From Stella humosa (GTDB lineage Bacteria; Pseudomonadota; Alphaproteobacteria; ATCC43930; Allostellaceae), in the NCBI RefSeq assembly GCF_006738645.1, contig NZ_AP019700.1:756001-820000 (forward strand): a stretch of DNA of 64,000 nt, given 5' to 3'. A program made the position numbers and the translations under genes. This document shows positions 1-64,000 of this stretch, piece by piece. The stretch's first letter is position 1; the number at the start of each line of letters is the position of its first letter. The notes beneath the pieces were generated by a model that made no database searches, had not been told where the DNA came from, and saw only the letters and a program-made list of their open reading frames with translations.

Positions 1-576
1 CGCTCGGTCGGCTTCGGCCTGGCGCCCGATCCGGCGGTGGCGGCCGCGGTCGCCGAAGGGGTGCGGCGCCTGGCCGGCCTCGGCTGCGAAGTGACCGAGA
101 TCACCTCGCCTTTCCAGCAGGGCGACGAGAAGCCGGGCGAGGATTTCTATCGCATGCGCCCCTACAGCGAGCTGGCGGTGCTGAGTGCGGCCGACCGCGC
201 GACGGCCACCGTGATCGACGCCTGGTCGGCCCCGGCCGGCGGCTATTCCGGGGTCGACTACCATCGCCTGTTCCTGGCGACGCAGGGCCTGCGCGAGCGG
301 ACGCTGGGGATGATCCGGGACTTCGATTTCCTGGTCCTGCCGACCTCGCCGATCCCGCCGTTTGCGGCCGAACTGCCGGGGCCGGAAGGGCACTCGACCT
401 TCACCGCCTGGTCCAACACCTTCCTCTTCAACCTGACCGAGCAGCCGGGCCTGTCGATCAATTGCGGCTTCACGGCCGACGGGCTGCCGATCGGGCTGCA
501 GATCGTCGGCCACCGCTTCGACGACCGCGGCGTGCTGCGCATGGGTGCCGCCTTCGAGCGCGCGATGGCGGGCTGA
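1..576 (+). CDS. Amidase (GatA/amidase-signature family), C-terminal part
   Basis: This is the last 191 codons of a gene that enters from the left edge; the reading frame is open from base 1, so the start and the catalytic Ser-Ser-Lys region lie outside the window. The visible part matches the C-terminal half of amidase-signature enzymes: a 'DFLVLPTSPIPP' segment near residue 110, then 'FNLTEQPGLSI' and 'GLPIGLQIVG' close to the end, which build the substrate pocket in GatA-like amidases. Enzymes of this family hydrolyse C-N bonds of amides. The substrate cannot be told without the missing half. A strong hairpin follows the stop codon. Confidence 0.88.
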   Translation, partial: RSVGFGLAPDPAVAAAVAEGVRRLAGLGCEVTEITSPFQQGDEKPGEDFYRMRPYSELAVLSAADRATATVIDAWSAPAGGYSGVDYHRLFLATQGLRERTLGMIRDFDFLVLPTSPIPPFAAELPGPEGHSTFTAWSNTFLFNLTEQPGLSINCGFTADGLPIGLQIVGHRFDDRGVLRMGAAFERAMAG

Positions 577-589
577 TCCTGCGCTGGAG

Positions 590-622
590 CCGATCCGGCC
601 CCTTGCCGCGGGGCCGGATCGG
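590..622 (+). terminator. Strong hairpin after the amidase gene
   Basis: A perfect 13-bp inverted repeat (CCGATCCGGCCCC at 590-602 and its complement at 610-622) encloses a 7-base loop. It begins 13 bases after the amidase stop codon. There is no run of T after it, so intrinsic termination is inferred from position and stem strength only. Confidence 0.6.
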
Positions 623-742
623 CGCCACCCTGGCCGGCAAGGCGGCGGGCCATCGGTCCCGTCCGCGACAAGAAACAAGACCGGGCAGCGAAACCCCTTG
701 AGCAGAACGCCGGGCGTGGACGAGAAGCGGCCGGGCGGCACC

Positions 743-1951
743 ATGTCCCTGCTGCGCGAGGCGGCTTTCCGGCGCGTCTGGCTGGTCGGCACGCTGGTCG
801 GCACCGTCCGCTGGATCGAATTCCTGGTGACCGGCGTCTATGTGCTGGAACTGACCGGCTCGCCCGTTCAGGTGGCGCTGATGACGATGCTGCGGATGGT
901 GCCGATGCCGCTGCTCAGCGCCTTCGCCGGCGCCATCGCCGAGCGGATCAGCCGGCGCCGGCTGCTCCTGGCCCTCCTGTCGGTCGGCCTGCTGGTTTCG
1001 CTGGCGCAGGCCGGTCTCGCCTGGTCCGGTCGGCTGGAACTGTGGCACGTCGCCATCGGCGTCGTCGTGAACGGCGCCATCTGGGCGATCGACATGCCTG
1101 TGCGCCGCACGATGCTGGGCGAACTGGCCGGTCCCGGGCGCACGGCCGGCGCCATGGGGCTCGATGCCGCCACCAACAATGCCACCCGCATGCTGGGGCC
1201 GGGCGTCGGCGGCCTGCTGCTGGAAACGACCGGCATCCATGGCGCCTTTCTGCTGGGATCGGTCCTCTATGCCGGCGGCCTCTGGATGCTGCTGGGCCTG
1301 CGGGCCGCCGAGGCCCCGCCGCTGGTTGGTGCCCTGCGCCTGTTCCAGCGCATCGGCGAGGGGCTGCGCGTCATCCGCGGCGACCCGGCCCTGGTCGGCA
1401 CCCTGACCATCACGGTCGTCTTCAACGTCTTCGCCTGGCCCGCCACGGCGATGGTGCCGGTGATCGGCGAGCAGCACCTGCGCCTGACGGCCTTCCCCAT
1501 CGGGCTGTTGATGAGCGCGGACGGGCTGGGCGCGCTGCTGGGCGCCATCCTGGTGGCGCACGGCGCGCGGCCGACGATGTTCCGCGGCCTCTACATGCTG
1601 GGGGTGGCGATGTTCGCGGCCGCCTCGATCGTCTTCGCGCTCAGTCCCTGGCCGCTGCTGTCGGGCCTGGCCCAGGTGACGGCCGGGTTCGGCAGCGCCT
1701 GCTTTGCCACCATGCAGGCGACCATCGTCTTCCTGTCGGCGCCACCCGCCGTCCGCGCCCGGGTGATGGGGGTGCTGTCGGTCTGCATCGGCACGGCGGT
1801 GCTGGGCTTCGTGCATCTGAGCCTGCTCGCCCACTGGCTGGGCGGGGTCGCCGCGGCACTGGTGACCAGCAGTGCGGCGCTGGTGGCGCTGGCCCTGGTG
1901 GCGGTGTTCCAGCCGGCCGTACGGCCGGGGGCGCCGTTCGTGCCGCGATAG
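743..1951 (+). CDS. MFS transporter, 12-helix exporter type
   Basis: A 402-residue integral membrane protein made of about twelve hydrophobic segments. It begins with 'REAAFRRVWLVGTL', the usual first helix of major facilitator exporters of the MFS_3/enterobactin-exporter type. A basic cytoplasmic loop 'AERISRRRLLL' follows helix 2, the place of the family's loop 2-3 motif. I chose the ATG at 743 because hydrophobic sequence starts right after it. The frame stays open upstream with TTG (698) and GTG options but gives only low-complexity arginine/proline sequence there. Substrate unknown. It stands alone between the amidase terminator and the monooxygenase gene. Confidence 0.85.
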   Translation: MSLLREAAFRRVWLVGTLVGTVRWIEFLVTGVYVLELTGSPVQVALMTMLRMVPMPLLSAFAGAIAERISRRRLLLALLSVGLLVSLAQAGLAWSGRLELWHVAIGVVVNGAIWAIDMPVRRTMLGELAGPGRTAGAMGLDAATNNATRMLGPGVGGLLLETTGIHGAFLLGSVLYAGGLWMLLGLRAAEAPPLVGALRLFQRIGEGLRVIRGDPALVGTLTITVVFNVFAWPATAMVPVIGEQHLRLTAFPIGLLMSADGLGALLGAILVAHGARPTMFRGLYMLGVAMFAAASIVFALSPWPLLSGLAQVTAGFGSACFATMQATIVFLSAPPAVRARVMGVLSVCIGTAVLGFVHLSLLAHWLGGVAAALVTSSAALVALALVAVFQPAVRPGAPFVPR

Positions 1952-2059
1952 CACGGCCCCACTTGGCCGTTGCCGCAGGGCGACGGCGGGGGATAGCCTC
2001 CTTCGAATAGGTCAGGATCGGCCGCAGCGTCGCCAGCCACCCCTGGAGGGTCCGCCCAG

Positions 2060-3634
2060 ATGGACAGCACCGAAGCCGGCTTCGCCACCGCCGCCCCGCA
2101 ATCCGCCGCCCCGCAATCCGTCGAGCATTTCGACGTGCTGATCGTGGGCGCCGGCATCTCCGGCGTCGGCGGCGCCTACCACCTGGCGACGCAATGCCCC
2201 GGCACCAGCTTCGTCGTGCTGGAATCGCAAGGGGGGTTCGGCGGCACCTGGCGCACGCACCGCTACCCCGGCATCCGCTCCGACAGCGACCTCTACACCT
2301 TCGGCTATCGCTTCAAGCCCTGGACCGGGGCGCCGATCGCGACCGCCGAGGAAATCCTGCGCTACATGGGCGAGGTGATCGCCGAGAACGACCTCGCCCG
2401 CCATATCCGCTACGGCCATGCGATCACGGCCGCCGCCTGGTCCAGCGCGGAGAATCTCTGGACGATCGACGCCGTCCGGGCCGAGGACGGCCAGCCGGTC
2501 CGCTTCACCACCGGCTTCCTCTGGATGTGCCAGGGCTACTACCGCCACCAGGGCGGCTACACGCCGGAATGGCCGGGCCTGGCCGATTTCCAGGGCCGCA
2601 TCGTCCACCCGCAGGAATGGCCCGACGACCTCGACGTCAGCGGCAAGCGGATGGTGGTGATCGGCTCGGGCGCCACGGCCGCCACGCTGGTGCCGGCGGT
2701 GGCCGATCGCACCGCCCATGTCACGATGCTCCAGCGCTCCCCCACCTTCTTCCGTACCGGCCGCAACGCCATCCAGCTTGCCGACGAGCTGCGCCAGCTC
2801 GAGGTGGACGAGACCTGGATCCACGAGATCGTGCGCAAGAAGATCCTCTTCGACCAGTCGGTCTTCACCCAGCGCACCTTCGACGAGCCCGAGGCGGTGA
2901 CGCAGGAGCTGCTGGCCAACGCCCAGGAGCATCTGGGGCCGGACTACGACGTGGCGACGCACTTCACGCCGGGATACCGCCCGTGGCGCCAGCGCATCGC
3001 CTTCATCCCCGATGCCGATCTCTTCCGCAGCATCCGCGAGGGGAAGGCGTCGGTGGTGACCGACGCAATCGAGCGCTTCACGCCGGGCGGCATCCGCCTG
3101 GCCTCGGGCGCCGAGCTGGAGGCCGACATCATCGTCACGGCGACGGGCTTCCACCTGAACGTCCTGGGCGACATCGCCTTCACGATCGACGGCCGGCCGC
3201 TCGATTTTGCCGACACCGTCACCTATCGCGGCATGATGTTCACCGGCGTGCCCAACATGGCCTGGGTCTTCGGCTATTTCCGCGCGAGCTGGACGCTGCG
3301 GGCCGACCTGGTGGCCGATTTCGTCTGCCGCCTGCTGAAGCACATGCGGTCGATCGGTGCCAGCCGGGTGGTGCCGGCCCTGCGGCCGGAAGACCGCGAC
3401 ATGGCGCTGCTGCCCTGGATCGACCCCGAGAACTTCAACCCCGGCTACCTGATGCGCGGCATGCACCTGCTGCCCAGGCGCGGCGACAAGCCGGAATGGC
3501 AGCACACCCAGGACTACTGGACCGAAAAGAACGCGTTCCCGGCCATCGACCTGGACGACCCTGTCTTCGTCTATGACGGGCCGGCGGACGCCAGCAGGGC
3601 CAGGGTCCGCGAATCGGCTTTTCCCGCGCAGTAG
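2060..3634 (+). CDS. Flavin-containing monooxygenase, Baeyer-Villiger type
   Basis: A 524-residue FAD/NADPH enzyme. The FAD-binding Rossmann motif GAGISG is at residues 30-35, followed by 'GGTWRTHRYPGIRSD', typical of class B flavoprotein monooxygenases. The Baeyer-Villiger fingerprint FxGxxxHxxxW is present at residues 177-187 (F177, G179, H183, W187). A second nucleotide motif 'VVIGSGATAATL' follows for NADPH. Such enzymes insert oxygen into ketones to give esters or lactones, or oxygenate N or S atoms. The substrate is not predictable. An SD-like GGAGG lies shortly before the ATG. Its last 64 bases overlap the 3' end of the convergent DUF1810 gene. Confidence 0.92.
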   Translation: MDSTEAGFATAAPQSAAPQSVEHFDVLIVGAGISGVGGAYHLATQCPGTSFVVLESQGGFGGTWRTHRYPGIRSDSDLYTFGYRFKPWTGAPIATAEEILRYMGEVIAENDLARHIRYGHAITAAAWSSAENLWTIDAVRAEDGQPVRFTTGFLWMCQGYYRHQGGYTPEWPGLADFQGRIVHPQEWPDDLDVSGKRMVVIGSGATAATLVPAVADRTAHVTMLQRSPTFFRTGRNAIQLADELRQLEVDETWIHEIVRKKILFDQSVFTQRTFDEPEAVTQELLANAQEHLGPDYDVATHFTPGYRPWRQRIAFIPDADLFRSIREGKASVVTDAIERFTPGGIRLASGAELEADIIVTATGFHLNVLGDIAFTIDGRPLDFADTVTYRGMMFTGVPNMAWVFGYFRASWTLRADLVADFVCRLLKHMRSIGASRVVPALRPEDRDMALLPWIDPENFNPGYLMRGMHLLPRRGDKPEWQHTQDYWTEKNAFPAIDLDDPVFVYDGPADASRARVRESAFPAQ

Positions 3635-4017
3635 CGATCGAGTGCCCGGCTGAAGAGTCCGTCGCCCGCATCCGCCGCGGCGGCGAACAGGGTCATGCAG
3701 GAGCAGAACTTCATGTCGTCGGGCGTGCCCAGTATGGCCGTCGCCGAACCTTCGGGGATGGCCAGCATTGCCTGCGTGCACTGCCTCAGGCGTGGGCCCA
3801 GGATCGGATGGGCGAGGTAGGCGCGGGCTTCGTCGAGCGAGGCGATGCCGTATCGCCAGGCCATGGCCGACTGGCCCAGGCCGCGCAACTGCGGAAAGAC
3901 GAACCACATCCAGTGGCTGCGCTTGCGGCCCGCCTGCAGTTCGCCCAGCGCGGTGGCGAACGACGGCGCCTGGGCCGACTCGAAACGGGCGAGGTCGAAG
4001 GGGTCGGTCACGGTCAT
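3571..4017 (-). CDS. DUF1810 family protein
   Basis: A 148-residue soluble protein of the DUF1810 family, whose function is not established. The hallmarks are 'DPFDLARFESAQ' at the N-terminus, 'RKRSHWMWFVFPQLRGLG' around residues 34-51 and 'ILGPRLRQCTQAML' in the middle, then 'DDMKFCSCMTLF'. The length is normal for the family. The ATG at 4017 is chosen because the family homology begins right there, although the frame runs on upstream. The 3' end overlaps the monooxygenase gene by 64 bases on the other strand. It may be transcribed together with the FAD oxidoreductase gene 26 bases upstream. Confidence 0.9.
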   Translation of the reverse strand: MTVTDPFDLARFESAQAPSFATALGELQAGRKRSHWMWFVFPQLRGLGQSAMAWRYGIASLDEARAYLAHPILGPRLRQCTQAMLAIPEGSATAILGTPDDMKFCSCMTLFAAAADAGDGLFSRALDRYCAGKADSRTLALLASAGPS

Positions 4018-4043
4018 GGCGGGCCTCCGTGCCGAAGGATACG

Positions 4044-5390
4044 TCAGATCGGCGCGTGCGGCCGGCTGTAGGTGCCGAGCGAGAAGCGATCGAGGCGAAA
4101 GGGCGCGATGGCCGCGCCCGGGCCGTCGCCGGCGGCCAGTGCGGCGGCATGGCGCCCGGCCGCCGGGCCAAGCCCGAAGCCGTGGCCCGAGAAGCCGGTG
4201 GCGACGACCAGGCCGGGAACGGCCGCCGGGGCGTCGATCACCGGCAGCGCGTCCGGCAGGACGTCGATCAGGCCGGCCCAGGACTTCACGATGGCGACCG
4301 ACCCGGCGCCGGGGAACATCGCCTGCAAGCGCCGCGCGGTCCGGGCCACCGTTTGCGCGTTGGCCTCGATCCGGGGGCGCCGCGGGTGCATCGCGCGCTC
4401 GGCCGGGGGCACGGTCAGGCGCTGGTGGAGGTCGTCGGCAAAGCCGCGCCCGAGCCGCAGCGCGAAGCCCTGGCGGTGGCGCAGCAGGCCAGGAAGGAAA
4501 TGGCGGGCCGCGCGAAAGGAATCGAGCGTCAGGTCGATGTCGGTCATCGCATCGGCGGCCAGGATGCAGGACCCGTCCGCCCGCTGGCGCAGGCCGACCC
4601 CCAGCCCGCAGAAGCAGGCGTCCGCGATCGGCGGCAGGGGTGCGGTCAGCGACACCGTGCTGCGCACCGTCTGCTGCGGCAGGAACAGGCCGAGCGGCGC
4701 CAGGAAGCGATGGGCCTGGGCGCCGGCCGCGCAGACGACCGCGCGGCAGGCAATCCGGCCATGCTCGGTCGCCACGCCGCTGACCCGCCCGCCGGTGGTC
4801 TCGATGGCGAGCATGCCGCAGTCCTCCAGCAGGCAGGCCCCGGCGGCGGCCGCGGCCCGCGCCATCGCGCTGGTGGCGAGCGTGGGCTCGGCCTGGCCGT
4901 CGGTCGGGGTGTAGAGCGCGCCTGGAACCTGCGCGGTGAACCCCGGCAGCAATGCGGCCACGTCGTCGGCCGAGATCATCCGCGCCTGTGGGGCCAAATC
5001 GCGGGCGTTCGCCTGCCACCGGGCGAAGGTTGCGTGCTCCTCCTCGTTCTCGGCCACGAAGATGCAGCCGCTCCGGCGCCAGCCGATGTCGCAGCCCAGT
5101 TCCGCCGGCAGGGTGGGCCAGATCGCCAGGGCCTCGGCCGCCAGCGGCAGTTCGGCCGGGTCGCGATACTGCGTGCGCACGAAGCCCCAGTTGCGACCCG
5201 ACTGCTGGCCGGCGATGCGGTCGCGCTCGACCAGCACCACCCGCAGGCCGCGCCGGGCCAGATACCAGGCGGTCGACGCCCCGACGATGCCGCCGCCGAT
5301 GACGACCACATCGGCCTGGCCCGGCAGCGCGCCGGACAGGCGGGCGGCGGCGTCGTCCGGGGCGTGGGGATGGAGGCTGAACCCTGTCAT
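4044..5390 (-). CDS. FAD-dependent oxidoreductase, DAO (glycine/sarcosine oxidase-like) family
   Basis: A 448-residue flavoenzyme of the DAO superfamily, which oxidises amines or amino acids. The dinucleotide motif GGGIVGAS lies near residues 32-39, followed by 'GQQSGRNWGFVRTQYRDP', the flavin-contacting segment. The C-terminal 'GFSGHGFGLGPAAGR' is the second flavin-binding block of the family. It resembles glycine oxidase/D-amino acid dehydrogenase-type proteins, but the substrate cannot be assigned. I chose the ATG at 5390; upstream codons give non-homologous sequence. It is divergent from the DauA-like gene across a 139-base region containing an AT-rich inverted repeat, which suggests shared control. 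Confidence 0.88.
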   Translation of the reverse strand: MTGFSLHPHAPDDAAARLSGALPGQADVVVIGGGIVGASTAWYLARRGLRVVLVERDRIAGQQSGRNWGFVRTQYRDPAELPLAAEALAIWPTLPAELGCDIGWRRSGCIFVAENEEEHATFARWQANARDLAPQARMISADDVAALLPGFTAQVPGALYTPTDGQAEPTLATSAMARAAAAAGACLLEDCGMLAIETTGGRVSGVATEHGRIACRAVVCAAGAQAHRFLAPLGLFLPQQTVRSTVSLTAPLPPIADACFCGLGVGLRQRADGSCILAADAMTDIDLTLDSFRAARHFLPGLLRHRQGFALRLGRGFADDLHQRLTVPPAERAMHPRRPRIEANAQTVARTARRLQAMFPGAGSVAIVKSWAGLIDVLPDALPVIDAPAAVPGLVVATGFSGHGFGLGPAAGRHAAALAAGDGPGAAIAPFRLDRFSLGTYSRPHAPI

Positions 5391-5428
5391 GGGCAATGGA
5401 TCGTCCGGCGGCGGACGCCTGTCGATTG

Positions 5429-5458
5429 CAATAATTGGAAGCGCCGTTCGATTAATTG
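5429..5458. promoter_or_regulatory. AT-rich imperfect inverted repeat in a divergent promoter region
   Basis: CAATAATT (5429-5436) and ATTAATTG (5451-5458) form an imperfect dyad (6 of 8 matching) separated by 14 bases. It lies between two divergent FAD oxidoreductase genes and is a conspicuous AT island in very GC-rich DNA. LysR-type regulators often bind such dyads, and a LysR gene follows the DauA-like gene. The operator role is inference. Confidence 0.4.
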
Positions 5459-5529
5459 TCGTCGACAGCGGCCGATCCGGGTGACTTGGTTGGGCTGGCG
5501 CGGGGGTATCGAAGGGATCGGCCGGGTTC

Positions 5530-6666
5530 ATGCAGGTGGATGTCGTCATCATCGGGGGTGGGATTGCCGGGGCCTCGGCCGCCGCCTTCCTGTCCGAACA
5601 TGGCCGGGTGGCCCTGCTCGAGCGCGAGGCGCATTTCGGCTACCACAGCTCCGGCCGCACGGCGGCGCAGTTCACGGTCGGTATCGGTGCGGCCACCATG
5701 CGCCGCATGGCCCAGGCGAGCCGGCGCTTCCTGGAGAACCCGCCACCCGGTTTCGCCGAGCATCCGATCCTGACGCCGCGCGGCTGCCTGACGGTGGCCG
5801 ACGTCGGCCAGGAAGCGGCCCTCGACCGGCTGCGCGGGCACCTGGAATCGGCGGGCGCGCGGGCGGACCATCTCGATCGCGCGGGCGCGCTTGCCCTGTT
5901 TCCGGCGCTCGTCGCCGACAAGGTCGCGGCCGGCATCAACGAGCCGGACGCCATGGATATCGACGTCAACGGCCTGCTCCAGGGCTATCTGCGCCAGGCG
6001 CGGCGGAACGGGGCCGCCCTGGTGAACGGTGCCGGGGTCGAGGCGGTCCGGCGGGAGGCCGGCCGCTGGGTCGTCTCCTGGCCGGGTGGAGCGGCAAGCG
6101 CGCCGCTGCTGCTCAACGCGGCCGGCGCCTGGGTCGACCCGGTCACCCGCCTGGCCGGTCTGGCGCCGCTGGGAATCGTGCCCTACCGCCGCACGGCCTT
6201 CACCTTCGCCACCCCGGCCGGGCTCGATACCGCGACCTGGCCGCATGTCGGCAATGTCGGCTACCAGTGGTACGTGAAGCCGGAGGCGGGCTGTCTGATG
6301 GGCAGCCTCAGCGAGGCGGTGGCGACCGAGCCGGGCGACGCCCATCCCGAGGATATCGACGTCGCCCAGGCGATCTACAACATCGAGCAGGACACGACCT
6401 TCCGCATCGCCCGGCCGCTCAGCCAGTGGGCCGGCCTGCGCAGCTTCGCGGCCGACCGCAACCCGGTCGCCGGCACCCGCGCGGACGCGCCGGGCTTCTT
6501 CTGGCTGGCCGGGCAGGGCGGCTGCGGCATCCTCACCTCGCCCGCCATGGGCCAGGCGATCGCCGCCATCATGACGGGCGGTGCCTGGCCCGACGACCTC
6601 GCCCGGGCGGGCGTGGCGCCGGACGACCTGTCGCCGATGCGCCCCACTCTGCGCGCGGCCGCCTGA
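5530..6666 (+). CDS. dauA: D-arginine/D-amino acid dehydrogenase-like flavoprotein (DauA family)
   Basis: A 378-residue FAD enzyme resembling Pseudomonas D-arginine dehydrogenase along its whole length. Recognisable blocks are 'VVIIGGGIAGASAA' at the N-terminus, 'HGRVALLEREAHFGYHSSGRTAA' split over residues 24-47, 'LNAAGAWVDPVTRLAGLAPLG' near residue 195, and 'WAGLRSFAADRNPVAG' and 'FFWLAGQGGCGI' near the end. DauA deaminates D-arginine and other D-amino acids to 2-oxo acids and passes electrons to the respiratory chain. Substrate range in this species is unproven. A LysR regulator gene follows after 26 bases, as in the Pseudomonas dau locus. Confidence 0.8.
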   Translation: MQVDVVIIGGGIAGASAAAFLSEHGRVALLEREAHFGYHSSGRTAAQFTVGIGAATMRRMAQASRRFLENPPPGFAEHPILTPRGCLTVADVGQEAALDRLRGHLESAGARADHLDRAGALALFPALVADKVAAGINEPDAMDIDVNGLLQGYLRQARRNGAALVNGAGVEAVRREAGRWVVSWPGGAASAPLLLNAAGAWVDPVTRLAGLAPLGIVPYRRTAFTFATPAGLDTATWPHVGNVGYQWYVKPEAGCLMGSLSEAVATEPGDAHPEDIDVAQAIYNIEQDTTFRIARPLSQWAGLRSFAADRNPVAGTRADAPGFFWLAGQGGCGILTSPAMGQAIAAIMTGGAWPDDLARAGVAPDDLSPMRPTLRAAA

Positions 6667-6692
6667 TCCATGGTGCGGCGGCGGGGCATCGC

Positions 6693-7598
6693 ATGACACG
6701 CCGCCTGCCATCCCTCAACGCGCTGCGCTGCTTCGAGGTCGTGGCCGACCAGCGCAGCATCCGCCGGGCGGCGCTGGCGCTGCATGTCAGCGAGAGTGCC
6801 GTCAGCCGGCAGGTCCGCATCCTGGAGGAGCAGCTCGGAGCCGCCCTGTTCACGCGCACGCCGGCCGGGCTGGAGATCACGGATGCCGGCCGGCGCCTGG
6901 CCGCCAGCGTGCGCGAGGCCTTCGACCACATCGCCCAGGCCGTAAGCCCCTTCCAGGGCGAGCGCGAGGCCGTGACGGTGAAGGTGCTGCCGACCTTCGC
7001 GCTGCGCTGGCTGCTGCCGCGCCTGCATGGCTTCCAGGCGCAGCACCCCCTGATCCGGGTGAACGTCCAGACCCGGCTCGAGGACATGGCGGCCAATGAC
7101 GGCGATGCCGACCTCGGCATCCGCTATGGCGCCGGCAATTGGCCGCCGGACGCGGTGACCGAACTCTATGCGGAATGGATCCAGCCGGTGGCCGCCCCGG
7201 CCTACCTCGCGGCCGGCCACGACCCGGCCGAGCTCGGCCGGATGACGCTGCTGCACCCGCTGCCCGACCGCAAGGACTGGCTGACCTGGGCCGACAAGGC
7301 CGGCCAGCCGCTCGACATGCGGGCCGGGCTCGATTTCGACGCGCTCGACATGGCGTTGAGCGCGGCCGAGGCGGGGCTGGGCGTCGCCATGACCGACGTC
7401 GTGCTGGCCCAGGCCGCGATCGCGGCAGGCCGGCTGGTGCCGATCGGCCGTGCGGTGCCGACCGGCATGTCCTATTGCCTGGTCGGCTTGCCCGAAGCCC
7501 GCCGTCGCCGCCAGGTGGCCTTGTTCGAGGAATGGCTGCTGGCGGAGATCCAGGCCGCCCGCACCGTCGTCCGGTCCCATGCCCATCCGGAATTCTGA
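6693..7598 (+). CDS. LysR-family transcriptional regulator (GcvA-like)
   Basis: A 301-residue regulator. Residues 1-65 form the LysR winged helix-turn-helix ('LNALRCFEVVADQRSIRRAA', then 'VSESAVSRQVRILEEQLGAALF'). The C-terminal effector-binding domain starts near residue 95 with 'VKVLPTFALRWLLPRLHGF', the typical GcvA-group sequence. The open frame extends far upstream through antisense DNA, but the LysR domain starts exactly at the ATG at 6693. It lies 26 bases after the DauA-like dehydrogenase gene and 15 bases before the serine hydrolase gene, so it probably controls this group, as DauR controls dauBA. The effector is unknown. Confidence 0.9.
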   Translation: MTRRLPSLNALRCFEVVADQRSIRRAALALHVSESAVSRQVRILEEQLGAALFTRTPAGLEITDAGRRLAASVREAFDHIAQAVSPFQGEREAVTVKVLPTFALRWLLPRLHGFQAQHPLIRVNVQTRLEDMAANDGDADLGIRYGAGNWPPDAVTELYAEWIQPVAAPAYLAAGHDPAELGRMTLLHPLPDRKDWLTWADKAGQPLDMRAGLDFDALDMALSAAEAGLGVAMTDVVLAQAAIAAGRLVPIGRAVPTGMSYCLVGLPEARRRRQVALFEEWLLAEIQAARTVVRSHAHPEF

Positions 7599-7613
7599 GG
7601 AGAGCCGATCGCC

Positions 7614-8750
7614 ATGAGCATGACTGCCGCCGACCGCGCCGCCCTGCGCCGATACTATGACGGGCAACTGCGCCCGCAGGAGGTGGTGGCGGCGATGTCC
7701 GGCCCCGGCACCATGTTCCCGGTGAAGACGGTCCGGCGCGGCGACCAAGTGCGCCCGCTGCCGGCGCGGGAGCAGCCCTTTCCGGCGATCGCCATCCGCG
7801 ATCGCGACCGCACCTTCGACCTCTACGACTACCTTTCCGTCAACCGGGTGGGCGGCCTCCTGGTGATGAAGGACGGGAAAGTGGCACTCGAGGCCTACGA
7901 CCTCGGCGTGGCGCCGGATACCCAATGGTGGTCCTGCTCGCTGGCCAAGTCCTTCGCCTCGACGCTGGTCGGCGTGGCCCTGGCCGAGGGCCATATCGCC
8001 AGCCTGGACGAGCCGGTGACGCGCTATGCGGCGGTCGCCGGCCCCTATGCCGAGGTCTCGATCCGCCAACTCCTGCGCATGGCGTCGGGCGTGGGGTGGA
8101 GCGAGGAATACACCAACCCGGCATCGGACCGCCGGCAGTTGCTGGAGAGGCAGTTCGAGTGGCGGGCGGGCGCCATCGTCGAGCACATGAGCGGCCGGTC
8201 GCGCGCGGCAGCACCCGGGTCGGTCTGGAACTACAACACCGGCGAATCCTACCTCGTCAGCGCGGTGATGGAGGGCGCCACGGGCATGAACCTGGGTGAC
8301 TACCTGTCGTCCCGCATCTGGTCGCGGCTGGGCATGGAGCAGGACGCCACCTGGTGGCAGGAGAGCCCGGGCGGCATGGTCGTCTCCGGCAGCGGGATGA
8401 CCGCCACCTTGCGCGACTATGCCCGCTTCGGCCAGTTCGCGCTGGATGGCGGGCGGATCGACGGTACGCCCATCGTGCCCGAGGGCTGGTTCGCGGAAGC
8501 CGGTGCCCCCTACATGGCCGCCGGGAAATCGGTCCCTTACGGATACATGTGGTGGATCCCCGTGCTGGCCGATCCCGAGCTCGAAGGCACCTTCCAGGCC
8601 GAGGGCATCTTCGGCCAGTTCATCCATGTGAACCCGCGCGAGCGCCTGGTGGTCGTGGTCCTGAGCGCGCGCTCCAAGCCCAGCATGCGCTCGCGGCTGG
8701 AGATCGACGACGACGCCTTCTTCGCCGCGGTGTCGCGCGCGCTGCGGTAG
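7614..8750 (+). CDS. Serine hydrolase, beta-lactamase / 6-aminohexanoate-dimer hydrolase (NylB) family
   Basis: A 378-residue penicillin-recognising-fold hydrolase without a signal peptide, so cytoplasmic. The catalytic SxxK is S109-L-A-K112, and the catalytic tyrosine sits in 'WNYNTGES' at Y207. Both positions match NylB (Ser112, Lys115, Tyr215), as does the overall length. Family members cleave amides or esters; nylon-oligomer cleavage is a side activity of one branch and should not be assumed here. The gene follows the LysR gene by 15 bases and may belong to the same unit as the DauA-like dehydrogenase, perhaps releasing an amino acid from a conjugate. That role is inference. Confidence 0.85.
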   Translation: MSMTAADRAALRRYYDGQLRPQEVVAAMSGPGTMFPVKTVRRGDQVRPLPAREQPFPAIAIRDRDRTFDLYDYLSVNRVGGLLVMKDGKVALEAYDLGVAPDTQWWSCSLAKSFASTLVGVALAEGHIASLDEPVTRYAAVAGPYAEVSIRQLLRMASGVGWSEEYTNPASDRRQLLERQFEWRAGAIVEHMSGRSRAAAPGSVWNYNTGESYLVSAVMEGATGMNLGDYLSSRIWSRLGMEQDATWWQESPGGMVVSGSGMTATLRDYARFGQFALDGGRIDGTPIVPEGWFAEAGAPYMAAGKSVPYGYMWWIPVLADPELEGTFQAEGIFGQFIHVNPRERLVVVVLSARSKPSMRSRLEIDDDAFFAAVSRALR

Positions 8751-8751
8751 G

Positions 8752-10431
8752 TCAGGACGCCCGCGTCGGATCGGTCAGGGGCTCCGGCATCTCCTGCGGG
8801 TGCAGGCCGTGGGCGGGCGCGGGCCGCGTCGGCCGCTCGATCATGCGGTGGACCTTCGGCCGTTCGGCGCCGCGATGCAGCGCGCGGACATGGTCGGTGA
8901 CGGCGATGTCGGCCTGGGTCATGCGCTGGTTGTGGCGCACATAGTCGACCCAGGTTGGCGTGTGGTAGCGCTCGATCCACAGGCGCGGGTCGGCCAGGTC
9001 GCGCATCAGCGTCCAGTGGCGGGCGCCGTCGCGCCGGCGGATGCGGCGGCGGTCGGCCATGGCGGCCAGGAACTCGTCTATGTCGCGCTCGTCGATGATG
9101 TACTCGATGGTGACGACGATCGGCCCGCTGCGCGGCTGGATGGCGACCGCGAGGTCCGGCTCCGTCCAGCGGTTGACGAGGTCGAGGTTGAGGCCGGCCG
9201 TCGACGGCAGCGGCACGCGCAGGCCGATCGCGACGCAGGCGACCTGCACGGCGCCCGCGATCACCAGGGCGACGGACAGCCCCTCGGCGCCCGCGATCAC
9301 GCCCCAGATCCAGCTACCCAGCGCCATGCCGCCAAAGGCCGCCACCTGGTAGAGCGCCAGCGCGCGCGCCGCCACCCAGCGCGGCGCCGACATCTGCACC
9401 GTGACGTTGAGGGTCGACAGCGTCAGCACCCAGCCGCCGCCGGTGACGGCCAGCGCCAGCATGTTGACCGCCAGCCAGGGGCTGTAGGCGAGGATGACGG
9501 TCGCCACGCCGAAGGCCAGGCACGACCAGCGCACGATCATCTCGTTCGATAGCCAGCCCCGCAGGCGCTGGCTGGCGACGGCGCCGCCGACGGCACCCGC
9601 GCCGAACGCGCCCAGCAGCAGGCCGAAGGTGAAGGGGCCGCCGCCGACGGCGTCGCGCGCCAACAGCGGCATCAGCGCCTGCACTGCACTGGCCGCGAAG
9701 CCGAACAGCATCGCCCGCAGCAGCACCGAGCCGATGCGGCCCGACATCGCCGCATAGCGCAGGCCGGCGATCATGGCGACGCGCAGCCCCTCGCGCGGCA
9801 GGGTGCGGGCCGTGCGCTCCGGCCGCCAGCGCGCCAGGACGTAGATCAGGCCCAGATAGCTGAAGGCGTTGACGGTGAAGGCAGCGGCCGCCCCGGCGGC
9901 GGCCACGATCAGGCCGCCGATCGCCGGCCCGACGCTGCGCGCCAGATTGTAGCCCATGGAATTCAACGCGACCGCGCCGGCCAGGTCGCGCCGGGGCACC
10001 ATGTCGCTGACCGATGCCTGCCAGGCCGGCCCGTTCAGCGCCGCCCCGCAGCCGATCAGGAAGGTGAACAGCAGCAGCACCCAGGGCGTCATCAGGCCGA
10101 GCCAGGCGGCGATGCTGAGGGCCACCGACACCGCCAGCATGAAGCCCTGCGCCACCAGCATCAGCACCCGGCGGTCGACATTGTCGGCCAAGGCACCTGC
10201 CGGCAGCGACAGCAGCATGATCGGCAGCGAGACCGATGCCTGCACCAGCGCCACCATTTCGGTCGTACCGATATGCGTCATCATCCAGGAAGCGCCGACC
10301 GACTGGATCAGCCCGCCGAAGTTCGACGCCAGGCTGGCCAGCCAGACCACGCGGAAGACCGGGCTCTGCAGCGGCGACAGGAAGGACGGGCCTGCGGCGG
10401 TCGGGTTCGTGCCGGTTCCTGCAGATGCCAT
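8752..10431 (-). CDS. MFS_3-type exporter with C-terminal ferredoxin-like domain
   Basis: A 559-residue protein. Residues ~15-415 are a twelve-helix major facilitator of the MFS_3 (transmembrane secretion effector) type, starting 'SPVFRVVWLASLASNFG', with the loop motif 'GALADNVDRR'. Residues ~430-535 are soluble and look like a dimeric alpha/beta-barrel (antibiotic-monooxygenase-like) domain: 'VVTIEYIIDERDIDEFLAAM' followed by 'WTLMRDLADPRLWIERYHTPTW'. This fusion recurs in the family. I chose ATG 10431: an AAGGA lies 12 bases before it, whereas the TTG at 10443 would have no spacing. The gene is convergent with the serine hydrolase gene, one base apart. Substrate unknown. Confidence 0.87.
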   Translation of the reverse strand: MASAGTGTNPTAAGPSFLSPLQSPVFRVVWLASLASNFGGLIQSVGASWMMTHIGTTEMVALVQASVSLPIMLLSLPAGALADNVDRRVLMLVAQGFMLAVSVALSIAAWLGLMTPWVLLLFTFLIGCGAALNGPAWQASVSDMVPRRDLAGAVALNSMGYNLARSVGPAIGGLIVAAAGAAAAFTVNAFSYLGLIYVLARWRPERTARTLPREGLRVAMIAGLRYAAMSGRIGSVLLRAMLFGFAASAVQALMPLLARDAVGGGPFTFGLLLGAFGAGAVGGAVASQRLRGWLSNEMIVRWSCLAFGVATVILAYSPWLAVNMLALAVTGGGWVLTLSTLNVTVQMSAPRWVAARALALYQVAAFGGMALGSWIWGVIAGAEGLSVALVIAGAVQVACVAIGLRVPLPSTAGLNLDLVNRWTEPDLAVAIQPRSGPIVVTIEYIIDERDIDEFLAAMADRRRIRRRDGARHWTLMRDLADPRLWIERYHTPTWVDYVRHNQRMTQADIAVTDHVRALHRGAERPKVHRMIERPTRPAPAHGLHPQEMPEPLTDPTRAS

Positions 10432-10670
10432 CGGGAGCGTCAATCCTTATGCCTGGGCCTTCGCCCGGGCCGTATGCCAGGGCGAGGGCGCCGCCCATTC
10501 TGCAAGGCAAGGCGGTCGTCCGGCCAGGGTTCCCCGATGATTGCCGATTTGACTTCGCCCGTCGCCCATCATGGCGGGGGCTGAGGATTCATCGGCATGG
10601 GCATCCCCTGGCCGAACATTTTCCGGTTCCGCCCGCCGATTCGGCCACGCCCGCCTATCGCCGCGGCTGT

Positions 10671-10694
10671 ACCATTCGATCGAACAGGAATGGT
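10671..10694. promoter_or_regulatory. Inverted repeat upstream of the polyamine-type ABC operon
   Basis: ACCATTC (10671-10677) and its exact complement GAATGGT (10688-10694) are separated by 10 bases. The repeat ends 29 bases before the chosen start codon of the binding-protein gene, a suitable place for a repressor operator. No regulator gene is adjacent. The remainder of 10432-10670 shows nothing I can name. Confidence 0.35.
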
Positions 10695-10723
10695 GGGGGC
10701 GACAAATGACGGGAGATTCGATC

Positions 10724-11767
10724 ATGCTCGCGAAGTGGACGACGGCAGCGTGCCTGCTGGTTTCGGCATTCGGCGTGGCCGGCCCGGCCCACGCCCAGAA
10801 GCAGTTCTCCGGCATCACGCTCAACGTCAACGGCTATGGCGGCGCCTATGACGACATCCTGAAGGAGACGGTGGCCAAGCCGCTGAAGGAGAAGTTCGGG
10901 CTGGAGGTCGTCTACCAGCCGTCGGGCTCGACCTCGGCCACGGCCCGCCTGCTGGCCTCGCGCAACGACCCGCCCTACGACATCCTGATGGCCGACAGCC
11001 CGGCGATGCCGGGCCTGATCGAGGCCGGCGTGCTGGAGGAAATCACGGCGGCCGAAGTGCCGGCCACGGCGCGCGTGTTCCCGCAGCTCCGCGAGTTCGG
11101 CAATTACGGCCTGCCGTTCTCGATCGCGTCCGTGGCGCTGGTGTCGAACCGCAACCTGGTGAAGACCCCGCCCAAGTCGATCAAGGACCTGGCCCGGCCC
11201 GAATACAAGGGCAAGGTGGCGCTCATCAGCCTGGAATCCTCGGGCGGCATCCTGTCGCTGATGGCGATGGCGGAATCGGCCGGCGGCGGCGTCAACGACG
11301 CCGACCCGGGCTTCAAGGTCCTCCAGACGATCAAGCCGAACCTGCTGTCGGCCTTCGGCGCCACGGTGCCGCAACTCCAGGCGTTCCAGCAGGAAGAGGC
11401 CGCCGTCGGCATCTTCTGGAACGGCCGCATCTACGAGCTGCAGACCAAGGGCGCGCCGGTCGACCTGATCGTGCCGGAGGAGGGGATCTACTCGCTCTCG
11501 TCCTACGTCAACGCGGTGAAGGGCTCCAAGCATCGCGCGGCCCAGATGGCCTATCTGGAACAGGCCCTGTCCGACGAGGCGATCGCGGCACTGGCGATCA
11601 AGTTCACCTACGGCCCGACGACGCCGGTGAAGCTGCCCGACGAGATCGCCGGCAAGGTCATCACCTATGGTCCGGAAGGGCTGAAGAAGGTGAAGACGCT
11701 CGACTGGGCGGCGGTTGCCAAGAACCGCGGCGCCTGGGTCACCCAGTGGAACAAGGAAATGCGCTGA
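10724..11767 (+). CDS. Periplasmic substrate-binding protein, PotD/spermidine-putrescine type
   Basis: A 347-residue secreted binding protein. Residues 1-24 form a signal peptide (basic 'LAKW', hydrophobic core, cleavage after 'PAHA'). The mature part starts 'ITLNVNGYGGAYDDILKE', typical of PotD-like family 1 binding proteins for polyamines and related small cations, and contains 'ASRNDPPYDILMAD' and 'GIFWNGRIYEL'. The ATG at 10724 has GGGAG 8 bases upstream; an in-frame ATG at 10706 would place six extra residues before the signal peptide. It is the first gene of a four-gene ABC operon. The ligand is not known and need not be a polyamine. Confidence 0.88.
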   Translation: MLAKWTTAACLLVSAFGVAGPAHAQKQFSGITLNVNGYGGAYDDILKETVAKPLKEKFGLEVVYQPSGSTSATARLLASRNDPPYDILMADSPAMPGLIEAGVLEEITAAEVPATARVFPQLREFGNYGLPFSIASVALVSNRNLVKTPPKSIKDLARPEYKGKVALISLESSGGILSLMAMAESAGGGVNDADPGFKVLQTIKPNLLSAFGATVPQLQAFQQEEAAVGIFWNGRIYELQTKGAPVDLIVPEEGIYSLSSYVNAVKGSKHRAAQMAYLEQALSDEAIAALAIKFTYGPTTPVKLPDEIAGKVITYGPEGLKKVKTLDWAAVAKNRGAWVTQWNKEMR

Positions 11768-11795
11768 AGCTCGGCTGGCGCGTGGGTATTTCGTG

Positions 11796-12647
11796 ATGGA
11801 CGACACGCGCCTCGACGGCCGGCGGCCCTTCCTCCTGCTTCCCGCCCTGGCGGTGGTGCTGGTGGTGCTGGGCCTGCCGGTCGCCATGCTGCTGCGCATG
11901 AGCCTGGTGCCGACCGAGGGGCCGATCTATTCGGGCGGCTGGTCGGCCCGGCACTACGAGATGTTCTTCGGCGATCCCTTCTTCTCGGGCGTGCTGCTCG
12001 AGACCGTGGCCTACGGGCTGGCGGTGGCGATCGGCACCGCCATCGTCGGCTTCCCGCTCGCCTATTCGCTGGCGCGCGGGTCGGAACGCACCCGGCGCCT
12101 GCGCTTCGTGATCCTGATCCTGCCGCTGTCGCTGAGCCTCGTCGTCAACGTCTTCGGCTGGATGGTCATCCTCGGCCGGGCGGGCTTCGTGAACAGCATC
12201 CTGCTGTGGCTGGGCCTCATCGACCGGCCCATCCAGCTCCTGTTCGACCGGCCGGCCGTCCTGGTGGTGCTGGCCCACAGCTTCCTGCCGTTCCAGGTGC
12301 TGTCGATCATGAGCGTGGTCGTGCAGATCGACCCCGTGCTGGAGCAGGCCGCCGCCAGCCTGCGCGCCTCGCGCTTCACCACCTTTCGCCGGGTCATCCT
12401 GCCGCTCGCCTGGCCCGGCATCCTGGCCGGCTCCACCATCGTCTTCATGCTGACGATCTCGGCCTTCGTCACGCCGCGCTTCATCGGCGGCACGCGGGTG
12501 CCGATGCTGGGCAGCCTGATCCTGGAACAGGTGCTGAGCGTGCTGAACTGGCCCTTCGCGGCCGCCATGTCGATGCTGCTGCTGACGATCGCGCTGGTGG
12601 TGGCGGCCCTGGCGGGACGCCTGGGGCGGCGGGGGGCGCGGAGATGA
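11796..12647 (+). CDS. ABC transporter permease, PotB type
   Basis: A 283-residue inner-membrane permease with about six helices. The ATP-binding-subunit contact loop (EAA motif) is seen as 'EQAAASLRASRFTTFRRVIL' followed by 'PLAWPGI' in the last third. The ATG at 11796 directly follows a possible GTG at 11793. The gene lies 28 bases after the binding-protein gene, and its stop overlaps the next permease start (ATGA at 12644-12647), so translation is probably coupled. It pairs with the next gene to form the channel of a PotABCD-like importer. Confidence 0.9.
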   Translation: MDDTRLDGRRPFLLLPALAVVLVVLGLPVAMLLRMSLVPTEGPIYSGGWSARHYEMFFGDPFFSGVLLETVAYGLAVAIGTAIVGFPLAYSLARGSERTRRLRFVILILPLSLSLVVNVFGWMVILGRAGFVNSILLWLGLIDRPIQLLFDRPAVLVVLAHSFLPFQVLSIMSVVVQIDPVLEQAAASLRASRFTTFRRVILPLAWPGILAGSTIVFMLTISAFVTPRFIGGTRVPMLGSLILEQVLSVLNWPFAAAMSMLLLTIALVVAALAGRLGRRGARR

Positions 12648-13447
12648 CGGCCCGCATCCGCCTGCCGCGGCCTGCCGTGGTCGCCTCGGCCGTCTTCAAC
12701 GCCGTCTGCTACCTCTTCCTGGCCCTGCCGGCGGTGGTGGTGGTGGCCGCTTCCTTCAGCTCGGCCAGCATGCTGAGCTTCCCGCCGCGCGGCTTCACGC
12801 TCTCCTGGTACGCCAAGACCCTGGCCGACCCGGCCTTCATGTCCGCCCTGCGCGTCAGCGTCGAGCTGGCCTTTCTCTCGACCGGGCTGGCGCTGGCGCT
12901 GGGCCTGCCGGCCGGCTACGCCCTGGCGCGCTATCGCTTCCGCGGGCGGGAACTGGCGCAGTCGATCCTGATGTCGCCCCTGGTGGTGCCGGCCGTCGTT
13001 TTCGCGATCGGGCTCCTGCAACTCCTGACGGTGATCGGCCTGGCGCGCTCCATGGTCGGCCTCGTCGTCGGTCACGTCGTCATCACGCTGCCCTATGTCG
13101 TGCGCAACATGACGGCCGCCTTCGTCCTGTTCGACCCCTCGCTGGAGCAGGCAGCGCGCAACCTGCGGGCGACCCCTTTCCAGGTCATCCGCCGGGTCAC
13201 CCTGCCGGTGATGCTGCCCAGCGTGCTGTCGTCGGCCGTCTTCGCCTTCGTCACCTCGTTCGGCAACCTCACCGTCTCGATCTTCCTGGGCGGGCCCGGC
13301 CACACCACCCTGCCGGTGCAGATCTTCGCCTATGTCGACCAGTCGCTCGACCCGATGGTGGCGGCGGTGTCGACCATCGTCATCCTCATCACCCTGGCCG
13401 TCGTCTTCCTGGTGGAACGCCTGGTCGGCCTGCAGCGCATCGTCTAG
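12644..13447 (+). CDS. ABC transporter permease, PotC type
   Basis: A 267-residue membrane protein with about six helices, the second permease of the PotD-like importer. Its EAA contact loop is 'EQAARNLRATPFQVIRRVTL' followed by 'PVMLPSV'. The start codon overlaps the stop of the upstream permease gene by four bases, so the two are translationally coupled and probably made in equal amounts. 'SLDPMVAAVSTIVILITL' forms the last helix, as in PotC-type permeases. The ATPase gene begins 12 bases downstream. Confidence 0.9.
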   Translation: MTARIRLPRPAVVASAVFNAVCYLFLALPAVVVVAASFSSASMLSFPPRGFTLSWYAKTLADPAFMSALRVSVELAFLSTGLALALGLPAGYALARYRFRGRELAQSILMSPLVVPAVVFAIGLLQLLTVIGLARSMVGLVVGHVVITLPYVVRNMTAAFVLFDPSLEQAARNLRATPFQVIRRVTLPVMLPSVLSSAVFAFVTSFGNLTVSIFLGGPGHTTLPVQIFAYVDQSLDPMVAAVSTIVILITLAVVFLVERLVGLQRIV

Positions 13448-13459
13448 GACCGCCCGCCC

Positions 13460-14503
13460 ATGAGGACCAGCGATACCATCGTCCGGCTCGACCGGCTGCA
13501 GAAGCGCTACGGCACCGTCGTCGCGGTGGAGGAGATGTCGCTGGCCGTGCCGCGCGGCGAGCTCTTGTGCCTGCTCGGCCCCAGCGGCTGCGGCAAGACC
13601 ACGACCTTGAAGATGATCGCGGGCTTCGTGCCGCCCAGCGGCGGTCGCATCCTGATCGACGAGTCCGACGTGACCGGCGTGCCGGCGCACCGCCGCGACA
13701 CCGGCATGGTGTTCCAGAACTACGCGCTCTTCCCGCACCTGACGGTGGCCGAGAATATCGCGTTTGCGCCGCGCAACGTCGGCATGAAGCGCGACGAAAC
13801 CAGGCGCCGGGTGGACGAGTTGCTGGAGCTGGTGCAGTTGGGCGGCCTAGCCCGCCGCTACCCGGCCGAGCTGTCGGGCGGCCAGCAGCAGCGGGTGGCA
13901 CTGGCCCGCGCGCTGGCGCTGCGCCCGGCCGTCCTGCTGCTGGACGAGCCCTTGTCCAACCTCGATGCCCGCCTGCGCATGCAGATGCGCGACGAGCTGC
14001 GCGGCCTCGTCTCGCGGCTCGGCACCACCACCCTCCTGGTCACCCACGACCAGGAGGAGGCGCTGGCCATGGCCGACCGCATCGTCGTCATGAACAAGGG
14101 CGCGGTCGAGCAGATCGGCAGCCCGGACGAGATCTACGAACGCCCCACCAGCCGCTTCGTCGCGGAATTCATCGGCCGCTGCAACCTGCTGCCGGTGCGG
14201 CCCGGCAATGGCGGCGTGGTGCTGGCCGACGGCACCGGCATCGCCATCGACGGGCCGGTGCCGGCCGATGCCGGCCTGCTGGCGGTGCGGCCCGAGCATG
14301 TGACGCTGGCCGTTCCGGGCTCGACCGCGCTGGTCGGCCGCGTCATCCGTGCCGTCTACCACGGCGCCGTCACGCACCTGTACCTCGACGCCGCCGGCAC
14401 CGAGATCCTGGCCGACATCCCGAGCGCAGCCGCCCGAAGCGTGCCGACCGGCACCGCCGTCGGCATCGTGTTCGACCCCGGCCACATCCGCATCCTGCCC
14501 TGA
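13460..14503 (+). CDS. ABC transporter ATP-binding protein, PotA type
   Basis: A 347-residue ATPase that energises the preceding permeases. Walker A is GPSGCGKTT, the Q-loop is in 'GMVFQNYALFPHLTV', the signature is LSGGQQQR, Walker B is 'LLLDEPLSNLD' and the H-loop is in 'VTHDQEEA'. After residue ~235 a TOBE domain follows ('FIGRCNLLPV', 'LLAVRPEHVTL'), as in PotA/FbpC-type ATPases. The gene sits 12 bases after the permease gene and completes the SBP-permease-permease-ATPase operon. The M24 hydrolase gene follows 33 bases later and is probably cotranscribed. Confidence 0.92.
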   Translation: MRTSDTIVRLDRLQKRYGTVVAVEEMSLAVPRGELLCLLGPSGCGKTTTLKMIAGFVPPSGGRILIDESDVTGVPAHRRDTGMVFQNYALFPHLTVAENIAFAPRNVGMKRDETRRRVDELLELVQLGGLARRYPAELSGGQQQRVALARALALRPAVLLLDEPLSNLDARLRMQMRDELRGLVSRLGTTTLLVTHDQEEALAMADRIVVMNKGAVEQIGSPDEIYERPTSRFVAEFIGRCNLLPVRPGNGGVVLADGTGIAIDGPVPADAGLLAVRPEHVTLAVPGSTALVGRVIRAVYHGAVTHLYLDAAGTEILADIPSAAARSVPTGTAVGIVFDPGHIRILP

Positions 14504-14536
14504 CGCCACCCGCCAGCCCACCTGGAGAGCCCCCCG

Positions 14537-15712
14537 ATGGACCATCCCTTCACCCGCGAGGAGTTCGCGGCCCGCATCCGCGCCGTCCAGACCCGCATGG
14601 CCGAGGAGGGCATCGACGTCCTGCTCGTGGCCGAGCCGTCGAACTTCTACTACCTGACCGGCTACAATGCCTGGTCGTTCTATACCCCGCAGGCGCTGCT
14701 GCTCAGCGTCGATTCCGACACGCCGATCTGGTGCGGCCGGATGATGGACGCGCAGTCCGCGCGGCGGACCACCTACCTGCCGGATGCCAACATCCGCCCC
14801 TATCCCGATAGCTACGTGCAGGCGCCCGACCGCCACCCGATGCAGATCGTGGCCGGCATCATCGAGAAGGAAGGCTGGGCCAACCGCACCATCGGCATCG
14901 AGATGGATGCCTATTTCTACACCGCCCACTCCCATGCCTGGCTGGTGCGCTCGCTGCCGAATGCCAAGCTGGTCGATGCCGGCCTGCTGGTCGGCTGGGT
15001 GCGCGTGGTGAAGAGCCCGCAGGAACTGACCTACCTGCGCGAGGCGGGCGAGATCGTCGAGCGCATGATGGACCGCGCCTTCGAGATGATCGCGCCCGGC
15101 GTGCGCGAGTGCGACCTGGCCGGCGCCCTCTACGAGGCGCAAATGCGCGGGACCGAGCGCTTCGGCGGCATCCACACCACCAGCCCGCCGTTCCTGGGCA
15201 TCGGCAAGCGCATCGCCGAGCCGCACCCGGTGTGGAGCGACGACCCGATCCAGCCGAACTCGCCGATCAACATCGAGATCGCCGGCTGCCGCCTGCGCTA
15301 TCACGGCCCGATGAGCCGGACGATCTATCTCGGCCGGCCACCGCAGGCCTATCTCGACCTGGCCGAGGGCGTGGTCGAGGGGCTGAACCTGGCGCTGGAC
15401 GCGGTCAAGCCCGGCGTCACGTGCGAGGCGATCGAGGCGGTGTGGCGCAAGTCTATCGCCAAGCGCGGCATCGAGAAGGAATCGCGCATCGGCTATTCCA
15501 TCGGCATCGGTTTCCCGCCCACCTGGGGCGAGCGCACCGCCAGCCTGCGGCCGGGCGACCTGACCGTCTTGCAGCCGGGCATGGCCTTCCACATGATGAC
15601 CGGCATCTGGCAGCAGGACACCGGCGTCACCATCACCCAGGGCTTCTACGTCACCGAGACCGGCCACCACGCGCTGACCCGTTCGCCGCGCGCCCTGCTG
15701 GTCAAGGACTGA
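14537..15712 (+). CDS. M24-family hydrolase, creatinase/ectoine hydrolase (DoeA)-like
   Basis: A 391-residue 'pita-bread' fold protein. The N-terminal creatinase domain contains 'FYYLTGYNAWSFY' near residue 37 and the C-terminal domain starts near residue 155 ('VKSPQELTYLREAGEIVERM'). The metal-binding aspartates of true prolidases are missing: where aminopeptidases have the D...D block, this protein has 'INIEIAGCRLRYHGPMSRT'. Metal-free creatinase and the ectoine hydrolase DoeA also lack these ligands and cleave C-N bonds of small cyclic or amidine compounds. 'PPTWGERTASLRPGD' also recalls DoeA. An SD-like GGAGAG precedes the start. Coupling to a PotD-like importer suggests it acts on the imported compound. 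Confidence 0.75.
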   Translation: MDHPFTREEFAARIRAVQTRMAEEGIDVLLVAEPSNFYYLTGYNAWSFYTPQALLLSVDSDTPIWCGRMMDAQSARRTTYLPDANIRPYPDSYVQAPDRHPMQIVAGIIEKEGWANRTIGIEMDAYFYTAHSHAWLVRSLPNAKLVDAGLLVGWVRVVKSPQELTYLREAGEIVERMMDRAFEMIAPGVRECDLAGALYEAQMRGTERFGGIHTTSPPFLGIGKRIAEPHPVWSDDPIQPNSPINIEIAGCRLRYHGPMSRTIYLGRPPQAYLDLAEGVVEGLNLALDAVKPGVTCEAIEAVWRKSIAKRGIEKESRIGYSIGIGFPPTWGERTASLRPGDLTVLQPGMAFHMMTGIWQQDTGVTITQGFYVTETGHHALTRSPRALLVKD

Positions 15713-15737
15713 GCCCGCCACCGCGAGCCATATCGCC

Positions 15738-16832
15738 ATGACCGACGACCTGCCGCAGGCGGCGCTTGCGGCCTTCTCCGCCGACTATTTCGAGGCCCGC
15801 GAGAAGTTCCGCCGCTGGGCGCCGTCGGCGGTCGCCTACCCCTCGGCCGCGAAAGGGCCGGGGGGCGAGGCGCTGTCCACGGATGTCGCCTGGTTCGGCG
15901 ATCCGGCCGCGCCCAAGGTGTTCGTCACCGTGTCCTCGACCCATGGGGTCGAGGGCTATTGCGGCTCGGCCTGCCAGGTCGACTGGCTGGCGGGCGGCGG
16001 GCCGGGGCGGCTGGCGGCGGACGAGGCGGCGCTGGTCATCCACGCCATCAACCCCTACGGCTTCGCCTGGGACCGGCGCGTCACCGAGGAGGGCTGCGAC
16101 CTCAACCGCAACTTCGTCGATTTCGCGGCCGGCGTGCCCGAGAACGCAGGCTATGACGAGCTGGCCGTCCACATCGTGCCGCCCGCCCTGGACGGGCCGG
16201 TGTTCGCGGCGGCCGAGGCCGCGGTCGCCGATTATCGCCGGCGCCACGGCGAGAAGGCGTTCCAGATCGCCCGCAAGTCCGGGCAGTACCGCCATCCGGC
16301 CGGCGTCTTTTTCGGCGGCTTCGCCCCCTCCGGCCCGCGCCGCACGCTGGAGCGGATCGTGGGCGACTACCGGCTGGCCGACCGCGCGCGCGTCGTCGTC
16401 GTCGACTTCCACACTGGCCTCGGCCCGTTCGGCTATGGCGAGATCCAGACCGAGCAGGTGGCGGGCCTCGACTGCTATCACCGGGCACGCACCATGTTCG
16501 GCCGCTCGGTCACCTCGTCGGAACTCGGCACCTCCACCTCGGTGGTGCTGAACGGCACGATGGACGGCTACTGGTATCAGTTGCTGGGCGACCGCCAGAC
16601 CTATGTCTGCCTGGAATACGGCACCTTCGACCCCGAGAGCGGGCGGCGGGTGATGCGGCAGGACCATTGGCTGCGCGCGCATGGCGGCCCCAGCCCCGAC
16701 CCGGCGCTGGCCGCCCGCTTCCGCGCCGAGATGCGCGCCCACTTCTTCCCCGACAGCGACGACTGGAAGGAAATGGTGGTTGCCCGCGCCCGCCAGGTGC
16801 AGCGGCAGGCGGTGGAGGGGCTGCGCGGCTAG
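15738..16832 (+). CDS. DUF2817 (M14-like zinc carboxypeptidase-fold) protein
   Basis: A 364-residue cytoplasmic protein of the DUF2817 family, related to zinc carboxypeptidases and aspartoacylases. Likely zinc ligands are H69 and E72 in 'SSTHGVEGYCG' and H225 in 'VVDFHTGLGPFGYGE'. 'NPYGFAWDRR' and 'CDLNRNFVDF' form the substrate-binding region. It lies 25 bases after the M24 hydrolase gene at the end of the ABC operon, so it probably deacylates or cleaves an intermediate from the imported compound. That job is inferred from position. A broken second copy of the same gene family lies at 22130-22366. Confidence 0.85.
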   Translation: MTDDLPQAALAAFSADYFEAREKFRRWAPSAVAYPSAAKGPGGEALSTDVAWFGDPAAPKVFVTVSSTHGVEGYCGSACQVDWLAGGGPGRLAADEAALVIHAINPYGFAWDRRVTEEGCDLNRNFVDFAAGVPENAGYDELAVHIVPPALDGPVFAAAEAAVADYRRRHGEKAFQIARKSGQYRHPAGVFFGGFAPSGPRRTLERIVGDYRLADRARVVVVDFHTGLGPFGYGEIQTEQVAGLDCYHRARTMFGRSVTSSELGTSTSVVLNGTMDGYWYQLLGDRQTYVCLEYGTFDPESGRRVMRQDHWLRAHGGPSPDPALAARFRAEMRAHFFPDSDDWKEMVVARARQVQRQAVEGLRG

Positions 16833-16849
16833 CGCAGGGCAGGCTTCCG

Positions 16850-18379
16850 ATGGCCGCCGTTCGCAACCTGATCCTTGTGCTCGGCGACCAGCTCACACCG
16901 AGCGTGTCCAGCCTTGCCGGTGCGGATCGGTCGCGCGACCGCGTGCTGATGGCGGAGCTTCGCTGCGAGGCGACCTACGCCTGGCATCACAAGAAGAAGA
17001 TCGCGTTCCTCTTCTCCGCCATGCGCCATTTCGCCGAGGAACTGCGGGCCGCCGGATGGACGGTCGACTATATGAAGCTGGGCGGCCCGGACGATCCAGG
17101 CAGCTTCACCGGGCAGCTCGCCGTCGCCGTCGCCGAACATCAGCCAGAGCGGATCGTCGTCACGGAAGCTGCCGAGTGGCGGGTCCTGCGGGAGATGGAG
17201 GGGTGGCGGGCGCTGTTTTCGATTCCGGTCGATATCCTTCCCGACGATCGCTTCCTGTGTTCGCCCGACGCGTTCCGCGCCTGGGCCGCCGGGCGCAAGC
17301 AGTTGCGCATGGAGTATTTCTATCGCGACATGCGCCGGCGGACCGGATTGCTCATGGACGGCGATCAGCCGGCCGGCGGCAGATGGAACTTCGACAGCGA
17401 GAACCGGAAGCCGGCGGACATCGACCTGTTCATGCCGCGACCGATGGGGCGCCCGCCCGACGCCATCACCCGCGAGGTGCTGGAACTGGTCGCGGCTCGG
17501 TTCGGCGAGCACTTCGGCGATCTCGAACCCTTCTGGTTCGCCGTCACGCGCGCCGATGCCGAGGCTGCCTTTGCAGCGTTCGTCGCCGATGCCTTGCCCC
17601 ATTTCGGCGACTACCAGGATGCGATGCTGGCGCGCGAGCCGTTCCTCTACCATTCGGTCATCGCGCAGTACCTGAATTGCGGGCTGCTTGACCCGTTGCG
17701 CGTCTGCCGGCAAGTCGAGGCCGCCTGGCGGGCTGGCAAGGCGCCGCTCAACGCCGCCGAAGGATTCATCCGGCAGATCATCGGCTGGCGCGAGTATGTG
17801 CGCGGCGTCTACTGGCTGAAGATGCCCGGCTACGCGCACAGCAACTTCTTCGGTCACACCCGGCCGCTGCCGGATTTTTACTGGACTGCCCGGACCGACA
17901 TGGCCTGCGTCCGGGCGGTGGTCACCCAGACCAGGGAGCAGGCCTACGCCCATCACATCCAGCGACTGATGGTCACCGGCAATTTCGCGCTGCTGGCCGG
18001 GATCGACCCGCACGCGCTGCACCAATGGTATCTGGCCGTCTATGCCGACGCCTATGAATGGGTGGAACTGCCCAACACCGTGGGCATGAGCCAGTTCGCC
18101 GACGGTGGCCTGCTCGCTTCCAAGCCCTATGCCGCCAGCGGGGCCTACATCAACCGCATGTCCGACTACTGCCGATCATGTGCCTACGAGGTGAAGCAGC
18201 GCACGGGGCCGCGGGCCTGCCCGTTCAACGCCCTCTATTGGGATTTCATCGCGCGCAACCGTGAACTGGTCGGTGGCAATCCGCGCATGGCGCAGATGGT
18301 CCGGACCTATGACAATTTCGAGCCAGCCGAACGCCAGCGCATCGGCGACAGTGCGGCCAGCTTTCTGGCGAGCCTGTGA
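16850..18379 (+). CDS. phrB: FeS-containing bacterial (6-4) photolyase (PhrB/FeS-BCP class)
   Basis: A 509-residue deoxyribodipyrimidine photolyase-related protein that uses light to repair UV (6-4) photoproducts in DNA. It starts '[13 protein letters not shown]', standard for this class. The four iron-sulfur cysteines are present: C353, C441, C444 and C457. The corresponding residues in Agrobacterium PhrB are 350, 438, 441 and 454, so the spacing is identical. The active-site histidine pair H368-H369 in '[15 protein letters not shown]' likewise matches 365/366. Length is normal. The ATG at 16850 is where family homology begins. Its TGA overlaps the ATG of the DUF2256 gene by one base. Confidence 0.95.
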
Positions 18380-18546
18380 TGGAACGGCGCTACACCAAGC
18401 CGAACCTGCCCGAGAAGACCTGTGCTGCCTGCGGACGGCCTTTCGCCTGGCGCAAGAAGTGGACGCGCGACTGGGATCAGGTGAAGACCTGCTCCGACCG
18501 CTGCAAGGCCGACCTGCGCCGCAAGGGCAAGGTGGTGCCGGAATAG
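18379..18546 (+). CDS. DUF2256 zinc-finger-like small protein
   Basis: A 55-residue protein whose ATG overlaps the photolyase stop (TGATG at 18377-18381). It has two CxxC-type pairs: '[18 protein letters not shown]' early and '[14 protein letters not shown]' late, together with basic ends. These are the marks of DUF2256, a small probable zinc-binding family of unknown role, found next to or fused with photolyase/cryptochrome genes in many bacteria. The tight coupling here suggests the two proteins are made together. A direct contribution to photorepair or FeS/flavin handling is inference. Confidence 0.88.
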
Positions 18547-18558
18547 ACCGACCATCAT

Positions 18559-18598
18559 CGTCGCGATGCCGGGGCCGGCCGGCCTCGGCATCGCGACG
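18559..18598. terminator. Very stable hairpin between convergent genes
   Basis: CGTCGCGATGCCG (18559-18571) pairs perfectly with 18586-18598. The inner 14 bases add a G-U pair and four G-C pairs around a GGCC loop, so the stem has about 18 base pairs. It lies 12 bases after the DUF2256 stop and 27 bases after the end of the aminotransferase gene on the other strand, so it could stop transcription from both sides. No T-tract is present. Confidence 0.65.
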
Positions 18599-18625
18599 GG
18601 CCGGGGGCAGTGGGCCGGCCGGACC

Positions 18626-20014
18626 TCAGCCCAGCACCGCTGCCACCGCCGCTGCCGTCGTATCCACCAACTGGTCGATCTCGGCCTTGGTGATGACCAG
18701 CGGCGGAGCGAAGCCCAGGATGTCGCCGTGCGGCATGGCGCGCGCGATCAGGCCGCGCTCGACGCAGGCGGCTGCCAGCCGTGCGCCGACCTTGTCGGCT
18801 GTCTCGAAGCGGCGCTTGGTCTTGCGGTCGGCCACGAATTCGACGGCGGCCAGCAGGCCTTCGCCGCGCACCTCGCCCACATGGGCGTGGCCCGCCAGCC
18901 GGTCCCGCAGCCTGTCCTGGAGGTAGGCGCCGGTGCTGGCCGCGTTCTCCGTCAGCTTCTCGCGCTCGAGGATGTCGAGGTTGGCGAGCGCTGCCGCCGC
19001 GCAGACCGGGTGGGCGGAATAGGTGTAGCCGTGGCCGAACGGGCCGTACTTGGCCGACCCTTCCTCCAGCACCCGCCACACCCGCTCGCCGACGATGGCG
19101 CCCGACAGCGGCAGGTAGGCGCTGGTCAGGCCCTTGGCGATCGTCAACAGGTCGGGCTGAATGCCGTAGCGGTCGCAGCCGAAGCGGGTGCCGAGCCGGC
19201 CGAAGCCGCAGACCACCTCGTCGGCGATCAGCAGCAGGTCGTGGCGGCGCAGCACCGGCTGGATCGCCGCCCAGTAGCCGGCGGGCGGCGGGATGATGCC
19301 GCCGGTGCCCAGCACCGGCTCGGCGATGAAGGCGGCCACCGTCTCCGGCCCCTCGGCCTGGATCAGTGCCTCCAGCTCGTCGGCGCAGCGGCGCGAGAAG
19401 GCCTCCTCGCTCTCGCCGTCCGCGCCCTCCCAGTAGTGGTGCGGGTTTCGCGTGTGGCGGACCGGCCCCAGCGGCAGGTCGAAGGCGGTGTGGAACACCG
19501 GCAGCCCGGTCAGGCTGCCCGCGAACACCGTGCCGCCATGGTAGCCGCGATGGCGCGAGATGATCTTCTTCTTGGCCGGCCGGCCGAGGACGTTGTTGTA
19601 GTACCAGACGATCTTGGCCTGGGTCTCGTTGGCGTCGGACCCCGACAGCCCGAAATAGACCCGCGACATACCGGCCGGCGCCCATTCGATTACGCGTTCG
19701 GCCAGCAGGATCGCCGGCTCCGACGAATGCCCGGCATAGGCGTGATAGTAGGACAGGCCGTGCGCCTGGCGGGCGATGGCATCGGCGATCTCGGTCCGGC
19801 CATAGCCGACATTGACGCAGTAGAGGCCGGCGAAGCCGTCGAGATAGCGCCGTCCCTTGCGGTCGACGACGTGGCAGCCGTCACCGCCGACCATGATCCG
19901 CGGCTCCCCCATCGCACCCGAGGCGAAGTCCGCCAGGTGGGTGAAGGCGTGCAGCATGTGCCGGCGGTCGAGGTCTTCCAGCGACGGCGTGTTGGCGAGT
20001 GGGTTGGGGCTCAT
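18626..20014 (-). CDS. Class III (omega) aminotransferase, putrescine/beta-alanine:pyruvate type
   Basis: A 462-residue PLP enzyme. 'LDGFAGLYCVNVGYGR' near residue 58 is typical of the SpuC/omega-amino acid:pyruvate group. The phosphate-binding 'SGSDANETQ' lies near residue 124, the PLP-ring aspartate D265 is in 'LLIADEVVCGFGR', and the Schiff-base lysine K294 is in 'TIAKGLTSAY'. These enzymes move the terminal amino group of diamines, beta-alanine or related amines to pyruvate. The donor here cannot be fixed. The ATG at 20014 has AAGGAG 8 bases upstream. It is preceded on the same strand by an Asp/Glu racemase-family gene and an Lrp regulator gene, a likely regulated amine-catabolism set. 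Confidence 0.9.
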   Translation of the reverse strand: MSPNPLANTPSLEDLDRRHMLHAFTHLADFASGAMGEPRIMVGGDGCHVVDRKGRRYLDGFAGLYCVNVGYGRTEIADAIARQAHGLSYYHAYAGHSSEPAILLAERVIEWAPAGMSRVYFGLSGSDANETQAKIVWYYNNVLGRPAKKKIISRHRGYHGGTVFAGSLTGLPVFHTAFDLPLGPVRHTRNPHHYWEGADGESEEAFSRRCADELEALIQAEGPETVAAFIAEPVLGTGGIIPPPAGYWAAIQPVLRRHDLLLIADEVVCGFGRLGTRFGCDRYGIQPDLLTIAKGLTSAYLPLSGAIVGERVWRVLEEGSAKYGPFGHGYTYSAHPVCAAAALANLDILEREKLTENAASTGAYLQDRLRDRLAGHAHVGEVRGEGLLAAVEFVADRKTKRRFETADKVGARLAAACVERGLIARAMPHGDILGFAPPLVITKAEIDQLVDTTAAAVAAVLG

Positions 20015-20140
20015 GGGGGCGTCTCCTTTGCCCCATCCTCTTCCATCGACGGCCGGCGGTTTGCCGGGTTTGGCGCGCCCGGCCGTGCGCTTCGTCGGCC
20101 GCAACCCGGGCCGTCCGGTGAATATTCGCCGGGGCGGCGG

Positions 20141-20821
20141 TCAGCCGACGCCGGCCATCAGCAGGCGCGCATTGTCGATCGCGTCCAGCACCGGCAGCCC
20201 GGTGCGGCGGCGCGCAGCGGCAGAGACCGGGCCGAAGCCGCCGCATTCGAACAGCAGCCCGGCGAGGTTCGCCTCGCGCGCGACCAGCCGGTCGATGGCG
20301 GCCAGCACGTCGCGCTCCAGGATGTCGGCGGTGATCTGGACCTCGGGCTGCGACATCCGCTCCCAGGATTCGCTGCCCTCGATGCCCATGACCGCGACCC
20401 GGTCGGGTGCGGCGACGCCCGCCAGCGGCAGCAGGTCGGGCGAGAAGTGGCGGGCGTCGAAGGTGAGCACGCCGATCCGGCCCCCCGGCCGGGCCGCTGC
20501 CAGCATGGACGGCAGCAGCAGCAGGCTGGACGTGGCGACGGGGATGCGGAGCACGGCCGCGATCGCCCGCTGGTGGCGCAGCGCGAAGCCGCAGGCGGTG
20601 GTCAGCGCCGCCACGCCCTCCTGCTCCAACGCGCGGGCTGCGGCCACGAAGGCCGCTTCCACGGCGGGGTCGCCGGCCACGACATTGTCGACCCAGGCGC
20701 CGCTCACCTGGCGATAGCGGACGGGGAAGTCGAAGGTGGCCGGGTTGCCGGGGCAGCCAACCAGCATCATCGGCGTGTTCGCAAGCTGCAGGATGCCGAG
20801 TGCCGCGGGTCTTGCCATCAT
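20141..20821 (-). CDS. Aspartate/glutamate racemase-superfamily protein
   Basis: A 226-residue protein of the Asp/Glu/hydantoin racemase superfamily. The two catalytic-type cysteines are visible: C77 in 'LTTACGFA' and C193 in 'LLFECGGFGP', placed at the tips of the two similar halves as in cofactor-independent racemases. It starts 'LGILQLANTPMMLVGCPGNP', like uncharacterised members annotated as aspartate/glutamate racemases. Function may be racemisation, isomerisation or decarboxylation of a small carboxylate. It lies 126 bases upstream of the aminotransferase gene on the same strand, and the pair probably serves one pathway. There are two ATG codons in tandem at the start. Confidence 0.8.
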   Translation of the reverse strand: MMARPAALGILQLANTPMMLVGCPGNPATFDFPVRYRQVSGAWVDNVVAGDPAVEAAFVAAARALEQEGVAALTTACGFALRHQRAIAAVLRIPVATSSLLLLPSMLAAARPGGRIGVLTFDARHFSPDLLPLAGVAAPDRVAVMGIEGSESWERMSQPEVQITADILERDVLAAIDRLVAREANLAGLLFECGGFGPVSAAARRRTGLPVLDAIDNARLLMAGVG

Positions 20822-20902
20822 CGGGCAAGTCTAGTGCCGGCTATCGCGACGATTGGCCGGCAATGGCCCCCTGTCGCCGAAGATTCCACGTGCGCCCGCG
20901 GC

Positions 20903-21475
20903 CTACAGCAGGTTCTCGACCTGGAACTGCGGCAGGCTCTTCACGACCTTGGTGACGATGTAGGTGAAGTAGCGGTCGATGCCGATCTCGCTGTCGAGCA
21001 GCCGGTCGATCATGGCCTGGTAGTCGTCGACGTCGCGCGAGGCGATCTTCAGCACATAGTCGATGCCGCCGCCCAGCGCATGGCACTCGACGATCTCCGG
21101 CACGGTCTGCACGAAGGCCTCGAACCGGCGGAAGTCGTAGGCGTGGTGGCTCTTCAGCGTCACCTCGGTGAAGAAGGTGTGGAGCTGCACCAGCGCCCGC
21201 AGGTTCACGGTGGCGTGGTAGGAGACGATCACCTTCTGCTTCTCGAGGCGCTGCATGCGCTCGAAGCAGGCGCTCGCGGACAGGTTGACCCGGTCGGCCA
21301 GGGCCGACTTGCTGATCCGCCCCTCCCGCTGCAGCGTCGCCAGGATCCGCACGTCGGCTTCGCTCAACGCGATGCGGCCGTCATTGCCGGCGCGCGCCTG
21401 CCATGCGCTTGAGCGGGCGGGCTCGGGCGCCGGGTGGCGATGGCGAACATGTCGATCCGGCACGTCGATGGTCAA
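20903..21475 (-). CDS. Lrp/AsnC-family transcriptional regulator
   Basis: About 190 residues. The helix-turn-helix is at 'LSEADVRILATLQREGRISK' to 'NLSASACFERMQRLEKQKVI', and a RAM (ligand-binding) domain follows with 'HALGGGIDYVLKIASRDVDDY'. Start choice is uncertain. A TTG at 21475 has GGAGGA 10 bases upstream and adds an Arg/His/Pro-rich tail of about 30 residues; no suitable in-frame ATG precedes the helix-turn-helix. It lies upstream of and in the same direction as the racemase and aminotransferase genes, so local control by an amino acid is likely. Both flanks are intergenic (81 and 147 bases). Confidence 0.85.
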   Translation of the reverse strand: MTIDVPDRHVRHRHPAPEPARSSAWQARAGNDGRIALSEADVRILATLQREGRISKSALADRVNLSASACFERMQRLEKQKVIVSYHATVNLRALVQLHTFFTEVTLKSHHAYDFRRFEAFVQTVPEIVECHALGGGIDYVLKIASRDVDDYQAMIDRLLDSEIGIDRYFTYIVTKVVKSLPQFQVENLL

Positions 21476-21622
21476 GGTGCCACTATCCTCCGTCTCGGGG
21501 GCCGCAAGAACTGTGCCGGCTCCGCAAGGGATTCGCAAACCATTCGACGGGGTGCCACGCGGGGGCTACGCTCGGGCCAACGCCGGCAACGGGCATTGCC
21601 GGGTCCTTCCGAGGAGCAGCAT

Positions 21623-22063
21623 ATGACGAAGTTTTCCCGCGTCGGCGTGGCCGCGATGCTGCTCGCCTGTGGCGCGGCGGCGGCCCCGGCAGCCTGGGCG
21701 CAGGCCGCGGCCGGCGCCCCGTTCGATGGGGCCTGGGACGTGACCATCGCGTGCGCCCGCCACAGCGACGGCGCGCTGCCCTACACGTTCCGCTTCCCGG
21801 CACGGGTGGCGGGCGGGGCGCTGCGCGGCGAGCATGGTGCGGCCGGCATGGCCAGTTGGCTGCTGCTGGAAGGGCCGATCCAGCCCGACGGCACGGCCAC
21901 CCTGGCGGTGAAGGGGCTGACCGGCGACAACGCCTACAACATGGGCCGCGTCCCCCAGCTCGTATCCTACGCCTATACGGTCAAGGCGACGTTCGCCGGA
22001 ACGTCGGGCACCGGCGCCCGGGTCGAGGGGCGGGCCTGCGGCGTCACCTTCGCCCGGCGCTGA
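21623..22063 (+). CDS. Small secreted protein of unknown function
   Basis: A 146-residue protein I do not recognise. Residues 1-26 are a signal peptide ending in 'AAWAQA', so it is exported to the periplasm. The mature part 'PFDGAWDVTIACARHSDGA' followed by beta-strand-like alternating segments suggests a small beta-barrel domain; two cysteines ('IACAR' and 'GRACGV') could form a disulfide bond joining the ends. GAGGAG lies 6 bases before the ATG. It is divergent from the Lrp gene and is followed by the DUF2817 remnant. No function can be inferred. Confidence 0.75.
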   Translation: MTKFSRVGVAAMLLACGAAAAPAAWAQAAAGAPFDGAWDVTIACARHSDGALPYTFRFPARVAGGALRGEHGAAGMASWLLLEGPIQPDGTATLAVKGLTGDNAYNMGRVPQLVSYAYTVKATFAGTSGTGARVEGRACGVTFARR

Positions 22064-22129
22064 CGGGGACAGGGCCATCATCTTCGGCTCTTTCGCGGCG
22101 CCCGCGACTGACGGCGCAATGCCGCCGCC

Positions 22130-22366
22130 ATCGACTTCCACGCCGGGCTCGGGCCATTCGGCCATGGCGAGATCCACGCCGAGGAGGTGGCGGGGCTGGA
22201 CTGCTGCCACCGGGAACGGGCGATGTTCGGCCGGTCGGTCACCACGCCGGAACTGGACACCTCGTCCTCGGTCGTCCTCGACGCGACCATGGACGGCTAC
22301 CGGCATCGCATCCTGGGCGACCGGCAGACCTATGTCTGTCTGGAGTACGGCATCTTCGACCCCGCC
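22130..22366 (+). pseudogene. Remnant of a DUF2817 gene
   Basis: Bases 22130-22363 translate to 78 residues that align without gaps to the intact DUF2817 gene at 16401-16634, with 58 of 78 residues identical by my count. Shared blocks include 'DFHAGLGPFG', 'MFGRSVT', 'TMDGY' and 'LGDRQTYVCLEYG'. The first half of the protein, including the H69/E72 zinc site, is absent: a TGA lies in frame at 22109 and no related sequence precedes it. After 'FDP' the match stops. This is a truncated, non-functional copy, and its frame overlaps the start of the channel gene. Confidence 0.82.
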
Positions 22367-22415
22367 CCCCGGACCGCTGATGCCAAAAGATACGCGACCC
22401 AAGGTAGACTGCCGG

Positions 22416-23216
22416 ATGGACGACCTTCCGAGCGCGAACGACGCACCCCCGAAAGAGGCAGCCTGGCGGCAGAAGCTGAGGCGCCTCTACGTCGGCGAAA
22501 GTCTGGCGGCACGCCGTTTCCAGTGGTCGGCGGCGGCGATCGACATCGTGATCATTTCGTTCTTCATCCTGGCGCCCGTCCTCCAGGAAGAGCCCTGGTT
22601 TCTCTGGTTCGACTACGCCGTGGCCGTCCTCCTGACGGCGGACCTCGCGGCTCGCGCGGCTGCGGCGCGCGACCTGAGGCATTGGGTCCGGCAGCCGGCG
22701 GTGTGGGTGGACTTCGTGGTGCTCGCCACGCTGCTGGCCCCGCTCTGGCTCGCGAACCTGGGGTTCCTGCGCATCTTGCGCCTGTGGACGCTGTCCCAGA
22801 AGGATGTTTTCTGGCGGCCGCTGCGCAACAGCCGGCATCGGCATTGGGAAGACGTGGGCCGCGCGGGGATCAACCTCGTCACGTGCCTCTTCCTCATCAC
22901 GGGCTTCGTCTTCACGGCGTTCGCCCGTCCCGGCTCGGGAATAGAAGGATATATCGACGCCCTCTACTTCACCGTGGCGACGGTCACGACGACAGGTTTC
23001 GGGGACATCACCTTGCCCGGAGCCGCAGGAAAGCTCACCTCGATCGTCGCCATGATCGTGGGGATCTCGCTGTTCGTCCGGCTTGCGCAGGCACTGTTCA
23101 AGCCGTTCAAGGTGCTCTACCCCTGCCCGCGCTGTGCGCTCCAGCGACACGAGCCGGACGCCGTCCACTGCCGAGCCTGCGGACATATTCTGGCCATTCC
23201 CGACCCCGGCGAATGA
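22416..23216 (+). CDS. Voltage-gated-like potassium channel with C-terminal zinc ribbon
   Basis: A 266-residue membrane protein. Helices S1-S3 lie near residues 40-56, 62-80 and 94-112, an S4-like stretch 'FLRILRLWTLSQKD' follows, then S5 (~158-180), a pore loop with the potassium filter TTGFGD at 202-207, and S6 (~208-232). After S6 come two CxxC pairs, C237/C240 and C252/C255, with 'CPRCALQRHE' and 'CRACGHIL', which form a small zinc ribbon. K+ selectivity follows from the filter sequence; gating is unknown. S4 has few regularly spaced arginines. I prefer the ATG at 22416 (AAGG 11 bases upstream); an in-frame ATG at 22380 is possible. Confidence 0.85.
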   Translation: MDDLPSANDAPPKEAAWRQKLRRLYVGESLAARRFQWSAAAIDIVIISFFILAPVLQEEPWFLWFDYAVAVLLTADLAARAAAARDLRHWVRQPAVWVDFVVLATLLAPLWLANLGFLRILRLWTLSQKDVFWRPLRNSRHRHWEDVGRAGINLVTCLFLITGFVFTAFARPGSGIEGYIDALYFTVATVTTTGFGDITLPGAAGKLTSIVAMIVGISLFVRLAQALFKPFKVLYPCPRCALQRHEPDAVHCRACGHILAIPDPGE

Positions 23217-23249
23217 TGACCGATCCCGCCTCGCCAGCGGCCGGCAGTC

Positions 23250-24590
23250 TCACGCCGCCGGTTCCAGCCCCTCGGCCTTCAGGGCCGTCTTCTGGCGTTT
23301 CTCCAGCGCCTTGCGGTCGAAGTCGTCGACCAGGCCATGGAACAGGCGGTGCCAGTTCAGCTCGGCGCCCAGGCGCAGGAAGACCGAGCCCAGGCCGATG
23401 GCGGCGCGGTCCATCAGGACGAACTCGCGCGGCGGGGTGACGCCGCCGATGCGGCGCAGCTCCTTGTGCACGCCGGCCGCCACCTCGGCGCCGTAGAGGC
23501 CGCTCTTGGAGGCCTGGATCGGCTGGGTGCGGTCGACCATCAGCGGCGAATAGACGAAGCGCGCCCAGCGGTTCATCACCGCGATCAGCTCGCGGCTGGG
23601 GGCAACGAAGCCCCAGGTCTCGTAGGCGTGGACGGCCAAGGCCTCGTCCTCGTCGCGCAGCGCCTTGTAGAGGTCGATAACGCCGGCCACGAAGGACGGG
23701 CGGAAGATGCGGATGCAGCCGAAATCCAGCAGGTTCACCGCGTCGCCCTCGCCCAGCGTGTAGTTGCCGAGATGCGGGTCGCCATGGATGACGCCATAGC
23801 GATAGAAGGGCACGTACCAGGCCTGGAAGAGGTTGCGGGCAATCGCGTTGCGGCGCTCGACCGGCGCGGTCTCGGCCTCTGCCAGCGACGTGCCTTCCAG
23901 CCAGGTCATCGTCAGCAGCCGGTCGGTTGACAGCTCTGGCAATGCTTCCGGCACATGGACGCCGGCCTCGCCCTTCAGCATGCGGCCATAAAGGCCCATG
24001 TGGCGGGCCTCGCGGCGATAGTCGAGTTCCTCGCGCAGGCGGTCGGTGATCTCGGCGCGGATCTCCTGCATGCCGACCGAGCGGTCGTAGCGCTGGTAGA
24101 TCGAGAAGGCCAGGCCGAGCTGGCGCAGGTCGGCCTCCACCGCCGATCCCATGTCGGGATATTGCAGCTTGCAGGCAAGCAGCCGGCCGTCGAGTGCGGT
24201 CGCCCGGTGCACCTGGCCCAGCGAGGCCGCGCGCGCGGCCTCGCGCTCGAACTCGGCAAAGCGGGCGCGCCACCCCTCGCCCAGTTCGGACGTCATGCGG
24301 CGGCGCACGAAGGGCCAACCCATGGCCGGCGCATGCGCCTGCAACTGCTGCAACTCGCGGACATAGGCATCGGGCAGGGCGTCGGGGATGGTGGACAGCA
24401 TCTGCGCCACCTTCATCAACGGTCCCTTGATGCCGCCCAGTGCCGCCCGCAGGTCGGCCGCCTGGCGGTCCTGGTCGCCCTTCATGCCGAACAGCCGGCC
24501 GCCGGCGACGCGGGCCGCCACCCCGCCCACGGTGGTCGACACTTGGGCATAGCGGCGCAGCCGGCCGCCGAAGCTGTTCTCGGATGCCAT
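23250..24590 (-). CDS. ABC1/UbiB (AarF) family atypical kinase
   Basis: A 446-residue protein of the UbiB/ADCK family. The N-terminal KxxQ element reads 'GPLMKVAQMLS' near residues 57-67, followed by the alanine-rich nucleotide loop 'ARAASLGQVHRA', the catalytic 'GVIHGDPHLGNY' and the metal-binding 'LLDFGCIR'. These proteins support ubiquinone synthesis and lipid homeostasis through an unusual ATPase activity. No C-terminal membrane helices like those of E. coli UbiB are visible, so this is closer to the short ABC1 group. It is convergent with the channel gene and lies 17 bases upstream of the pepF 3' end neighbour, arranged in the same direction. Confidence 0.9.
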   Translation of the reverse strand: MASENSFGGRLRRYAQVSTTVGGVAARVAGGRLFGMKGDQDRQAADLRAALGGIKGPLMKVAQMLSTIPDALPDAYVRELQQLQAHAPAMGWPFVRRRMTSELGEGWRARFAEFEREAARAASLGQVHRATALDGRLLACKLQYPDMGSAVEADLRQLGLAFSIYQRYDRSVGMQEIRAEITDRLREELDYRREARHMGLYGRMLKGEAGVHVPEALPELSTDRLLTMTWLEGTSLAEAETAPVERRNAIARNLFQAWYVPFYRYGVIHGDPHLGNYTLGEGDAVNLLDFGCIRIFRPSFVAGVIDLYKALRDEDEALAVHAYETWGFVAPSRELIAVMNRWARFVYSPLMVDRTQPIQASKSGLYGAEVAAGVHKELRRIGGVTPPREFVLMDRAAIGLGSVFLRLGAELNWHRLFHGLVDDFDRKALEKRQKTALKAEGLEPAA

Positions 24591-24607
24591 CGGCGGCTAC
24601 CGGTCCC

Positions 24608-26395
24608 TCATTCCAGCCGCTCCAACTCGTCGATCATGCCCTCGATCACGCTGAGGCCGCGACGCCAGAAGGCGGGGTCGGCGGCATCCAGCCCGAACGG
24701 CGCCAGCAGCTCGCCATGGCGCTTGCTGCCGCCCGCCCGCAGCATGTCGAGATACTTCTCGGCGAAGCCCTCCTCGGCACCCTGGTAGACGGAATAGAGC
24801 GAGTTCACCAGGCAGTCGCCGAAGGCATAGGCATAGACATAGAAGGGCGTGTGGATGAAGTGGGGGATGTAGGCCCAGTACCACTCATAGCCCTGGCCCA
24901 GGCGGATCGCCGGCCCCAGGCTCTCGGTCTGGGTCTCGCGCCACAGCAGGCCGATTTCCTTGGCCGTCAGCTCGCCCTCGCGCCGGCGATCGTGCAGCCG
25001 GCGCTCGAACTCGCACATCGCCACCTGGCGGATGGCGGTGTTCAGCATGTCCTCGACCTTGGTGGCCAGCATGATCTTGCGCCGCGCCGGGTCGGTCTCG
25101 GCCCGCAGCATGGCGCGGAAGGTCAGCATCTCGCCGAAGACGGACGCGGTCTCGGCCAGGGTCAAGGGCGTGTCGGCCAGCAGCGGCCCCTGGCCCGCGG
25201 CCAGGATCTGGTGCACGCCATGGCCCAGCTCGTGGGCCAGCGTCATCACGTCCCGCGTCTTGCCCTGGTAGTTGAGCAGCAGGTAGGGGTGGGCGCTCGG
25301 CACGGTCGGGTGGGCGAAGGCGCCCGACGCCTTGCCGGGCTTCACCGGCGCGTCGATCCAGGCGGCGTCGAAGAAGCGCCGGCCGATCGCCGCCAGCTCG
25401 GGCGAGAAATGGGCGTAGGCGCCCAGCACCGTGTCGCGCGCCTCGGCCCAGGGGATGACGCGGTCGTCGTCGCCCGGCAGCGGCGCGTTGCGGTCCCAAT
25501 GGTCGAGCTTCTCTACCCCGAACCACTTGGCCTTCAGGGCATAATAGCGGTGCGTGAGACGCGGGTAGGACTCGCGGGCGGCCGCGAGCAGGGCGTCCAC
25601 CACCTCGTCCTCGACGAAGTTGGAGAGGTTGCGGGCCGAGATCGGGCGCGGGAAGCCGCGCCAGCGATCCTCGATCTCCTTGTCCTTGGCCAGCGTGTTG
25701 GTGACGAGCGCGAAGAGCCGCGCATTGTCGCCCAGCACCTGGCCCAGGCTCATGGCGGCCGCCTGCCGCACCGCGCCGTCGCGGTCGGACATGCGGTGCA
25801 GCACCTCGGCCATGGTCAGCTTCTCGTCGCCCAGCGGGAAGCGCAAGGCCGCCGTCGTCTCGTCATAGAGGCGGACCCATGCCGACCGGCCGGCGACCGA
25901 CTTGTCGTGCAGCAGGCGCTCGACCTCGTCGGATAGCTGGTGCGGGCGGAAGGCGCGGGTGTCGGCGATCCAGGGCGCATAGCGGGCGAGTGCGGGCGCG
26001 GCCAGCTTGGCCGCCATGTCCGCTTCCTCGATGCGGTTCAGCTCGAGCGTGAAGAAGATCAGGTCCGAGGTGATCTCGGTCACCTGCTCCTGCATGGTCT
26101 GGTAGAAGCGGCCGATCGTCTCGTCCGACATGGCGCGGGAATGGACGAGCTGGCCATAGCTCATGATCCGGCCCAGCAGGTCCTGCAGCCGCTCGTAGGA
26201 CGCCAATGCCTCTGCCAATCCGTCGCCGGAAAGGCCCGCCAGCTTGCCCTCATAGGCTGCCCGGAACGCCTTGGCATCGGCACCCGCGCGCGTGATGTCG
26301 GCCGCCAGCTCGGCCGAATCCGGGGCGGGGTAGAGGTCGCTCAGGTCCCATTCCGGGAGCGCGCCGATGGGGGCCGATGCCGCGTTGCTTGCCAT
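24608..26395 (-). CDS. pepF: Oligoendopeptidase F, M3 family (clade 3)
   Basis: A 595-residue cytoplasmic zinc metallopeptidase that breaks down short peptides. The zinc motif HELGH is at residues 388-392 and the third ligand glutamate is near 415 in 'TLAETASVFGE'. The N-terminal helical domain begins 'LPEWDLSDLYP', standard for PepF. The ATG at 26395 has AGGAC 5 bases upstream; the longer open frame upstream is not homologous. It is divergent from the acyl-CoA synthetase gene across 133 bases. The ABC1 kinase gene follows 17 bases later on the same strand, so the two may be cotranscribed. Confidence 0.93.
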   Translation of the reverse strand: MASNAASAPIGALPEWDLSDLYPAPDSAELAADITRAGADAKAFRAAYEGKLAGLSGDGLAEALASYERLQDLLGRIMSYGQLVHSRAMSDETIGRFYQTMQEQVTEITSDLIFFTLELNRIEEADMAAKLAAPALARYAPWIADTRAFRPHQLSDEVERLLHDKSVAGRSAWVRLYDETTAALRFPLGDEKLTMAEVLHRMSDRDGAVRQAAAMSLGQVLGDNARLFALVTNTLAKDKEIEDRWRGFPRPISARNLSNFVEDEVVDALLAAARESYPRLTHRYYALKAKWFGVEKLDHWDRNAPLPGDDDRVIPWAEARDTVLGAYAHFSPELAAIGRRFFDAAWIDAPVKPGKASGAFAHPTVPSAHPYLLLNYQGKTRDVMTLAHELGHGVHQILAAGQGPLLADTPLTLAETASVFGEMLTFRAMLRAETDPARRKIMLATKVEDMLNTAIRQVAMCEFERRLHDRRREGELTAKEIGLLWRETQTESLGPAIRLGQGYEWYWAYIPHFIHTPFYVYAYAFGDCLVNSLYSVYQGAEEGFAEKYLDMLRAGGSKRHGELLAPFGLDAADPAFWRRGLSVIEGMIDELERLE

Positions 26396-26528
26396 GTCTC
26401 GTCCTGATGGTCGAAGATTCCGTCTGCTGCCATATAGGGCGCCGGGCCGGCCCACGCCAATGGCCCCGCGCAAATGGCGACCGGCGACAGGCCGGCGCAA
26501 CCGCAGCTCGGGAGGGGAAGTACGGCGC

Positions 26529-28313
26529 ATGCAGTTCGATCGGTGGCAGTCCCTGCCGGCAATGCTGTTCGACGTGGCGTCGGGCCATGCCGCGCAGCCC
26601 TTCCTGGTCGCCAAGCGCAACAAGGTGTGGGAGCCGATCGACTACGCCACGGCCGTGGCGCGCATCCGGGCGCTGGCCGCGGCACTGGTGGCCCAGGGCA
26701 TCCGCCCGGGCGATCGCGTGGCGCTGGTGTCGGAGAACCGGCCGGAATGGATCATCGCCGACTTCGCGATCATGGTCGCGGGCGCCATCACCGTGCCGGC
26801 CTATACCACCAACACCGTGGCCGACCACGTCCACCTGCTGTCCAACAGCGGCGCGCGGGCGGCCATCGTCTCGACGCCGGCTTTGATGCAGCGGGTGACG
26901 GCGGCCGCCGCCCAGTTGCCCGACATCGCCTTCCTGGTGGCGATGGCGCCCGAGGCCGGGCGGCAGTCGCCGGTGCCGGTGCTGGCCTGGGACGAACTGC
27001 TGGCCGCCGGTGCCGCCCTGCCGGACGCCGCCGACGCCCGCATCGCCGCCATCGGCCGCGACGATGTCTGCTGCCTCATCTACACGTCCGGCACGGGCGG
27101 CGTGCCCAAGGGCGTGATGCTGAGCCACGCCAACCTGATGGCCAATGCCGAGGGCGCGTACCGCGCGCTGCTGACGCTGGGCGTCGACCGCGAGGTGTTC
27201 CTGTCCTTCCTGCCGATGTCGCACGCCTACGAGCACACGGCCGGCACCATGTTCCCGATCTCGGTCGCGGCCCAGATCTGGTTCGCCCAGGCGGCCGACA
27301 CGCTGGCGGCGGACATGCTGGACGCCAAGCCGACGCTGATGACGGCCGTGCCGCGCCTGTACGAGACGCTCTACGAGCGCATCCGCCGCGGGGTGGAGCG
27401 GCAGAGCCCGACCAAGCAGAAGCTCTTCGCGCTGGCCCTGGCGCTCGGCCGCAAGAAGGCGCTGGAGCCGCGCAGCCTGACCTTGTGGGAGCGGGTGCAG
27501 GACCTGGTCGTCGACCGGCTGGTGCGCGACAAGATGCGGGCGCGCTTCGGCGGCCGGTTGAAGGCGCTGGTGTCGGGCGGCGCCCCGCTGAACCCCGATG
27601 TCGGCCTGTTCTTCACGGCACTCGGCCTGCGCCTGTTGCAGGGCTATGGCCAGACCGAGGCCTCGCCGGTGATCACGGTCAACACCCCGCTGGCGCCGCG
27701 CCTGCACACGGTTGGCCCGCCGCTGCACGGGGTCGAGGTGCGCATCGCCGCGGATGGCGAGATCCTGGTGCGCGGTCCCAACGTGATGAAGGGCTACTGG
27801 CAGGACCCGGAGGCGACGGCGCGCGCCGTGGTCGACGGTTGGCTGCATACGGGCGACGTCGGCCATTTCGATCCCGACGGATACCTGATCATCACCGACC
27901 GGAAGAAGGACTTCATCAAGAATGCCGGCGGCGACATGATCGCGCCGCAGCGGATCGAGGGGCTGCTGACGCTGGAGCCGCTGATCGCCCAGGCGATCGT
28001 CCATGGCGACCGCCGTCCCTACCTGGTCGCCCTCCTGGTCCCGGACGAGGAACGGGCCAAGGAGTGGGCGGCGGCCCACGGCAAGTCGCAGGACCTGCAC
28101 CAGCTCGTCGACGACGAGGCCTTCCGCAAGGCGGTGGGCGAGGCGGTGGCGCGCGCCAATGCCGGGTCTCCCTCGTCCGAGCGGGTGCGGCGCTGGGCCC
28201 TGGTGGCCGAGCCCTTCTCGGTGCCGAACGGCCTGCTGACCCCGACCTTCAAGATCCGTCGCCACCGGATTCGCGAGGTCTACGGCACGACGCTCCAGCA
28301 ACTCTATGATTAG
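26529..28313 (+). CDS. Long-chain acyl-CoA synthetase (AMP-forming, FAA1/FadD15 type)
   Basis: A 594-residue adenylate-forming enzyme that activates fatty acids to CoA esters. The ATP P-loop is 'YTSGTGGVPKGVM' at about residues 185-197 (the usual third T is G here). 'LLQGYGQTEASPV' is the A5-like motif, 'WLHTGDVGHFDPDGYL' and 'ITDRKKDFIKNAGGDMI' are the A7-A8 hinge region. The insertion 'RQSPTKQKLFALALALGRKK' is typical of the long-chain group. GGGAGGGG precedes the ATG. It stands alone, divergent from pepF. Chain-length preference cannot be deduced. Confidence 0.93.
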   Translation: MQFDRWQSLPAMLFDVASGHAAQPFLVAKRNKVWEPIDYATAVARIRALAAALVAQGIRPGDRVALVSENRPEWIIADFAIMVAGAITVPAYTTNTVADHVHLLSNSGARAAIVSTPALMQRVTAAAAQLPDIAFLVAMAPEAGRQSPVPVLAWDELLAAGAALPDAADARIAAIGRDDVCCLIYTSGTGGVPKGVMLSHANLMANAEGAYRALLTLGVDREVFLSFLPMSHAYEHTAGTMFPISVAAQIWFAQAADTLAADMLDAKPTLMTAVPRLYETLYERIRRGVERQSPTKQKLFALALALGRKKALEPRSLTLWERVQDLVVDRLVRDKMRARFGGRLKALVSGGAPLNPDVGLFFTALGLRLLQGYGQTEASPVITVNTPLAPRLHTVGPPLHGVEVRIAADGEILVRGPNVMKGYWQDPEATARAVVDGWLHTGDVGHFDPDGYLIITDRKKDFIKNAGGDMIAPQRIEGLLTLEPLIAQAIVHGDRRPYLVALLVPDEERAKEWAAAHGKSQDLHQLVDDEAFRKAVGEAVARANAGSPSSERVRRWALVAEPFSVPNGLLTPTFKIRRHRIREVYGTTLQQLYD

Positions 28314-28396
28314 GCAGGTTTTGATCGCTTGATTGGGCGTCCGGGCGGATGCACCATCGGCCGAGCGCATCCCCCCGATGCTGGAGGACGGTTTCC

Positions 28397-29560
28397 ATGG
28401 CGATGGACAGGATCACGACCCGGGCGGCCTGGAAGGGCTCCGAGGTCGACTACCGGACCGAGATGATGCACCGCTTCACCGATGGCGAGGTGGCCGAGAT
28501 CGACGCCGCGCTGAAGGCCTGCGGCGAGCGCGACATCCCGGAGATCACGCCCGCGACCTTCCCGCTGCCGACCTTCGCGGCCAGGCTGTCGGCGCTGCGC
28601 GGCGAGCTGCTGGACGGGCGCGGCGTCGTGCTGATGCGCGGCTTCCCGCGGGACCGCTATTCGCCGGACGAGATGGCGCGGGTCTATGTCGGGCTCGGCG
28701 CCCATCTGGGCCAGCCGGTCGCCCAGTCCTGGCAGGGCCAGCTTCTCGGCAGCGTCATCGACATCTCGGACGTGATGGAGAAGGTGCGCGGCTACAATGC
28801 CGGCGGCGGCCAGCATTTCCACATCGACGGGTCGGCCTGCGACATCGTCTCGCTGATGTGCCTGCGGCGCGCGCTGTCGGGCGGGGCCAGCCGCATCGTC
28901 TCGGTGTCGGCCATCCACAACCAGCTACTGGATACGCGGCCCGACCTGCTCGAGGTGCTCTATCGCGGCTACTACTTCCGCAACCACGAAATGGACGCCA
29001 AATATTCGCTGTTCCCGCCACAGAGCGCGGACCGTATCCCGGTCTTCACCCAGAAGGACGGTCGGCTCACCGCTGTCATCGATTCAGGCAGCCTGCGCTA
29101 CGCGGTGCAGCAGGGCGGCGTCACCATGTCCGACCTGGAGATCGAGGCGTATGACGAACTCCAGCGGCTGGCCCGGTCGGAAGAATACTTCCTCGACATG
29201 AACTTCGAGGAGGGGGACATCCAGTTCCTCAACAACCGCGTCATCATGCATGCGCGCACCAACTACGAGGACGACGCGGATGTGACCAAACGTCGCCATC
29301 TGCTGCGCATGTGGCTGCGGGTCGACGACTGGCCGGCACGGCCGCCGCAGCAGGTGTTCCTCAGCGATGCCGATTGCAGCCACTGGCAGGCGCAGAACCG
29401 CCGGCCCTTCATGGAACTGCCGTCGCGCTATCTGGCCGAAATGGCGGCGATGCAGGAGCGTCGGCGGCGCGAGAAGACCGTGCTGACGCCGGCGGCGACC
29501 GCCGGGCGGGCGCCCAGCGCGCGCGGCTGGCACGAGGATCGCGACCGGGCGGCGGGTTGA
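28397..29560 (+). CDS. Fe(II)/2-oxoglutarate dioxygenase, TauD/TfdA family (copy 1)
   Basis: A 387-residue non-haem iron oxygenase. The iron triad is H142-x-D144 in 'GGGQHFHIDGS' and H285 in 'RVIMHARTNY'; arginines at 299-304 ('RRHLLRMWLRV') can bind 2-oxoglutarate. Such enzymes hydroxylate substrates such as taurine, betaines or phosphonates while turning 2-oxoglutarate into succinate and CO2. GGAGG lies 9 bases before the ATG. The next gene is a paralogue of the same length, about three quarters identical. Both sit directly upstream of a peptide-type ABC importer, so the substrate is probably what that importer brings in. Confidence 0.88.
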   Translation: MAMDRITTRAAWKGSEVDYRTEMMHRFTDGEVAEIDAALKACGERDIPEITPATFPLPTFAARLSALRGELLDGRGVVLMRGFPRDRYSPDEMARVYVGLGAHLGQPVAQSWQGQLLGSVIDISDVMEKVRGYNAGGGQHFHIDGSACDIVSLMCLRRALSGGASRIVSVSAIHNQLLDTRPDLLEVLYRGYYFRNHEMDAKYSLFPPQSADRIPVFTQKDGRLTAVIDSGSLRYAVQQGGVTMSDLEIEAYDELQRLARSEEYFLDMNFEEGDIQFLNNRVIMHARTNYEDDADVTKRRHLLRMWLRVDDWPARPPQQVFLSDADCSHWQAQNRRPFMELPSRYLAEMAAMQERRRREKTVLTPAATAGRAPSARGWHEDRDRAAG

Positions 29561-29568
29561 TCCCGCCG
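29550..29568 (+). terminator. Hairpin at the end of dioxygenase copy 1
   Basis: CGGCGGG (29550-29556) and CCCGCCG (29562-29568) form a perfect 7-bp stem around TTGAT, with the dioxygenase stop codon TGA inside the loop region. There is no T-tract. It could be a partial terminator or an RNA-stabilising element that lets the two paralogues be expressed at different levels. Confidence 0.35.
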
Positions 29569-29669
29569 TCCGCATGGGTGGAATGCGCCGGGTGCATGTC
29601 GGCTGTCGCTGGCATACCATGTGCACACCGGCGTCTTGGATGGGTCGGGCCTGAGCGGGAGTGCGTGCG

Positions 29670-30833
29670 GTGGAAATGAAGCGGATCGAGACACGGGCGG
29701 CCTGGAAGGGCTCCGAGGTCGACTACCGAACCCAGATGATGCATCGCTTCGTCGACGACGAGGTGGCCGAGATCGATGCCGCGCTGAAGGTGTGCGGCGA
29801 GCGCGACATCGCCCAGATCACGCGCGAGAGCTTCCCGCTGCCCACCATGGGGGCGACCCTGTCGCGCCTCCAGGACGAGCTGCTGGACGGCACCGGCGTG
29901 GTCCTGATGCGCGGCTTCCCGCGCGAGCGCTATTCGTCGGACGAGATGGCGCGGATCTATGTCGGGCTGGGTGTCCATCTCGGCCGGCCGGTGGCGCAGT
30001 CCTGGTTCGGCCAGCTGCTGGGCAGCGTCATCGACATCAGCGACATCGTCGAGAAGGTGCGCGGCTACAATGCCGGCGGCGGCCAGCATTTCCATATCGA
30101 CACGTCGGCCTGCGACATCGTCTCGCTGATGTGCCTGCGCCGGGCGCAGTCGGGCGGCGCCAGCCGCATCGTCAGCCTGTCGGCGATCCACAACACCATG
30201 CTGGAGACCCGGCCCGACCTGCTCGAGGTCCTCTATCGCGGCTACTACAACCATCACCACGAGATGGATGCCAAGTATGCGGTGACCCCGCCGCTCAGCG
30301 CCAACCGCATCCCCGTCATCACCCAGACCGACGGCCGCCTGACCGGCGTCATCGATTCCGGCAACCTGCGCTACGCCGTGCAGATGGCCGGAATCACCTG
30401 GTCGGCCGAAGAGATCGCGGCCTATGACGAGCTGCAGCGGCTGGCCAAGTCCGAGGAATACTTCCTCGACATGAACTTCGAGGAAGGGGACATCCAGTTC
30501 CTCAACAACCGCTGCATCATGCATGCGCGCACCGACTATGACGACTATCCGGAGGTGTCGCGCCGCCGCCACCTCCTGCGCCTGTGGCTGCGCGTCGACG
30601 CCTGGCCGCAGCGGCTGGCCGAGCAACTGTTCCTCACCGATGCGGACACGACAAACTGGCTGAAGAACCGGCGGCCCTTCATGGAGCTGCCGTCGCGCTA
30701 CATCGCCGAGATGACGGCGACCCAGGAGAAGCGTCGGCGCGAGAACAGCCTGCTGACGCCCGAGGTCACCTCCAGCAAGTATCCCAGCGCCAAGGGCTGG
30801 CAAGAGGAGCGCGACCGCCGCAAGGCCGGCTGA
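29670..30833 (+). CDS. Fe(II)/2-oxoglutarate dioxygenase, TauD/TfdA family (copy 2)
   Basis: A 387-residue paralogue of the preceding gene. The iron ligands are at the same positions (H142, D144, H285), and about 295 of 387 residues are identical by my count. I chose the GTG at 29670. It has GGGAG 8 bases upstream and gives 'MEMKRIETRAAWKG', which aligns residue for residue with 'MAMDRITTRAAWKG' of copy 1; the ATG at 29676 would lie too far from the ribosome site. Differences cluster near residues 50-70, 196-220 and 240-250, which may alter substrate choice. The binding-protein gene follows after 53 bases. Confidence 0.88.
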   Translation: MEMKRIETRAAWKGSEVDYRTQMMHRFVDDEVAEIDAALKVCGERDIAQITRESFPLPTMGATLSRLQDELLDGTGVVLMRGFPRERYSSDEMARIYVGLGVHLGRPVAQSWFGQLLGSVIDISDIVEKVRGYNAGGGQHFHIDTSACDIVSLMCLRRAQSGGASRIVSLSAIHNTMLETRPDLLEVLYRGYYNHHHEMDAKYAVTPPLSANRIPVITQTDGRLTGVIDSGNLRYAVQMAGITWSAEEIAAYDELQRLAKSEEYFLDMNFEEGDIQFLNNRCIMHARTDYDDYPEVSRRRHLLRLWLRVDAWPQRLAEQLFLTDADTTNWLKNRRPFMELPSRYIAEMTATQEKRRRENSLLTPEVTSSKYPSAKGWQEERDRRKAG

Positions 30834-30886
30834 CGCCGCCCGCGAGCCAGGTCGCCCGACGAAACGAACGAACAGAGAGGTCCCCG

Positions 30887-32566
30887 ATGAGCGCCAACGG
30901 TTCCAGCAAGACACCCTCCACCGGCCTGATCCTGCCGCGGCGTCGCTTCATGCAGTTGGCCGCCGCCGGCGCTGCCGCCACGGCCATGCCGGGCAGCCTC
31001 GCCTGGGGCCAGGGTGCCAAGCCGCCCAAGGGCACGCGCAAGGGCCAGGTGGTGGTCGGCATCTCGCAGGAGCCGACGGTGTTCAACCCGCTGCGCGCGC
31101 GCATCGAGGTGGACGAGGGCGTCCACATGAACCTGTTCAGCCCGCTCTGGTCGATCGACGCCAAGGGCAACCTGGTGCCGCAACTCGCGACCGAGATCCC
31201 GACCGTGGAGAATGGCGGCGTCTCGGCCGATGGCCTGAGCTGGAAGATCAAGCTGCGCCCGGGCGTCACCTGGCATGACGGCGCGCCCTTCACGGCCGAG
31301 GACGTGAAGTACACGCTGGACCTGATCAACGACACGAACTTCCCGGCGATGCTGCGCTCCGGCCACAACCAGGTGCGCGACATCAAGATCATCAGCCCGA
31401 CCGAGATCTCCTGGCGCATGGAGACGTTCTTCGCGCCCTACTTCTCGGTGCTGGCCTGGACCTACATCGTGCCCAAGCACATCCTGGGCGCCGGCGGCGA
31501 TCCCAAGGATTCGCCCTTCAACAACAAGCCGGTGGGCACCGGCCCCTTCAAGTGGGTCGAGCGTCGCCCGGGCGACCACATCCTGCTGGAGGCCAACGAC
31601 AAGTTCTATGGCGAGGGGCCGTTCATCGAGAAGCTGATCTTCAAGTACATCCCGGACCTGACGGTCCTGAAGACGCAGTTCCAGACCGGCGCCATCGACC
31701 ATATCGGCCTGCAGGGCATCACCGCCGACAACTTCGCCGAGGCCAAGGGCTATGCCGGCCGCAAGGTGCAGGCGGCACCGCTGCCCTTCATTGAGGCAAT
31801 CGTCCTCAACAACGACCGGCCCTACTTCAAGGAACTGGCGGTCCGCCAGGCGCTCTACGCGGCGATGGACAAGGCGACCATCATCAAGGACATCTTCTAC
31901 AACGTCCCGCGCCCGACCGAGACCTACCTGCCGCAGGAATCCTGGGCCTACAACACCAACCTGCCGGCGCAGAAGTACGATCCGGCCCTGGCCAAGAAGC
32001 TGCTGGACGATGCCGGCTGGAAGCCCGGTGCGGGTGGCGTGCGCGAGAAGAACGGCATGAAGCTGGACTTCACGACCTCCACCACGGCCGGCAACCATCT
32101 GCGTGAGCAGACCCAGCAGTTCCTCCAGCAGGGCTGGCAGGAAATCGGCGTCAAGGTCACCATCAAGAACTTCCCGCCGGCCGTCATGTGGGGCGACTAC
32201 TGGCGCAAGGGGCAGTTCGATACGGCCATGGCGGGCTCGGTTTATTCCGTCGGCTCCGATCCCGACCCGTCCGAGCGGCTGAGCAGCGCCTCCATCAGTT
32301 CCAAGACCGGCACCGGCCAGAACACCTCGGCCTATTCGAGCGAGGCCGTCGACAAGCTCCTGAAGGACAGCCAGACCGAGGTCGACCGCGAGAAGCGCAA
32401 GGCCAACTACCTGAAGGTCCAGGAGATGGTGCGCGCCGACCTGCCGATCCTGCCGATCTATCAGTGGAGCATGATCGAGGGCGTGAAGTCGGGCCTCGTC
32501 GGCTACGAGCCAAACGTCAACTACCGTTCCAACTGCTGGAACATCAACACCTGGTACTGGGCGTGA
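30887..32566 (+). CDS. Peptide/nickel-type ABC substrate-binding protein with Tat signal
   Basis: A 559-residue family 5 extracellular binding protein. The N-terminus carries a twin-arginine signal ('LPRRRFMQLAAAGAAAT', residues 17-33), so it is exported folded by the Tat pathway. The mature protein has the family blocks 'MNLFSPLWSIDAKGNLVPQL' and 'LSWKIKLRPGVTWHDG', then 'FTAEDVKYTLDLI'. Proteins of this family bind peptides, but also opines, glycosides and other solutes. GAGAGG lies 6 bases before the ATG. It starts the SBP-B-C-D-F transporter operon, downstream of the two dioxygenase genes. Confidence 0.92.
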   Translation: MSANGSSKTPSTGLILPRRRFMQLAAAGAAATAMPGSLAWGQGAKPPKGTRKGQVVVGISQEPTVFNPLRARIEVDEGVHMNLFSPLWSIDAKGNLVPQLATEIPTVENGGVSADGLSWKIKLRPGVTWHDGAPFTAEDVKYTLDLINDTNFPAMLRSGHNQVRDIKIISPTEISWRMETFFAPYFSVLAWTYIVPKHILGAGGDPKDSPFNNKPVGTGPFKWVERRPGDHILLEANDKFYGEGPFIEKLIFKYIPDLTVLKTQFQTGAIDHIGLQGITADNFAEAKGYAGRKVQAAPLPFIEAIVLNNDRPYFKELAVRQALYAAMDKATIIKDIFYNVPRPTETYLPQESWAYNTNLPAQKYDPALAKKLLDDAGWKPGAGGVREKNGMKLDFTTSTTAGNHLREQTQQFLQQGWQEIGVKVTIKNFPPAVMWGDYWRKGQFDTAMAGSVYSVGSDPDPSERLSSASISSKTGTGQNTSAYSSEAVDKLLKDSQTEVDREKRKANYLKVQEMVRADLPILPIYQWSMIEGVKSGLVGYEPNVNYRSNCWNINTWYWA

Positions 32567-32603
32567 TCGGCCTGGGCGGGCCGGCGCCGGCCGCGGAGGC
32601 AAA

Positions 32604-33554
32604 ATGAGCAGCTTCCTCCTGCGCCGGCTCGCCCAGAGCCTGGTGCTGCTGTGGATCGTCTCGATGATCGGGTTCGCGCTCCTGCACCTGACGCCGGGCG
32701 GTCCGCTGTCGCAATTCACCAACACTCCCGGCATGACCGACGAGGACCTGCGCCGCCTGGCGACGCAGATGGGCCTCGATCGGCCATTGCCGGTGCAGTA
32801 CCTGGAATGGTTCGGCCGCCTGCTGACAGGGGACTGGGGCCGCTCCTACCGCGACGACAACCCCGTCCTCTACGTCATCGGCTCGCGCCTGGGCGCCACC
32901 CTGCAACTGATGGTGACGGCCACCCTGATCGCGGTGCTGGTCGGCGGCGTCATCGGCGTCATCGGCGCGGTGAAGCGCTATTCCTTCTTCGACCAGCTCG
33001 TCACCATCGGCGCCATGATTGCGCTGTCGATCCCGACCTTCTGGTTCGGCCTGGTCGTCATCTACGTCTTCTCGGTGAAGCTGGGCTGGCTGCCGCCCGG
33101 CAACATATCGCCGGTCGGCAACGAGTCCTTCATCACCTTCCTGCACCATCTCATAGGACCCTCCATGGTCCTGGGGCTGGTCACGACCGCGATCTGGAGC
33201 CGCTTCATGCGCTCCTCCATGCTGGACGTGATCAACCAGGACTATGTGCGCACCGCCCGCGCCAAGGGCCTGTCGGAGCGGATCGTCCTGGTGCGCCACG
33301 TGCTGCGCAACGCGCTCCTGCCGATGATCACCATCGCCGGGCTGGAGGTGCCGACCCTGCTGTCGGGGGCGCTCGTGACCGAGACGGTCTTCACCTGGCC
33401 CGGCATGGGGCGGCTCTTCCTCGATTCCATCGGCTACCGCGACTACCCGGTGGTCATGGGCCTGCTCACCTTCACCGCGATCCTGGTGATCATCGGCAAC
33501 CTGCTGGCCGACGTGCTCTACGTCGTCGCCGACCCAAGGATCCGGCTGCAATGA
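32604..33554 (+). CDS. ABC transporter permease, DppB/OppB type
   Basis: A 316-residue membrane protein with about six helices. It begins with the characteristic 'LLRRLAQSLVLLWIVSMIGF' and carries the subunit-contact loop 'DYVRTARAKGLSERIVLVRH' followed by 'VLRNALLP'. It forms the channel with the next gene. The ATGA overlap at 33551-33554 indicates translational coupling to that gene. It lies 37 bases after the binding-protein gene. Confidence 0.93.
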   Translation: MSSFLLRRLAQSLVLLWIVSMIGFALLHLTPGGPLSQFTNTPGMTDEDLRRLATQMGLDRPLPVQYLEWFGRLLTGDWGRSYRDDNPVLYVIGSRLGATLQLMVTATLIAVLVGGVIGVIGAVKRYSFFDQLVTIGAMIALSIPTFWFGLVVIYVFSVKLGWLPPGNISPVGNESFITFLHHLIGPSMVLGLVTTAIWSRFMRSSMLDVINQDYVRTARAKGLSERIVLVRHVLRNALLPMITIAGLEVPTLLSGALVTETVFTWPGMGRLFLDSIGYRDYPVVMGLLTFTAILVIIGNLLADVLYVVADPRIRLQ

Positions 33555-34444
33555 CCGCCGACACCGCCCTGGCACCACACGGCGCGCAGACGCTGCGCCG
33601 GTCGACGCGCTACCGCACGCTGCGCCGCTTCACCCGCCATCGCCTGGCGATGTTCGGGCTGGTGGTGATCGTGCTGCTGGTGCTGGCCTGCGCCATCGGC
33701 CCCAGTCTGGTGCCCTTCGACCAGTTCCAGCTCAACATGCGGGCGCGCTTCCGCGAGCCCTTCTCGGGCCCGCACCTCATGGGCACCGACGAGCTCGGCC
33801 GCGACATGCTGGCCCGGCTGCTGATGGCCGGCCGCATCTCGCTCACCATCGGCTTTGCGGCCATGGTCATCGCGGTCACGGTCGGCACCATCGTCGGCAC
33901 GGTGGCCGGCTTCTATGGCGGGGCGATCGGCGCCGTGCTGATGCGCTTCGTCGATGCCGTGCTGTGCTTCCCCACCATCTTCCTGCTGCTGACGCTGGCG
34001 GCCCTCGTCAGCCCCGGCATCATGACCATCACCCTCATCATCGCGCTGACGGCGTGGATGGAGGTGGCGCGCGTCGTCCAGGGCCAGATCCGGGCCTTGC
34101 GCGAGCGCGACTTCGCCGTCGCCGCCGAGGCCATGGGCGCGCCCGACCGCTGGATCATGTTCAAGGAGTTGCTGCCCAACGCGGTGGCGCCGATCGTGGT
34201 CGCGGCCACGCTCATCATCGCCCGCGGCATCCTGCTCGAATCCTATGTCAGCTATCTCGGCTATGGCATCCAGCCGCCGGTGGCGAGCTGGGGCAACATG
34301 CTGGAGAAGGCCCAGCAGTACCTGACGACCGCACCCTGGCTGGCGCTGCTGCCCGGGCTGATGATCACGCTGGCGGTCTCCAGCTTCAACTTCCTGGGCG
34401 ACGGCTTGCGCGACGCGCTCGATCCGCGCAGCGAGCTGTCATGA
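33551..34444 (+). CDS. ABC transporter permease, DppC/OppC type
   Basis: A 297-residue permease. After a basic N-terminus ('[19 protein letters not shown]') it shows the DppC sequence '[20 protein letters not shown]', and the contact loop '[20 protein letters not shown]'. Its start overlaps the DppB-type stop, and its stop overlaps the start of the ATPase gene (ATGA at 34441-34444), so the whole cassette is translated as a chain. It pairs with the DppB-type subunit. Confidence 0.93.
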
Positions 34445-35487
34445 GCGGTAATTCCAAGGCGGGCGGGGCCGACCAGCCGCTGCTCCAGGTGCGCGACCTG
34501 ACGGTCGAGTTCCGCGGCCAGACGGGCCGGGTGGCGGCCGTCAACGGCGTCAGCTTCGACGTGCGGCCGGGCGAGACGCTGGCGCTGGTCGGCGAATCCG
34601 GCTCCGGCAAGAGCGTCACCAGCCTTGCCATCATGCGCCTGATCGGCCGGGGCGGCGGCAACAAGGTGGGCGGCAGCATCCTGCTGCGCCGGCGCGACGG
34701 CAGCACGGTCGACCTTCTGGCCGTCGACGACGCCACGATCCGCGACATCCGCGGCACCGAGATCGCGATGGTCTTCCAGGAGCCGATGACCTCGCTGAAC
34801 CCGGTCCACACCATCGGCGCGCAGGTGGCCGAGGGCATTATCTTCCATCGCCGCGTATCGAAGAAGGCCGCGCTCGACGAGGCGGTCGAGCTGCTCGACC
34901 TCGTCGGCATCCCCGAGCCCCGGCGGCGGCTGGCCAGCTTTCCGCACCAGCTTTCGGGCGGCATGCGCCAGCGCGCGATGATCGCGGTAGCACTCGCCTG
35001 CAAGCCCAGCCTGCTGATCGCCGACGAGCCGACGACGGCGCTCGACGTCACCATCCAGGCCCAGATCCTGGAGCTGATGCAGCATTTGCAGCGTCAGACC
35101 GGCATGTCGATCGTCTTCATCACCCATAATCTGGGCGTGGTGGCCGAGGTGGCCGACCGGGTGCTGGTCATGTATGCCGGCCGCATCGTCGAGCAGGCGC
35201 CGGTGGTGCCGATCTTCGGGCGGCCGCTGATGCCCTACACCCAGGGCCTGCTGCGCTCGGTGCCGCGGCTCGACATGGTGGGCGGCGTGCATGAGGAACT
35301 GCACGCCATCCCGGGCAACGTGCCCGACCCCACGGCGATGCCGGCGGGCTGTGCCTTCCATCCGCGCTGCGCCCATTTCCAGCCGTCGCTCTGCGACACC
35401 GCGGTACCGGCACTGGAACTGGCCGAGCCCGAACATTCCGTCCGCTGCGCCCGCTGGCGCGACGTCAGCCAGGCGGTGCCCGCATGA
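34441..35487 (+). CDS. ABC transporter ATP-binding protein, DppD/OppD type
   Basis: A 348-residue ATPase. Walker A is GESGSGKS, the signature is LSGGMRQR, and Walker B is '[12 protein letters not shown]'. The C-terminal oligopeptide-transporter extension carries the cysteine block '[18 protein letters not shown]'; in related DppD-type ATPases such cysteines bind an iron-sulfur cluster. It overlaps both neighbours by four bases. With the next gene it forms the heterodimeric motor of the importer. Confidence 0.93.
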
Positions 35488-36536
35488 CCGAACAGCCCAA
35501 GCCCGTGCCGGGCGCCCCCGTGCTGGAGGTCGACGGCCTCGTGAAGCACTTTCCCATCGGCGGCGGCCTGTTCGGCCGCAGCCGCGACAAGGTGCGCGCG
35601 GTCGACGGCGTGTCCTTCAGCGTCGCCAAGGGCGAGGTGCTGGGCCTGGTCGGCGAGTCCGGCTCCGGCAAGACCACGGTCGGGCGCACGGTGCTGCGCC
35701 TCGATACGCCGACCGATGGCGCCATCCGCTTCCTCGGCCATGACATCACCCGCCTGAGCCGCGGCCAGCTCCGCCCCTTCCGGCGGCAGATGCAACTCGT
35801 CTTCCAGGACCCGTTCTCGTCCTTGAACCCGCGCATGCGGGTCGACCGCATCGTCGGCGCGCCGCTGGCCATCCACGAGCCCGCCATGCCGCTCGCCGAG
35901 CGCAACGGCCGGGTCGAGGACGCGCTGGCCATGGTCGGACTGCCGCGCAACTCGGGCGAGCGCTTCCCGCACGAGTTCTCGGGCGGGCAGCGCCAGCGCA
36001 TCGGCATCGCGCGCGCCCTCATGCTGCGGCCGGAGCTGCTAGTGGCCGACGAGCCCGTCTCGGCGCTGGACGTGTCGATCCAGGCCCAGGTGGTGAAGCT
36101 GCTGCTCGACGTGCGGGCCAAGCTGGGCCTCACCATCCTCTTCATCGCCCACGACCTGGCGGTGGTGGGGCACGTCTCGGACCGCGTCGCCGTCATGTAT
36201 CTGGGCAAGCTGGTGGAGATCGCCGACACCCGCACACTCTTCCGCGACCCGCGCCATCCCTATACCGAGGCGCTGTTCTCGGCCGCTCCGGTGCCCGACC
36301 CCACCATCCGGCGCCAACGCATCGTGCTGAAGGGGGATATCCCGAGCCCGATCAACCCGCCGTCCGGCTGCGCCTTCCGCACCCGCTGCCGCTATGCCCT
36401 GCCGGTCTGCTCGGTCGAAGTGCCGCCGCTGCGCGAGGTCGGCAAGGGCCACCTGAAGGCGTGCCTGCGCGACGACCTGAACCTCGTGCCCTGGCAGACC
36501 GGGGCCGGCGACGCGGTCCGGCCGGCCGCCGTCTGA
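35484..36536 (+). CDS. ABC transporter ATP-binding protein, DppF/OppF type
   Basis: A 350-residue ATPase partner. Walker A is GESGSGKT, the Q-loop is in 'MQLVFQDPFSSLNPRM', the signature is FSGGQRQR, and Walker B is 'LLVADEPVSALD'. A C-terminal cysteine block 'PSGCAFRTRCRYALPVC' is present. The start overlaps the DppD-type stop (ATGA at 35484-35487). The C-C lyase gene begins 7 bases downstream, so the lyase is almost certainly in the same transcript. Confidence 0.93.
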   Translation: MTEQPKPVPGAPVLEVDGLVKHFPIGGGLFGRSRDKVRAVDGVSFSVAKGEVLGLVGESGSGKTTVGRTVLRLDTPTDGAIRFLGHDITRLSRGQLRPFRRQMQLVFQDPFSSLNPRMRVDRIVGAPLAIHEPAMPLAERNGRVEDALAMVGLPRNSGERFPHEFSGGQRQRIGIARALMLRPELLVADEPVSALDVSIQAQVVKLLLDVRAKLGLTILFIAHDLAVVGHVSDRVAVMYLGKLVEIADTRTLFRDPRHPYTEALFSAAPVPDPTIRRQRIVLKGDIPSPINPPSGCAFRTRCRYALPVCSVEVPPLREVGKGHLKACLRDDLNLVPWQTGAGDAVRPAAV

Positions 36537-36543
36537 CCCCGAA

Positions 36544-37440
36544 ATGACCGCTGCATCCACGCCCGGCCGCCGGCTGGTCGATCTGCTGGCGCGCCCGCGG
36601 GTGCTGGCCGCCCCCGGCGTCGCCGACGCACTGTCGGCCCGCCTGGTCGCCGAGGCCGGCTTCGATGCCGTCTACATGTCGGGCGACGCCACCACGGCCG
36701 TCCGCCTGGGCCAGCCCGATGTCGGCCTGCTGACCATGAGCGAGATGGTCGACAATGCCGCGCGCATCGCCGACGCGGTCGACCTGCCGGTCATCGCCGA
36801 CGCCGACACCGGCTATGGCGGCCCGGTCAATGTCCGCCGCACGGTGCGCGAGTACGAGCGCGCCGGCGTCGCCGCCATCCAGATGGAAGACCAGGTCTGG
36901 CCCAAGCGTTGCGGCCATCTGGCGGGCAAGCGGGTGATCCCCGCGGCCGAGATGGCGGCCAAGGTGAAGGCCGCCGTCGATTCCCGCCGCGACCAGGATT
37001 TCCTCATCATCGCCCGCACCGACGTGCTGGCGATCGAGGGCTTCCAGGCGGCCCTCGACCGTGTCGGCCTCTATCGCGAGGCCGGCGCCGACATCCTTTT
37101 CGTCGAGGCGCCGACCAGCCTGGAACAACTCGCGGTCATCGGCCGCCTGCCGGCGCCGACCATGTACAACGCGTCCGCCAGCGGCCGCACGCCGATCATC
37201 GACCAGGACGAACTGACCCGGCTCGGCTTCGCGCTGGCCATATATCCCGGCCAGGCGACCTTCGCGGCCATCGCCGCCATCCGGTCGGTCCTGCGCCACA
37301 TCCGCGAGACCGGCGACCCGCGCGACATGCCGGTGCCGCTCGCCAGCTTCACCGACTATGTGACGCTGCTGGGGCTGGAGGCGGTGCGGGACTTCGAGGC
37401 GGCCCACGGCACGCCGGAGGACCAGCAGGTCGGCATCTGA
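36544..37440 (+). CDS. Isocitrate lyase/PEP mutase superfamily C-C lyase
   Basis: A 298-residue (beta/alpha)8-barrel enzyme. The Mg-binding block is 'PVIADADTGYGGPVNVRRTV' near residues 81-100. The catalytic loop reads KRCGH ('WPKRCGHLAGKRV', near residue 120), with the cysteine that acts as general acid/base in lyases such as methylisocitrate lyase. PEP mutases lack this motif, so phosphonate P-C chemistry is unlikely. The enzyme should split a 2-hydroxy or 2-methyl malate/citrate-type acid into two oxo- or dicarboxylic acids; oxaloacetate decarboxylase-type activity is an alternative. It lies 7 bases after the transporter operon and probably completes its catabolic pathway. Confidence 0.88.
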   Translation: MTAASTPGRRLVDLLARPRVLAAPGVADALSARLVAEAGFDAVYMSGDATTAVRLGQPDVGLLTMSEMVDNAARIADAVDLPVIADADTGYGGPVNVRRTVREYERAGVAAIQMEDQVWPKRCGHLAGKRVIPAAEMAAKVKAAVDSRRDQDFLIIARTDVLAIEGFQAALDRVGLYREAGADILFVEAPTSLEQLAVIGRLPAPTMYNASASGRTPIIDQDELTRLGFALAIYPGQATFAAIAAIRSVLRHIRETGDPRDMPVPLASFTDYVTLLGLEAVRDFEAAHGTPEDQQVGI

Positions 37441-37454
37441 CGGGCCTGCGGCGG

Positions 37455-38888
37455 CTACTCGGCCGCTGCCGCCATCGCGTCGTCCCGGCCGCGCGCCGCC
37501 TGCTCCAGCCAGCGCAGCAGGCGCGGGTCGTCGCAGGCCGTCACGTTGAAGCGCATCCAGGGCGAGGGTTCCAGGTTCGGCCGGAACACGACGCCCGGCG
37601 CCAGCACGATGCCCTGGGCGGCGGCGGCGCGCGTCAGCGGCATGGCGTCGGCGATGTGGGGGAAGCGCGCCCACACGAACATGCCGGCATCGGGCTCGGT
37701 GAAAAGCTCCAGGCCGATGCGCTCGAATGCCTGGATGACGGTGATCCGCGCCTCGGCGATGCGCTTGTGCAGCCGGGTCAGGAACTTGCGGTAGTGGCCG
37801 TCCACCAGCATGGCGTAGAGCACGCGCTCGACGAACTGTGAGCTGGTGATGTTCGACAGCATCTTGATGTCGGCCAGGTCGTCGACGATCGACTGGCGGG
37901 CGGCCACGAAGCCGACGCGCAGGCTACCCGACAGGGTCTTGGAGAAGCTGCGGGCATAGATCACCCGGTCGAGTTGGTCGAGCGAGGCCAGGCGCGCGGT
38001 GGGGCGGGTCTGGAGGTCGCAGAAGATGTCGTCCTCGACCACCAGGAAATCATGCCGCCCGGCCAGTTGCAGCACGCGGAAGCCGACATGCGGGCTCATG
38101 TCGGTGCCGGTCGGGTTCTGCAGGACGGACTGGGTGAAGTAGATTCGCGGCCGATGCTCGGCCGCCAGCCGCTCCAGCGCGTCCAGGTCTGGACCGTCGG
38201 GGTTGCGCGGCACCGCCAGCAACCGGGCGCCATGCAGCCGCAGGTTGCCGAAAAGGTTGTAGTAGCCGGGATCGTCGACCAGGACCGCGTCGCCTGGCCG
38301 CACGAACTGCCGCATGATCAGGTCCAGCGCCTGGCTGGTGCCGTGGGTCAGCAGGATCTGCGCCGGCCCGGCCGCGATGCCGCGCTCCGACAGCAGCAGG
38401 GCCAGATGCTCGCGCAGCGGCAGGTAGCCGAAAGGGTTGCCGTACTCGATCAGGTGGGGTCCCGCGCGCCGGGCGACCGCCGCCAGGCTGCGCCGCAGCC
38501 CCATTTCGTCCAGCCAGGCATTGGGCAGCCAGGGGCCGCCCGCCAGGATCGTGCCCTCGCCTGCATGCAGCAGCCGGCGGATCAGCGACACCAGCTCCTC
38601 GTTGCGCTTCTGTCCCTCGGTCGGCGGCAGGTGGCCCGGCTCCTCCCGGACCGCGGTCGTGAAGAAGCCGGCCCCGCGTCGGGCTTCCAGATAACCGAGC
38701 GCCACCAGCCGGTCATAGGCCTCCACCGCCGTGAAGCGGCTGATGCCGTGGACGTCGGCGAACTTGCGGATCGACGGCAGCTTGGCGCCGGCGCGCAGGA
38801 AGCGGTCGTCGATCTGCCGGCGGATCGCGCCCACCACCTGGTCGACCAGGGGTGTCGGGTCGCCGGGATTTATGGCGATCGGATGCAT
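37455..38888 (-). CDS. GntR/MocR-type regulator with aminotransferase domain
   Basis: A 477-residue regulator. Residues ~10-75 form a GntR winged helix ('LVDQVVGAIRRQIDDRFLRA', then 'LPSIRKFADVHGISRFTAVE'). From residue ~110 it is a fold type I aminotransferase-like domain with the PLP lysine in 'IYARSFSKTLSGSLR' and the aspartate block 'VLVDDPGYYNLFG'. MocR proteins sense PLP adducts of amino acids or amines and often control neighbouring catabolic genes. It is convergent with the lyase gene (14 bases apart) and divergent from the methyltransferase gene, so either or both could be targets. The ATG at 38888 has GGAGG upstream. Confidence 0.92.
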   Translation of the reverse strand: MHPIAINPGDPTPLVDQVVGAIRRQIDDRFLRAGAKLPSIRKFADVHGISRFTAVEAYDRLVALGYLEARRGAGFFTTAVREEPGHLPPTEGQKRNEELVSLIRRLLHAGEGTILAGGPWLPNAWLDEMGLRRSLAAVARRAGPHLIEYGNPFGYLPLREHLALLLSERGIAAGPAQILLTHGTSQALDLIMRQFVRPGDAVLVDDPGYYNLFGNLRLHGARLLAVPRNPDGPDLDALERLAAEHRPRIYFTQSVLQNPTGTDMSPHVGFRVLQLAGRHDFLVVEDDIFCDLQTRPTARLASLDQLDRVIYARSFSKTLSGSLRVGFVAARQSIVDDLADIKMLSNITSSQFVERVLYAMLVDGHYRKFLTRLHKRIAEARITVIQAFERIGLELFTEPDAGMFVWARFPHIADAMPLTRAAAAQGIVLAPGVVFRPNLEPSPWMRFNVTACDDPRLLRWLEQAARGRDDAMAAAAE

Positions 38889-38945
38889 GATCCCAATGCC
38901 TCCACGAGACTGGCCTGCTGCCACGGCCGGTACAGAGTCGGGAAA

Positions 38946-38972
38946 TGTCTCTGCAACTGTACATGTTTGTCT
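38946..38972. promoter_or_regulatory. Possible MocR operator in the divergent region
   Basis: The 137-base region between the MocR gene and the methyltransferase gene holds TGTCT at 38946-38950 and again at 38968-38972, a spacing of 22 bases (two helical turns). Between them lies TGTACATGT (38958-38966), two overlapping palindromes. MocR-family regulators often bind direct repeats in such regions. The evidence is position and spacing only. Confidence 0.3.
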
Positions 38973-39025
38973 GGAAGATTGGCAGCCATTGTCAGTCCTC
39001 CAATCACGAGTGCAGGGAGATTGCC

Positions 39026-39862
39026 ATGACTTCGATTTCCGTTGCCGATCGCCCGTCCCAGCCCGACCTTGGCGCGGTCAAGACGCGCCAGCAGGGTGCG
39101 TGGTCCTTCGGGGACTATGCGATCGTCGGCACGACGCTGCAGCTCGTCGGCGAGCAGTTGTGCGAAGCCACCGACTTGCGCGCCGGAAGCGAGGTTCTCG
39201 ACGTTGCCGCCGGTAACGGCAACGCCTCCCTCGCGGCGGCCCGCCGCTGGTGCCGCGTCACCTCCACCGACTATGTCCCGGCCTTGCTGGAGCGCGGCCG
39301 CGAGCGCGCGGCGGCCGAGCGGCTCGACATTCGCTTCCAGCAGGCCGATGCCGAGGCGCTGCCCTTCGCCGACGCGTCGTTCGACGCCGTAGTCTCCACC
39401 TTCGGCGTCATGTTCACCCCCGACCAGGACCGCGCCGCGGCCGAGATGATCCGCGTCTGCCGCCCGGGCGGGCGCATCGGGCTCGCCAACTGGACGCCGG
39501 ACGGCTTCATCGGCCAGCTCTTCAAGACCATCGGCGCCCACCTGCCGCCGCCGGCCGGGGTGAAGTCGCCCGCCCTCTGGGGCACCGAGGCCCGCATCCA
39601 GGAGATGTTCGGGCCCGACGCCGCCACGATCCAGGCGACGCGGCGCAGCTTCGCCTTCCGCTACCGCTCGGCCGCCCACTGGCTGGAGGTGTTCCGCACC
39701 TATTACGGCCCGGTGCTGAAGGCGTTCGCGGCCCTCGAACCGGCAGCCCAGGCGGCGCTGGAGGCCGATCTCGTCGCCCTCATCGGCCGCTTCAACCGCT
39801 CCGGTGACGCCACCATGGTCGCCCCCAGCGACTATCTCGAGATCGTCGTAACCCGGCGCTGA
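39026..39862 (+). CDS. Class I SAM-dependent methyltransferase (UbiE-like)
   Basis: A 278-residue methyltransferase. Motif I 'EVLDVAAGNGNASLAAAR' is near residues 56-73, 'VTSTDYVPALLERGRERA' follows as motif II, and 'ADAEALPFADASFDAVVSTF' is the post-I/motif IV region. 'MIRVCRPGGRIGLANW' is motif V. It belongs to the Methyltransf_11/25 group; the substrate could be a small molecule or quinone-like compound. GGGAG lies 7 bases before the ATG. It is divergent from the MocR gene, which may control it. Confidence 0.87.
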   Translation: MTSISVADRPSQPDLGAVKTRQQGAWSFGDYAIVGTTLQLVGEQLCEATDLRAGSEVLDVAAGNGNASLAAARRWCRVTSTDYVPALLERGRERAAAERLDIRFQQADAEALPFADASFDAVVSTFGVMFTPDQDRAAAEMIRVCRPGGRIGLANWTPDGFIGQLFKTIGAHLPPPAGVKSPALWGTEARIQEMFGPDAATIQATRRSFAFRYRSAAHWLEVFRTYYGPVLKAFAALEPAAQAALEADLVALIGRFNRSGDATMVAPSDYLEIVVTRR

Positions 39863-39919
39863 GGCCGGGCGTGACCCATATCGATCCGGCCGACGACCCG
39901 TGCCGGAAATGGCGGCCGG

Positions 39920-40510
39920 TCAGCCGGGGTGCCGCGCCTCGAAGGCGGCGATCCGGTCGGTCATCCGCAAGGTGAGGGACAGCGTGTCCAGCCCCTCCAG
40001 CAGGCAGCGGCGGCGGCGCGGGTCGATGGCGAACGGCGCCTCGGTCCCGTCGCTGTCGGCCACCACCTGGCGTTCCAGGTCGACCGTCAGCCGATGGCCG
40101 GGCCGGGCCTGGAGCAGGGTCAGAAGACGGGCAACGGTATCGGGCGGCAGCGTCACCATCAGCAGCCCGTTCTCGAAGGCGTTGTTGGCGAAGATCTCGC
40201 TGGCGCCGGGGCTGAGCACCGCCCGGATGCCGTAGTCGAGCAGGGCGAAGATCGCATGCTCGCGCGACGAGCCGCAGCCGAAATTGGCGCCCGCCACCAG
40301 GATGCCTGCATCGCGCCATGCCGGCCGGTTCAGCGCGAAATCGGCCCGCTCCTGGCCCGCACCATCGAAGCGCTCGTCGTGGAAGAGGCAGTCCGCCAGC
40401 CCGTCCTGGGGCCGGCGGTCGACGAAGCGGGCGGGGATGATGCGGTCGGTGTCGATGTCGGCCTCGGGCAGGGCGGCCGCGACGGCCGTCAGCCGGGTGA
40501 AGGCGCGCAT
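39920..40510 (-). CDS. leuD: Isopropylmalate dehydratase-like small subunit (LeuD family)
   Basis: A 196-residue swivelling-domain subunit. 'DIDTDRIIPARF' near the N-terminus and 'GANFGCGSSREHAIFALLDYG' near residue 75 are the family hallmarks. The loop after 'IIPARF' reads 'VDRRPQDG', unlike 'LQKVTRTG' of E. coli LeuD. This loop sets substrate choice, so the true substrate may be another 2-substituted malate/maleate. Length is normal. It begins one base after the leuC stop, so translation is coupled. The gene symbol marks the family, not proven leucine synthesis. Confidence 0.82.
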   Translation of the reverse strand: MRAFTRLTAVAAALPEADIDTDRIIPARFVDRRPQDGLADCLFHDERFDGAGQERADFALNRPAWRDAGILVAGANFGCGSSREHAIFALLDYGIRAVLSPGASEIFANNAFENGLLMVTLPPDTVARLLTLLQARPGHRLTVDLERQVVADSDGTEAPFAIDPRRRRCLLEGLDTLSLTLRMTDRIAAFEARHPG

Positions 40511-40511
40511 C

Positions 40512-41927
<1,416 letters not shown>

Positions 41928-41936
41928 GGCGCCAGC

Positions 41937-42914
41937 CTATGCAGGATAACGGCCACGATACCAGGCGACGAAGTCGGGAATGCCGATCTCCAGCGGCGTG
42001 CTGGGGGCAAAGCCCAGGTCGCGGGCGGATTCGGTGATGTCGGCGGCGGTGGCCTCGACATCGCCCGGCTGCATGCCCACCGGCTCGATGATGGCCGTGC
42101 GGCCCAGCGCCTGCTCCAGCAGCGCCACCAGCTTGGTCACCGGCTCCGGCCGGTTGTTGCCGAGGTTGTAGAGCCGGTGCGGCGGGCCGTCGCCCCAGGG
42201 CAGCGGCCGGTCGAGTGCTGCCAGCACGCCCGCCACGACGTCGTCGACATGGGTGAAGTCCCGCAGCAGCGTGCCATTGCCGAAGAGGCGGATCGGCCGG
42301 CCTTCGGAGATAGCGCGGGCGAAGAGGAAATAGGCCATGTCCGGCCGGCCCCATGGCCCGTAGACCGTGAAGAAGCGCAGGCCCACCAGGGGAATCCCAT
42401 ACAGATGGGCATAGACCCGCGACATAAGCTCGTCCGCCCGCTTGGTCGCGGCATAGAGCGAGACCGGCTGCTCCACCGGGTCGGTCACGGCATAGGGGCG
42501 CTTGGCGTTGGCGCCATAGACCGAGGACGTGCTGGCATAGACCATGCGCTTCAGGCCGGGCAGGGCGCGGGCCGCCTCCAGCACCTCGAGATGGCCGCCG
42601 ACATTGGCACGGATATAGGCGCGCGGGTTCTCCAGCGAGTAGCGCACGCCGGCCTGGGCCGCCAGGTGGACGATGCGGTCGACCCCCGGATGGGCGGCCA
42701 GCACCTGGTCCAGCGTGGCCGGCTCCGCCAGGTCGCCGCGCACCATCGTGAAGCCGGGCTGCGGCGCCAGCAGGCCAAGGCGGGCCTCCTTCAGCCCGAC
42801 GTCGTAGTAGGGGTCGAAACTGTCGACGCCGACCACCCGCTCGCCCCGGCGCAACAGGGCGCCGGCAACGTGGAATCCGATGAAGCCGGCGGCGCCGGTG
42901 ACCAGCACGGTCAT
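41937..42914 (-). CDS. NAD-dependent sugar epimerase, UDP-glucuronate 4-epimerase type
   Basis: A 325-residue extended short-chain dehydrogenase. The NAD motif is 'VTGAAGFIGFHVA' at the N-terminus. 'GVDSFDPYYDVGLKEARL' is characteristic of UDP-glucuronate epimerases, the catalytic YxxxK is 'SLYAATKRADE', and 'DFTHVDDVV' is typical downstream. It interconverts the C4 configuration of a UDP-sugar used for surface polysaccharide. The ATG at 42914 is chosen because the NAD motif follows directly. It is the first gene of a tight three-gene unit with leuC and leuD, an unexpected partnership. It is divergent from the indolepyruvate oxidoreductase gene. Confidence 0.9.
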   Translation of the reverse strand: MTVLVTGAAGFIGFHVAGALLRRGERVVGVDSFDPYYDVGLKEARLGLLAPQPGFTMVRGDLAEPATLDQVLAAHPGVDRIVHLAAQAGVRYSLENPRAYIRANVGGHLEVLEAARALPGLKRMVYASTSSVYGANAKRPYAVTDPVEQPVSLYAATKRADELMSRVYAHLYGIPLVGLRFFTVYGPWGRPDMAYFLFARAISEGRPIRLFGNGTLLRDFTHVDDVVAGVLAALDRPLPWGDGPPHRLYNLGNNRPEPVTKLVALLEQALGRTAIIEPVGMQPGDVEATAADITESARDLGFAPSTPLEIGIPDFVAWYRGRYPA

Positions 42915-43048
42915 CGCAGGCGGCACGATATGGATGGGGCGGGCGGCACGGGGCGGAAGATACAGAAAACCTCCGACCGAGCGATCGGCATTTTTGTCCG
43001 GCCCGGCGCATTGTCGCTGGCGGGTGTGGGGGCTACCTTCCAGGCTTG

Positions 43049-43084
43049 AAGCCCCTGACCGGCTAGAAAGCCCCTGACCGGCTA
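43049..43084. repeat. 17-bp direct repeat in the leader of the indolepyruvate oxidoreductase gene
   Basis: AAGCCCCTGACCGGCTA occurs at 43049-43065 and identically at 43068-43084, a 19-base period, ending a few bases before the ribosome binding site GGAGGA. Each copy lies in the probable promoter/leader. It could be a recent slippage duplication or a regulator site. Confidence 0.8.
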
Positions 43085-43098
43085 CCCGGAGGACACCC

Positions 43099-46000
43099 AT
43101 GGCGTTGGCGGCCGTATCGCTCGACGACAAGTACGCGCTCGAATCCGGGCGGATCTTCCTCACCGGCACGCAGGCGCTGGTCCGCCTGCCGATGATGCAG
43201 CGCCAGCGCGACCTGGCGGCCGGGCTGAACACGGCCTGCTTCATCTCCGGCTATCGCGGCTCGCCCCTGGGCGGGCTCGACCAGGCGCTGGCGTCCGCCC
43301 GCCGCTTCGTCGAGAAGAATCACATCCGCTTCCAGCCGGGCGTGAACGAGGACCTGGCGGCGACCGCCATCCTGGGCAGCCAGCAACTGAACCTGTTCCC
43401 GGACGCCAAGTATGATGGCGTCTTCTCCATGTGGTACGGCAAGGGGCCGGGCGTCGACCGTTCGGGCGACGTCTTCAAGCATGGCAACTCCGCCGGCACC
43501 TCGCCCCATGGCGGCGTGCTGCTGCTGGCGGGCGACGACCACACCTGCAAGTCCTCGACCTTGGCCCATCAGAGCGAGTTCGCGCTGATGGATGCCTTCG
43601 TGCCGGTGCTGAACCCGGCCGGCGTCCAGGAATTCCTCGATCTCGGCCTGCATGGCTGGGCGATGTCGCGCTACTCGGCCTGCTGGGTCGGCTTCAAGAC
43701 GGTGGCCGAGACGGTGGACAGCGCGGCCTCGGTCCATATCGACCCGTCGCGGCTGGAAATCGTCCTGCCGACCGATTTCGAGATGCCGCCGGGCGGCCTC
43801 AACGTGCGCTGGCCCGACGACCCGCTGGAGCAGGAGAAGCGCCTGCATCTCTACAAGGTGCCGGCGGCACTCGCCTATGCCCGCGCCAACCGGCTGGACC
43901 GGGCGGTATGGGACGGGCCGCGCCGGCGCTTCGGCATCGTCACCACCGGCAAGTCCTATCTCGACGTCCGCCAGGCGCTGGAGGACCTCGGCATCGACGA
44001 GGCCAAGGCGGCCGAGATCGGCCTCAGCATCTACAAGGTGGCGATGGTCTTCCCGCTGGAGACCGAGGGCCTGCGCGCCTTCGCCCAGGGGCTGGAGGAG
44101 GTGCTGGTCGTCGAGGAAAAGCGCGCCTTCATCGAGACGCAGTTGAAGGACGCGCTCTACAACCTGCCGGCCGCCCGTCGCCCGGTCGTCAGCGGCAAGC
44201 GCGACCCGTCCGGCCGCCTCGTCCTGCCTTCGCAGAACGAGTTGCTGCCGAGCGGCATCGCGCGCGTGATCGCCGACCGCATCGAGCGCTTCCACACCAG
44301 CGATGCGATCCGTGCCCGCCTGGCCCTGATCGACCAGCAGGAGCGGCAAGCAGCCGCCACCAAGCCGGCACTGGTTCGCACGCCCTATTTCTGCTCCGGC
44401 TGCCCGCACAATACGTCGACCCGCGTGCCGGAGGGCAGCCGGGCAGTGGCCGGCATCGGCTGCCACTACATGGCGGTGTGGATGGACCGCGACACCCAGA
44501 CCTTCACCCAGATGGGTGGCGAGGGCGCGTCCTGGGTCGGCCAGGCGCCGTTCAGCAACACCAAGCACATCTTCGCCAACATCGGTGACGGCACCTACTT
44601 CCACTCGGGCTACCTGGCGATCCGCTTCGCCGTCGCCTCGAAGACGACCATCACCTACAAGATCCTGTTCAACGACGCCGTCGCCATGACCGGCGGCCAG
44701 CGCCATGACGGCGACCTGAACGTGCCGGCGATCACCCGCCAGGTGCATGCCGAGGGCGTGCGCCGCATCGCGGTCGTCACCGACGAGCCGGACAAGTACC
44801 CGATCGGCACCAGCTTCGCGCCGGGCGTCACCATCCATCACCGCGACGACCTGGATGCCGTCCAGCGCGAACTGCGCGAGTGCCCGGGCGTCTCGGTGCT
44901 GGTCTATGACCAGACCTGTGCCGCCGAGAAGCGGCGCCGGCGCAAGCGCGGCACCATGGCCGATCCGCAGCGGCGTGCCTTCATCAACGAGAGCGTCTGC
45001 GAGGGCTGCGGCGACTGCTCGGTCAAGTCGAACTGCCTGTCGGTGGTGCCGGTGGAGACGGAGTTCGGCCGCAAGCGCACGATCGACCAGTCCTCCTGCA
45101 ACAAGGACCTGTCCTGCGTGAAGGGCTTCTGCCCCAGCTTCGTCACCGTCGAGGGCGGACAGTTGCGCAAGCGCAAGGCGGGCGGGGGTCCGGTCGCGGT
45201 CGTGGCCGACCCGCCGGAACCCACCTTGCCGCCGACCGACCGGCCCTACGGCATGATCGTCACTGGCGTCGGCGGTACCGGGGTCGTGACGATCGGCGCG
45301 CTGCTCGGCATGGCGGCGCATATCGAGGGCAAGGGCTGCTCGACCCTCGACATGACCGGGCTGGCGCAGAAGGGCGGCGCGGTCTTCAGCCATGTCCGCA
45401 TCGCCGCCCGGCCCGAGGACCTGCACGCCACCCGCATCTCGGCCGGGGCGGCCGACCTGATCCTGGCATGCGATATGGTGGTGGCGGCCAGCGCCGACGC
45501 CATGGGCAAGATCCGCCCGGGCGTCACCCGCGCGGTCGTCAACAGCCAGGCGACGGTGACCGGCGAGTTCACCCGCAATCCCGATTTTCGCTTCCCGGCG
45601 GACCGGCTCGAAGGGGCGATCCGCGACGCCGTCGGCGTGGATCGCACGGACTTCGTCGACGCCACCCGCATTGCCACCGCCCTCCTGGGGGATTCGATCG
45701 CGGCCAACCTGTTCATGCTGGGCTTTGCCTACCAGCGTGGGCTGATCCCGGTTTCGGGCGCGGCGATCGAGAGTGCCATCGAGCTGAATGCCGTTGCCGT
45801 CGAGTTCAACCGCAACGCCTTCCGCTGGGGCCGGCGGGCCGCCCATGACCGGGCCGCGGTCGAGCAGGTGGCGACCCCGCCCGCGGCCGTGGCCCGGCCG
45901 GCGCCGGCCGCCAGCCTGGCCGACATCGTGGCGCTGCGGGTGGAGCAGCTCACCGCCTATCAGAATGCCGCCTATGCCGGTCGCTATGCGGCCCTGGTCG

Positions 46001-46569
46001 CCCGGGTCGAGGCGGCCGAGCGGGGAAGGGCGCGCGGCATGACGGGCTTGGCTGAGGCCGTCGCGCGCAACTACTACAAGCTGCTGGCCTACAAGGACGA
46101 GTACGAGGTTGCCCGCCTCTATACGGACGGCACCTTCCGCCGGCGCCTGGAGGAGCAGTTCGAGGGCGATTTCAAGCTGCGCTTCCATCTGGCACCGCCG
46201 TTGCTTGCGGAACGGGACGAGGCCGGCCGGCTGAAGAAGCGGGCCTATGGACCTTGGATGATGTCGGCCTTCGGCTTGCTGGCGAAGCTGAAGTTCCTGC
46301 GTGGCGGTGCATTCGACCCGTTCGGGCGGACGGCGGAGCGCCGGGGCGAGCGGCAACTGATTGCCGACTATGAAACGGCGATCGAGGAGGTGATGGGTGG
46401 ACTGGTTCCGGACAACCATCGCCTGGCGGTCGAGATCGCCAGCCTGCCCGAGCGCATTCGCGGCTACGGCCACGTGAAGGAGGAGAGCCTGAAGGCGGTC
46501 CGGCGCAGCGAGGCGATGCTGCGCCAGGCCTTTCGCGAACCGGCGGCAGCCGCCACGGCCGCGGAGTAG
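43099..46569 (+). CDS. Indolepyruvate:ferredoxin oxidoreductase, fused one-chain form
   Basis: A 1156-residue 2-oxoacid oxidoreductase, the usual length of the fused proteobacterial form. The N-terminal region ('TGTQALVRLPMMQRQRDLAAG', 'ISGYRGSPLGGLDQAL') is the pyrimidine-binding part, and residues ~440-600 hold the TPP-binding part ('GIGCHYMAVWMDRD', 'MGGEGASWVGQAPF'). Cysteine-rich stretches near 637-680 ('CEGCGDCSVKSNC', 'CNKDLSCVKGFC') bind iron-sulfur clusters. The gamma-like domain follows ('GVGGTGVVTIGALLG', ~720). It oxidatively decarboxylates arylpyruvates to acyl-CoA in aromatic amino acid breakdown. GGAGGA lies upstream of the ATG. It stands alone, divergent from the epimerase gene. 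Confidence 0.92.
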   Translation: MALAAVSLDDKYALESGRIFLTGTQALVRLPMMQRQRDLAAGLNTACFISGYRGSPLGGLDQALASARRFVEKNHIRFQPGVNEDLAATAILGSQQLNLFPDAKYDGVFSMWYGKGPGVDRSGDVFKHGNSAGTSPHGGVLLLAGDDHTCKSSTLAHQSEFALMDAFVPVLNPAGVQEFLDLGLHGWAMSRYSACWVGFKTVAETVDSAASVHIDPSRLEIVLPTDFEMPPGGLNVRWPDDPLEQEKRLHLYKVPAALAYARANRLDRAVWDGPRRRFGIVTTGKSYLDVRQALEDLGIDEAKAAEIGLSIYKVAMVFPLETEGLRAFAQGLEEVLVVEEKRAFIETQLKDALYNLPAARRPVVSGKRDPSGRLVLPSQNELLPSGIARVIADRIERFHTSDAIRARLALIDQQERQAAATKPALVRTPYFCSGCPHNTSTRVPEGSRAVAGIGCHYMAVWMDRDTQTFTQMGGEGASWVGQAPFSNTKHIFANIGDGTYFHSGYLAIRFAVASKTTITYKILFNDAVAMTGGQRHDGDLNVPAITRQVHAEGVRRIAVVTDEPDKYPIGTSFAPGVTIHHRDDLDAVQRELRECPGVSVLVYDQTCAAEKRRRRKRGTMADPQRRAFINESVCEGCGDCSVKSNCLSVVPVETEFGRKRTIDQSSCNKDLSCVKGFCPSFVTVEGGQLRKRKAGGGPVAVVADPPEPTLPPTDRPYGMIVTGVGGTGVVTIGALLGMAAHIEGKGCSTLDMTGLAQKGGAVFSHVRIAARPEDLHATRISAGAADLILACDMVVAASADAMGKIRPGVTRAVVNSQATVTGEFTRNPDFRFPADRLEGAIRDAVGVDRTDFVDATRIATALLGDSIAANLFMLGFAYQRGLIPVSGAAIESAIELNAVAVEFNRNAFRWGRRAAHDRAAVEQVATPPAAVARPAPAASLADIVALRVEQLTAYQNAAYAGRYAALVARVEAAERGRARGMTGLAEAVARNYYKLLAYKDEYEVARLYTDGTFRRRLEEQFEGDFKLRFHLAPPLLAERDEAGRLKKRAYGPWMMSAFGLLAKLKFLRGGAFDPFGRTAERRGERQLIADYETAIEEVMGGLVPDNHRLAVEIASLPERIRGYGHVKEESLKAVRRSEAMLRQAFREPAAAATAAE

Positions 46570-46650
46570 GGGCGGGCTGCAGACGCATTCGGGGAACGCG
46601 GGTGCGGTCGACCACGACCGGCCATTGACGGAAAGGGGATAGGGCCGGCC

Positions 46651-49600
46651 GTGCTGGATACGCTATCCGACAGCCAGATCATGGCGGTGCTGGAAGGCAT
46701 CGCCTGCGCGGCGTTCGTGGTCGATGTCGAGGCCGATGGCGGATTTCGCTATCTGGGGCTCAATGCGGCGCACACGGCGTCGAGCGGTGTCGCCCAGTCG
46801 ATGCTGGCGGGACAGCCGCCGCACGCGGTGCTGCCGCAGGACGCGGCCGATGCCGTCTGCGCCCGCTATCGCAGTTGCGTCGAGGCCCGCGGGCCGGTGC
46901 GCTACGAGGAACGGCTCGTGCTGGCGCACCAGCCGCGCTGGTGGTCGACCGCGCTGATGCCGATCCTGGACGCCGACGGGCGGGTGCGCCGCATCCTGGG
47001 AACGTCCTTCGACATCACCGCCCAGAAGGCGCTGGAGGCCGAACTGCGCCAGTCGCGCGGCTTCCTCCAGACCGTGATCGACCATGTGCCGGTGCCGATC
47101 TTCTGCAAGGACGCCTCGGACCTGCGCTACGTCTTCGCCAATCGCGCGGTGGCGCAGGTCGTAGGCCCCGGCGTCGACATGGTCGGCGCCAGCGACTTCG
47201 ACCTCTATCCGCCCGATCAGGCAGCCGGCTTCCAGGCCCGCGACCGCGAGGTGCTGGCCAGCGGCGAGCCGATGACCGTCGAGACGGAGGTCGCCACCAC
47301 CGCGTCGGGAGACCGGATCCTGCGCACGCGCAAGCTGCCGATCGCGGGCCCGGACGGCGAGCCGAAATGGCTGCTCGGCGTCAGCGAGGACGAGACCGAG
47401 CGCCGCAACGGCGAGGAGGCGCTGGCGGCAGCCAATGATTTCCTGCAGGTCATGCTGGACAGCATGCCGGTGATGATCACCTGCAAGGACGCGTCCGACC
47501 TCCGCTACACACTGATCAACCGCGCCGGGGAGTACTATTTCGGCCGCCCGCGCGAGGATGTCGTCGGCCGGCTGGCGAGCGACATCTTCCCGTCCTTCTG
47601 GGCCGAGGAGTTCGAGCGACGCGACCGCTCGGCGCTGGCCAGCGAACTGCCGGTCACGGTCATGGAGGTGATCGACACCAGGGACGGGCCGCGGCGGGTG
47701 CGCTCGACCAAGCTGGTGATCCGCGATGGGGATGGCACGCCGCGACATCTCCTCGGCATCACCGAAGACGTGACCGAAAGCCACCGCGCCGAGGAACGCC
47801 TGCGCGATGCCATCGAGAGCCTGCAGGACGGCTTCGTGCTGTTCGACAAGGACGACCGGATCGTCCTCCACAATGCGCGCTTCCTCGACATCTACCCGCA
47901 CCTGCGGGCGATGGCCCCGCTTGAAGGCGTGACTTTTCAGGAGACCATTCGGGCAGGGCTGGAATGGCGGTCCGCCCTCATGCCGCCGGCAGAGGCCGAG
48001 GCCCAGGTGGCCCGGCGCATCGCCAACTGGCGGCGCGGGCCGGCCCACGCCTTCGAGCAGCGGGTGCCCGGCGACCGCTGGGTGCTGGCGAGCGAGCGTC
48101 CCACGGCCGACGGTGGCGTGGTCGGCATCCATACCGACATCACCGCCCAGAAGCAGGCGGAGATCCGTCTGGTCGATGCCATCGAGAGCATCGACCAGGG
48201 GTTCATCCTGAGCGGCGCCGACGACCGGGTGATCCTGTCGAACCGTCGCATCCGCGAGATGACGCCCGCGGCCGGGCCCGACATGGTGCCGGGCACCGGG
48301 ATCCTCGAGTTGATCCGGCGCTGCGAGGAATCCGGCGACTATCGCCCTGGCGCCGCGCCGCTCGAGGAGATGATCCAGCAGCGCTACCGCCTGCATCGCG
48401 AGGGCACGACCGAGGGCATCGAGCGGCAACTCCGGGACGGCCGCTGGATCATGGTCAGCCAGCACGTCACGCCGAACGGCCTGCGGGTCGGCCTGCGCAC
48501 CGACATCACCCTGATGAAGGCGCGCGAGCAGCAGTTGACGGAGGTGCGCGACCATCTCCAGCAGCAGACCGCCCGGCTTATCCAGCTAACCGGCGACCTG
48601 CGCCAGGCGCGCCAGCGGGCCGAGGACGCCAGCCGCGCCAAATCGCAGTTCCTGGCGATGATCAGCCACGAGCTGCGCACGCCCTTCACCGGGATCCGCG
48701 GCATGGCTGACCTCCTGGCCGGGACGGCCGTCGACGACGAGCAGGCGCGCTACCTGGATGTCATGCGCCGGTCGATCGAGCGGCTGCTGACCCTGCTCGA
48801 CCAGATCCTGGACTTCTCGCGGATCGAGGCCGGCCGCATCGAGATCGCCGCACTGCCGATGGCGCCGGCGCGGCTGCTGGCCGATGCCGCCGCCACCTTC
48901 GCGCCCGGGGCGGAGGCCAAGGGCCTGGAGCTCGAATACCGGATCGGGGCCGACGTGCCGGCCGAGGTGGCGGGCGATGCCGCCAAGACCACGCAAATCC
49001 TGGCCAACCTCGTCGGCAACGCGGTGAAGTTCACCGAGCAGGGGCGCATCCTGCTGACGCTGGATGTCGAGCGCGACGGCGATGCGCGCTACCTGCGGTG
49101 GACCGTCGAGGACAGCGGCATCGGCCTGTCGGACGACGAGATATCCCGCCTGTTCGAGCCCTTCAGCCAGGCGGACGAATCGACCAGCCGGCGATTCGGC
49201 GGCACCGGTCTGGGGCTCGCCATCTCGCGCCGGCTGACCGAGGCGATGGGGGGCGGCATCGGGGTTGCCGGCGCGCGCGGCCAGGGGGCCCGCTTCTGGT
49301 TCCGCACGCCGCTGCGCGCGGTGGAGCGGCTGGCGGACGCCCCGGTCGAGCCAGTGCCGGCGCCGATCGGCGGCACATCGGCCGCTCCCGGCCGGCGGGT
49401 GCTGATCGCCGAGGATGATTCGATCAACCAGTTGCTGATCGACACCATGCTGAAGCGCTGGGGGTACGAGACGGTCGTGGTCGGCGACGGGCGGCTCGCG
49501 CTCGACCGGCTGGCATCCCAGGCGTTCGATGTCGTGCTGATGGACATCAACATGCCGGTGATGGACGGGCCGACGGCCGTCCGTGCCCTGCGCGCCGGCG

Positions 49601-49758
49601 GCGGACCGATGGCTGCCGTCCCCGTCTTCGCCCTAACCGCCGACGTGCTGCCGGACCATCTGGCCGGCTATCGCCGTGCCGGCTTCACCGACGTGATGAC
49701 CAAGCCGGTCGACTGGGCACGCCTGCGGGCGCTGCTGGAGACGGCAGCCGCCCGCTGA
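46651..49758 (+). CDS. Soluble hybrid histidine kinase with several PAS domains and a receiver
   Basis: A 1035-residue sensor without a membrane segment, so cytoplasmic. About five PAS modules occupy residues ~10-630; two carry nearly the same 'IFCKDASDLRY' / 'ITCKDASDLRY' segment and two are of the 'SLQDGFVLFDKDDRIVL' (PAS_7) kind. The kinase dimerisation helix holds H673 in 'MISHELRTPF', the ATPase part has 'NLVGNAVKFTE', 'DSGIGLSDDE' and 'GTGLGLAISRR', and the receiver has phosphoacceptor D965 in 'VVLMDINMPVMDG'. The start is a GTG at 46651 behind an AAAGGGG stretch; an ATG at 46681 is possible. No output regulator or phosphotransfer gene is adjacent. It is convergent with the next operon. 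Confidence 0.9.
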   Translation: MLDTLSDSQIMAVLEGIACAAFVVDVEADGGFRYLGLNAAHTASSGVAQSMLAGQPPHAVLPQDAADAVCARYRSCVEARGPVRYEERLVLAHQPRWWSTALMPILDADGRVRRILGTSFDITAQKALEAELRQSRGFLQTVIDHVPVPIFCKDASDLRYVFANRAVAQVVGPGVDMVGASDFDLYPPDQAAGFQARDREVLASGEPMTVETEVATTASGDRILRTRKLPIAGPDGEPKWLLGVSEDETERRNGEEALAAANDFLQVMLDSMPVMITCKDASDLRYTLINRAGEYYFGRPREDVVGRLASDIFPSFWAEEFERRDRSALASELPVTVMEVIDTRDGPRRVRSTKLVIRDGDGTPRHLLGITEDVTESHRAEERLRDAIESLQDGFVLFDKDDRIVLHNARFLDIYPHLRAMAPLEGVTFQETIRAGLEWRSALMPPAEAEAQVARRIANWRRGPAHAFEQRVPGDRWVLASERPTADGGVVGIHTDITAQKQAEIRLVDAIESIDQGFILSGADDRVILSNRRIREMTPAAGPDMVPGTGILELIRRCEESGDYRPGAAPLEEMIQQRYRLHREGTTEGIERQLRDGRWIMVSQHVTPNGLRVGLRTDITLMKAREQQLTEVRDHLQQQTARLIQLTGDLRQARQRAEDASRAKSQFLAMISHELRTPFTGIRGMADLLAGTAVDDEQARYLDVMRRSIERLLTLLDQILDFSRIEAGRIEIAALPMAPARLLADAAATFAPGAEAKGLELEYRIGADVPAEVAGDAAKTTQILANLVGNAVKFTEQGRILLTLDVERDGDARYLRWTVEDSGIGLSDDEISRLFEPFSQADESTSRRFGGTGLGLAISRRLTEAMGGGIGVAGARGQGARFWFRTPLRAVERLADAPVEPVPAPIGGTSAAPGRRVLIAEDDSINQLLIDTMLKRWGYETVVVGDGRLALDRLASQAFDVVLMDINMPVMDGPTAVRALRAGGGPMAAVPVFALTADVLPDHLAGYRRAGFTDVMTKPVDWARLRALLETAAAR

Positions 49759-49764
49759 GCGGCA

Positions 49765-50727
49765 TCAGCGGCGGCGCTTGCCGCGAAACTGGCTGAAGGA
49801 CACGACCTCGGAGAAGCGGCTGTGCCGGGCGACGGTATTGCGGTCGCCGCGCTCGACGATGGAGGCGTGGGCCACGGTGTAGCCGCGCTTCTCGAGCAGT
49901 TCTACCAACTGCGTGATGTATTCGTTGACGACCGGCAGGGCCATGGCCTCGGCGATGTCGGTGCCGGCCGCCGTCAGCCGGTAGCAGGGCAGGACCAGCT
50001 TGCGCTCGGGCTCGGCCGCGGTCACCCGCAGCACCCGGTCGGCCAGGAGCAGGTGGGTCTGGAAGCGATCCTCGATCTGGCTCGGGAACTGCTTCACGTT
50101 GCTGCCGCCCGACCGCAGCAGGCGGCATTCCTCGAAATAGAACAGGTCCTCGCCGTCCAGGCCGTACTTCTCGTAGAAGCTGTCCTTCAGGCGGACGACG
50201 AAATTGCCGATGGCGAACTGCGCCAGCTTGGTGAAGCGCGTCAGCTCCTGGGCATCCATCGTGCGCATGTGCAGCAGGGCGGCCAGCGACACGGTGCCCG
50301 GGCGCAAGGTCTCGGTCGCCAGCATGCGGGCATAGATCGTCTGCACCGCCGGGTCGTGCGCATCGGCCGCGGAAGCAAGGAAGCGGTCGAGCCACATCGG
50401 CGACGGCCGGCCCTCGCCGACGCGGCCGACCAGGGCCCGCCGTGCCAGGCCCGCGATCGTCAGGAGGGTCTGCTGGCGCCGCTCGTCCCACGCGCCCCGC
50501 AGCAGGCTCGCCTGGCGTTCCGGCGGCACCGTCTCGCCCGCCTCGTCGAGCAGGCCCAGCAACTGGCCGACCGTGTCGACGAAACGGCGATGCCGCTGGC
50601 GCGCCGGCGTCTCCGAGGGCCGCTTGCCTGCCGCTGTGGCGGGCTCGGGATCGGCGGTGGCGGGATCGGGAGGGGAGACCGGGTCTTCGTCGGTCCCCGC
50701 CCCGCCGTCATTCCCCGGTTTCGACAT
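49765..50727 (-). CDS. Conserved hypothetical protein (DUF2806/TIGR03899-like)
   Basis: A 320-residue soluble protein I can only place loosely. Residues 1-45 are Pro/Ala/Asp-rich and probably disordered. The middle has '[19 protein letters not shown]' and '[20 protein letters not shown]', then '[17 protein letters not shown]', a pattern like DUF2806/TIGR03899 proteins. The C-terminal part ('[14 protein letters not shown]', '[12 protein letters not shown]') resembles a winged-helix segment. It is the last gene of a four-gene minus-strand operon and its start overlaps the gapR 3' end by 20 bases. Function unknown. Confidence 0.7.
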
Positions 50728-51022
50728 CGGGCAGCATGCCGAGCGCCCGCTTGTAGACGTCGATCAGCTCTTCCTGTTCCTGCAGGTCGGCCTCGTCCAT
50801 CTTCCGGATGCGGATCACCTGGCGCATGATCTTGGTGTCGAAGCCCTCGCTCTTGGCCTCGGCATAGACCTCCTTGATGTCCTCGGCCAACGCCTTCTTC
50901 TCTTCCTCCAGGCGCTCGATGCGCTCGATGAAGGACCGAAGCTGGTCGGCGGTGACGCCGGCGGTGACCACGCTCTGGGTCTTCTCGCCCCGCTCGCTGC
51001 GAAGCTCGGCTGCGCGTGCCAT
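50708..51022 (-). CDS. gapR: Nucleoid-associated protein GapR (DUF2312)
   Basis: A 104-residue protein. '[29 protein letters not shown]' (split: the core starts at residue 21) and '[22 protein letters not shown]' are the DUF2312 hallmarks. GapR forms coiled-coil tetramers that clamp overtwisted DNA ahead of replication forks and RNA polymerase in Caulobacter, and the family is typical of alphaproteobacteria. The N-terminus is slightly longer than in Caulobacter, and the acidic tail 'LPDVETGE' ends the protein. Its start overlaps the DUF1244 stop by one base and its end overlaps the next gene by 20 bases, so the operon is translationally coupled. Confidence 0.95.
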
Positions 51023-51324
51023 CAGTGCCCCTTGTGTCCCTGGCTCTGGTCGAACGCCTTCTTCTGCTCCACGCTGGCCTCCTTCTGGTGCTTGGACTTC
51101 CACTCGTCGTAGGGCATGCCGTAGACGATCTCGCGCGCGGCCGGGTCGGACAAGGCTACACCCCGCTCCTCGGCCGCGGCCCGGTACCATTTGGACAGGC
51201 AATTGCGGCAGAAACCGGCCAGGTTCATCAGGTCGATGTTCTGCACGTCGTCGCGCTCGCGCAGGTGCTGCACCAGATGGCGGAAGGCGGCCGCCTCCAG
51301 TTCGATCCGCGTCTTGTCGTCCAT
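51022..51324 (-). CDS. DUF1244 family protein
   Basis: A 100-residue protein of DUF1244, common in alpha- and gammaproteobacteria. Hallmarks are '[20 protein letters not shown]', '[15 protein letters not shown]' with a CxxC-like pair, and '[13 protein letters not shown]'. The tail is Lys/Gln/His-rich ('[10 protein letters not shown]'). The two cysteines suggest metal or redox chemistry, but no activity is established. The stop overlaps the gapR start by one base (TGATG on the minus strand). The formylglutamate amidohydrolase gene lies 22 bases upstream. Confidence 0.92.
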
Positions 51325-51346
51325 GGCGGTCCTCCTCGTGCCGGGG

Positions 51347-52156
51347 TCAGTAATGCCGGATGGCGTAGAGCTTCGGGTCGGCAAGGATCGGTTTCAAGGC
51401 CGCTGCCAGCCGGTCGGCCCATTCGACCACGCCGGTCTCGTCGGCGATCAGGTCCTGGCGGATCTCCACCAGGACGTGCGGCAGCCCGCCGCCGGTGCCG
51501 TGGTGGGCGGTGGTGTAGCCCTGCGGCCGGCGGGCGGAGTAGGGCTCGTTGTCGCCCACGACCAGCCCGTCGATCGCCCCCAGCGCGTCCATGAGCGGCC
51601 GGGCAATCCGCGGATCCTGGTCCCACAGGATGCCGACATGCCAGGGGCGGGCAAAGCCGTTCATGGCCGGGGTGAAACTGTGGATGGAGACGAGGGCCGG
51701 CACCCGCCCGGCGGCAATGAACCCGGCGATGCGGTCTGTCACCGCCTGCTGGTAGGGACGGAACAGGGCGGTCGATCGTGCGTCGGCCTCGGCTGCCGTC
51801 AGTCCGGCATTGCCGGGGATGGCGACGCCGTCGGAGGTGGCCGGCGATGCGCCCGGGCTGCCGGGATGGCGGTTGCAGTCCAGCACCAGGCGCGAATAGC
51901 CGGTGAAGAGCGCCGGCGCGTCCAGCAGGACCGCCATCCGCTCCGTCACCGCCGCGGCACCGATGTCCCAGGCGATGTGGCGGCCAAGCTCGTCCGGCGA
52001 TAGCCCCAGCGTACCCAGGCTGGCCGGGATGCGGTTGCTGGCATGGTCGCAGAGCAGCAGCAGCGGCGCCCGCCCGCCATCGTTGGCGACGCGCCAGGCC
52101 GGCGGGTCGTCCGGGCCCAGCAGGGGGCCGTTCAGGGGCGTGGCTCGGTCGTTCAT
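51347..52156 (-). CDS. N-formylglutamate amidohydrolase family protein
   Basis: A 269-residue metal hydrolase of the N-formylglutamate deformylase family (HutG-like fold). 'LLLCDHASNRIPASLGTLGL' gives the first metal-ligand block, 'HIAWDIGAAAVTERMA' the second, and 'ALVSIHSFTPAMNG' a conserved histidine. 'VLVEIRQDLIADETG' is the conserved C-terminal block. True HutG enzymes release formate from N-formylglutamate in histidine breakdown; no other hut gene is nearby, so the substrate may be a different N-acyl amino acid. It is the first gene of the gapR operon and divergent from a DMT transporter gene. I chose the ATG at 52156, where homology begins. Confidence 0.87.
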   Translation of the reverse strand: MNDRATPLNGPLLGPDDPPAWRVANDGGRAPLLLLCDHASNRIPASLGTLGLSPDELGRHIAWDIGAAAVTERMAVLLDAPALFTGYSRLVLDCNRHPGSPGASPATSDGVAIPGNAGLTAAEADARSTALFRPYQQAVTDRIAGFIAAGRVPALVSIHSFTPAMNGFARPWHVGILWDQDPRIARPLMDALGAIDGLVVGDNEPYSARRPQGYTTAHHGTGGGLPHVLVEIRQDLIADETGVVEWADRLAAALKPILADPKLYAIRHY

Positions 52157-52279
52157 CGGGGCCGGATCTCGTCGAAGGCAGCCGGGACTTATAGGCGCCG
52201 GGCGTTTGCGACGAAAGGAGGTTCGACGGAAGGGAGGGGGCGGCCACCGGCGCGTGCCTGGGCTATAAGCATCCCGCCC

Positions 52280-53218
52280 ATGCCGAGCCCGTCCCGCCGT
52301 CCATCCGCGTTCCACCTGGCCCTGGTCGCCCTCGCCGTCGGCGGGGCCTGCATCGCCCTGTCGCCGATCCTGGTGCGCCTGTCCGAGGTCGGGCCGACGG
52401 TGACCGCGTTCTGGCGGGCGGCCCTGGCCGTGCCGATCCTGGCCCTGCTTGTGGCCGCGGCCGACCGCGCGCCCATGCCGATCCGGCCGGTCGACCGCTG
52501 GCGGCTGCTGGCAGCGGGCGTGTTCTTCGCGGGCGACCTTGCCTTCTGGCATTGGTCGATCCGCTTCACCAGCGTTGCCAACGCCACGCTCTTCGCCAAC
52601 TTCAACCCGATCTTCGTCGCCTTCGGCGCCTGGCTGCTGTTCGGCGAGCGGGTGAGCGCGCGTTTCCTCGGCGGCATGGCGCTGGCCTTCGCGGGCGCGC
52701 TCTGCCTGCTCGGCCAAAGCATGCGGATCGGCGGCGACCATGCCCTGGGCGATGGGCTGGGGGTGGCGACGGCGATGTGCTGGTCCGGCTACTTCCTGGT
52801 CGTGCGCAGCCTGCGCGCGCGCCTGGGAACGGGCGGCATCATGCTGTGGACGTCGCTGGCGACGGCGGTCGTGCTGCTGCCGGTCGCCTGGATCTCGGGC
52901 GAGGGGTTCTGGCCGGCGACGCTGGCGGGCTGGGCGGTGCTGGTCGGGCTGGGGCTGCTGTCCCACGCCCTGGGCCAAGGGCTGATCGCCTTTGCGCTGG
53001 CCCATCTGCCGGCCGGCTTCTCGGCCCTGGCGCTGCTGTCCGAGCCGGTGCTGGCGGCGCTCTTCGCCTGGGCCTGGCTGGGCGAGGGGCTGGGCTGGCT
53101 GCAATGGCTGGGCGGGCTGGCGGTGCTGGCCGGCATCGCGGTCGCCGCGCGCGGTCTCGGCCGGCCGCGACGGGCCATGGCCAGCGGAGCGATTGCCGAG
53201 CGCCCCGCCGGCCCATAG
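52280..53218 (+). CDS. DMT-superfamily permease (EamA type)
   Basis: A 312-residue inner-membrane protein with ten predicted helices in two EamA repeats. Family features include 'CIALSPILVRLSEVGPTVTAF' (helix 1 to loop), 'SVANATLFANFNPIFVAFGAWL' crossing helices 3-4, and 'LSEPVLAALFAWAWLGEGL' in the second repeat. These proteins usually export amino acids or metabolites. The ATG at 52280 has no clear ribosome site, and a TATAAG lies only 11 bases upstream, so a very short leader is possible. It is divergent from the formylglutamate amidohydrolase gene. Confidence 0.88.
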   Translation: MPSPSRRPSAFHLALVALAVGGACIALSPILVRLSEVGPTVTAFWRAALAVPILALLVAAADRAPMPIRPVDRWRLLAAGVFFAGDLAFWHWSIRFTSVANATLFANFNPIFVAFGAWLLFGERVSARFLGGMALAFAGALCLLGQSMRIGGDHALGDGLGVATAMCWSGYFLVVRSLRARLGTGGIMLWTSLATAVVLLPVAWISGEGFWPATLAGWAVLVGLGLLSHALGQGLIAFALAHLPAGFSALALLSEPVLAALFAWAWLGEGLGWLQWLGGLAVLAGIAVAARGLGRPRRAMASGAIAERPAGP

Positions 53219-53231
53219 TGTCGGGCAAACG

Positions 53232-53271
53232 CCCGAAGCCTGCTGCCCGAAGCCTGCTGCCTGAAGCCTCC
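53232..53271. repeat. 14-bp tandem repeat before the glycerate kinase gene
   Basis: CCCGAAGCCTGCTG occurs at 53232-53245 and again at 53246-53259, with a partial third copy carrying a C-to-T change up to about 53271. It fills most of the 63-base gap before the kinase start. Probably a slippage repeat. Confidence 0.8.
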
Positions 53272-53281
53272 AGGGGACCGC

Positions 53282-54559
53282 ATGACCGTGATGCCCGCGC
53301 CAGATGCGCTGTTGCGCGACCTTTTCGCCGCCGCCTTGGCCGCCGCCGATCCCGCGCTGGCCGTGCCGCGCTTCCTGCCGCCGCCGCCCCGCGGCCGCAC
53401 GATCGTGGTCGGTGCCGGCAAGGCCGCCGCCAGCATGGCGGCCGCGGTCGAGGCACATTGGCCGGGGCCGCTGGAAGGGCTGGTCGTCACCCGATATGGC
53501 CATGCCGTGCCGTGCCGGCGCATCCGCGTGGTAGAGGCATCGCACCCGATGCCGGATGCCGCCGGCACCGCGGCGGCGGAAGAGATCCTGGGGCTGGTGC
53601 GTGGCCTGGGGCCGGACGACCTGGTGCTGTGCCTGGTCTCGGGCGGTGGCTCGGCCCTGCTGGGCCTGCCGGCACCCGGCATCACGCTCGACGACAAGCG
53701 CGCGCTGACGACCGACCTGCTGCGCTCTGGTGCCACGATCGGCGAGATCAACACGATCCGCAAGCACCTGTCGGCGATCAAAGGTGGCCGGCTGGCCCAG
53801 GCGGCCGCCCCCGCGCGCCTGGTGGCGCTGGCCATCTCCGACGTGCCCAACGACGACCCGGCGGTGATCGCCTCCGGCCTGACCGTGCCGGACCCGACCA
53901 CCTATGCCGATGCCCGGGGTGTGCTGGCCAAGTACGGCATCACTCCGCCGCCGGCCATTGCCGCCCGCCTGGCGGCAGCGCTGGACGAGACGCCCAAGCC
54001 GGGCGACCCCATCTTCGCCAACACCCGCTTCGTCATGGTGGCGACGCCGCAGATGGCGCTCGACGCCGCGGCCGAGCGCGCGCGGGCGGTGGGGCTCACG
54101 CCCATCGTCCTGGGCGATGCCATCGAGGGCGAGGCGCGCGACGTGGCGCTCGTCCACGCCGCCATCGCCCGCCAGGTGCAGCGCCGCGGCCAGCCCCTGC
54201 CGGCACCGGCCGTGCTGCTGTCGGGCGGCGAGACGACCGTCACGGTGCGGGGCCGGGGCCGGGGGGGCCGCAACGCGGAGTTCCTGCTGGCGCTGGCGGT
54301 TGCGTTGGATGGCGCACCCGGCATCCACGCGCTGGCGGGCGACACCGACGGCATCGACGGCACCGAGGACAATGCCGGCGCCCTGCTGCATCCAGACAGC
54401 ATCCAGCGCGGTCGCGCGGCCGGGATCGAGGCGCGCGAGCGCCTGGCCGACAATGACGGCTACGGCTTCTTCGCGGGCCTGGGCGACCTTGTCCGCACCG
54501 GCCCGACGCTGACCAACGTCAACGACTTCCGGGCGATCCTCGTATTGCCGGTTTCATGA
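53282..54559 (+). CDS. ttuD: Glycerate 2-kinase (MOFRL/TtuD family)
   Basis: A 425-residue enzyme of the GckA/TtuD family. It phosphorylates D-glycerate to 2-phosphoglycerate with ATP; older literature called TtuD hydroxypyruvate reductase. The blocks are 'VVGAGKAAASMAAAVEAHW' near residue 42, 'CLVSGGGSALLGLPAPGITL' near 117, 'TIRKHLSAIKGGRL' near 160, and the MOFRL domain near the C-terminus ('LLSGGETTVTVRGRGRGGRN', 'HALAGDTDGIDG'). It is followed 82 bases later by a pyruvate kinase gene. Together they turn glycerate to pyruvate via enolase, as in tartrate-utilisation (ttuDE) loci. Confidence 0.92.
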   Translation: MTVMPAPDALLRDLFAAALAAADPALAVPRFLPPPPRGRTIVVGAGKAAASMAAAVEAHWPGPLEGLVVTRYGHAVPCRRIRVVEASHPMPDAAGTAAAEEILGLVRGLGPDDLVLCLVSGGGSALLGLPAPGITLDDKRALTTDLLRSGATIGEINTIRKHLSAIKGGRLAQAAAPARLVALAISDVPNDDPAVIASGLTVPDPTTYADARGVLAKYGITPPPAIAARLAAALDETPKPGDPIFANTRFVMVATPQMALDAAAERARAVGLTPIVLGDAIEGEARDVALVHAAIARQVQRRGQPLPAPAVLLSGGETTVTVRGRGRGGRNAEFLLALAVALDGAPGIHALAGDTDGIDGTEDNAGALLHPDSIQRGRAAGIEARERLADNDGYGFFAGLGDLVRTGPTLTNVNDFRAILVLPVS

Positions 54560-54641
54560 GCGGGAATTCATGCGGCAGGGCGGTCGCGCTCGTCCGGGCG
54601 GGCGTGTATCGTCGATCACTGGTCCAGTCTCGGGAGGAACG

Positions 54642-56057
54642 ATGCGGCGGAATCGCAGCACCAAGATCGTGGCGACGCTGGGACCGGCGAGCGGCACGCC
54701 AGAGGTCATCGGCGCGCTGTTCGATGCCGGGGTCGACGTCTTCCGGCTGAATTTCAGCCACGGCACCCACGACGAGCATCGCGTGCGCTACGACGTGATC
54801 CGCGCCATCGAGCAGGAGCGCAAGCGCCCGATCGGGATCCTGGTCGACCTCCAGGGACCAAAGCTGCGCGTCGGCACCTTCGCCGACGGCAAGATCATGC
54901 TGAAGGCCGGGCAAGGCTTCCGGCTCGACCTGACCGACAAGCCGGGCGACGAGACCCGGGCACCGTTGCCCCATCCGGAGATCTTCGAGGCGATCTCGCC
55001 CGGCACCGACCTGCTGCTCGATGACGGGCGCATCCGCCTGCGCGTCGAGAAGGTGCGGGGCAAGGTGGCCGAGACGCTGGTCATCACCGGCGGCCCGCTC
55101 AGCAACCGCAAGGGCGTCAACGTACCCAATGCCGTGCTGCCCGTGTCGGCGCTGACCGACAAGGACCGCCGCGACCTGCGCTTCGGCCTGGACATCGGCG
55201 CCGACTGGATCGCGCTCTCCTTCGTGCAGCGGCCCGAGGACGTGGCCGAGGCGCGCAAGCTGATCGAGGGCCGTGCGGCCGTCATGGTGAAGCTGGAGAA
55301 GCCCCAGGCGATCGAACGGTTGCAGGAGATCCTCGACCTGACCGACGCCGTGATGGTCGCGCGCGGCGACCTCGGCGTCGAGATGCCGCCCGAGGACGTG
55401 CCGGGGTTGCAGAAGCGTATCGTGCGGGCGTGCCGCGTCGCCGGCAAGCCGGTGGTGGTGGCGACCCAGATGCTGGAATCGATGGTGCAGTCGCCCGCCC
55501 CCACGCGCGCCGAGGCATCCGACGTGGCGACCGCGGTCTATGACGGCGCCGATGCGGTGATGCTGTCGGCCGAGACCGCGGCCGGCGCCTACCCGCGCGA
55601 GGCGGTCGAGATCATGAACCGCATCATCGCCAAGGTGGAGCAGGACCCGCTCTACCGGCCGATCATGGATGCCGAGCATTCCCAGCCCGAGCATACCGCC
55701 GCCGACGCCATCTCGGCGGCAGCCGCCCAGGTCTCGCAGACCATCGGGGCGGCCGCCATCTGCACCTTCACGACATCCGGTTCGACCACTCTGCGCGCGG
55801 CGCGCGAGCGGCCGACCTCGCCCATCCTCGGGCTGACGGCGCATGTGGGAACCGCCCGCCGGCTGGCCGTGTTGTGGGGGGTGCACTGGGTTCTGACCCG
55901 CGACATCCGATCCTTCTCGGACATGGTGGAACGAGCCCGCAAACTTGCGGTACAGGAGGGCTTCGCGCGCTCCGGGGACCGGATCGTGATCACTGCCGGC
56001 GTGCCGTTCGGGACGCCGGGCTCCACCAACACGCTGCGCATCGCCTGGGTCGAATAG
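54642..56057 (+). CDS. pyk: Pyruvate kinase
   Basis: A 471-residue glycolytic enzyme that makes pyruvate and ATP from phosphoenolpyruvate. Recognisable parts are 'RSTKIVATLGPASGTPEV' at the N-terminus, 'DVFRLNFSHGTHDEH', 'ILVDLQGPKLRVG', the active-site 'AVMVKLEKPQAIERL', 'VMVARGDLGVEMP' and 'PVVVATQMLESMV'. GGGAGGA lies directly before the ATG at 54642; the frame is open a little further upstream but without homology. Context with ttuD suggests the TtuE role, though it may also be the housekeeping enzyme. Confidence 0.95.
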   Translation: MRRNRSTKIVATLGPASGTPEVIGALFDAGVDVFRLNFSHGTHDEHRVRYDVIRAIEQERKRPIGILVDLQGPKLRVGTFADGKIMLKAGQGFRLDLTDKPGDETRAPLPHPEIFEAISPGTDLLLDDGRIRLRVEKVRGKVAETLVITGGPLSNRKGVNVPNAVLPVSALTDKDRRDLRFGLDIGADWIALSFVQRPEDVAEARKLIEGRAAVMVKLEKPQAIERLQEILDLTDAVMVARGDLGVEMPPEDVPGLQKRIVRACRVAGKPVVVATQMLESMVQSPAPTRAEASDVATAVYDGADAVMLSAETAAGAYPREAVEIMNRIIAKVEQDPLYRPIMDAEHSQPEHTAADAISAAAAQVSQTIGAAAICTFTTSGSTTLRAARERPTSPILGLTAHVGTARRLAVLWGVHWVLTRDIRSFSDMVERARKLAVQEGFARSGDRIVITAGVPFGTPGSTNTLRIAWVE

Positions 56058-56140
56058 ATCGGCTTTCCACGCTAGGATGCCGATTCGATGGGGACCGTCG
56101 CATCGGCCTCGTCGGCGATGGGGGAAACGAGCCTTTCTGC

Positions 56141-56794
56141 ATGAAGATCAAGGTTTGGGCGGAAGAGATCGCCCGGCGTCATCTTGACCCGGATGCGATC
56201 CGGCGGACCTATGACCGGTATGCCCGGGTCTATGACGGTATTTTCGGCCCGATCCTGAATCCCGGGCGGCGGCGTGCCGTCGCCGCGGCGGAACGGGCGC
56301 CGGGCTTGCGCGTGCTGGAGGTGGGGGTCGGCACCGGCCTTTCGCTGCCGCTCTACAAGTCCTCGCAGGTCGTCGGCATCGACGTTTCCGACAAGATGCT
56401 GGACCAGGCGCGCCGCCGCGTGGCCCGCCTGGGCCTGACGCATGTCGAGGACCTGCGGGTGATGGACGCCGAGGCGATGGCCTTCCCGGCGCAGTCCTTC
56501 GACTCGATCGTGCTGATGCACGTGGCCTCGGTCGTGCCGCATCCCGACCGCCTGATGGTGGAGGTGCGCCGCGTGCTGAAGCCAGGTGGCGAGGCGCTCG
56601 TGCTGAACCATTTCTGGACCGGGCGCGGGCCGATGAGCGTGGTCGAGCGGGCGCTGGCGCCGGCCTCCAACACCATCGGCTTCCGGCCGCTGTCGCTGGA
56701 CGAGCTGATCTCGGTCACCCCGCTCACCTTCGTGGCGGAGGAGCGCGTGAACCTGTTCGGCTACTGGAGCCTGGTGCGCTTCCGCCGCGACTGA
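56141..56794 (+). CDS. pmtA: Phospholipid N-methyltransferase PmtA type
   Basis: A 217-residue SAM-dependent methyltransferase. 'YDRYARVYDGIFGPILNPGR' near residue 24 is the characteristic start of alphaproteobacterial PmtA. The SAM site is 'VLEVGVGTGLSLPLY', then 'VVGIDVSDKMLDQA'. 'LNHFWTGRGPMSVVERALAP' is typical near the C-terminus. PmtA methylates phosphatidylethanolamine in the inner membrane, leading to phosphatidylcholine. The ATG at 56141 precedes an N-terminal amphipathic helix that could touch the membrane. It stands between pyk and ada with 83 and 75 bases of spacing. Confidence 0.88.
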   Translation: MKIKVWAEEIARRHLDPDAIRRTYDRYARVYDGIFGPILNPGRRRAVAAAERAPGLRVLEVGVGTGLSLPLYKSSQVVGIDVSDKMLDQARRRVARLGLTHVEDLRVMDAEAMAFPAQSFDSIVLMHVASVVPHPDRLMVEVRRVLKPGGEALVLNHFWTGRGPMSVVERALAPASNTIGFRPLSLDELISVTPLTFVAEERVNLFGYWSLVRFRRD

Positions 56795-56820
56795 ACGGCC
56801 GCGCAAGCTCCGGATATAAT
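56791..56820 (+). promoter_or_regulatory. Candidate sigma-70 promoter of ada
   Basis: A consensus -10 box TATAAT (56815-56820) stands out in GC-rich DNA 49 bases before the ada start. CTGAAC (56791-56796) is a weak -35 match with 18 bases of spacing. GCGCAA at 56801-56806, between the boxes, resembles part of the E. coli Ada operator. The operator idea is tentative. Confidence 0.45.
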
Positions 56821-56869
56821 GGCGGGCGGGGAGGCCCCAGGTTAGGGCATCAACGAACGGAGCCCTGCC

Positions 56870-57973
56870 ATGGAAGCGATGTCGATGAACGAGGCGGCCT
56901 GCTGGACGGCGGTCGTCGATCGCGACGAGGCCGCCGCCGGACGGTTCGTCTATGCCGTGCGGACGACGGGCATATTCTGCCGCGCCGGCTGCGCCAGCCG
57001 CCGGCCGCGCCGCGAGAACGTGGCCTTCTATCCCCTGCCCGAGGCCGCGCGCGCGGCCGGCTTCCGCGCCTGCCTGCGCTGCCGGCCGGATGCGGTAGAG
57101 AGCCAGGACGAGCGCGTGGTGCTGGTCCGCCGGGCCTGCCGCCTGATCGAGGCGGCCGACGAGAGCCCGCCCGGCCTGGCCGAGCTGGGCCAGGCGCTGG
57201 GCGCCAGCCCCTTTCACCTCCAGCGCCTGATGCGGCAGTTCCTCGGCCTGTCGCCCAAGGAATATGCCGACGCGCTGCGCATCCGCCGGTTCCGCGACGA
57301 CCTGAAGGCGGGGGAGGGGATCGCCGGCGCCACCTTCGGTGCTGGCTTCGGCTCGTCCAGCCGCGTCTATGAGCGGGCTGCCCGCGAACTGGGGATGACC
57401 CCCGGCCGCTACCGCCGCGGTGGCACGGGCGAGCGCATCGCCTATGCCGCGGCCGATGGGCCGCTAGGCCAGGTGCTGGCCGCCGCGACCGATGTCGGCG
57501 TCTGCTTCGTGGCCCTGGGCGACGACGTGGAACGGCTGAAGGCCGACCTGGCGGCCGAGTTTCCGGCAGCCGAACTGGCGGCGGACGACAGCGGGCTGGC
57601 CGACATCCTGGCGGCCGTCATCGACTATCTGGAAGGCCGGTTGCCCCACCCCGAGCTGCCGCTCGACCTGCGCGGCACCGCCTTCCAGCGGCGCGTCTGG
57701 CAGGAGTTGCAGAAGATCCCATCGGGCGACACGGCCAGCTACGGCGAGATCGCCCGGCGCATCGGCCAGCCGGCTGCGGTGCGGGCGGTGGCACGGGCGT
57801 GCGCCACGAACCCGGCCGCGCTGGTCGTGCCCTGCCACCGCGTCGTGCGCGGCGACGGCACGCTGTCCGGGTATCGCTGGGGCACCGACCGCAAGGCGAG
57901 CCTGTTGAAGAGCGAGCGAGAGCGGGCGGTTGCCGGCACGGGCGGCCGACGGTCGGCGCTCTCCGCCGGCTAG
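56870..57973 (+). CDS. ada: Bifunctional Ada: DNA methylphosphotriester sensor/regulator and O6-methylguanine methyltransferase
   Basis: A 367-residue fusion. Residues ~10-80 form the zinc/alkyl-acceptor domain with C37, C41, C68 and C71 ('GIFCRAGCASRRP', 'CLRCRPD'), one residue off the E. coli numbering (38, 42, 69, 72). An AraC-type helix-turn-helix follows (~85-185, 'LGASPFHLQRLMRQFLGLSP'). The C-terminal methyltransferase has acceptor C322 in 'VVPCHRVVRGDG'. It repairs alkylated DNA and, when methylated, activates its own promoter. CGGAG lies ahead of the ATG at 56870. Its last four bases overlap the convergent LysR gene. Confidence 0.95.
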   Translation: MEAMSMNEAACWTAVVDRDEAAAGRFVYAVRTTGIFCRAGCASRRPRRENVAFYPLPEAARAAGFRACLRCRPDAVESQDERVVLVRRACRLIEAADESPPGLAELGQALGASPFHLQRLMRQFLGLSPKEYADALRIRRFRDDLKAGEGIAGATFGAGFGSSSRVYERAARELGMTPGRYRRGGTGERIAYAAADGPLGQVLAAATDVGVCFVALGDDVERLKADLAAEFPAAELAADDSGLADILAAVIDYLEGRLPHPELPLDLRGTAFQRRVWQELQKIPSGDTASYGEIARRIGQPAAVRAVARACATNPAALVVPCHRVVRGDGTLSGYRWGTDRKASLLKSERERAVAGTGGRRSALSAG

Positions 57974-58935
57974 CCCGGGACGGGAGGCCGGTCGGCTGCG
58001 ACGGGTGCGGGCAGGCATGGCATGACGGCCGCGATGTCGTCGGCCATGCCCGCTGTCAGCCAGTCGCGGATATCGAGCACGACCTGGCGGATGGCGCGCG
58101 CCCGCGGCGCGATCAGATGGTGGGTGCGGCCCGTGGCGATCCGCCGGGCCGACGCCGGCACCAGCGCGCCGTTCCGGATCTGGCTGGCAACCACACCCAG
58201 CCAGCCGAGCGCGATGCCCTCGCCATTCATCGCCGCCTGGACGACCACCGCATAGTCGGGGAATTCCAGCCAACTGGCCTGCCGGGAGCGCCGTTGCCCG
58301 ATCTCGCCCCACAAGGCGGTCCACTCAAGCTGGCGATCGGTCAGGTTCAGCAGCGTGTGGCCGGCGCCGTCGGAGGCGTGGTCGAGCGGACCATGCGCCC
58401 GGAGGTATGCCGGGCTGCATACGGGAACGACGATCTCCGGCGCGAAGTCCCAGCGGTGATAGAGGGGGTCTTCGTCCGCCAGCATGCGCGTGGCCAGGTC
58501 GACATTGGTGGCCGGCCCCCGCAACGCGCCCGAGATGAGCTCGAAGCGCAGGTCGATCGTCGGAAAGGCGGCGTTGAAGGCGCCCAGGCGCGGCACGAAC
58601 CAGTGGGTGACAAAGGCGCTGGATAGCGACAGCGTGACCGCCGGCCGGCGGCTGCCGTCCGCCAGCAGCCCCTCGATCGCGGTCTCGATCTGGCCGAACC
58701 CGGATCGCAGCGCGTCATGCAGCGACCGCCCTTCGGCCGTCAGGGTCAGCCCCGATGGCCCCCGGATGAACAGCTTCACGCCCAGCGCCGCCTCGAGCTG
58801 CGCGACGTTGCGGCTGACCGAGGGCTGCGTGACGTTGAATTCGCGCGCGGCCGCGCTGCAACTGCCCGTTCGCGCGGCCGCCTCGAAGACGTACAGGCCG
58901 CGTGCCGAGGGGACGAGACTGGCCAGTCGGGACAT
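57970..58935 (-). CDS. LysR-family transcriptional regulator (GcvA-like)
   Basis: A 321-residue regulator. The helix-turn-helix spans residues ~10-70 ('GLYVFEAAARTGSCSAAARE', 'VTQPSVSRNVAQLEAALGVK'). The effector domain contains 'LSLSSAFVTHWFVPRLGAFN' near residue 100, again of the GcvA group. It is divergent from the demethylase-like old yellow enzyme gene across 105 bases, the classical arrangement of a LysR gene and its target. Its 3' end overlaps ada by four bases. The ligand is unknown. Confidence 0.9.
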   Translation of the reverse strand: MSRLASLVPSARGLYVFEAAARTGSCSAAAREFNVTQPSVSRNVAQLEAALGVKLFIRGPSGLTLTAEGRSLHDALRSGFGQIETAIEGLLADGSRRPAVTLSLSSAFVTHWFVPRLGAFNAAFPTIDLRFELISGALRGPATNVDLATRMLADEDPLYHRWDFAPEIVVPVCSPAYLRAHGPLDHASDGAGHTLLNLTDRQLEWTALWGEIGQRRSRQASWLEFPDYAVVVQAAMNGEGIALGWLGVVASQIRNGALVPASARRIATGRTHHLIAPRARAIRQVVLDIRDWLTAGMADDIAAVMPCLPAPVAADRPPVPG

Positions 58936-59040
58936 GCGTCCAGCGTATAGCCACCCAAAGATTAATCCAGCTTCCTATCGTCGTGAGAAGGCCGGACGCT
59001 GCCAGCACGCACGGGCGGCGCGGGAACGGACAGGCAGGGC

Positions 59041-61125
59041 ATGAGCGGCATCGCGACCATCGACAGCGAACCCCCGGCGGGCGCGGACGACCCGCTGCTG
59101 CGACCGTTCCGGCTCAGGCATCTCGTCCTGCGCAACCGCATCGTCAGCACCAGCCATGCCTCGATGCTCGACGATGGCGGCCTGCCGCTGGAGCGCTACC
59201 AGCGGTATCACGAGGAAAAGGCCCTGGGCGGCCTGGCGCTGACGATGTTCGGCGGCTCGGCCATGACCTCGCCCGATTCCAACTGGGGCGGCGGGCAACT
59301 CGACGTCTCCACTGACGGCATCGTCCCGCATTTCCAGGCGCTGGCGGCGCGCATCCACCGCCACGGCGCAGCGGCCATGTGCCAGATCTCCCATCTGGGC
59401 CGCCGCGCCAGCTCCGCCACGGCGAACTGGTTGCCAGCGGTCGCCCCCTCGCGCGTGCGGGAGACGCGCACGCGCAGTTTTCCGCGGGAGATGGACGCCG
59501 CCGACATCCGGCGCATCGTCGCCGACTATGGCGCGGCCGCCTTGCGCTGCAAGGAAGGCGGTCTCGACGGGCTGGAGACGGTGACCGGCGGGCACCTGAT
59601 CGGCCAGTTCCTGTCGCCGCGCACCAACCATCGGTCCGACGGCTTCGGCGGCTCGCTCGAGAACCGGGTGCGCTTCGGCCTGATGGTGCACGAGGAGATC
59701 CGCCGCCGCGTCGGCGACCAGATGATCGTCGGCATCCGCTTCGTCATCGACGAGGGCCCTGGGACCGATGACACGGAGGATGGGCTCGACTTCGAGCAAT
59801 GCCTGGCGATCGCCCGCATCTTCGAACGCGAGGGCCAGATCGACTTCTTCAACTGCATCTTCGGCCGGATGGACAACGACCTGGTGCTGGCTGAGCACAA
59901 CATGCCCGGCATGGCCCAGCCCCATGCGCCGTTCCTGGATGCGGTCGGGGCCTTCAAGCGGGAGACGCGGCTGCCGGTGTTCCACTCGGCCGGCATCCGC
60001 GACATCGCGACCGCCCGCGATGCGGTGGCGCGCGGCCTGGTCGACATGGTGGGCATGACGCGGGCGCATATCGCCGATCCCCACATCGTCAACAAGCTGA
60101 TGGCGGGGCAGGAAGCGACGATCCGTCCCTGCGTCGGCGCCTCCTACTGCCTCTACAAGAAGGTCAACTGCATCCATAACGCGGCCAGCGGGCGCGAGAC
60201 GACGCTGTCCCATGCAATCGACCGGTCCCCGGGGCGGCCGCGGAAGGTCCTGGTGGTCGGCGGCGGCCCGGCCGGGCTGGAAGCGGCCCGCGTCTCGGCC
60301 GAGCGCGGCCACGAAGTGGTCCTGCTGGAGGCCGGCCGCCGGCTCGGCGGCCAGGTCCTTGCCGCCGCGGCCGCGACCCCGCGCCGCGAGTTGATCGGCA
60401 TTATCGACTGGCGCGAGAGCGAACTGGCGCGCCTTGGCGTCCGCGTCCGGCTCCAGACCCATGGCGACGCGGCGATGATAGGGGCGGAACGGCCCGACAT
60501 CGTCGTCATCGCCACCGGCGGCGTGCCCGACCTCGACTGGTTCCCCGGCGCCGACCTGTGCAACGGCGTGGCGGACGTGCTGACGGGGCGGATTGCCGTC
60601 CGCGAGGAGGTGCTGGTCTATGACGGGACCGGCCGCCACCCGGCGGTCTCCTGCGCCCTGCATCTGGCCGAGCAGGGCCACGCGGTGCGGTTCGTCAGCA
60701 TGGACGAGACCCTGGCGGCGGAAATGCCCTATCCCGATCGGGTGATCTTCCGCAAGCGCTTCGCCGAGGAACGCATCCCGATCGTGACGGAGCACCGGCT
60801 GGTGGAGGTCGTCCGCGCCGGGAACGGCCTGGTCGCGCGATTTTGCCACGAACTGACGGGCGCCGAGATGTCCGCCGCCGCCGGCCGGGTGGTGGTGGAG
60901 AACGGGACGATGCCGGTCGACGCACTGTTTCGCCAGTTGCGCGATCTCTCGGCCAACGACGGCGTGACCGACTTCGGCGGCGCCATCCTGGAACATGCTC
61001 GCAACGAGCCCGGCCATGCCGCACCGGCGCCGGCGTTCGAACTGCACCGGATAGGCGACGCGGTGGCGAGCCGGGACATCCATGCTGCGATCCTGGATGC
61101 CCAGCGGCTCTGCGCGCGCTTTTAG
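59041..61125 (+). CDS. Old yellow enzyme/2,4-dienoyl-CoA reductase-type flavoprotein, N-demethylase-like
   Basis: A 694-residue protein with an N-terminal FMN (beta/alpha)8-barrel (residues ~15-370: 'LRNRIVSTSHAS', 'QISHLGRRAS', 'SPRTNHRSDGFGGSLENR') and a C-terminal FAD/NAD(P) module starting at 'VLVVGGGPAGLEAARVSAERG' (~400). The cysteine segment reads 'RPCVGASYCLYKKVNCIHNA', a spacing different from the C-x2-C-x3-C of dienoyl-CoA reductase. It recalls the group of dimethylglycine/stachydrine demethylases (DgcA, StcD). Oxidative N-demethylation is therefore more likely than enoyl reduction, but this is inference. It is divergent from a LysR gene, and RidA follows 110 bases later. Confidence 0.82.
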   Translation: MSGIATIDSEPPAGADDPLLRPFRLRHLVLRNRIVSTSHASMLDDGGLPLERYQRYHEEKALGGLALTMFGGSAMTSPDSNWGGGQLDVSTDGIVPHFQALAARIHRHGAAAMCQISHLGRRASSATANWLPAVAPSRVRETRTRSFPREMDAADIRRIVADYGAAALRCKEGGLDGLETVTGGHLIGQFLSPRTNHRSDGFGGSLENRVRFGLMVHEEIRRRVGDQMIVGIRFVIDEGPGTDDTEDGLDFEQCLAIARIFEREGQIDFFNCIFGRMDNDLVLAEHNMPGMAQPHAPFLDAVGAFKRETRLPVFHSAGIRDIATARDAVARGLVDMVGMTRAHIADPHIVNKLMAGQEATIRPCVGASYCLYKKVNCIHNAASGRETTLSHAIDRSPGRPRKVLVVGGGPAGLEAARVSAERGHEVVLLEAGRRLGGQVLAAAAATPRRELIGIIDWRESELARLGVRVRLQTHGDAAMIGAERPDIVVIATGGVPDLDWFPGADLCNGVADVLTGRIAVREEVLVYDGTGRHPAVSCALHLAEQGHAVRFVSMDETLAAEMPYPDRVIFRKRFAEERIPIVTEHRLVEVVRAGNGLVARFCHELTGAEMSAAAGRVVVENGTMPVDALFRQLRDLSANDGVTDFGGAILEHARNEPGHAAPAPAFELHRIGDAVASRDIHAAILDAQRLCARF

Positions 61126-61235
61126 GGCCGGGCCCGGCTGCGCGAGGTTGAACTTCCCGGGGGCTTGGGGTGCATACTCCGGTGGTGGGGCGCGCCATCC
61201 GCGGGGCGCCCGATCAGGCCAGGAGCGACCCGACG

Positions 61236-61628
61236 ATGAACCGAGCCTTCAACCCGCCCGGCGTGGCACCCCCCGCCGGCAACGGCTACAGCCATGGCAT
61301 CGAGGTGCCGGCCGGCGCCCGCATGCTGTTCGCGGCCGGCCAGGTCGGCACCAATCCCGATGGCACCGTGCCGCCCGATGTCGGCGCCCAGACCGACCGC
61401 GTGTTCGAGAACATCAAGGCGATCCTGGCCGGTGCCGGCATGGGCATGGAGGACCTGGTCAAGATCAACGTCCTGCTGGTGTCGAGCGAGCATCTGGCGG
61501 CCTTCCGCGAGGCCCGCGGCCGGCATCTGGCCGGCTATCGCCCCGCTTCGACGCTGGCCATCGTCGCCGCACTGGCGAGCCCGGCCTTCCTGGTCGAGGT
61601 CGAGGTGATCGCGGCCAAGAGCCCCTGA
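61236..61628 (+). CDS. RidA/YjgF/Rid family protein
   Basis: A 130-residue small trimer-forming protein. 'GYSHGIEVPAGARMLFAAGQVG' (first block, from residue ~15), 'QTDRVFENIKAILAGAGMG' and 'STLAIVAALASPAFLVEVEV' are the family pattern. The glutamate near the C-terminus ('VEVEVIAA') is kept, but the usual arginine of imine-hydrolysing RidA ('PxR') is not obvious: the segment reads 'YRPASTLAIVAAL'. It may therefore be a Rid-like subgroup with another role. AGGAG lies 10 bases before the ATG. Position after a demethylase-like flavoenzyme suggests removal of a reactive imine/enamine. Confidence 0.85.
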   Translation: MNRAFNPPGVAPPAGNGYSHGIEVPAGARMLFAAGQVGTNPDGTVPPDVGAQTDRVFENIKAILAGAGMGMEDLVKINVLLVSSEHLAAFREARGRHLAGYRPASTLAIVAALASPAFLVEVEVIAAKSP

Positions 61629-61662
61629 TACCGGGGCGTTCGAGAGAAGGAGCGGGCGTCGG

Positions 61663-62568
61663 TCAGCGCACCAGCAGGAGCGCCACGACGCCCGTCGCCA
61701 CCAGTGCGATGCCGATGAGTTCGCGCAGGGTGGGCGCCTCGCGGAAGCCGAAGCGCGACACGGCCACCGTGAAGATCAGCTCCACCTGGCCCAGCGCCCG
61801 GACATAGGCCACGTTCTGCAAGGTCATGGCGGTGAACCAGCCGGCCGAGCCCAGCACGCTCATGATCCCGACCGGGGCCGCCTGGCGCCAGGCGCGCAGC
61901 ACCTGGCCGACCTCGCCGCGGGCTGTCACCTGCATGTAGATCGTCATCAGCACCGTCTGGAGGCAGGTAACGGCCGCCAGCGTCATCAGCGAGCGGGCGA
62001 TGAAGTCGCCGTCGCCCAGCGACAGCGAGGCGCCGCGGATGCCGATGGCCGACACCCCGAACAGCCCGCCCGACGCCAGCCCGTAGAGGGCGGCCTTGTC
62101 CGTCACCCCCAGCAGCGCCGAGCGCCAGCCGTCGGCCCCCTTGGGCACGGACAGGGTCAGCACGCCGGCCAGGCCGATGACGATGGCGATCCAGCCGCCC
62201 AGCGTGATCGGCTCGGCCAGGAAGACCGTCGCCAGGATCGCGGTCTGCACCGTCTCGGTCTTGGAATAGGTCGTGCCGGCGGCGAAGTTCCGCATCGTGA
62301 AGGCGATGATGAGGAAGCTGGTGGCGACGATCTGGGCGATGCCGCCCAGCAGGCAGAAGAAGAGGAAGCGGCCGCCGGCCGCCGGCATCACCGCGTCCGA
62401 CAGCAGGATGTAGGCGGCAAAGGCGACGGCCGCGAAGGGCGCGCCATAGACGTAGCGGGCATAGTTGACGCCGTTGGTCGAGAGCTGCCCCTTCAGCCGC
62501 TTCTGCTGCGCCGTGCGCAGGCATTGCAGCAGGGCGGCCATGACCGTTATCGGAACCCACAGTTCCAT
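61663..62568 (-). CDS. DMT-superfamily permease (EamA type)
   Basis: A 301-residue membrane protein with about ten helices. 'MELWVPITVMAALLQCLRTA' forms helix 1, 'TTYSKTETVQTAILATVFLAEP' covers the end of the first EamA repeat, and 'VRALGQVELIFTVAVSRFGFRE' the second, both with the family's conserved glutamate positions. Likely a metabolite transporter of unknown substrate. It is convergent with the RidA gene and lies 57 bases from the end region of tam on the same strand, possibly cotranscribed with it. Confidence 0.85.
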   Translation of the reverse strand: MELWVPITVMAALLQCLRTAQQKRLKGQLSTNGVNYARYVYGAPFAAVAFAAYILLSDAVMPAAGGRFLFFCLLGGIAQIVATSFLIIAFTMRNFAAGTTYSKTETVQTAILATVFLAEPITLGGWIAIVIGLAGVLTLSVPKGADGWRSALLGVTDKAALYGLASGGLFGVSAIGIRGASLSLGDGDFIARSLMTLAAVTCLQTVLMTIYMQVTARGEVGQVLRAWRQAAPVGIMSVLGSAGWFTAMTLQNVAYVRALGQVELIFTVAVSRFGFREAPTLRELIGIALVATGVVALLLVR

Positions 62569-62625
62569 GCTTGGCTCCCGCCCAGCTCCCCGTCGCGCGG
62601 GCGGGTGCAGGCTATATCTGCCGCG

Positions 62626-63393
62626 TTATTTCTGGACGACCATGAACAGGCGACGGAAGGGGAAGAGTGTCTGCCCGTTCTTCTCCGGCGGATAGGCCGA
62701 GGCGATCCGCTCGGCATATGCCGCCTCGAAATCGCTGCGCATCGGCTCGGACAGCGCGTCCATCAGGGGCTTCAAGGCACTGCCCTTGGTGAACTCGACC
62801 ACCGGGTTCTCGCCCTGGAGAAGCTGCATGTAGACCGTCTCCCAGATGTCCGGCCGCTCGGCATGGGTGCTGAGGAAGCGGTAGTAGGCCTCGGGTGCCG
62901 CCACCGGCGACGGCCGCAGCAGCGGCTCCAGCGCCTCGCGCCAGGGGCCGAGGCGGGCGGTGTCGAGGATGCAGGTGTGGGAGGCCGCCTCGTAGTTGCG
63001 CGGCATCTGCACCGCCAGCACGCCGCCGGGCGCGAGCCAGTCCATCAGGCGCGGGAACAGCCGGCCATGGTCGCCCAGCCAGTGCAGGGCGGCATTGGAA
63101 TAGATGACGTCGACCGGCTGGTCCGGCTCCCAGGTGCCGATGTCGGCCTCGATCCAGCGCGTCTCGGGCATGGCGGCCGCGGCCTTGGCCAGCATCTGGG
63201 GGCTGCTGTCGACGCCGATGATCCGCGCGTCGGGCCAGCGCCGGCGCAGGTGGGTGGTGACGTTGCCGGGCCCGCAGCCCAGGTCGATGACCGTGCCCGG
63301 CGCCTCGGCCGGGATGCGCGCCAGCAGGTCCAGGGCCGGTCGCAGCCGGTGGTCGGCGAATTTCAGATACTGGCTCGGATCCCAGACGGGCAT
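62626..63393 (-). CDS. tam: Trans-aconitate 2-methyltransferase
   Basis: A 255-residue SAM-dependent methyltransferase, close in length and sequence to E. coli Tam (252 residues). Shared landmarks are 'WDPSQYLKFADHRLRPALDLL' at the start (residues 4-24, cut here), the SAM motif 'VIDLGCGPGNVTTHL', 'IIGVDSSPQMLAKA', 'ADIGTWEPDQPVDVIYSNAAL' and 'GGVLAVQMPRN'. Tam methylates trans-aconitate, a by-product that inhibits aconitase. The ATG at 63393 is where homology begins. It lies 47 bases downstream of a strong hairpin that ends the preceding gene. Confidence 0.92.
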   Translation of the reverse strand: MPVWDPSQYLKFADHRLRPALDLLARIPAEAPGTVIDLGCGPGNVTTHLRRRWPDARIIGVDSSPQMLAKAAAAMPETRWIEADIGTWEPDQPVDVIYSNAALHWLGDHGRLFPRLMDWLAPGGVLAVQMPRNYEAASHTCILDTARLGPWREALEPLLRPSPVAAPEAYYRFLSTHAERPDIWETVYMQLLQGENPVVEFTKGSALKPLMDALSEPMRSDFEAAYAERIASAYPPEKNGQTLFPFRRLFMVVQK

Positions 63394-63439
63394 CGCATCC
63401 CCCTCGTGGCTGGTCCGGCCGCCGTCACGGATGGCTCCG

Positions 63440-63473
63440 GGCGACGGTTGGTGCCATGAGGCACCCCGTCGCC
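63440..63473 (-). terminator. Hairpin terminator after the Na/Pi cotransporter-type gene
   Basis: GGCGACGG (63440-63447) pairs with CCGTCGCC (63466-63473), and inside it GGTGCC (63450-63455) pairs with GGCACC (63460-63465) around an ATGA loop, with a two-base bulge. The 14-bp stem lies 12 bases past the stop codon of the cotransporter-type gene on the minus strand. No clear T-tract. Confidence 0.65.
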
Positions 63474-63484
63474 GCAAGCACCGA

Positions 63485-64000
63485 TCAGGCCGTCGCCAGC
63501 CGGCTCGGGCGCAATTCGCCCGCTTCCTCCAGGATCGGATAGGCGACGGCGATCAGGTGGGAATGGATGCGCTTCAGGTCGCGCAGCACGTCGAGGTGCA
63601 GCGAGCTGGTCTCGATGCTTTCCACCCGGCCGCTCTGGAGCCGTTGCAGGTGGCGCTCGGCCGCCTTGCGCTCGGACTCGCGGAACATCGTCTTCTCGGA
63701 GATGAGGCGCCGGGCGATCGACACGTCGCCGCCGACGAAGGCCGCCAGCGACAGCTTGAGGGTCTCCAGCACCCGGCTGTGCAGGTCGGCGATCTCCCCC
63801 AGCCCTTCGGACGAGAAGGTCAGGTGGTTCTTGATCTTCTTCTGGGCCAGTTCCATCAGGTTCTTGTCGATGATGTCGCCGACATGCTCGAGGTTGGTGG
63901 AGAAGACGATCAGCTCCATCACCCGCTTGCCGTCGGCCGGGCTCATCACCTCGCGGCTGATCTGCGTCAGGTAGCGCTTGATCGCCTCGTGCAGCCCGTC
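63485..64000 (-). CDS. Na/Pi cotransporter-type protein, C-terminal PhoU-like domain (partial)
   Basis: The last 171 codons of a gene that enters from the right edge; the frame is open to base 64000, so the start lies outside. The visible part is helical and PhoU-like: 'LHEAIKRYLTQISREV', then 'FSTNLEHVGDIIDKNLMELA', 'KIKNHLTFSSEGLGEI' and 'SSLHLDVLRDLKRIHSHL'. This arrangement is typical of the C-terminal regulatory domain of bacterial NptA/YjbB-type sodium-phosphate cotransporters, whose membrane part would lie upstream. A free-standing PhoU-like protein is less likely but cannot be excluded here. A strong hairpin follows. Confidence 0.8.
   Translation of the reverse strand, partial: DGLHEAIKRYLTQISREVMSPADGKRVMELIVFSTNLEHVGDIIDKNLMELAQKKIKNHLTFSSEGLGEIADLHSRVLETLKLSLAAFVGGDVSIARRLISEKTMFRESERKAAERHLQRLQSGRVESIETSSLHLDVLRDLKRIHSHLIAVAYPILEEAGELRPSRLATA

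Follow-up and report, generated by a model that had tools for sequence, protein, structure and literature searches.

A DUF2256 protein encoded in overlap with a prokaryotic (6-4) photolyase gene follows this enzyme family across genomes irrespective of the Fe-S cluster

In the window analysed here, a stretch of 64,000 nucleotides from Stella humosa, the gene of a prokaryotic (6-4) photolyase overlaps by one base a tiny downstream gene of the family DUF2256. Among the Pseudomonadota and Bacteroidota surveyed, DUF2256 was found almost only in genomes with this photolyase family, which is strong evidence of a functional link between the two proteins. DUF2256 probably helps in repair rather than building the cluster, because it stays where the enzyme has lost its Fe-S cluster. 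The reading that we favour, at slightly less than even confidence, is that DUF2256 serves the prokaryotic (6-4) photolyase family as a dedicated accessory protein and would act with the enzyme on DNA.

Results

The photolyase gene and its small downstream neighbour

The following features of the window bear on the analysis.

15738-16832, forward strand: DUF2817 gene directly upstream, context only, ending 17 bp before phrB (PF10994, E 3.3e-97)
16850-18379, forward strand: prokaryotic (6-4) photolyase gene (phrB), FeS-BCP type by similarity, 509 aa, stop included (PF04244, DPRP, 277 bits, E 1.3e-82; phmmer against 4dja, E 1.3e-208)
17906-17908, forward strand: codon of the Fe-S cysteine C353 (sequence and alignment of relatives)
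17951-17956, forward strand: codons of the His368-His369 pair, kept in 80/81 and 81/81 relatives, respectively
18170-18181, forward strand: codons of the Fe-S cysteines C441 (18170-18172) and C444 (18179-18181) (sequence and alignment)
18218-18220, forward strand: codon of the Fe-S cysteine C457 (sequence and alignment)
18377-18381, forward strand: TGATG stop/start overlap of one base (sequence)
18379-18546, forward strand: DUF2256 gene, 55 aa, stop included (PF10013, E 4.3e-21; single match in the genome)
18421-18432, forward strand: first putative zinc-ligand pair, C15-x2-C18, invariant in a 60-row alignment and in 138 rows
18490-18504, forward strand: second putative zinc-ligand pair, C38-S-x2-C42 (same alignments)
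18559-18598, forward strand: perfect 18-bp hairpin after DUF2256, without a T run (RNA fold of 18545-18620, MFE -52.3, z -3.8)

The photolyase reading frame runs from an ATG at 16850 to a TGA at 18377-18379, and among solved structures PhrB of Agrobacterium (4dja) is the closest relative of its product. Residues 6-508 align with PhrB 3-505 without a gap, and the residue numbers of the window enzyme equal the PhrB number plus 3. We take the PhrB cysteines to be C438, C441 and C454 and the PhrB His pair to be H365/H366, a pair which presumably sits at the lesion site of the enzyme. Cys350 of PhrB is named in a figure legend in the accessible part of its report (PMC3204975). The PF04244 match, the full-length similarity to PhrB, the four [4Fe-4S] cysteines and the His-His pair that characterize the FeS-BCP subtype are all present, and the enzyme is predicted to be a prokaryotic (6-4) photolyase of this subtype, with light-driven repair of (6-4) photoproducts as its likely activity. 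The original prediction had described an FeS (6-4) photolyase with four Fe-S cysteines and a His-His pair, and this description holds (C353, C441, C444 and C457; H368-H369).

The DUF2256 gene starts with an ATG at 18379-18381 and stops at 18544-18546. Its product scored 75.2 bits with PF10013 against a curated cut-off of 25, and was the one match in a whole-genome profile search of the 5.83-Mb genome. Both the TGATG junction and the two CxxC-like cysteine pairs (C15-x2-C18 and C38-x3-C42) are as originally described. If translation began instead at an in-frame GTG at 18376, the protein would have 56 aa and the two genes would share four bases. No good Shine-Dalgarno sequence was seen by eye before the ATG, so reinitiation at this start codon is likely, and the two genes may be translationally coupled.

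The hairpin behind DUF2256, beyond which lies a convergent class-III aminotransferase gene, was not flagged by a scan for T-run terminators. It is a probable end of the transcription unit; lying between convergent genes, it may act as a terminator in both directions or be a dispersed element. The upstream genes in the same direction encode an ABC ATPase, an M24 peptidase and the DUF2817 protein, and the phrB-DUF2256 pair appears to form a unit of its own downstream of another operon. The only FAD_binding_7 match of the genome (G000:C1:3906262-3908926) is distant from the pair and has a DUF1365 gene about 1.3 kb away.

Conservation and fold of the small protein

The small protein is extremely conserved. 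Fifteen positions (L10, P11, C15, C18, R20, P21, F22, W24, R25, K27, W28, W32, C38, S39 and C42) were invariant in 60/60 aligned relatives, all of which matched PF10013. The core was nearly kept in 138 rows from three phyla, the least constant positions being R20 (125/138) and P21 (132/138); these rows remained after three duplicates were dropped and had been selected with a pattern that required the cysteines, an F, an S or N, and a W, outside which fell six loci with a DUF2256 match (L089, L106, L108, L109, L132 and L154). The median net charge of 141 DUF2256 proteins was +9 and their median length 52, and the family carries a basic, Trp-rich stretch, W-R-K-K-W-x3-W.

The C-x2-C and CS-x2-C pairs form the cysteine pattern of treble clefs of the TRASH/FCS/YacG kind. 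According to the accessible text of one report, DUF2256 is placed in the TRASH clan, a metal-binding group, and resembles FCS fingers in its CS-x2-C motif (PMC4047054). The AF2 (AlphaFold) model, examined for the beta-hairpin knuckle and following helix that make up a treble clef, had a pLDDT of 76 and a pTM of 0.49. With this model Foldseek gave no match at E 0.001 or better; its best hit was YacG (4tma, probability 0.75), followed after further YacG chains by an FCS finger (2w0t, probability 0.47), and the structural Z scores of 3.5 against YacG and 3.2 against FCS were weak, under 4. Profile searches matched treble clefs, HIT, FCS and YacG, all weakly, and also L24 ribosomal proteins (best E 0.046). 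The YacG profile PF03884 did not match the window protein up to E 1 and matched 2/60 relatives weakly (best E 0.0026). The best explanation is that DUF2256 is a putative small treble-clef zinc finger of the YacG/FCS kind, a modelled fold whose match is weak, and that it probably binds zinc.

Co-occurrence of DUF2256 and PF04244

Surveys of gene content were made in three phyla; kinship among the genomes inflates all the co-occurrence p-values given here. In 150 Pseudomonadota genomes, drawn evenly from the phylum with a minimum completeness of 90, DUF2256 was found in 29, PF04244 in 32 and both in 27 (Fisher 1.7e-22, phi 0.86). The association also held in Bacteroidota (n=118; DUF2256 in 35, of which 34 over the cut-off, PF04244 in 34, both in 32; Fisher 4.7e-23) and clearly weaker in Verrucomicrobiota (n=115; 8, 15 and 6, respectively; Fisher 4.3e-5).

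Other photolyases were tried as the correlate and rejected, a comparison that covers Pseudomonadota only. FAD_binding_7, which marks them, was present in 71 of the 150 genomes and reached a phi of 0.48 with DUF2256 as against 0.86 for PF04244. DUF2256 occurred in 2/40 genomes with FAD_binding_7 and without PF04244, and it was present in the single genome with PF04244 and without a FAD_binding_7 match. A light-stress module was rejected likewise, on the one marker DUF1365, a light-stress control family found in 43/150 Pseudomonadota (phi with DUF2256 0.51). Among PF04244-positive genomes DUF2256 was present in 21/26 with DUF1365 and 6/6 without it, and among PF04244-negative genomes in 1/17 and 1/101, so that DUF1365 adds nothing once PF04244 is fixed. 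The original prediction had suggested a partner for the photolyase; this reading is strongly supported, because the co-occurrence outranks that with other photolyases and with light-stress control in Pseudomonadota, and 27/29 and 32/35 of the DUF2256 genomes of Pseudomonadota and Bacteroidota have PF04244.

Among 14 control genomes, PF04244 was found in Caulobacter vibrioides, Synechococcus elongatus and Haloferax volcanii, and DUF2256 in the first two only. Among the genera listed, six have members that differ in PF04244 (g2, g6, g8, g26, g59 and g62), and DUF2256 varies along with it in four of these but not in g6 or g8; in genera g65 and g88 DUF2256 varies at constant PF04244.

Gene linkage and neighbourhoods

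DUF2256 and PF04244 lay within 15 kb of each other in 15/27 Pseudomonadota, 19/32 Bacteroidota and 1/6 Verrucomicrobiota (G395), and both gene orders were found. All 19 linked pairs of Bacteroidota were on the same strand, with DUF2256 first in 18, whereas the window has the photolyase first. In 12/27 Pseudomonadota and 13/32 Bacteroidota the two genes co-occurred more than 15 kb apart or on different contigs.

A genome scan with the window DUF2256 confirmed at least 556 relatives, and the best 80 loci of these were analysed, with neighbours picked from crude gene calls. A photolyase lay within about 3 kb in 31 of these 80, a number that rises to 38 when the other recurrent neighbours (short-chain dehydrogenase, amine oxidase or DCC1-like) are counted as well; a non-FeS FAD_binding_7 photolyase was found in 15, five of them weak or partial. 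Whole-genome PF04244 searches, made for 39 of the genomes of these best loci, were positive in 33: in 8/8 with a photolyase at the DUF2256 locus and in 25/31 of the remainder. In Bacteroidota, DUF2256 loci had a non-FeS photolyase near in 21/30, versus 15/30 for the (6-4) type. DUF2256 often adjoins another photolyase or sits far from any. No natural fusion of DUF2256 to a photolyase was noticed among the loci viewed.

Several side observations were made at these loci. L002, L012 and L018, relatives of the window, have a tight run of a non-FeS photolyase, an FeS photolyase and DUF2256, and on an Acinetobacter schindleri plasmid photolyase and DUF2256 are 3 bp apart. An rpoH-type sigma factor takes the place of the photolyase near DUF2256 in 12 of the best 80 of at least 556 loci (L027, L028, L030, L031, L033, L042, L052, L058, L061, L065, L072 and L081), which belong to Acetobacteraceae or Roseomonas-like genera, L028 being placed only in Alphaproteobacteria; five of these genomes were searched and 5/5 have PF04244 elsewhere. 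In L089 a MerR plus B12-binding (LitR-like) regulator gene (1632-2636, reverse strand) adjoins DUF2256 and photolyase. A second tiny gene, TIGR03643 (model of 72 positions), recurs in DUF2256 or (6-4) photolyase loci: at L227:5144-5398 (reverse strand, 84 aa) and in L017, L113, L124, L153, L186, L206 and L207, the model match having been checked for L227 and L017; our literature search found no paper naming it. DUF2256 is also common on plasmids, with 124 records, including 49 of Pantoea, 12 of Acinetobacter and at least one of Deinococcus radiophilus. No annotated photolyase was found within 5-6 kb of the DUF2256 genes of four plasmids, nor, in an incomplete gene table, an annotated DUF2256 within 4 kb of one haloarchaeal and one cyanobacterial plasmid photolyase. 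Phage records gave no match at E 0.01.

Same-strand junctions from (6-4) photolyase to DUF2256 overlapped in 13/15 measured, the window included, and those from non-FeS photolyases in 11/20. The overlap of photolyase and DUF2256 is more than chance by the 13/15 count, which is biased in two ways: of the possible start codons the one closest to the upstream stop was used, which favours overlap, and many junction loci were picked by likeness to the window DUF2256. The junction count omits L106 and L109, which did not match the search pattern. DUF2256 overlaps unrelated genes too, for example the 3-dehydroquinate synthase genes in L071 and L098.

Photolyases with and without the Fe-S cluster

For each of the 81 genomes positive in the surveys of the three phyla the PF04244 protein was taken, with the window and L048 serving for two of them, and a tree was built with the Fe-S columns left out. 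All four Fe-S cysteines were present in 62 photolyases and none in 19; these 19 also have no loop holding two of the cysteines, and they form one side of a branch with an SH-aLRT of 100. Among Bacteroidota, 15/34 photolyases were FeS-less (their loci include L145, L048, L194 and L201-L204), and DUF2256 was kept in 14/15 of those genomes, within 3 kb of the photolyase in 11/14. The four FeS-less photolyases of Verrucomicrobiota (L223-L226) came with DUF2256 in 0/4, and 11 genomes had a four-cysteine photolyase and no DUF2256. These results show that DUF2256 is independent of the Fe-S cluster, and the restriction to clients with a cluster expected of a maturation factor was absent.

Heterologous expression gives the same answer. 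In the accessible parts of the two reports, recombinant PhrB made in E. coli carries its cluster (PMC3204975), and SePhrB made in E. coli has cluster and FAD and repairs in vivo (PMC9178010). The E. coli control genome had no DUF2256 match at E 0.001, and at E 10 noise below the cut-off. In these cases, therefore, the cluster can be built without DUF2256, and SePhrB does not depend on it for activity in E. coli. The native host of SePhrB, S. elongatus, does have DUF2256.

Exceptions to the association

DUF2256 is dispensable in some lineages. It was absent from 16/81 photolyase genomes (5/32 Pseudomonadota, 2/34 Bacteroidota and 9/15 Verrucomicrobiota), as it was from the H. volcanii control. 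A search of these 16 for a diverged DUF2256 gave some match at E 10 in 15, none over the cut-off and the best at 17 bits, and a regex scan of L140-L146 was empty. When DUF2256 presence is mapped on the tree of the 81 photolyases it switches at least 13 times, in keeping with repeated loss.

In the opposite direction, DUF2256 was well over the cut-off without PF04244 in G119, G143, G157, G159, G161, G168, G179, G182, G260 and G349, and weakly matched in G270 (27.7 bits); the sub-cut-off G199 was left out of this set. Nine of these 11 genomes have a FAD_binding_7 photolyase, which is absent in G182 and G270. Photolyase residues that might mark DUF2256 presence (N477, Y366 and Y74) were tried and rejected; no interface was derived from them because the differences are small and partly lineage-bound, following in part the FeS-less Verrucomicrobiota.

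Discussion

A basic, Trp-rich, putative treble clef that tracks one DNA-repair family regardless of the cluster is read here as a factor that acts with the enzyme on DNA. DUF2256, which we infer to bind zinc and DNA and to contact the photolyase, may hold the enzyme on the lesion-bearing duplex or open it, whereby the (6-4) product would reach the flavin, and the overlapping start and stop would fix the ratio of DUF2256 to enzyme. That it is a true photolyase accessory subunit, a zinc-finger DNA handler which finds or opens lesions and has been kept across phyla, is a tentative proposal that could well be wrong. The 16/81 photolyase genomes without DUF2256 and the repair by SePhrB in E. coli without it speak against an accessory role, as do the genomes that have DUF2256 but no PF04244 and the loci at which it adjoins another photolyase or sits far from any; the nearest fold, YacG, binds a protein, which counts against a DNA-acting DUF2256.

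The original prediction had also offered DUF2256 as a maturation factor for the photolyase. In the form of an Fe-S or metal factor for PhrB, it would pass on or guard iron for the cluster with its cysteines. Four invariant cysteines, the metal-binding TRASH clan as given in the accessible text of PMC4047054, and the strong co-occurrence with the photolyase family suit such a role, which is nevertheless largely refuted and in our estimate close to excluded: it is rejected by the natural experiment of the FeS-less enzymes, with which DUF2256 persists in 14/15 Bacteroidota genomes, by the intact four-cysteine enzymes of 11 genomes without DUF2256, and by the PhrB and SePhrB clusters formed in E. 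coli, which had no DUF2256 over the cut-off, as far as the accessible parts of those papers tell. A useful, non-essential chaperone that helps the photolyase to fold, to stay stable or to take up flavin or antenna would explain the same co-occurrence and the stop/start overlap, and the His pair, kept in FeS and FeS-less enzymes alike (80/81 and 81/81), also suits it. We hold it to be quite improbable, since recombinant SePhrB made in E. coli has its FAD and cluster and is active in vivo (PMC9178010, accessible part), and DUF2256 is basic and was gained or lost no fewer than 13 times across the photolyase tree; with 16/81 photolyase genomes lacking DUF2256, any flavin or antenna help is not obligatory.

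Other readings separate DUF2256 from the (6-4) enzyme. It might belong to the same light or UV response with another target, such as gyrase, the ribosome or a regulator, and make no photolyase contact. The likeness to the gyrase-bound YacG points that way, as do the neighbours: the MerR-B12 (LitR-like) gene in L089, DUF2878 in L087, rpoH in 12 of the best 80 of at least 556 loci, and genes for a short-chain dehydrogenase, an amine oxidase and a DCC1-like protein. We consider this unlikely, though a real competitor, as the distribution of DUF2256 follows one enzyme family more closely than DUF1365, the single module marker tested, which adds nothing once PF04244 is known. Very improbable is a true partnership with the non-FeS FAD_binding_7 photolyase, with the (6-4) photolyase merely co-occurring. 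Overlap at 11/20 same-strand junctions and proximity in 21/30 Bacteroidota loci, against 15/30 for the (6-4) type, would agree with it, but 15/29 Pseudomonadota DUF2256 genomes have at most one FAD_binding_7 match (in 12 of those 15 one match of more than 250 bits, read as class I) while 27/29 have PF04244, and only 2/40 genomes of that phylum with FAD_binding_7 and without PF04244 have DUF2256. Ordinary operon packing, with DUF2256 as a hitchhiker of no shared function, is scarcely credible: the overlaps with 3-dehydroquinate synthase genes in L071 and L098 would suit it, but the co-occurrence holds for genes more than 15 kb apart or on different contigs (12/27 and 13/32), and 25/31 searched genomes with no photolyase at the DUF2256 locus still have PF04244.

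To our knowledge, photolyases are usually described as acting alone. If DUF2256 is indeed an accessory protein, this enzyme class would have a dedicated protein cofactor. The sharp phyletic tie to one DNA-repair family moves DUF2256 from an orphan to a testable photorepair factor, and the FeS-less enzymes found together with it offer a natural control that tells a repair helper from a cluster builder. Recombinant PhrB and SePhrB from E. coli, as described in the accessible text of their reports, are made without DUF2256, and an in-cell role, if real, would be invisible to such assays. Our literature search, whose reach left out most subscription papers, found no paper linking DUF2256 and photolyase, and none for COG4338. 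The accessible text of the two papers found to mention DUF2256 holds no photolyase link, one counting it among the domains frequent in bacterial proteins of up to 50 residues (PMC11796252) and the other being the TRASH clan report (PMC4047054); the accessible part of the PhrB report (PMC3204975) has no mention of DUF2256.

Among known systems, the FeS-BCP enzymes PhrB of Agrobacterium fabrum (4DJA) and CryB of Rhodobacter sphaeroides (3ZXS) share PF04244 with the window enzyme, which aligns with PhrB gapless over 503 residues, has the same Fe-S cysteines and His pair, and differs in nothing notable. FeS-less members of the family are known from the accessible part of PMC9178010 as group M (PromaPL type); they belong to the same family and keep the His pair, whereas the window enzyme has the cluster ligands. 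The FeS-less group found here (19/81) may correspond to group M. YacG (DUF329; 4TMA, 1LV3), which binds DNA gyrase, is like DUF2256 in size, in its two cysteine pairs and in a predicted treble-clef-like fold, but the identity is about 20%, the scores are weak, and DUF2256 is very basic and Trp-rich. FCS/L24e-type treble-clef fingers (2W0T; Rlp24-like chains of pre-60S particles) share the predicted fold class and the CS-x2-C motif; unlike DUF2256 they are domains of larger proteins or ribosomal, and we know of no photolyase link for them. DUF2256 itself (PF10013, TRASH clan) is a family without an assigned role, for which the link to the (6-4) photolyase is new content.
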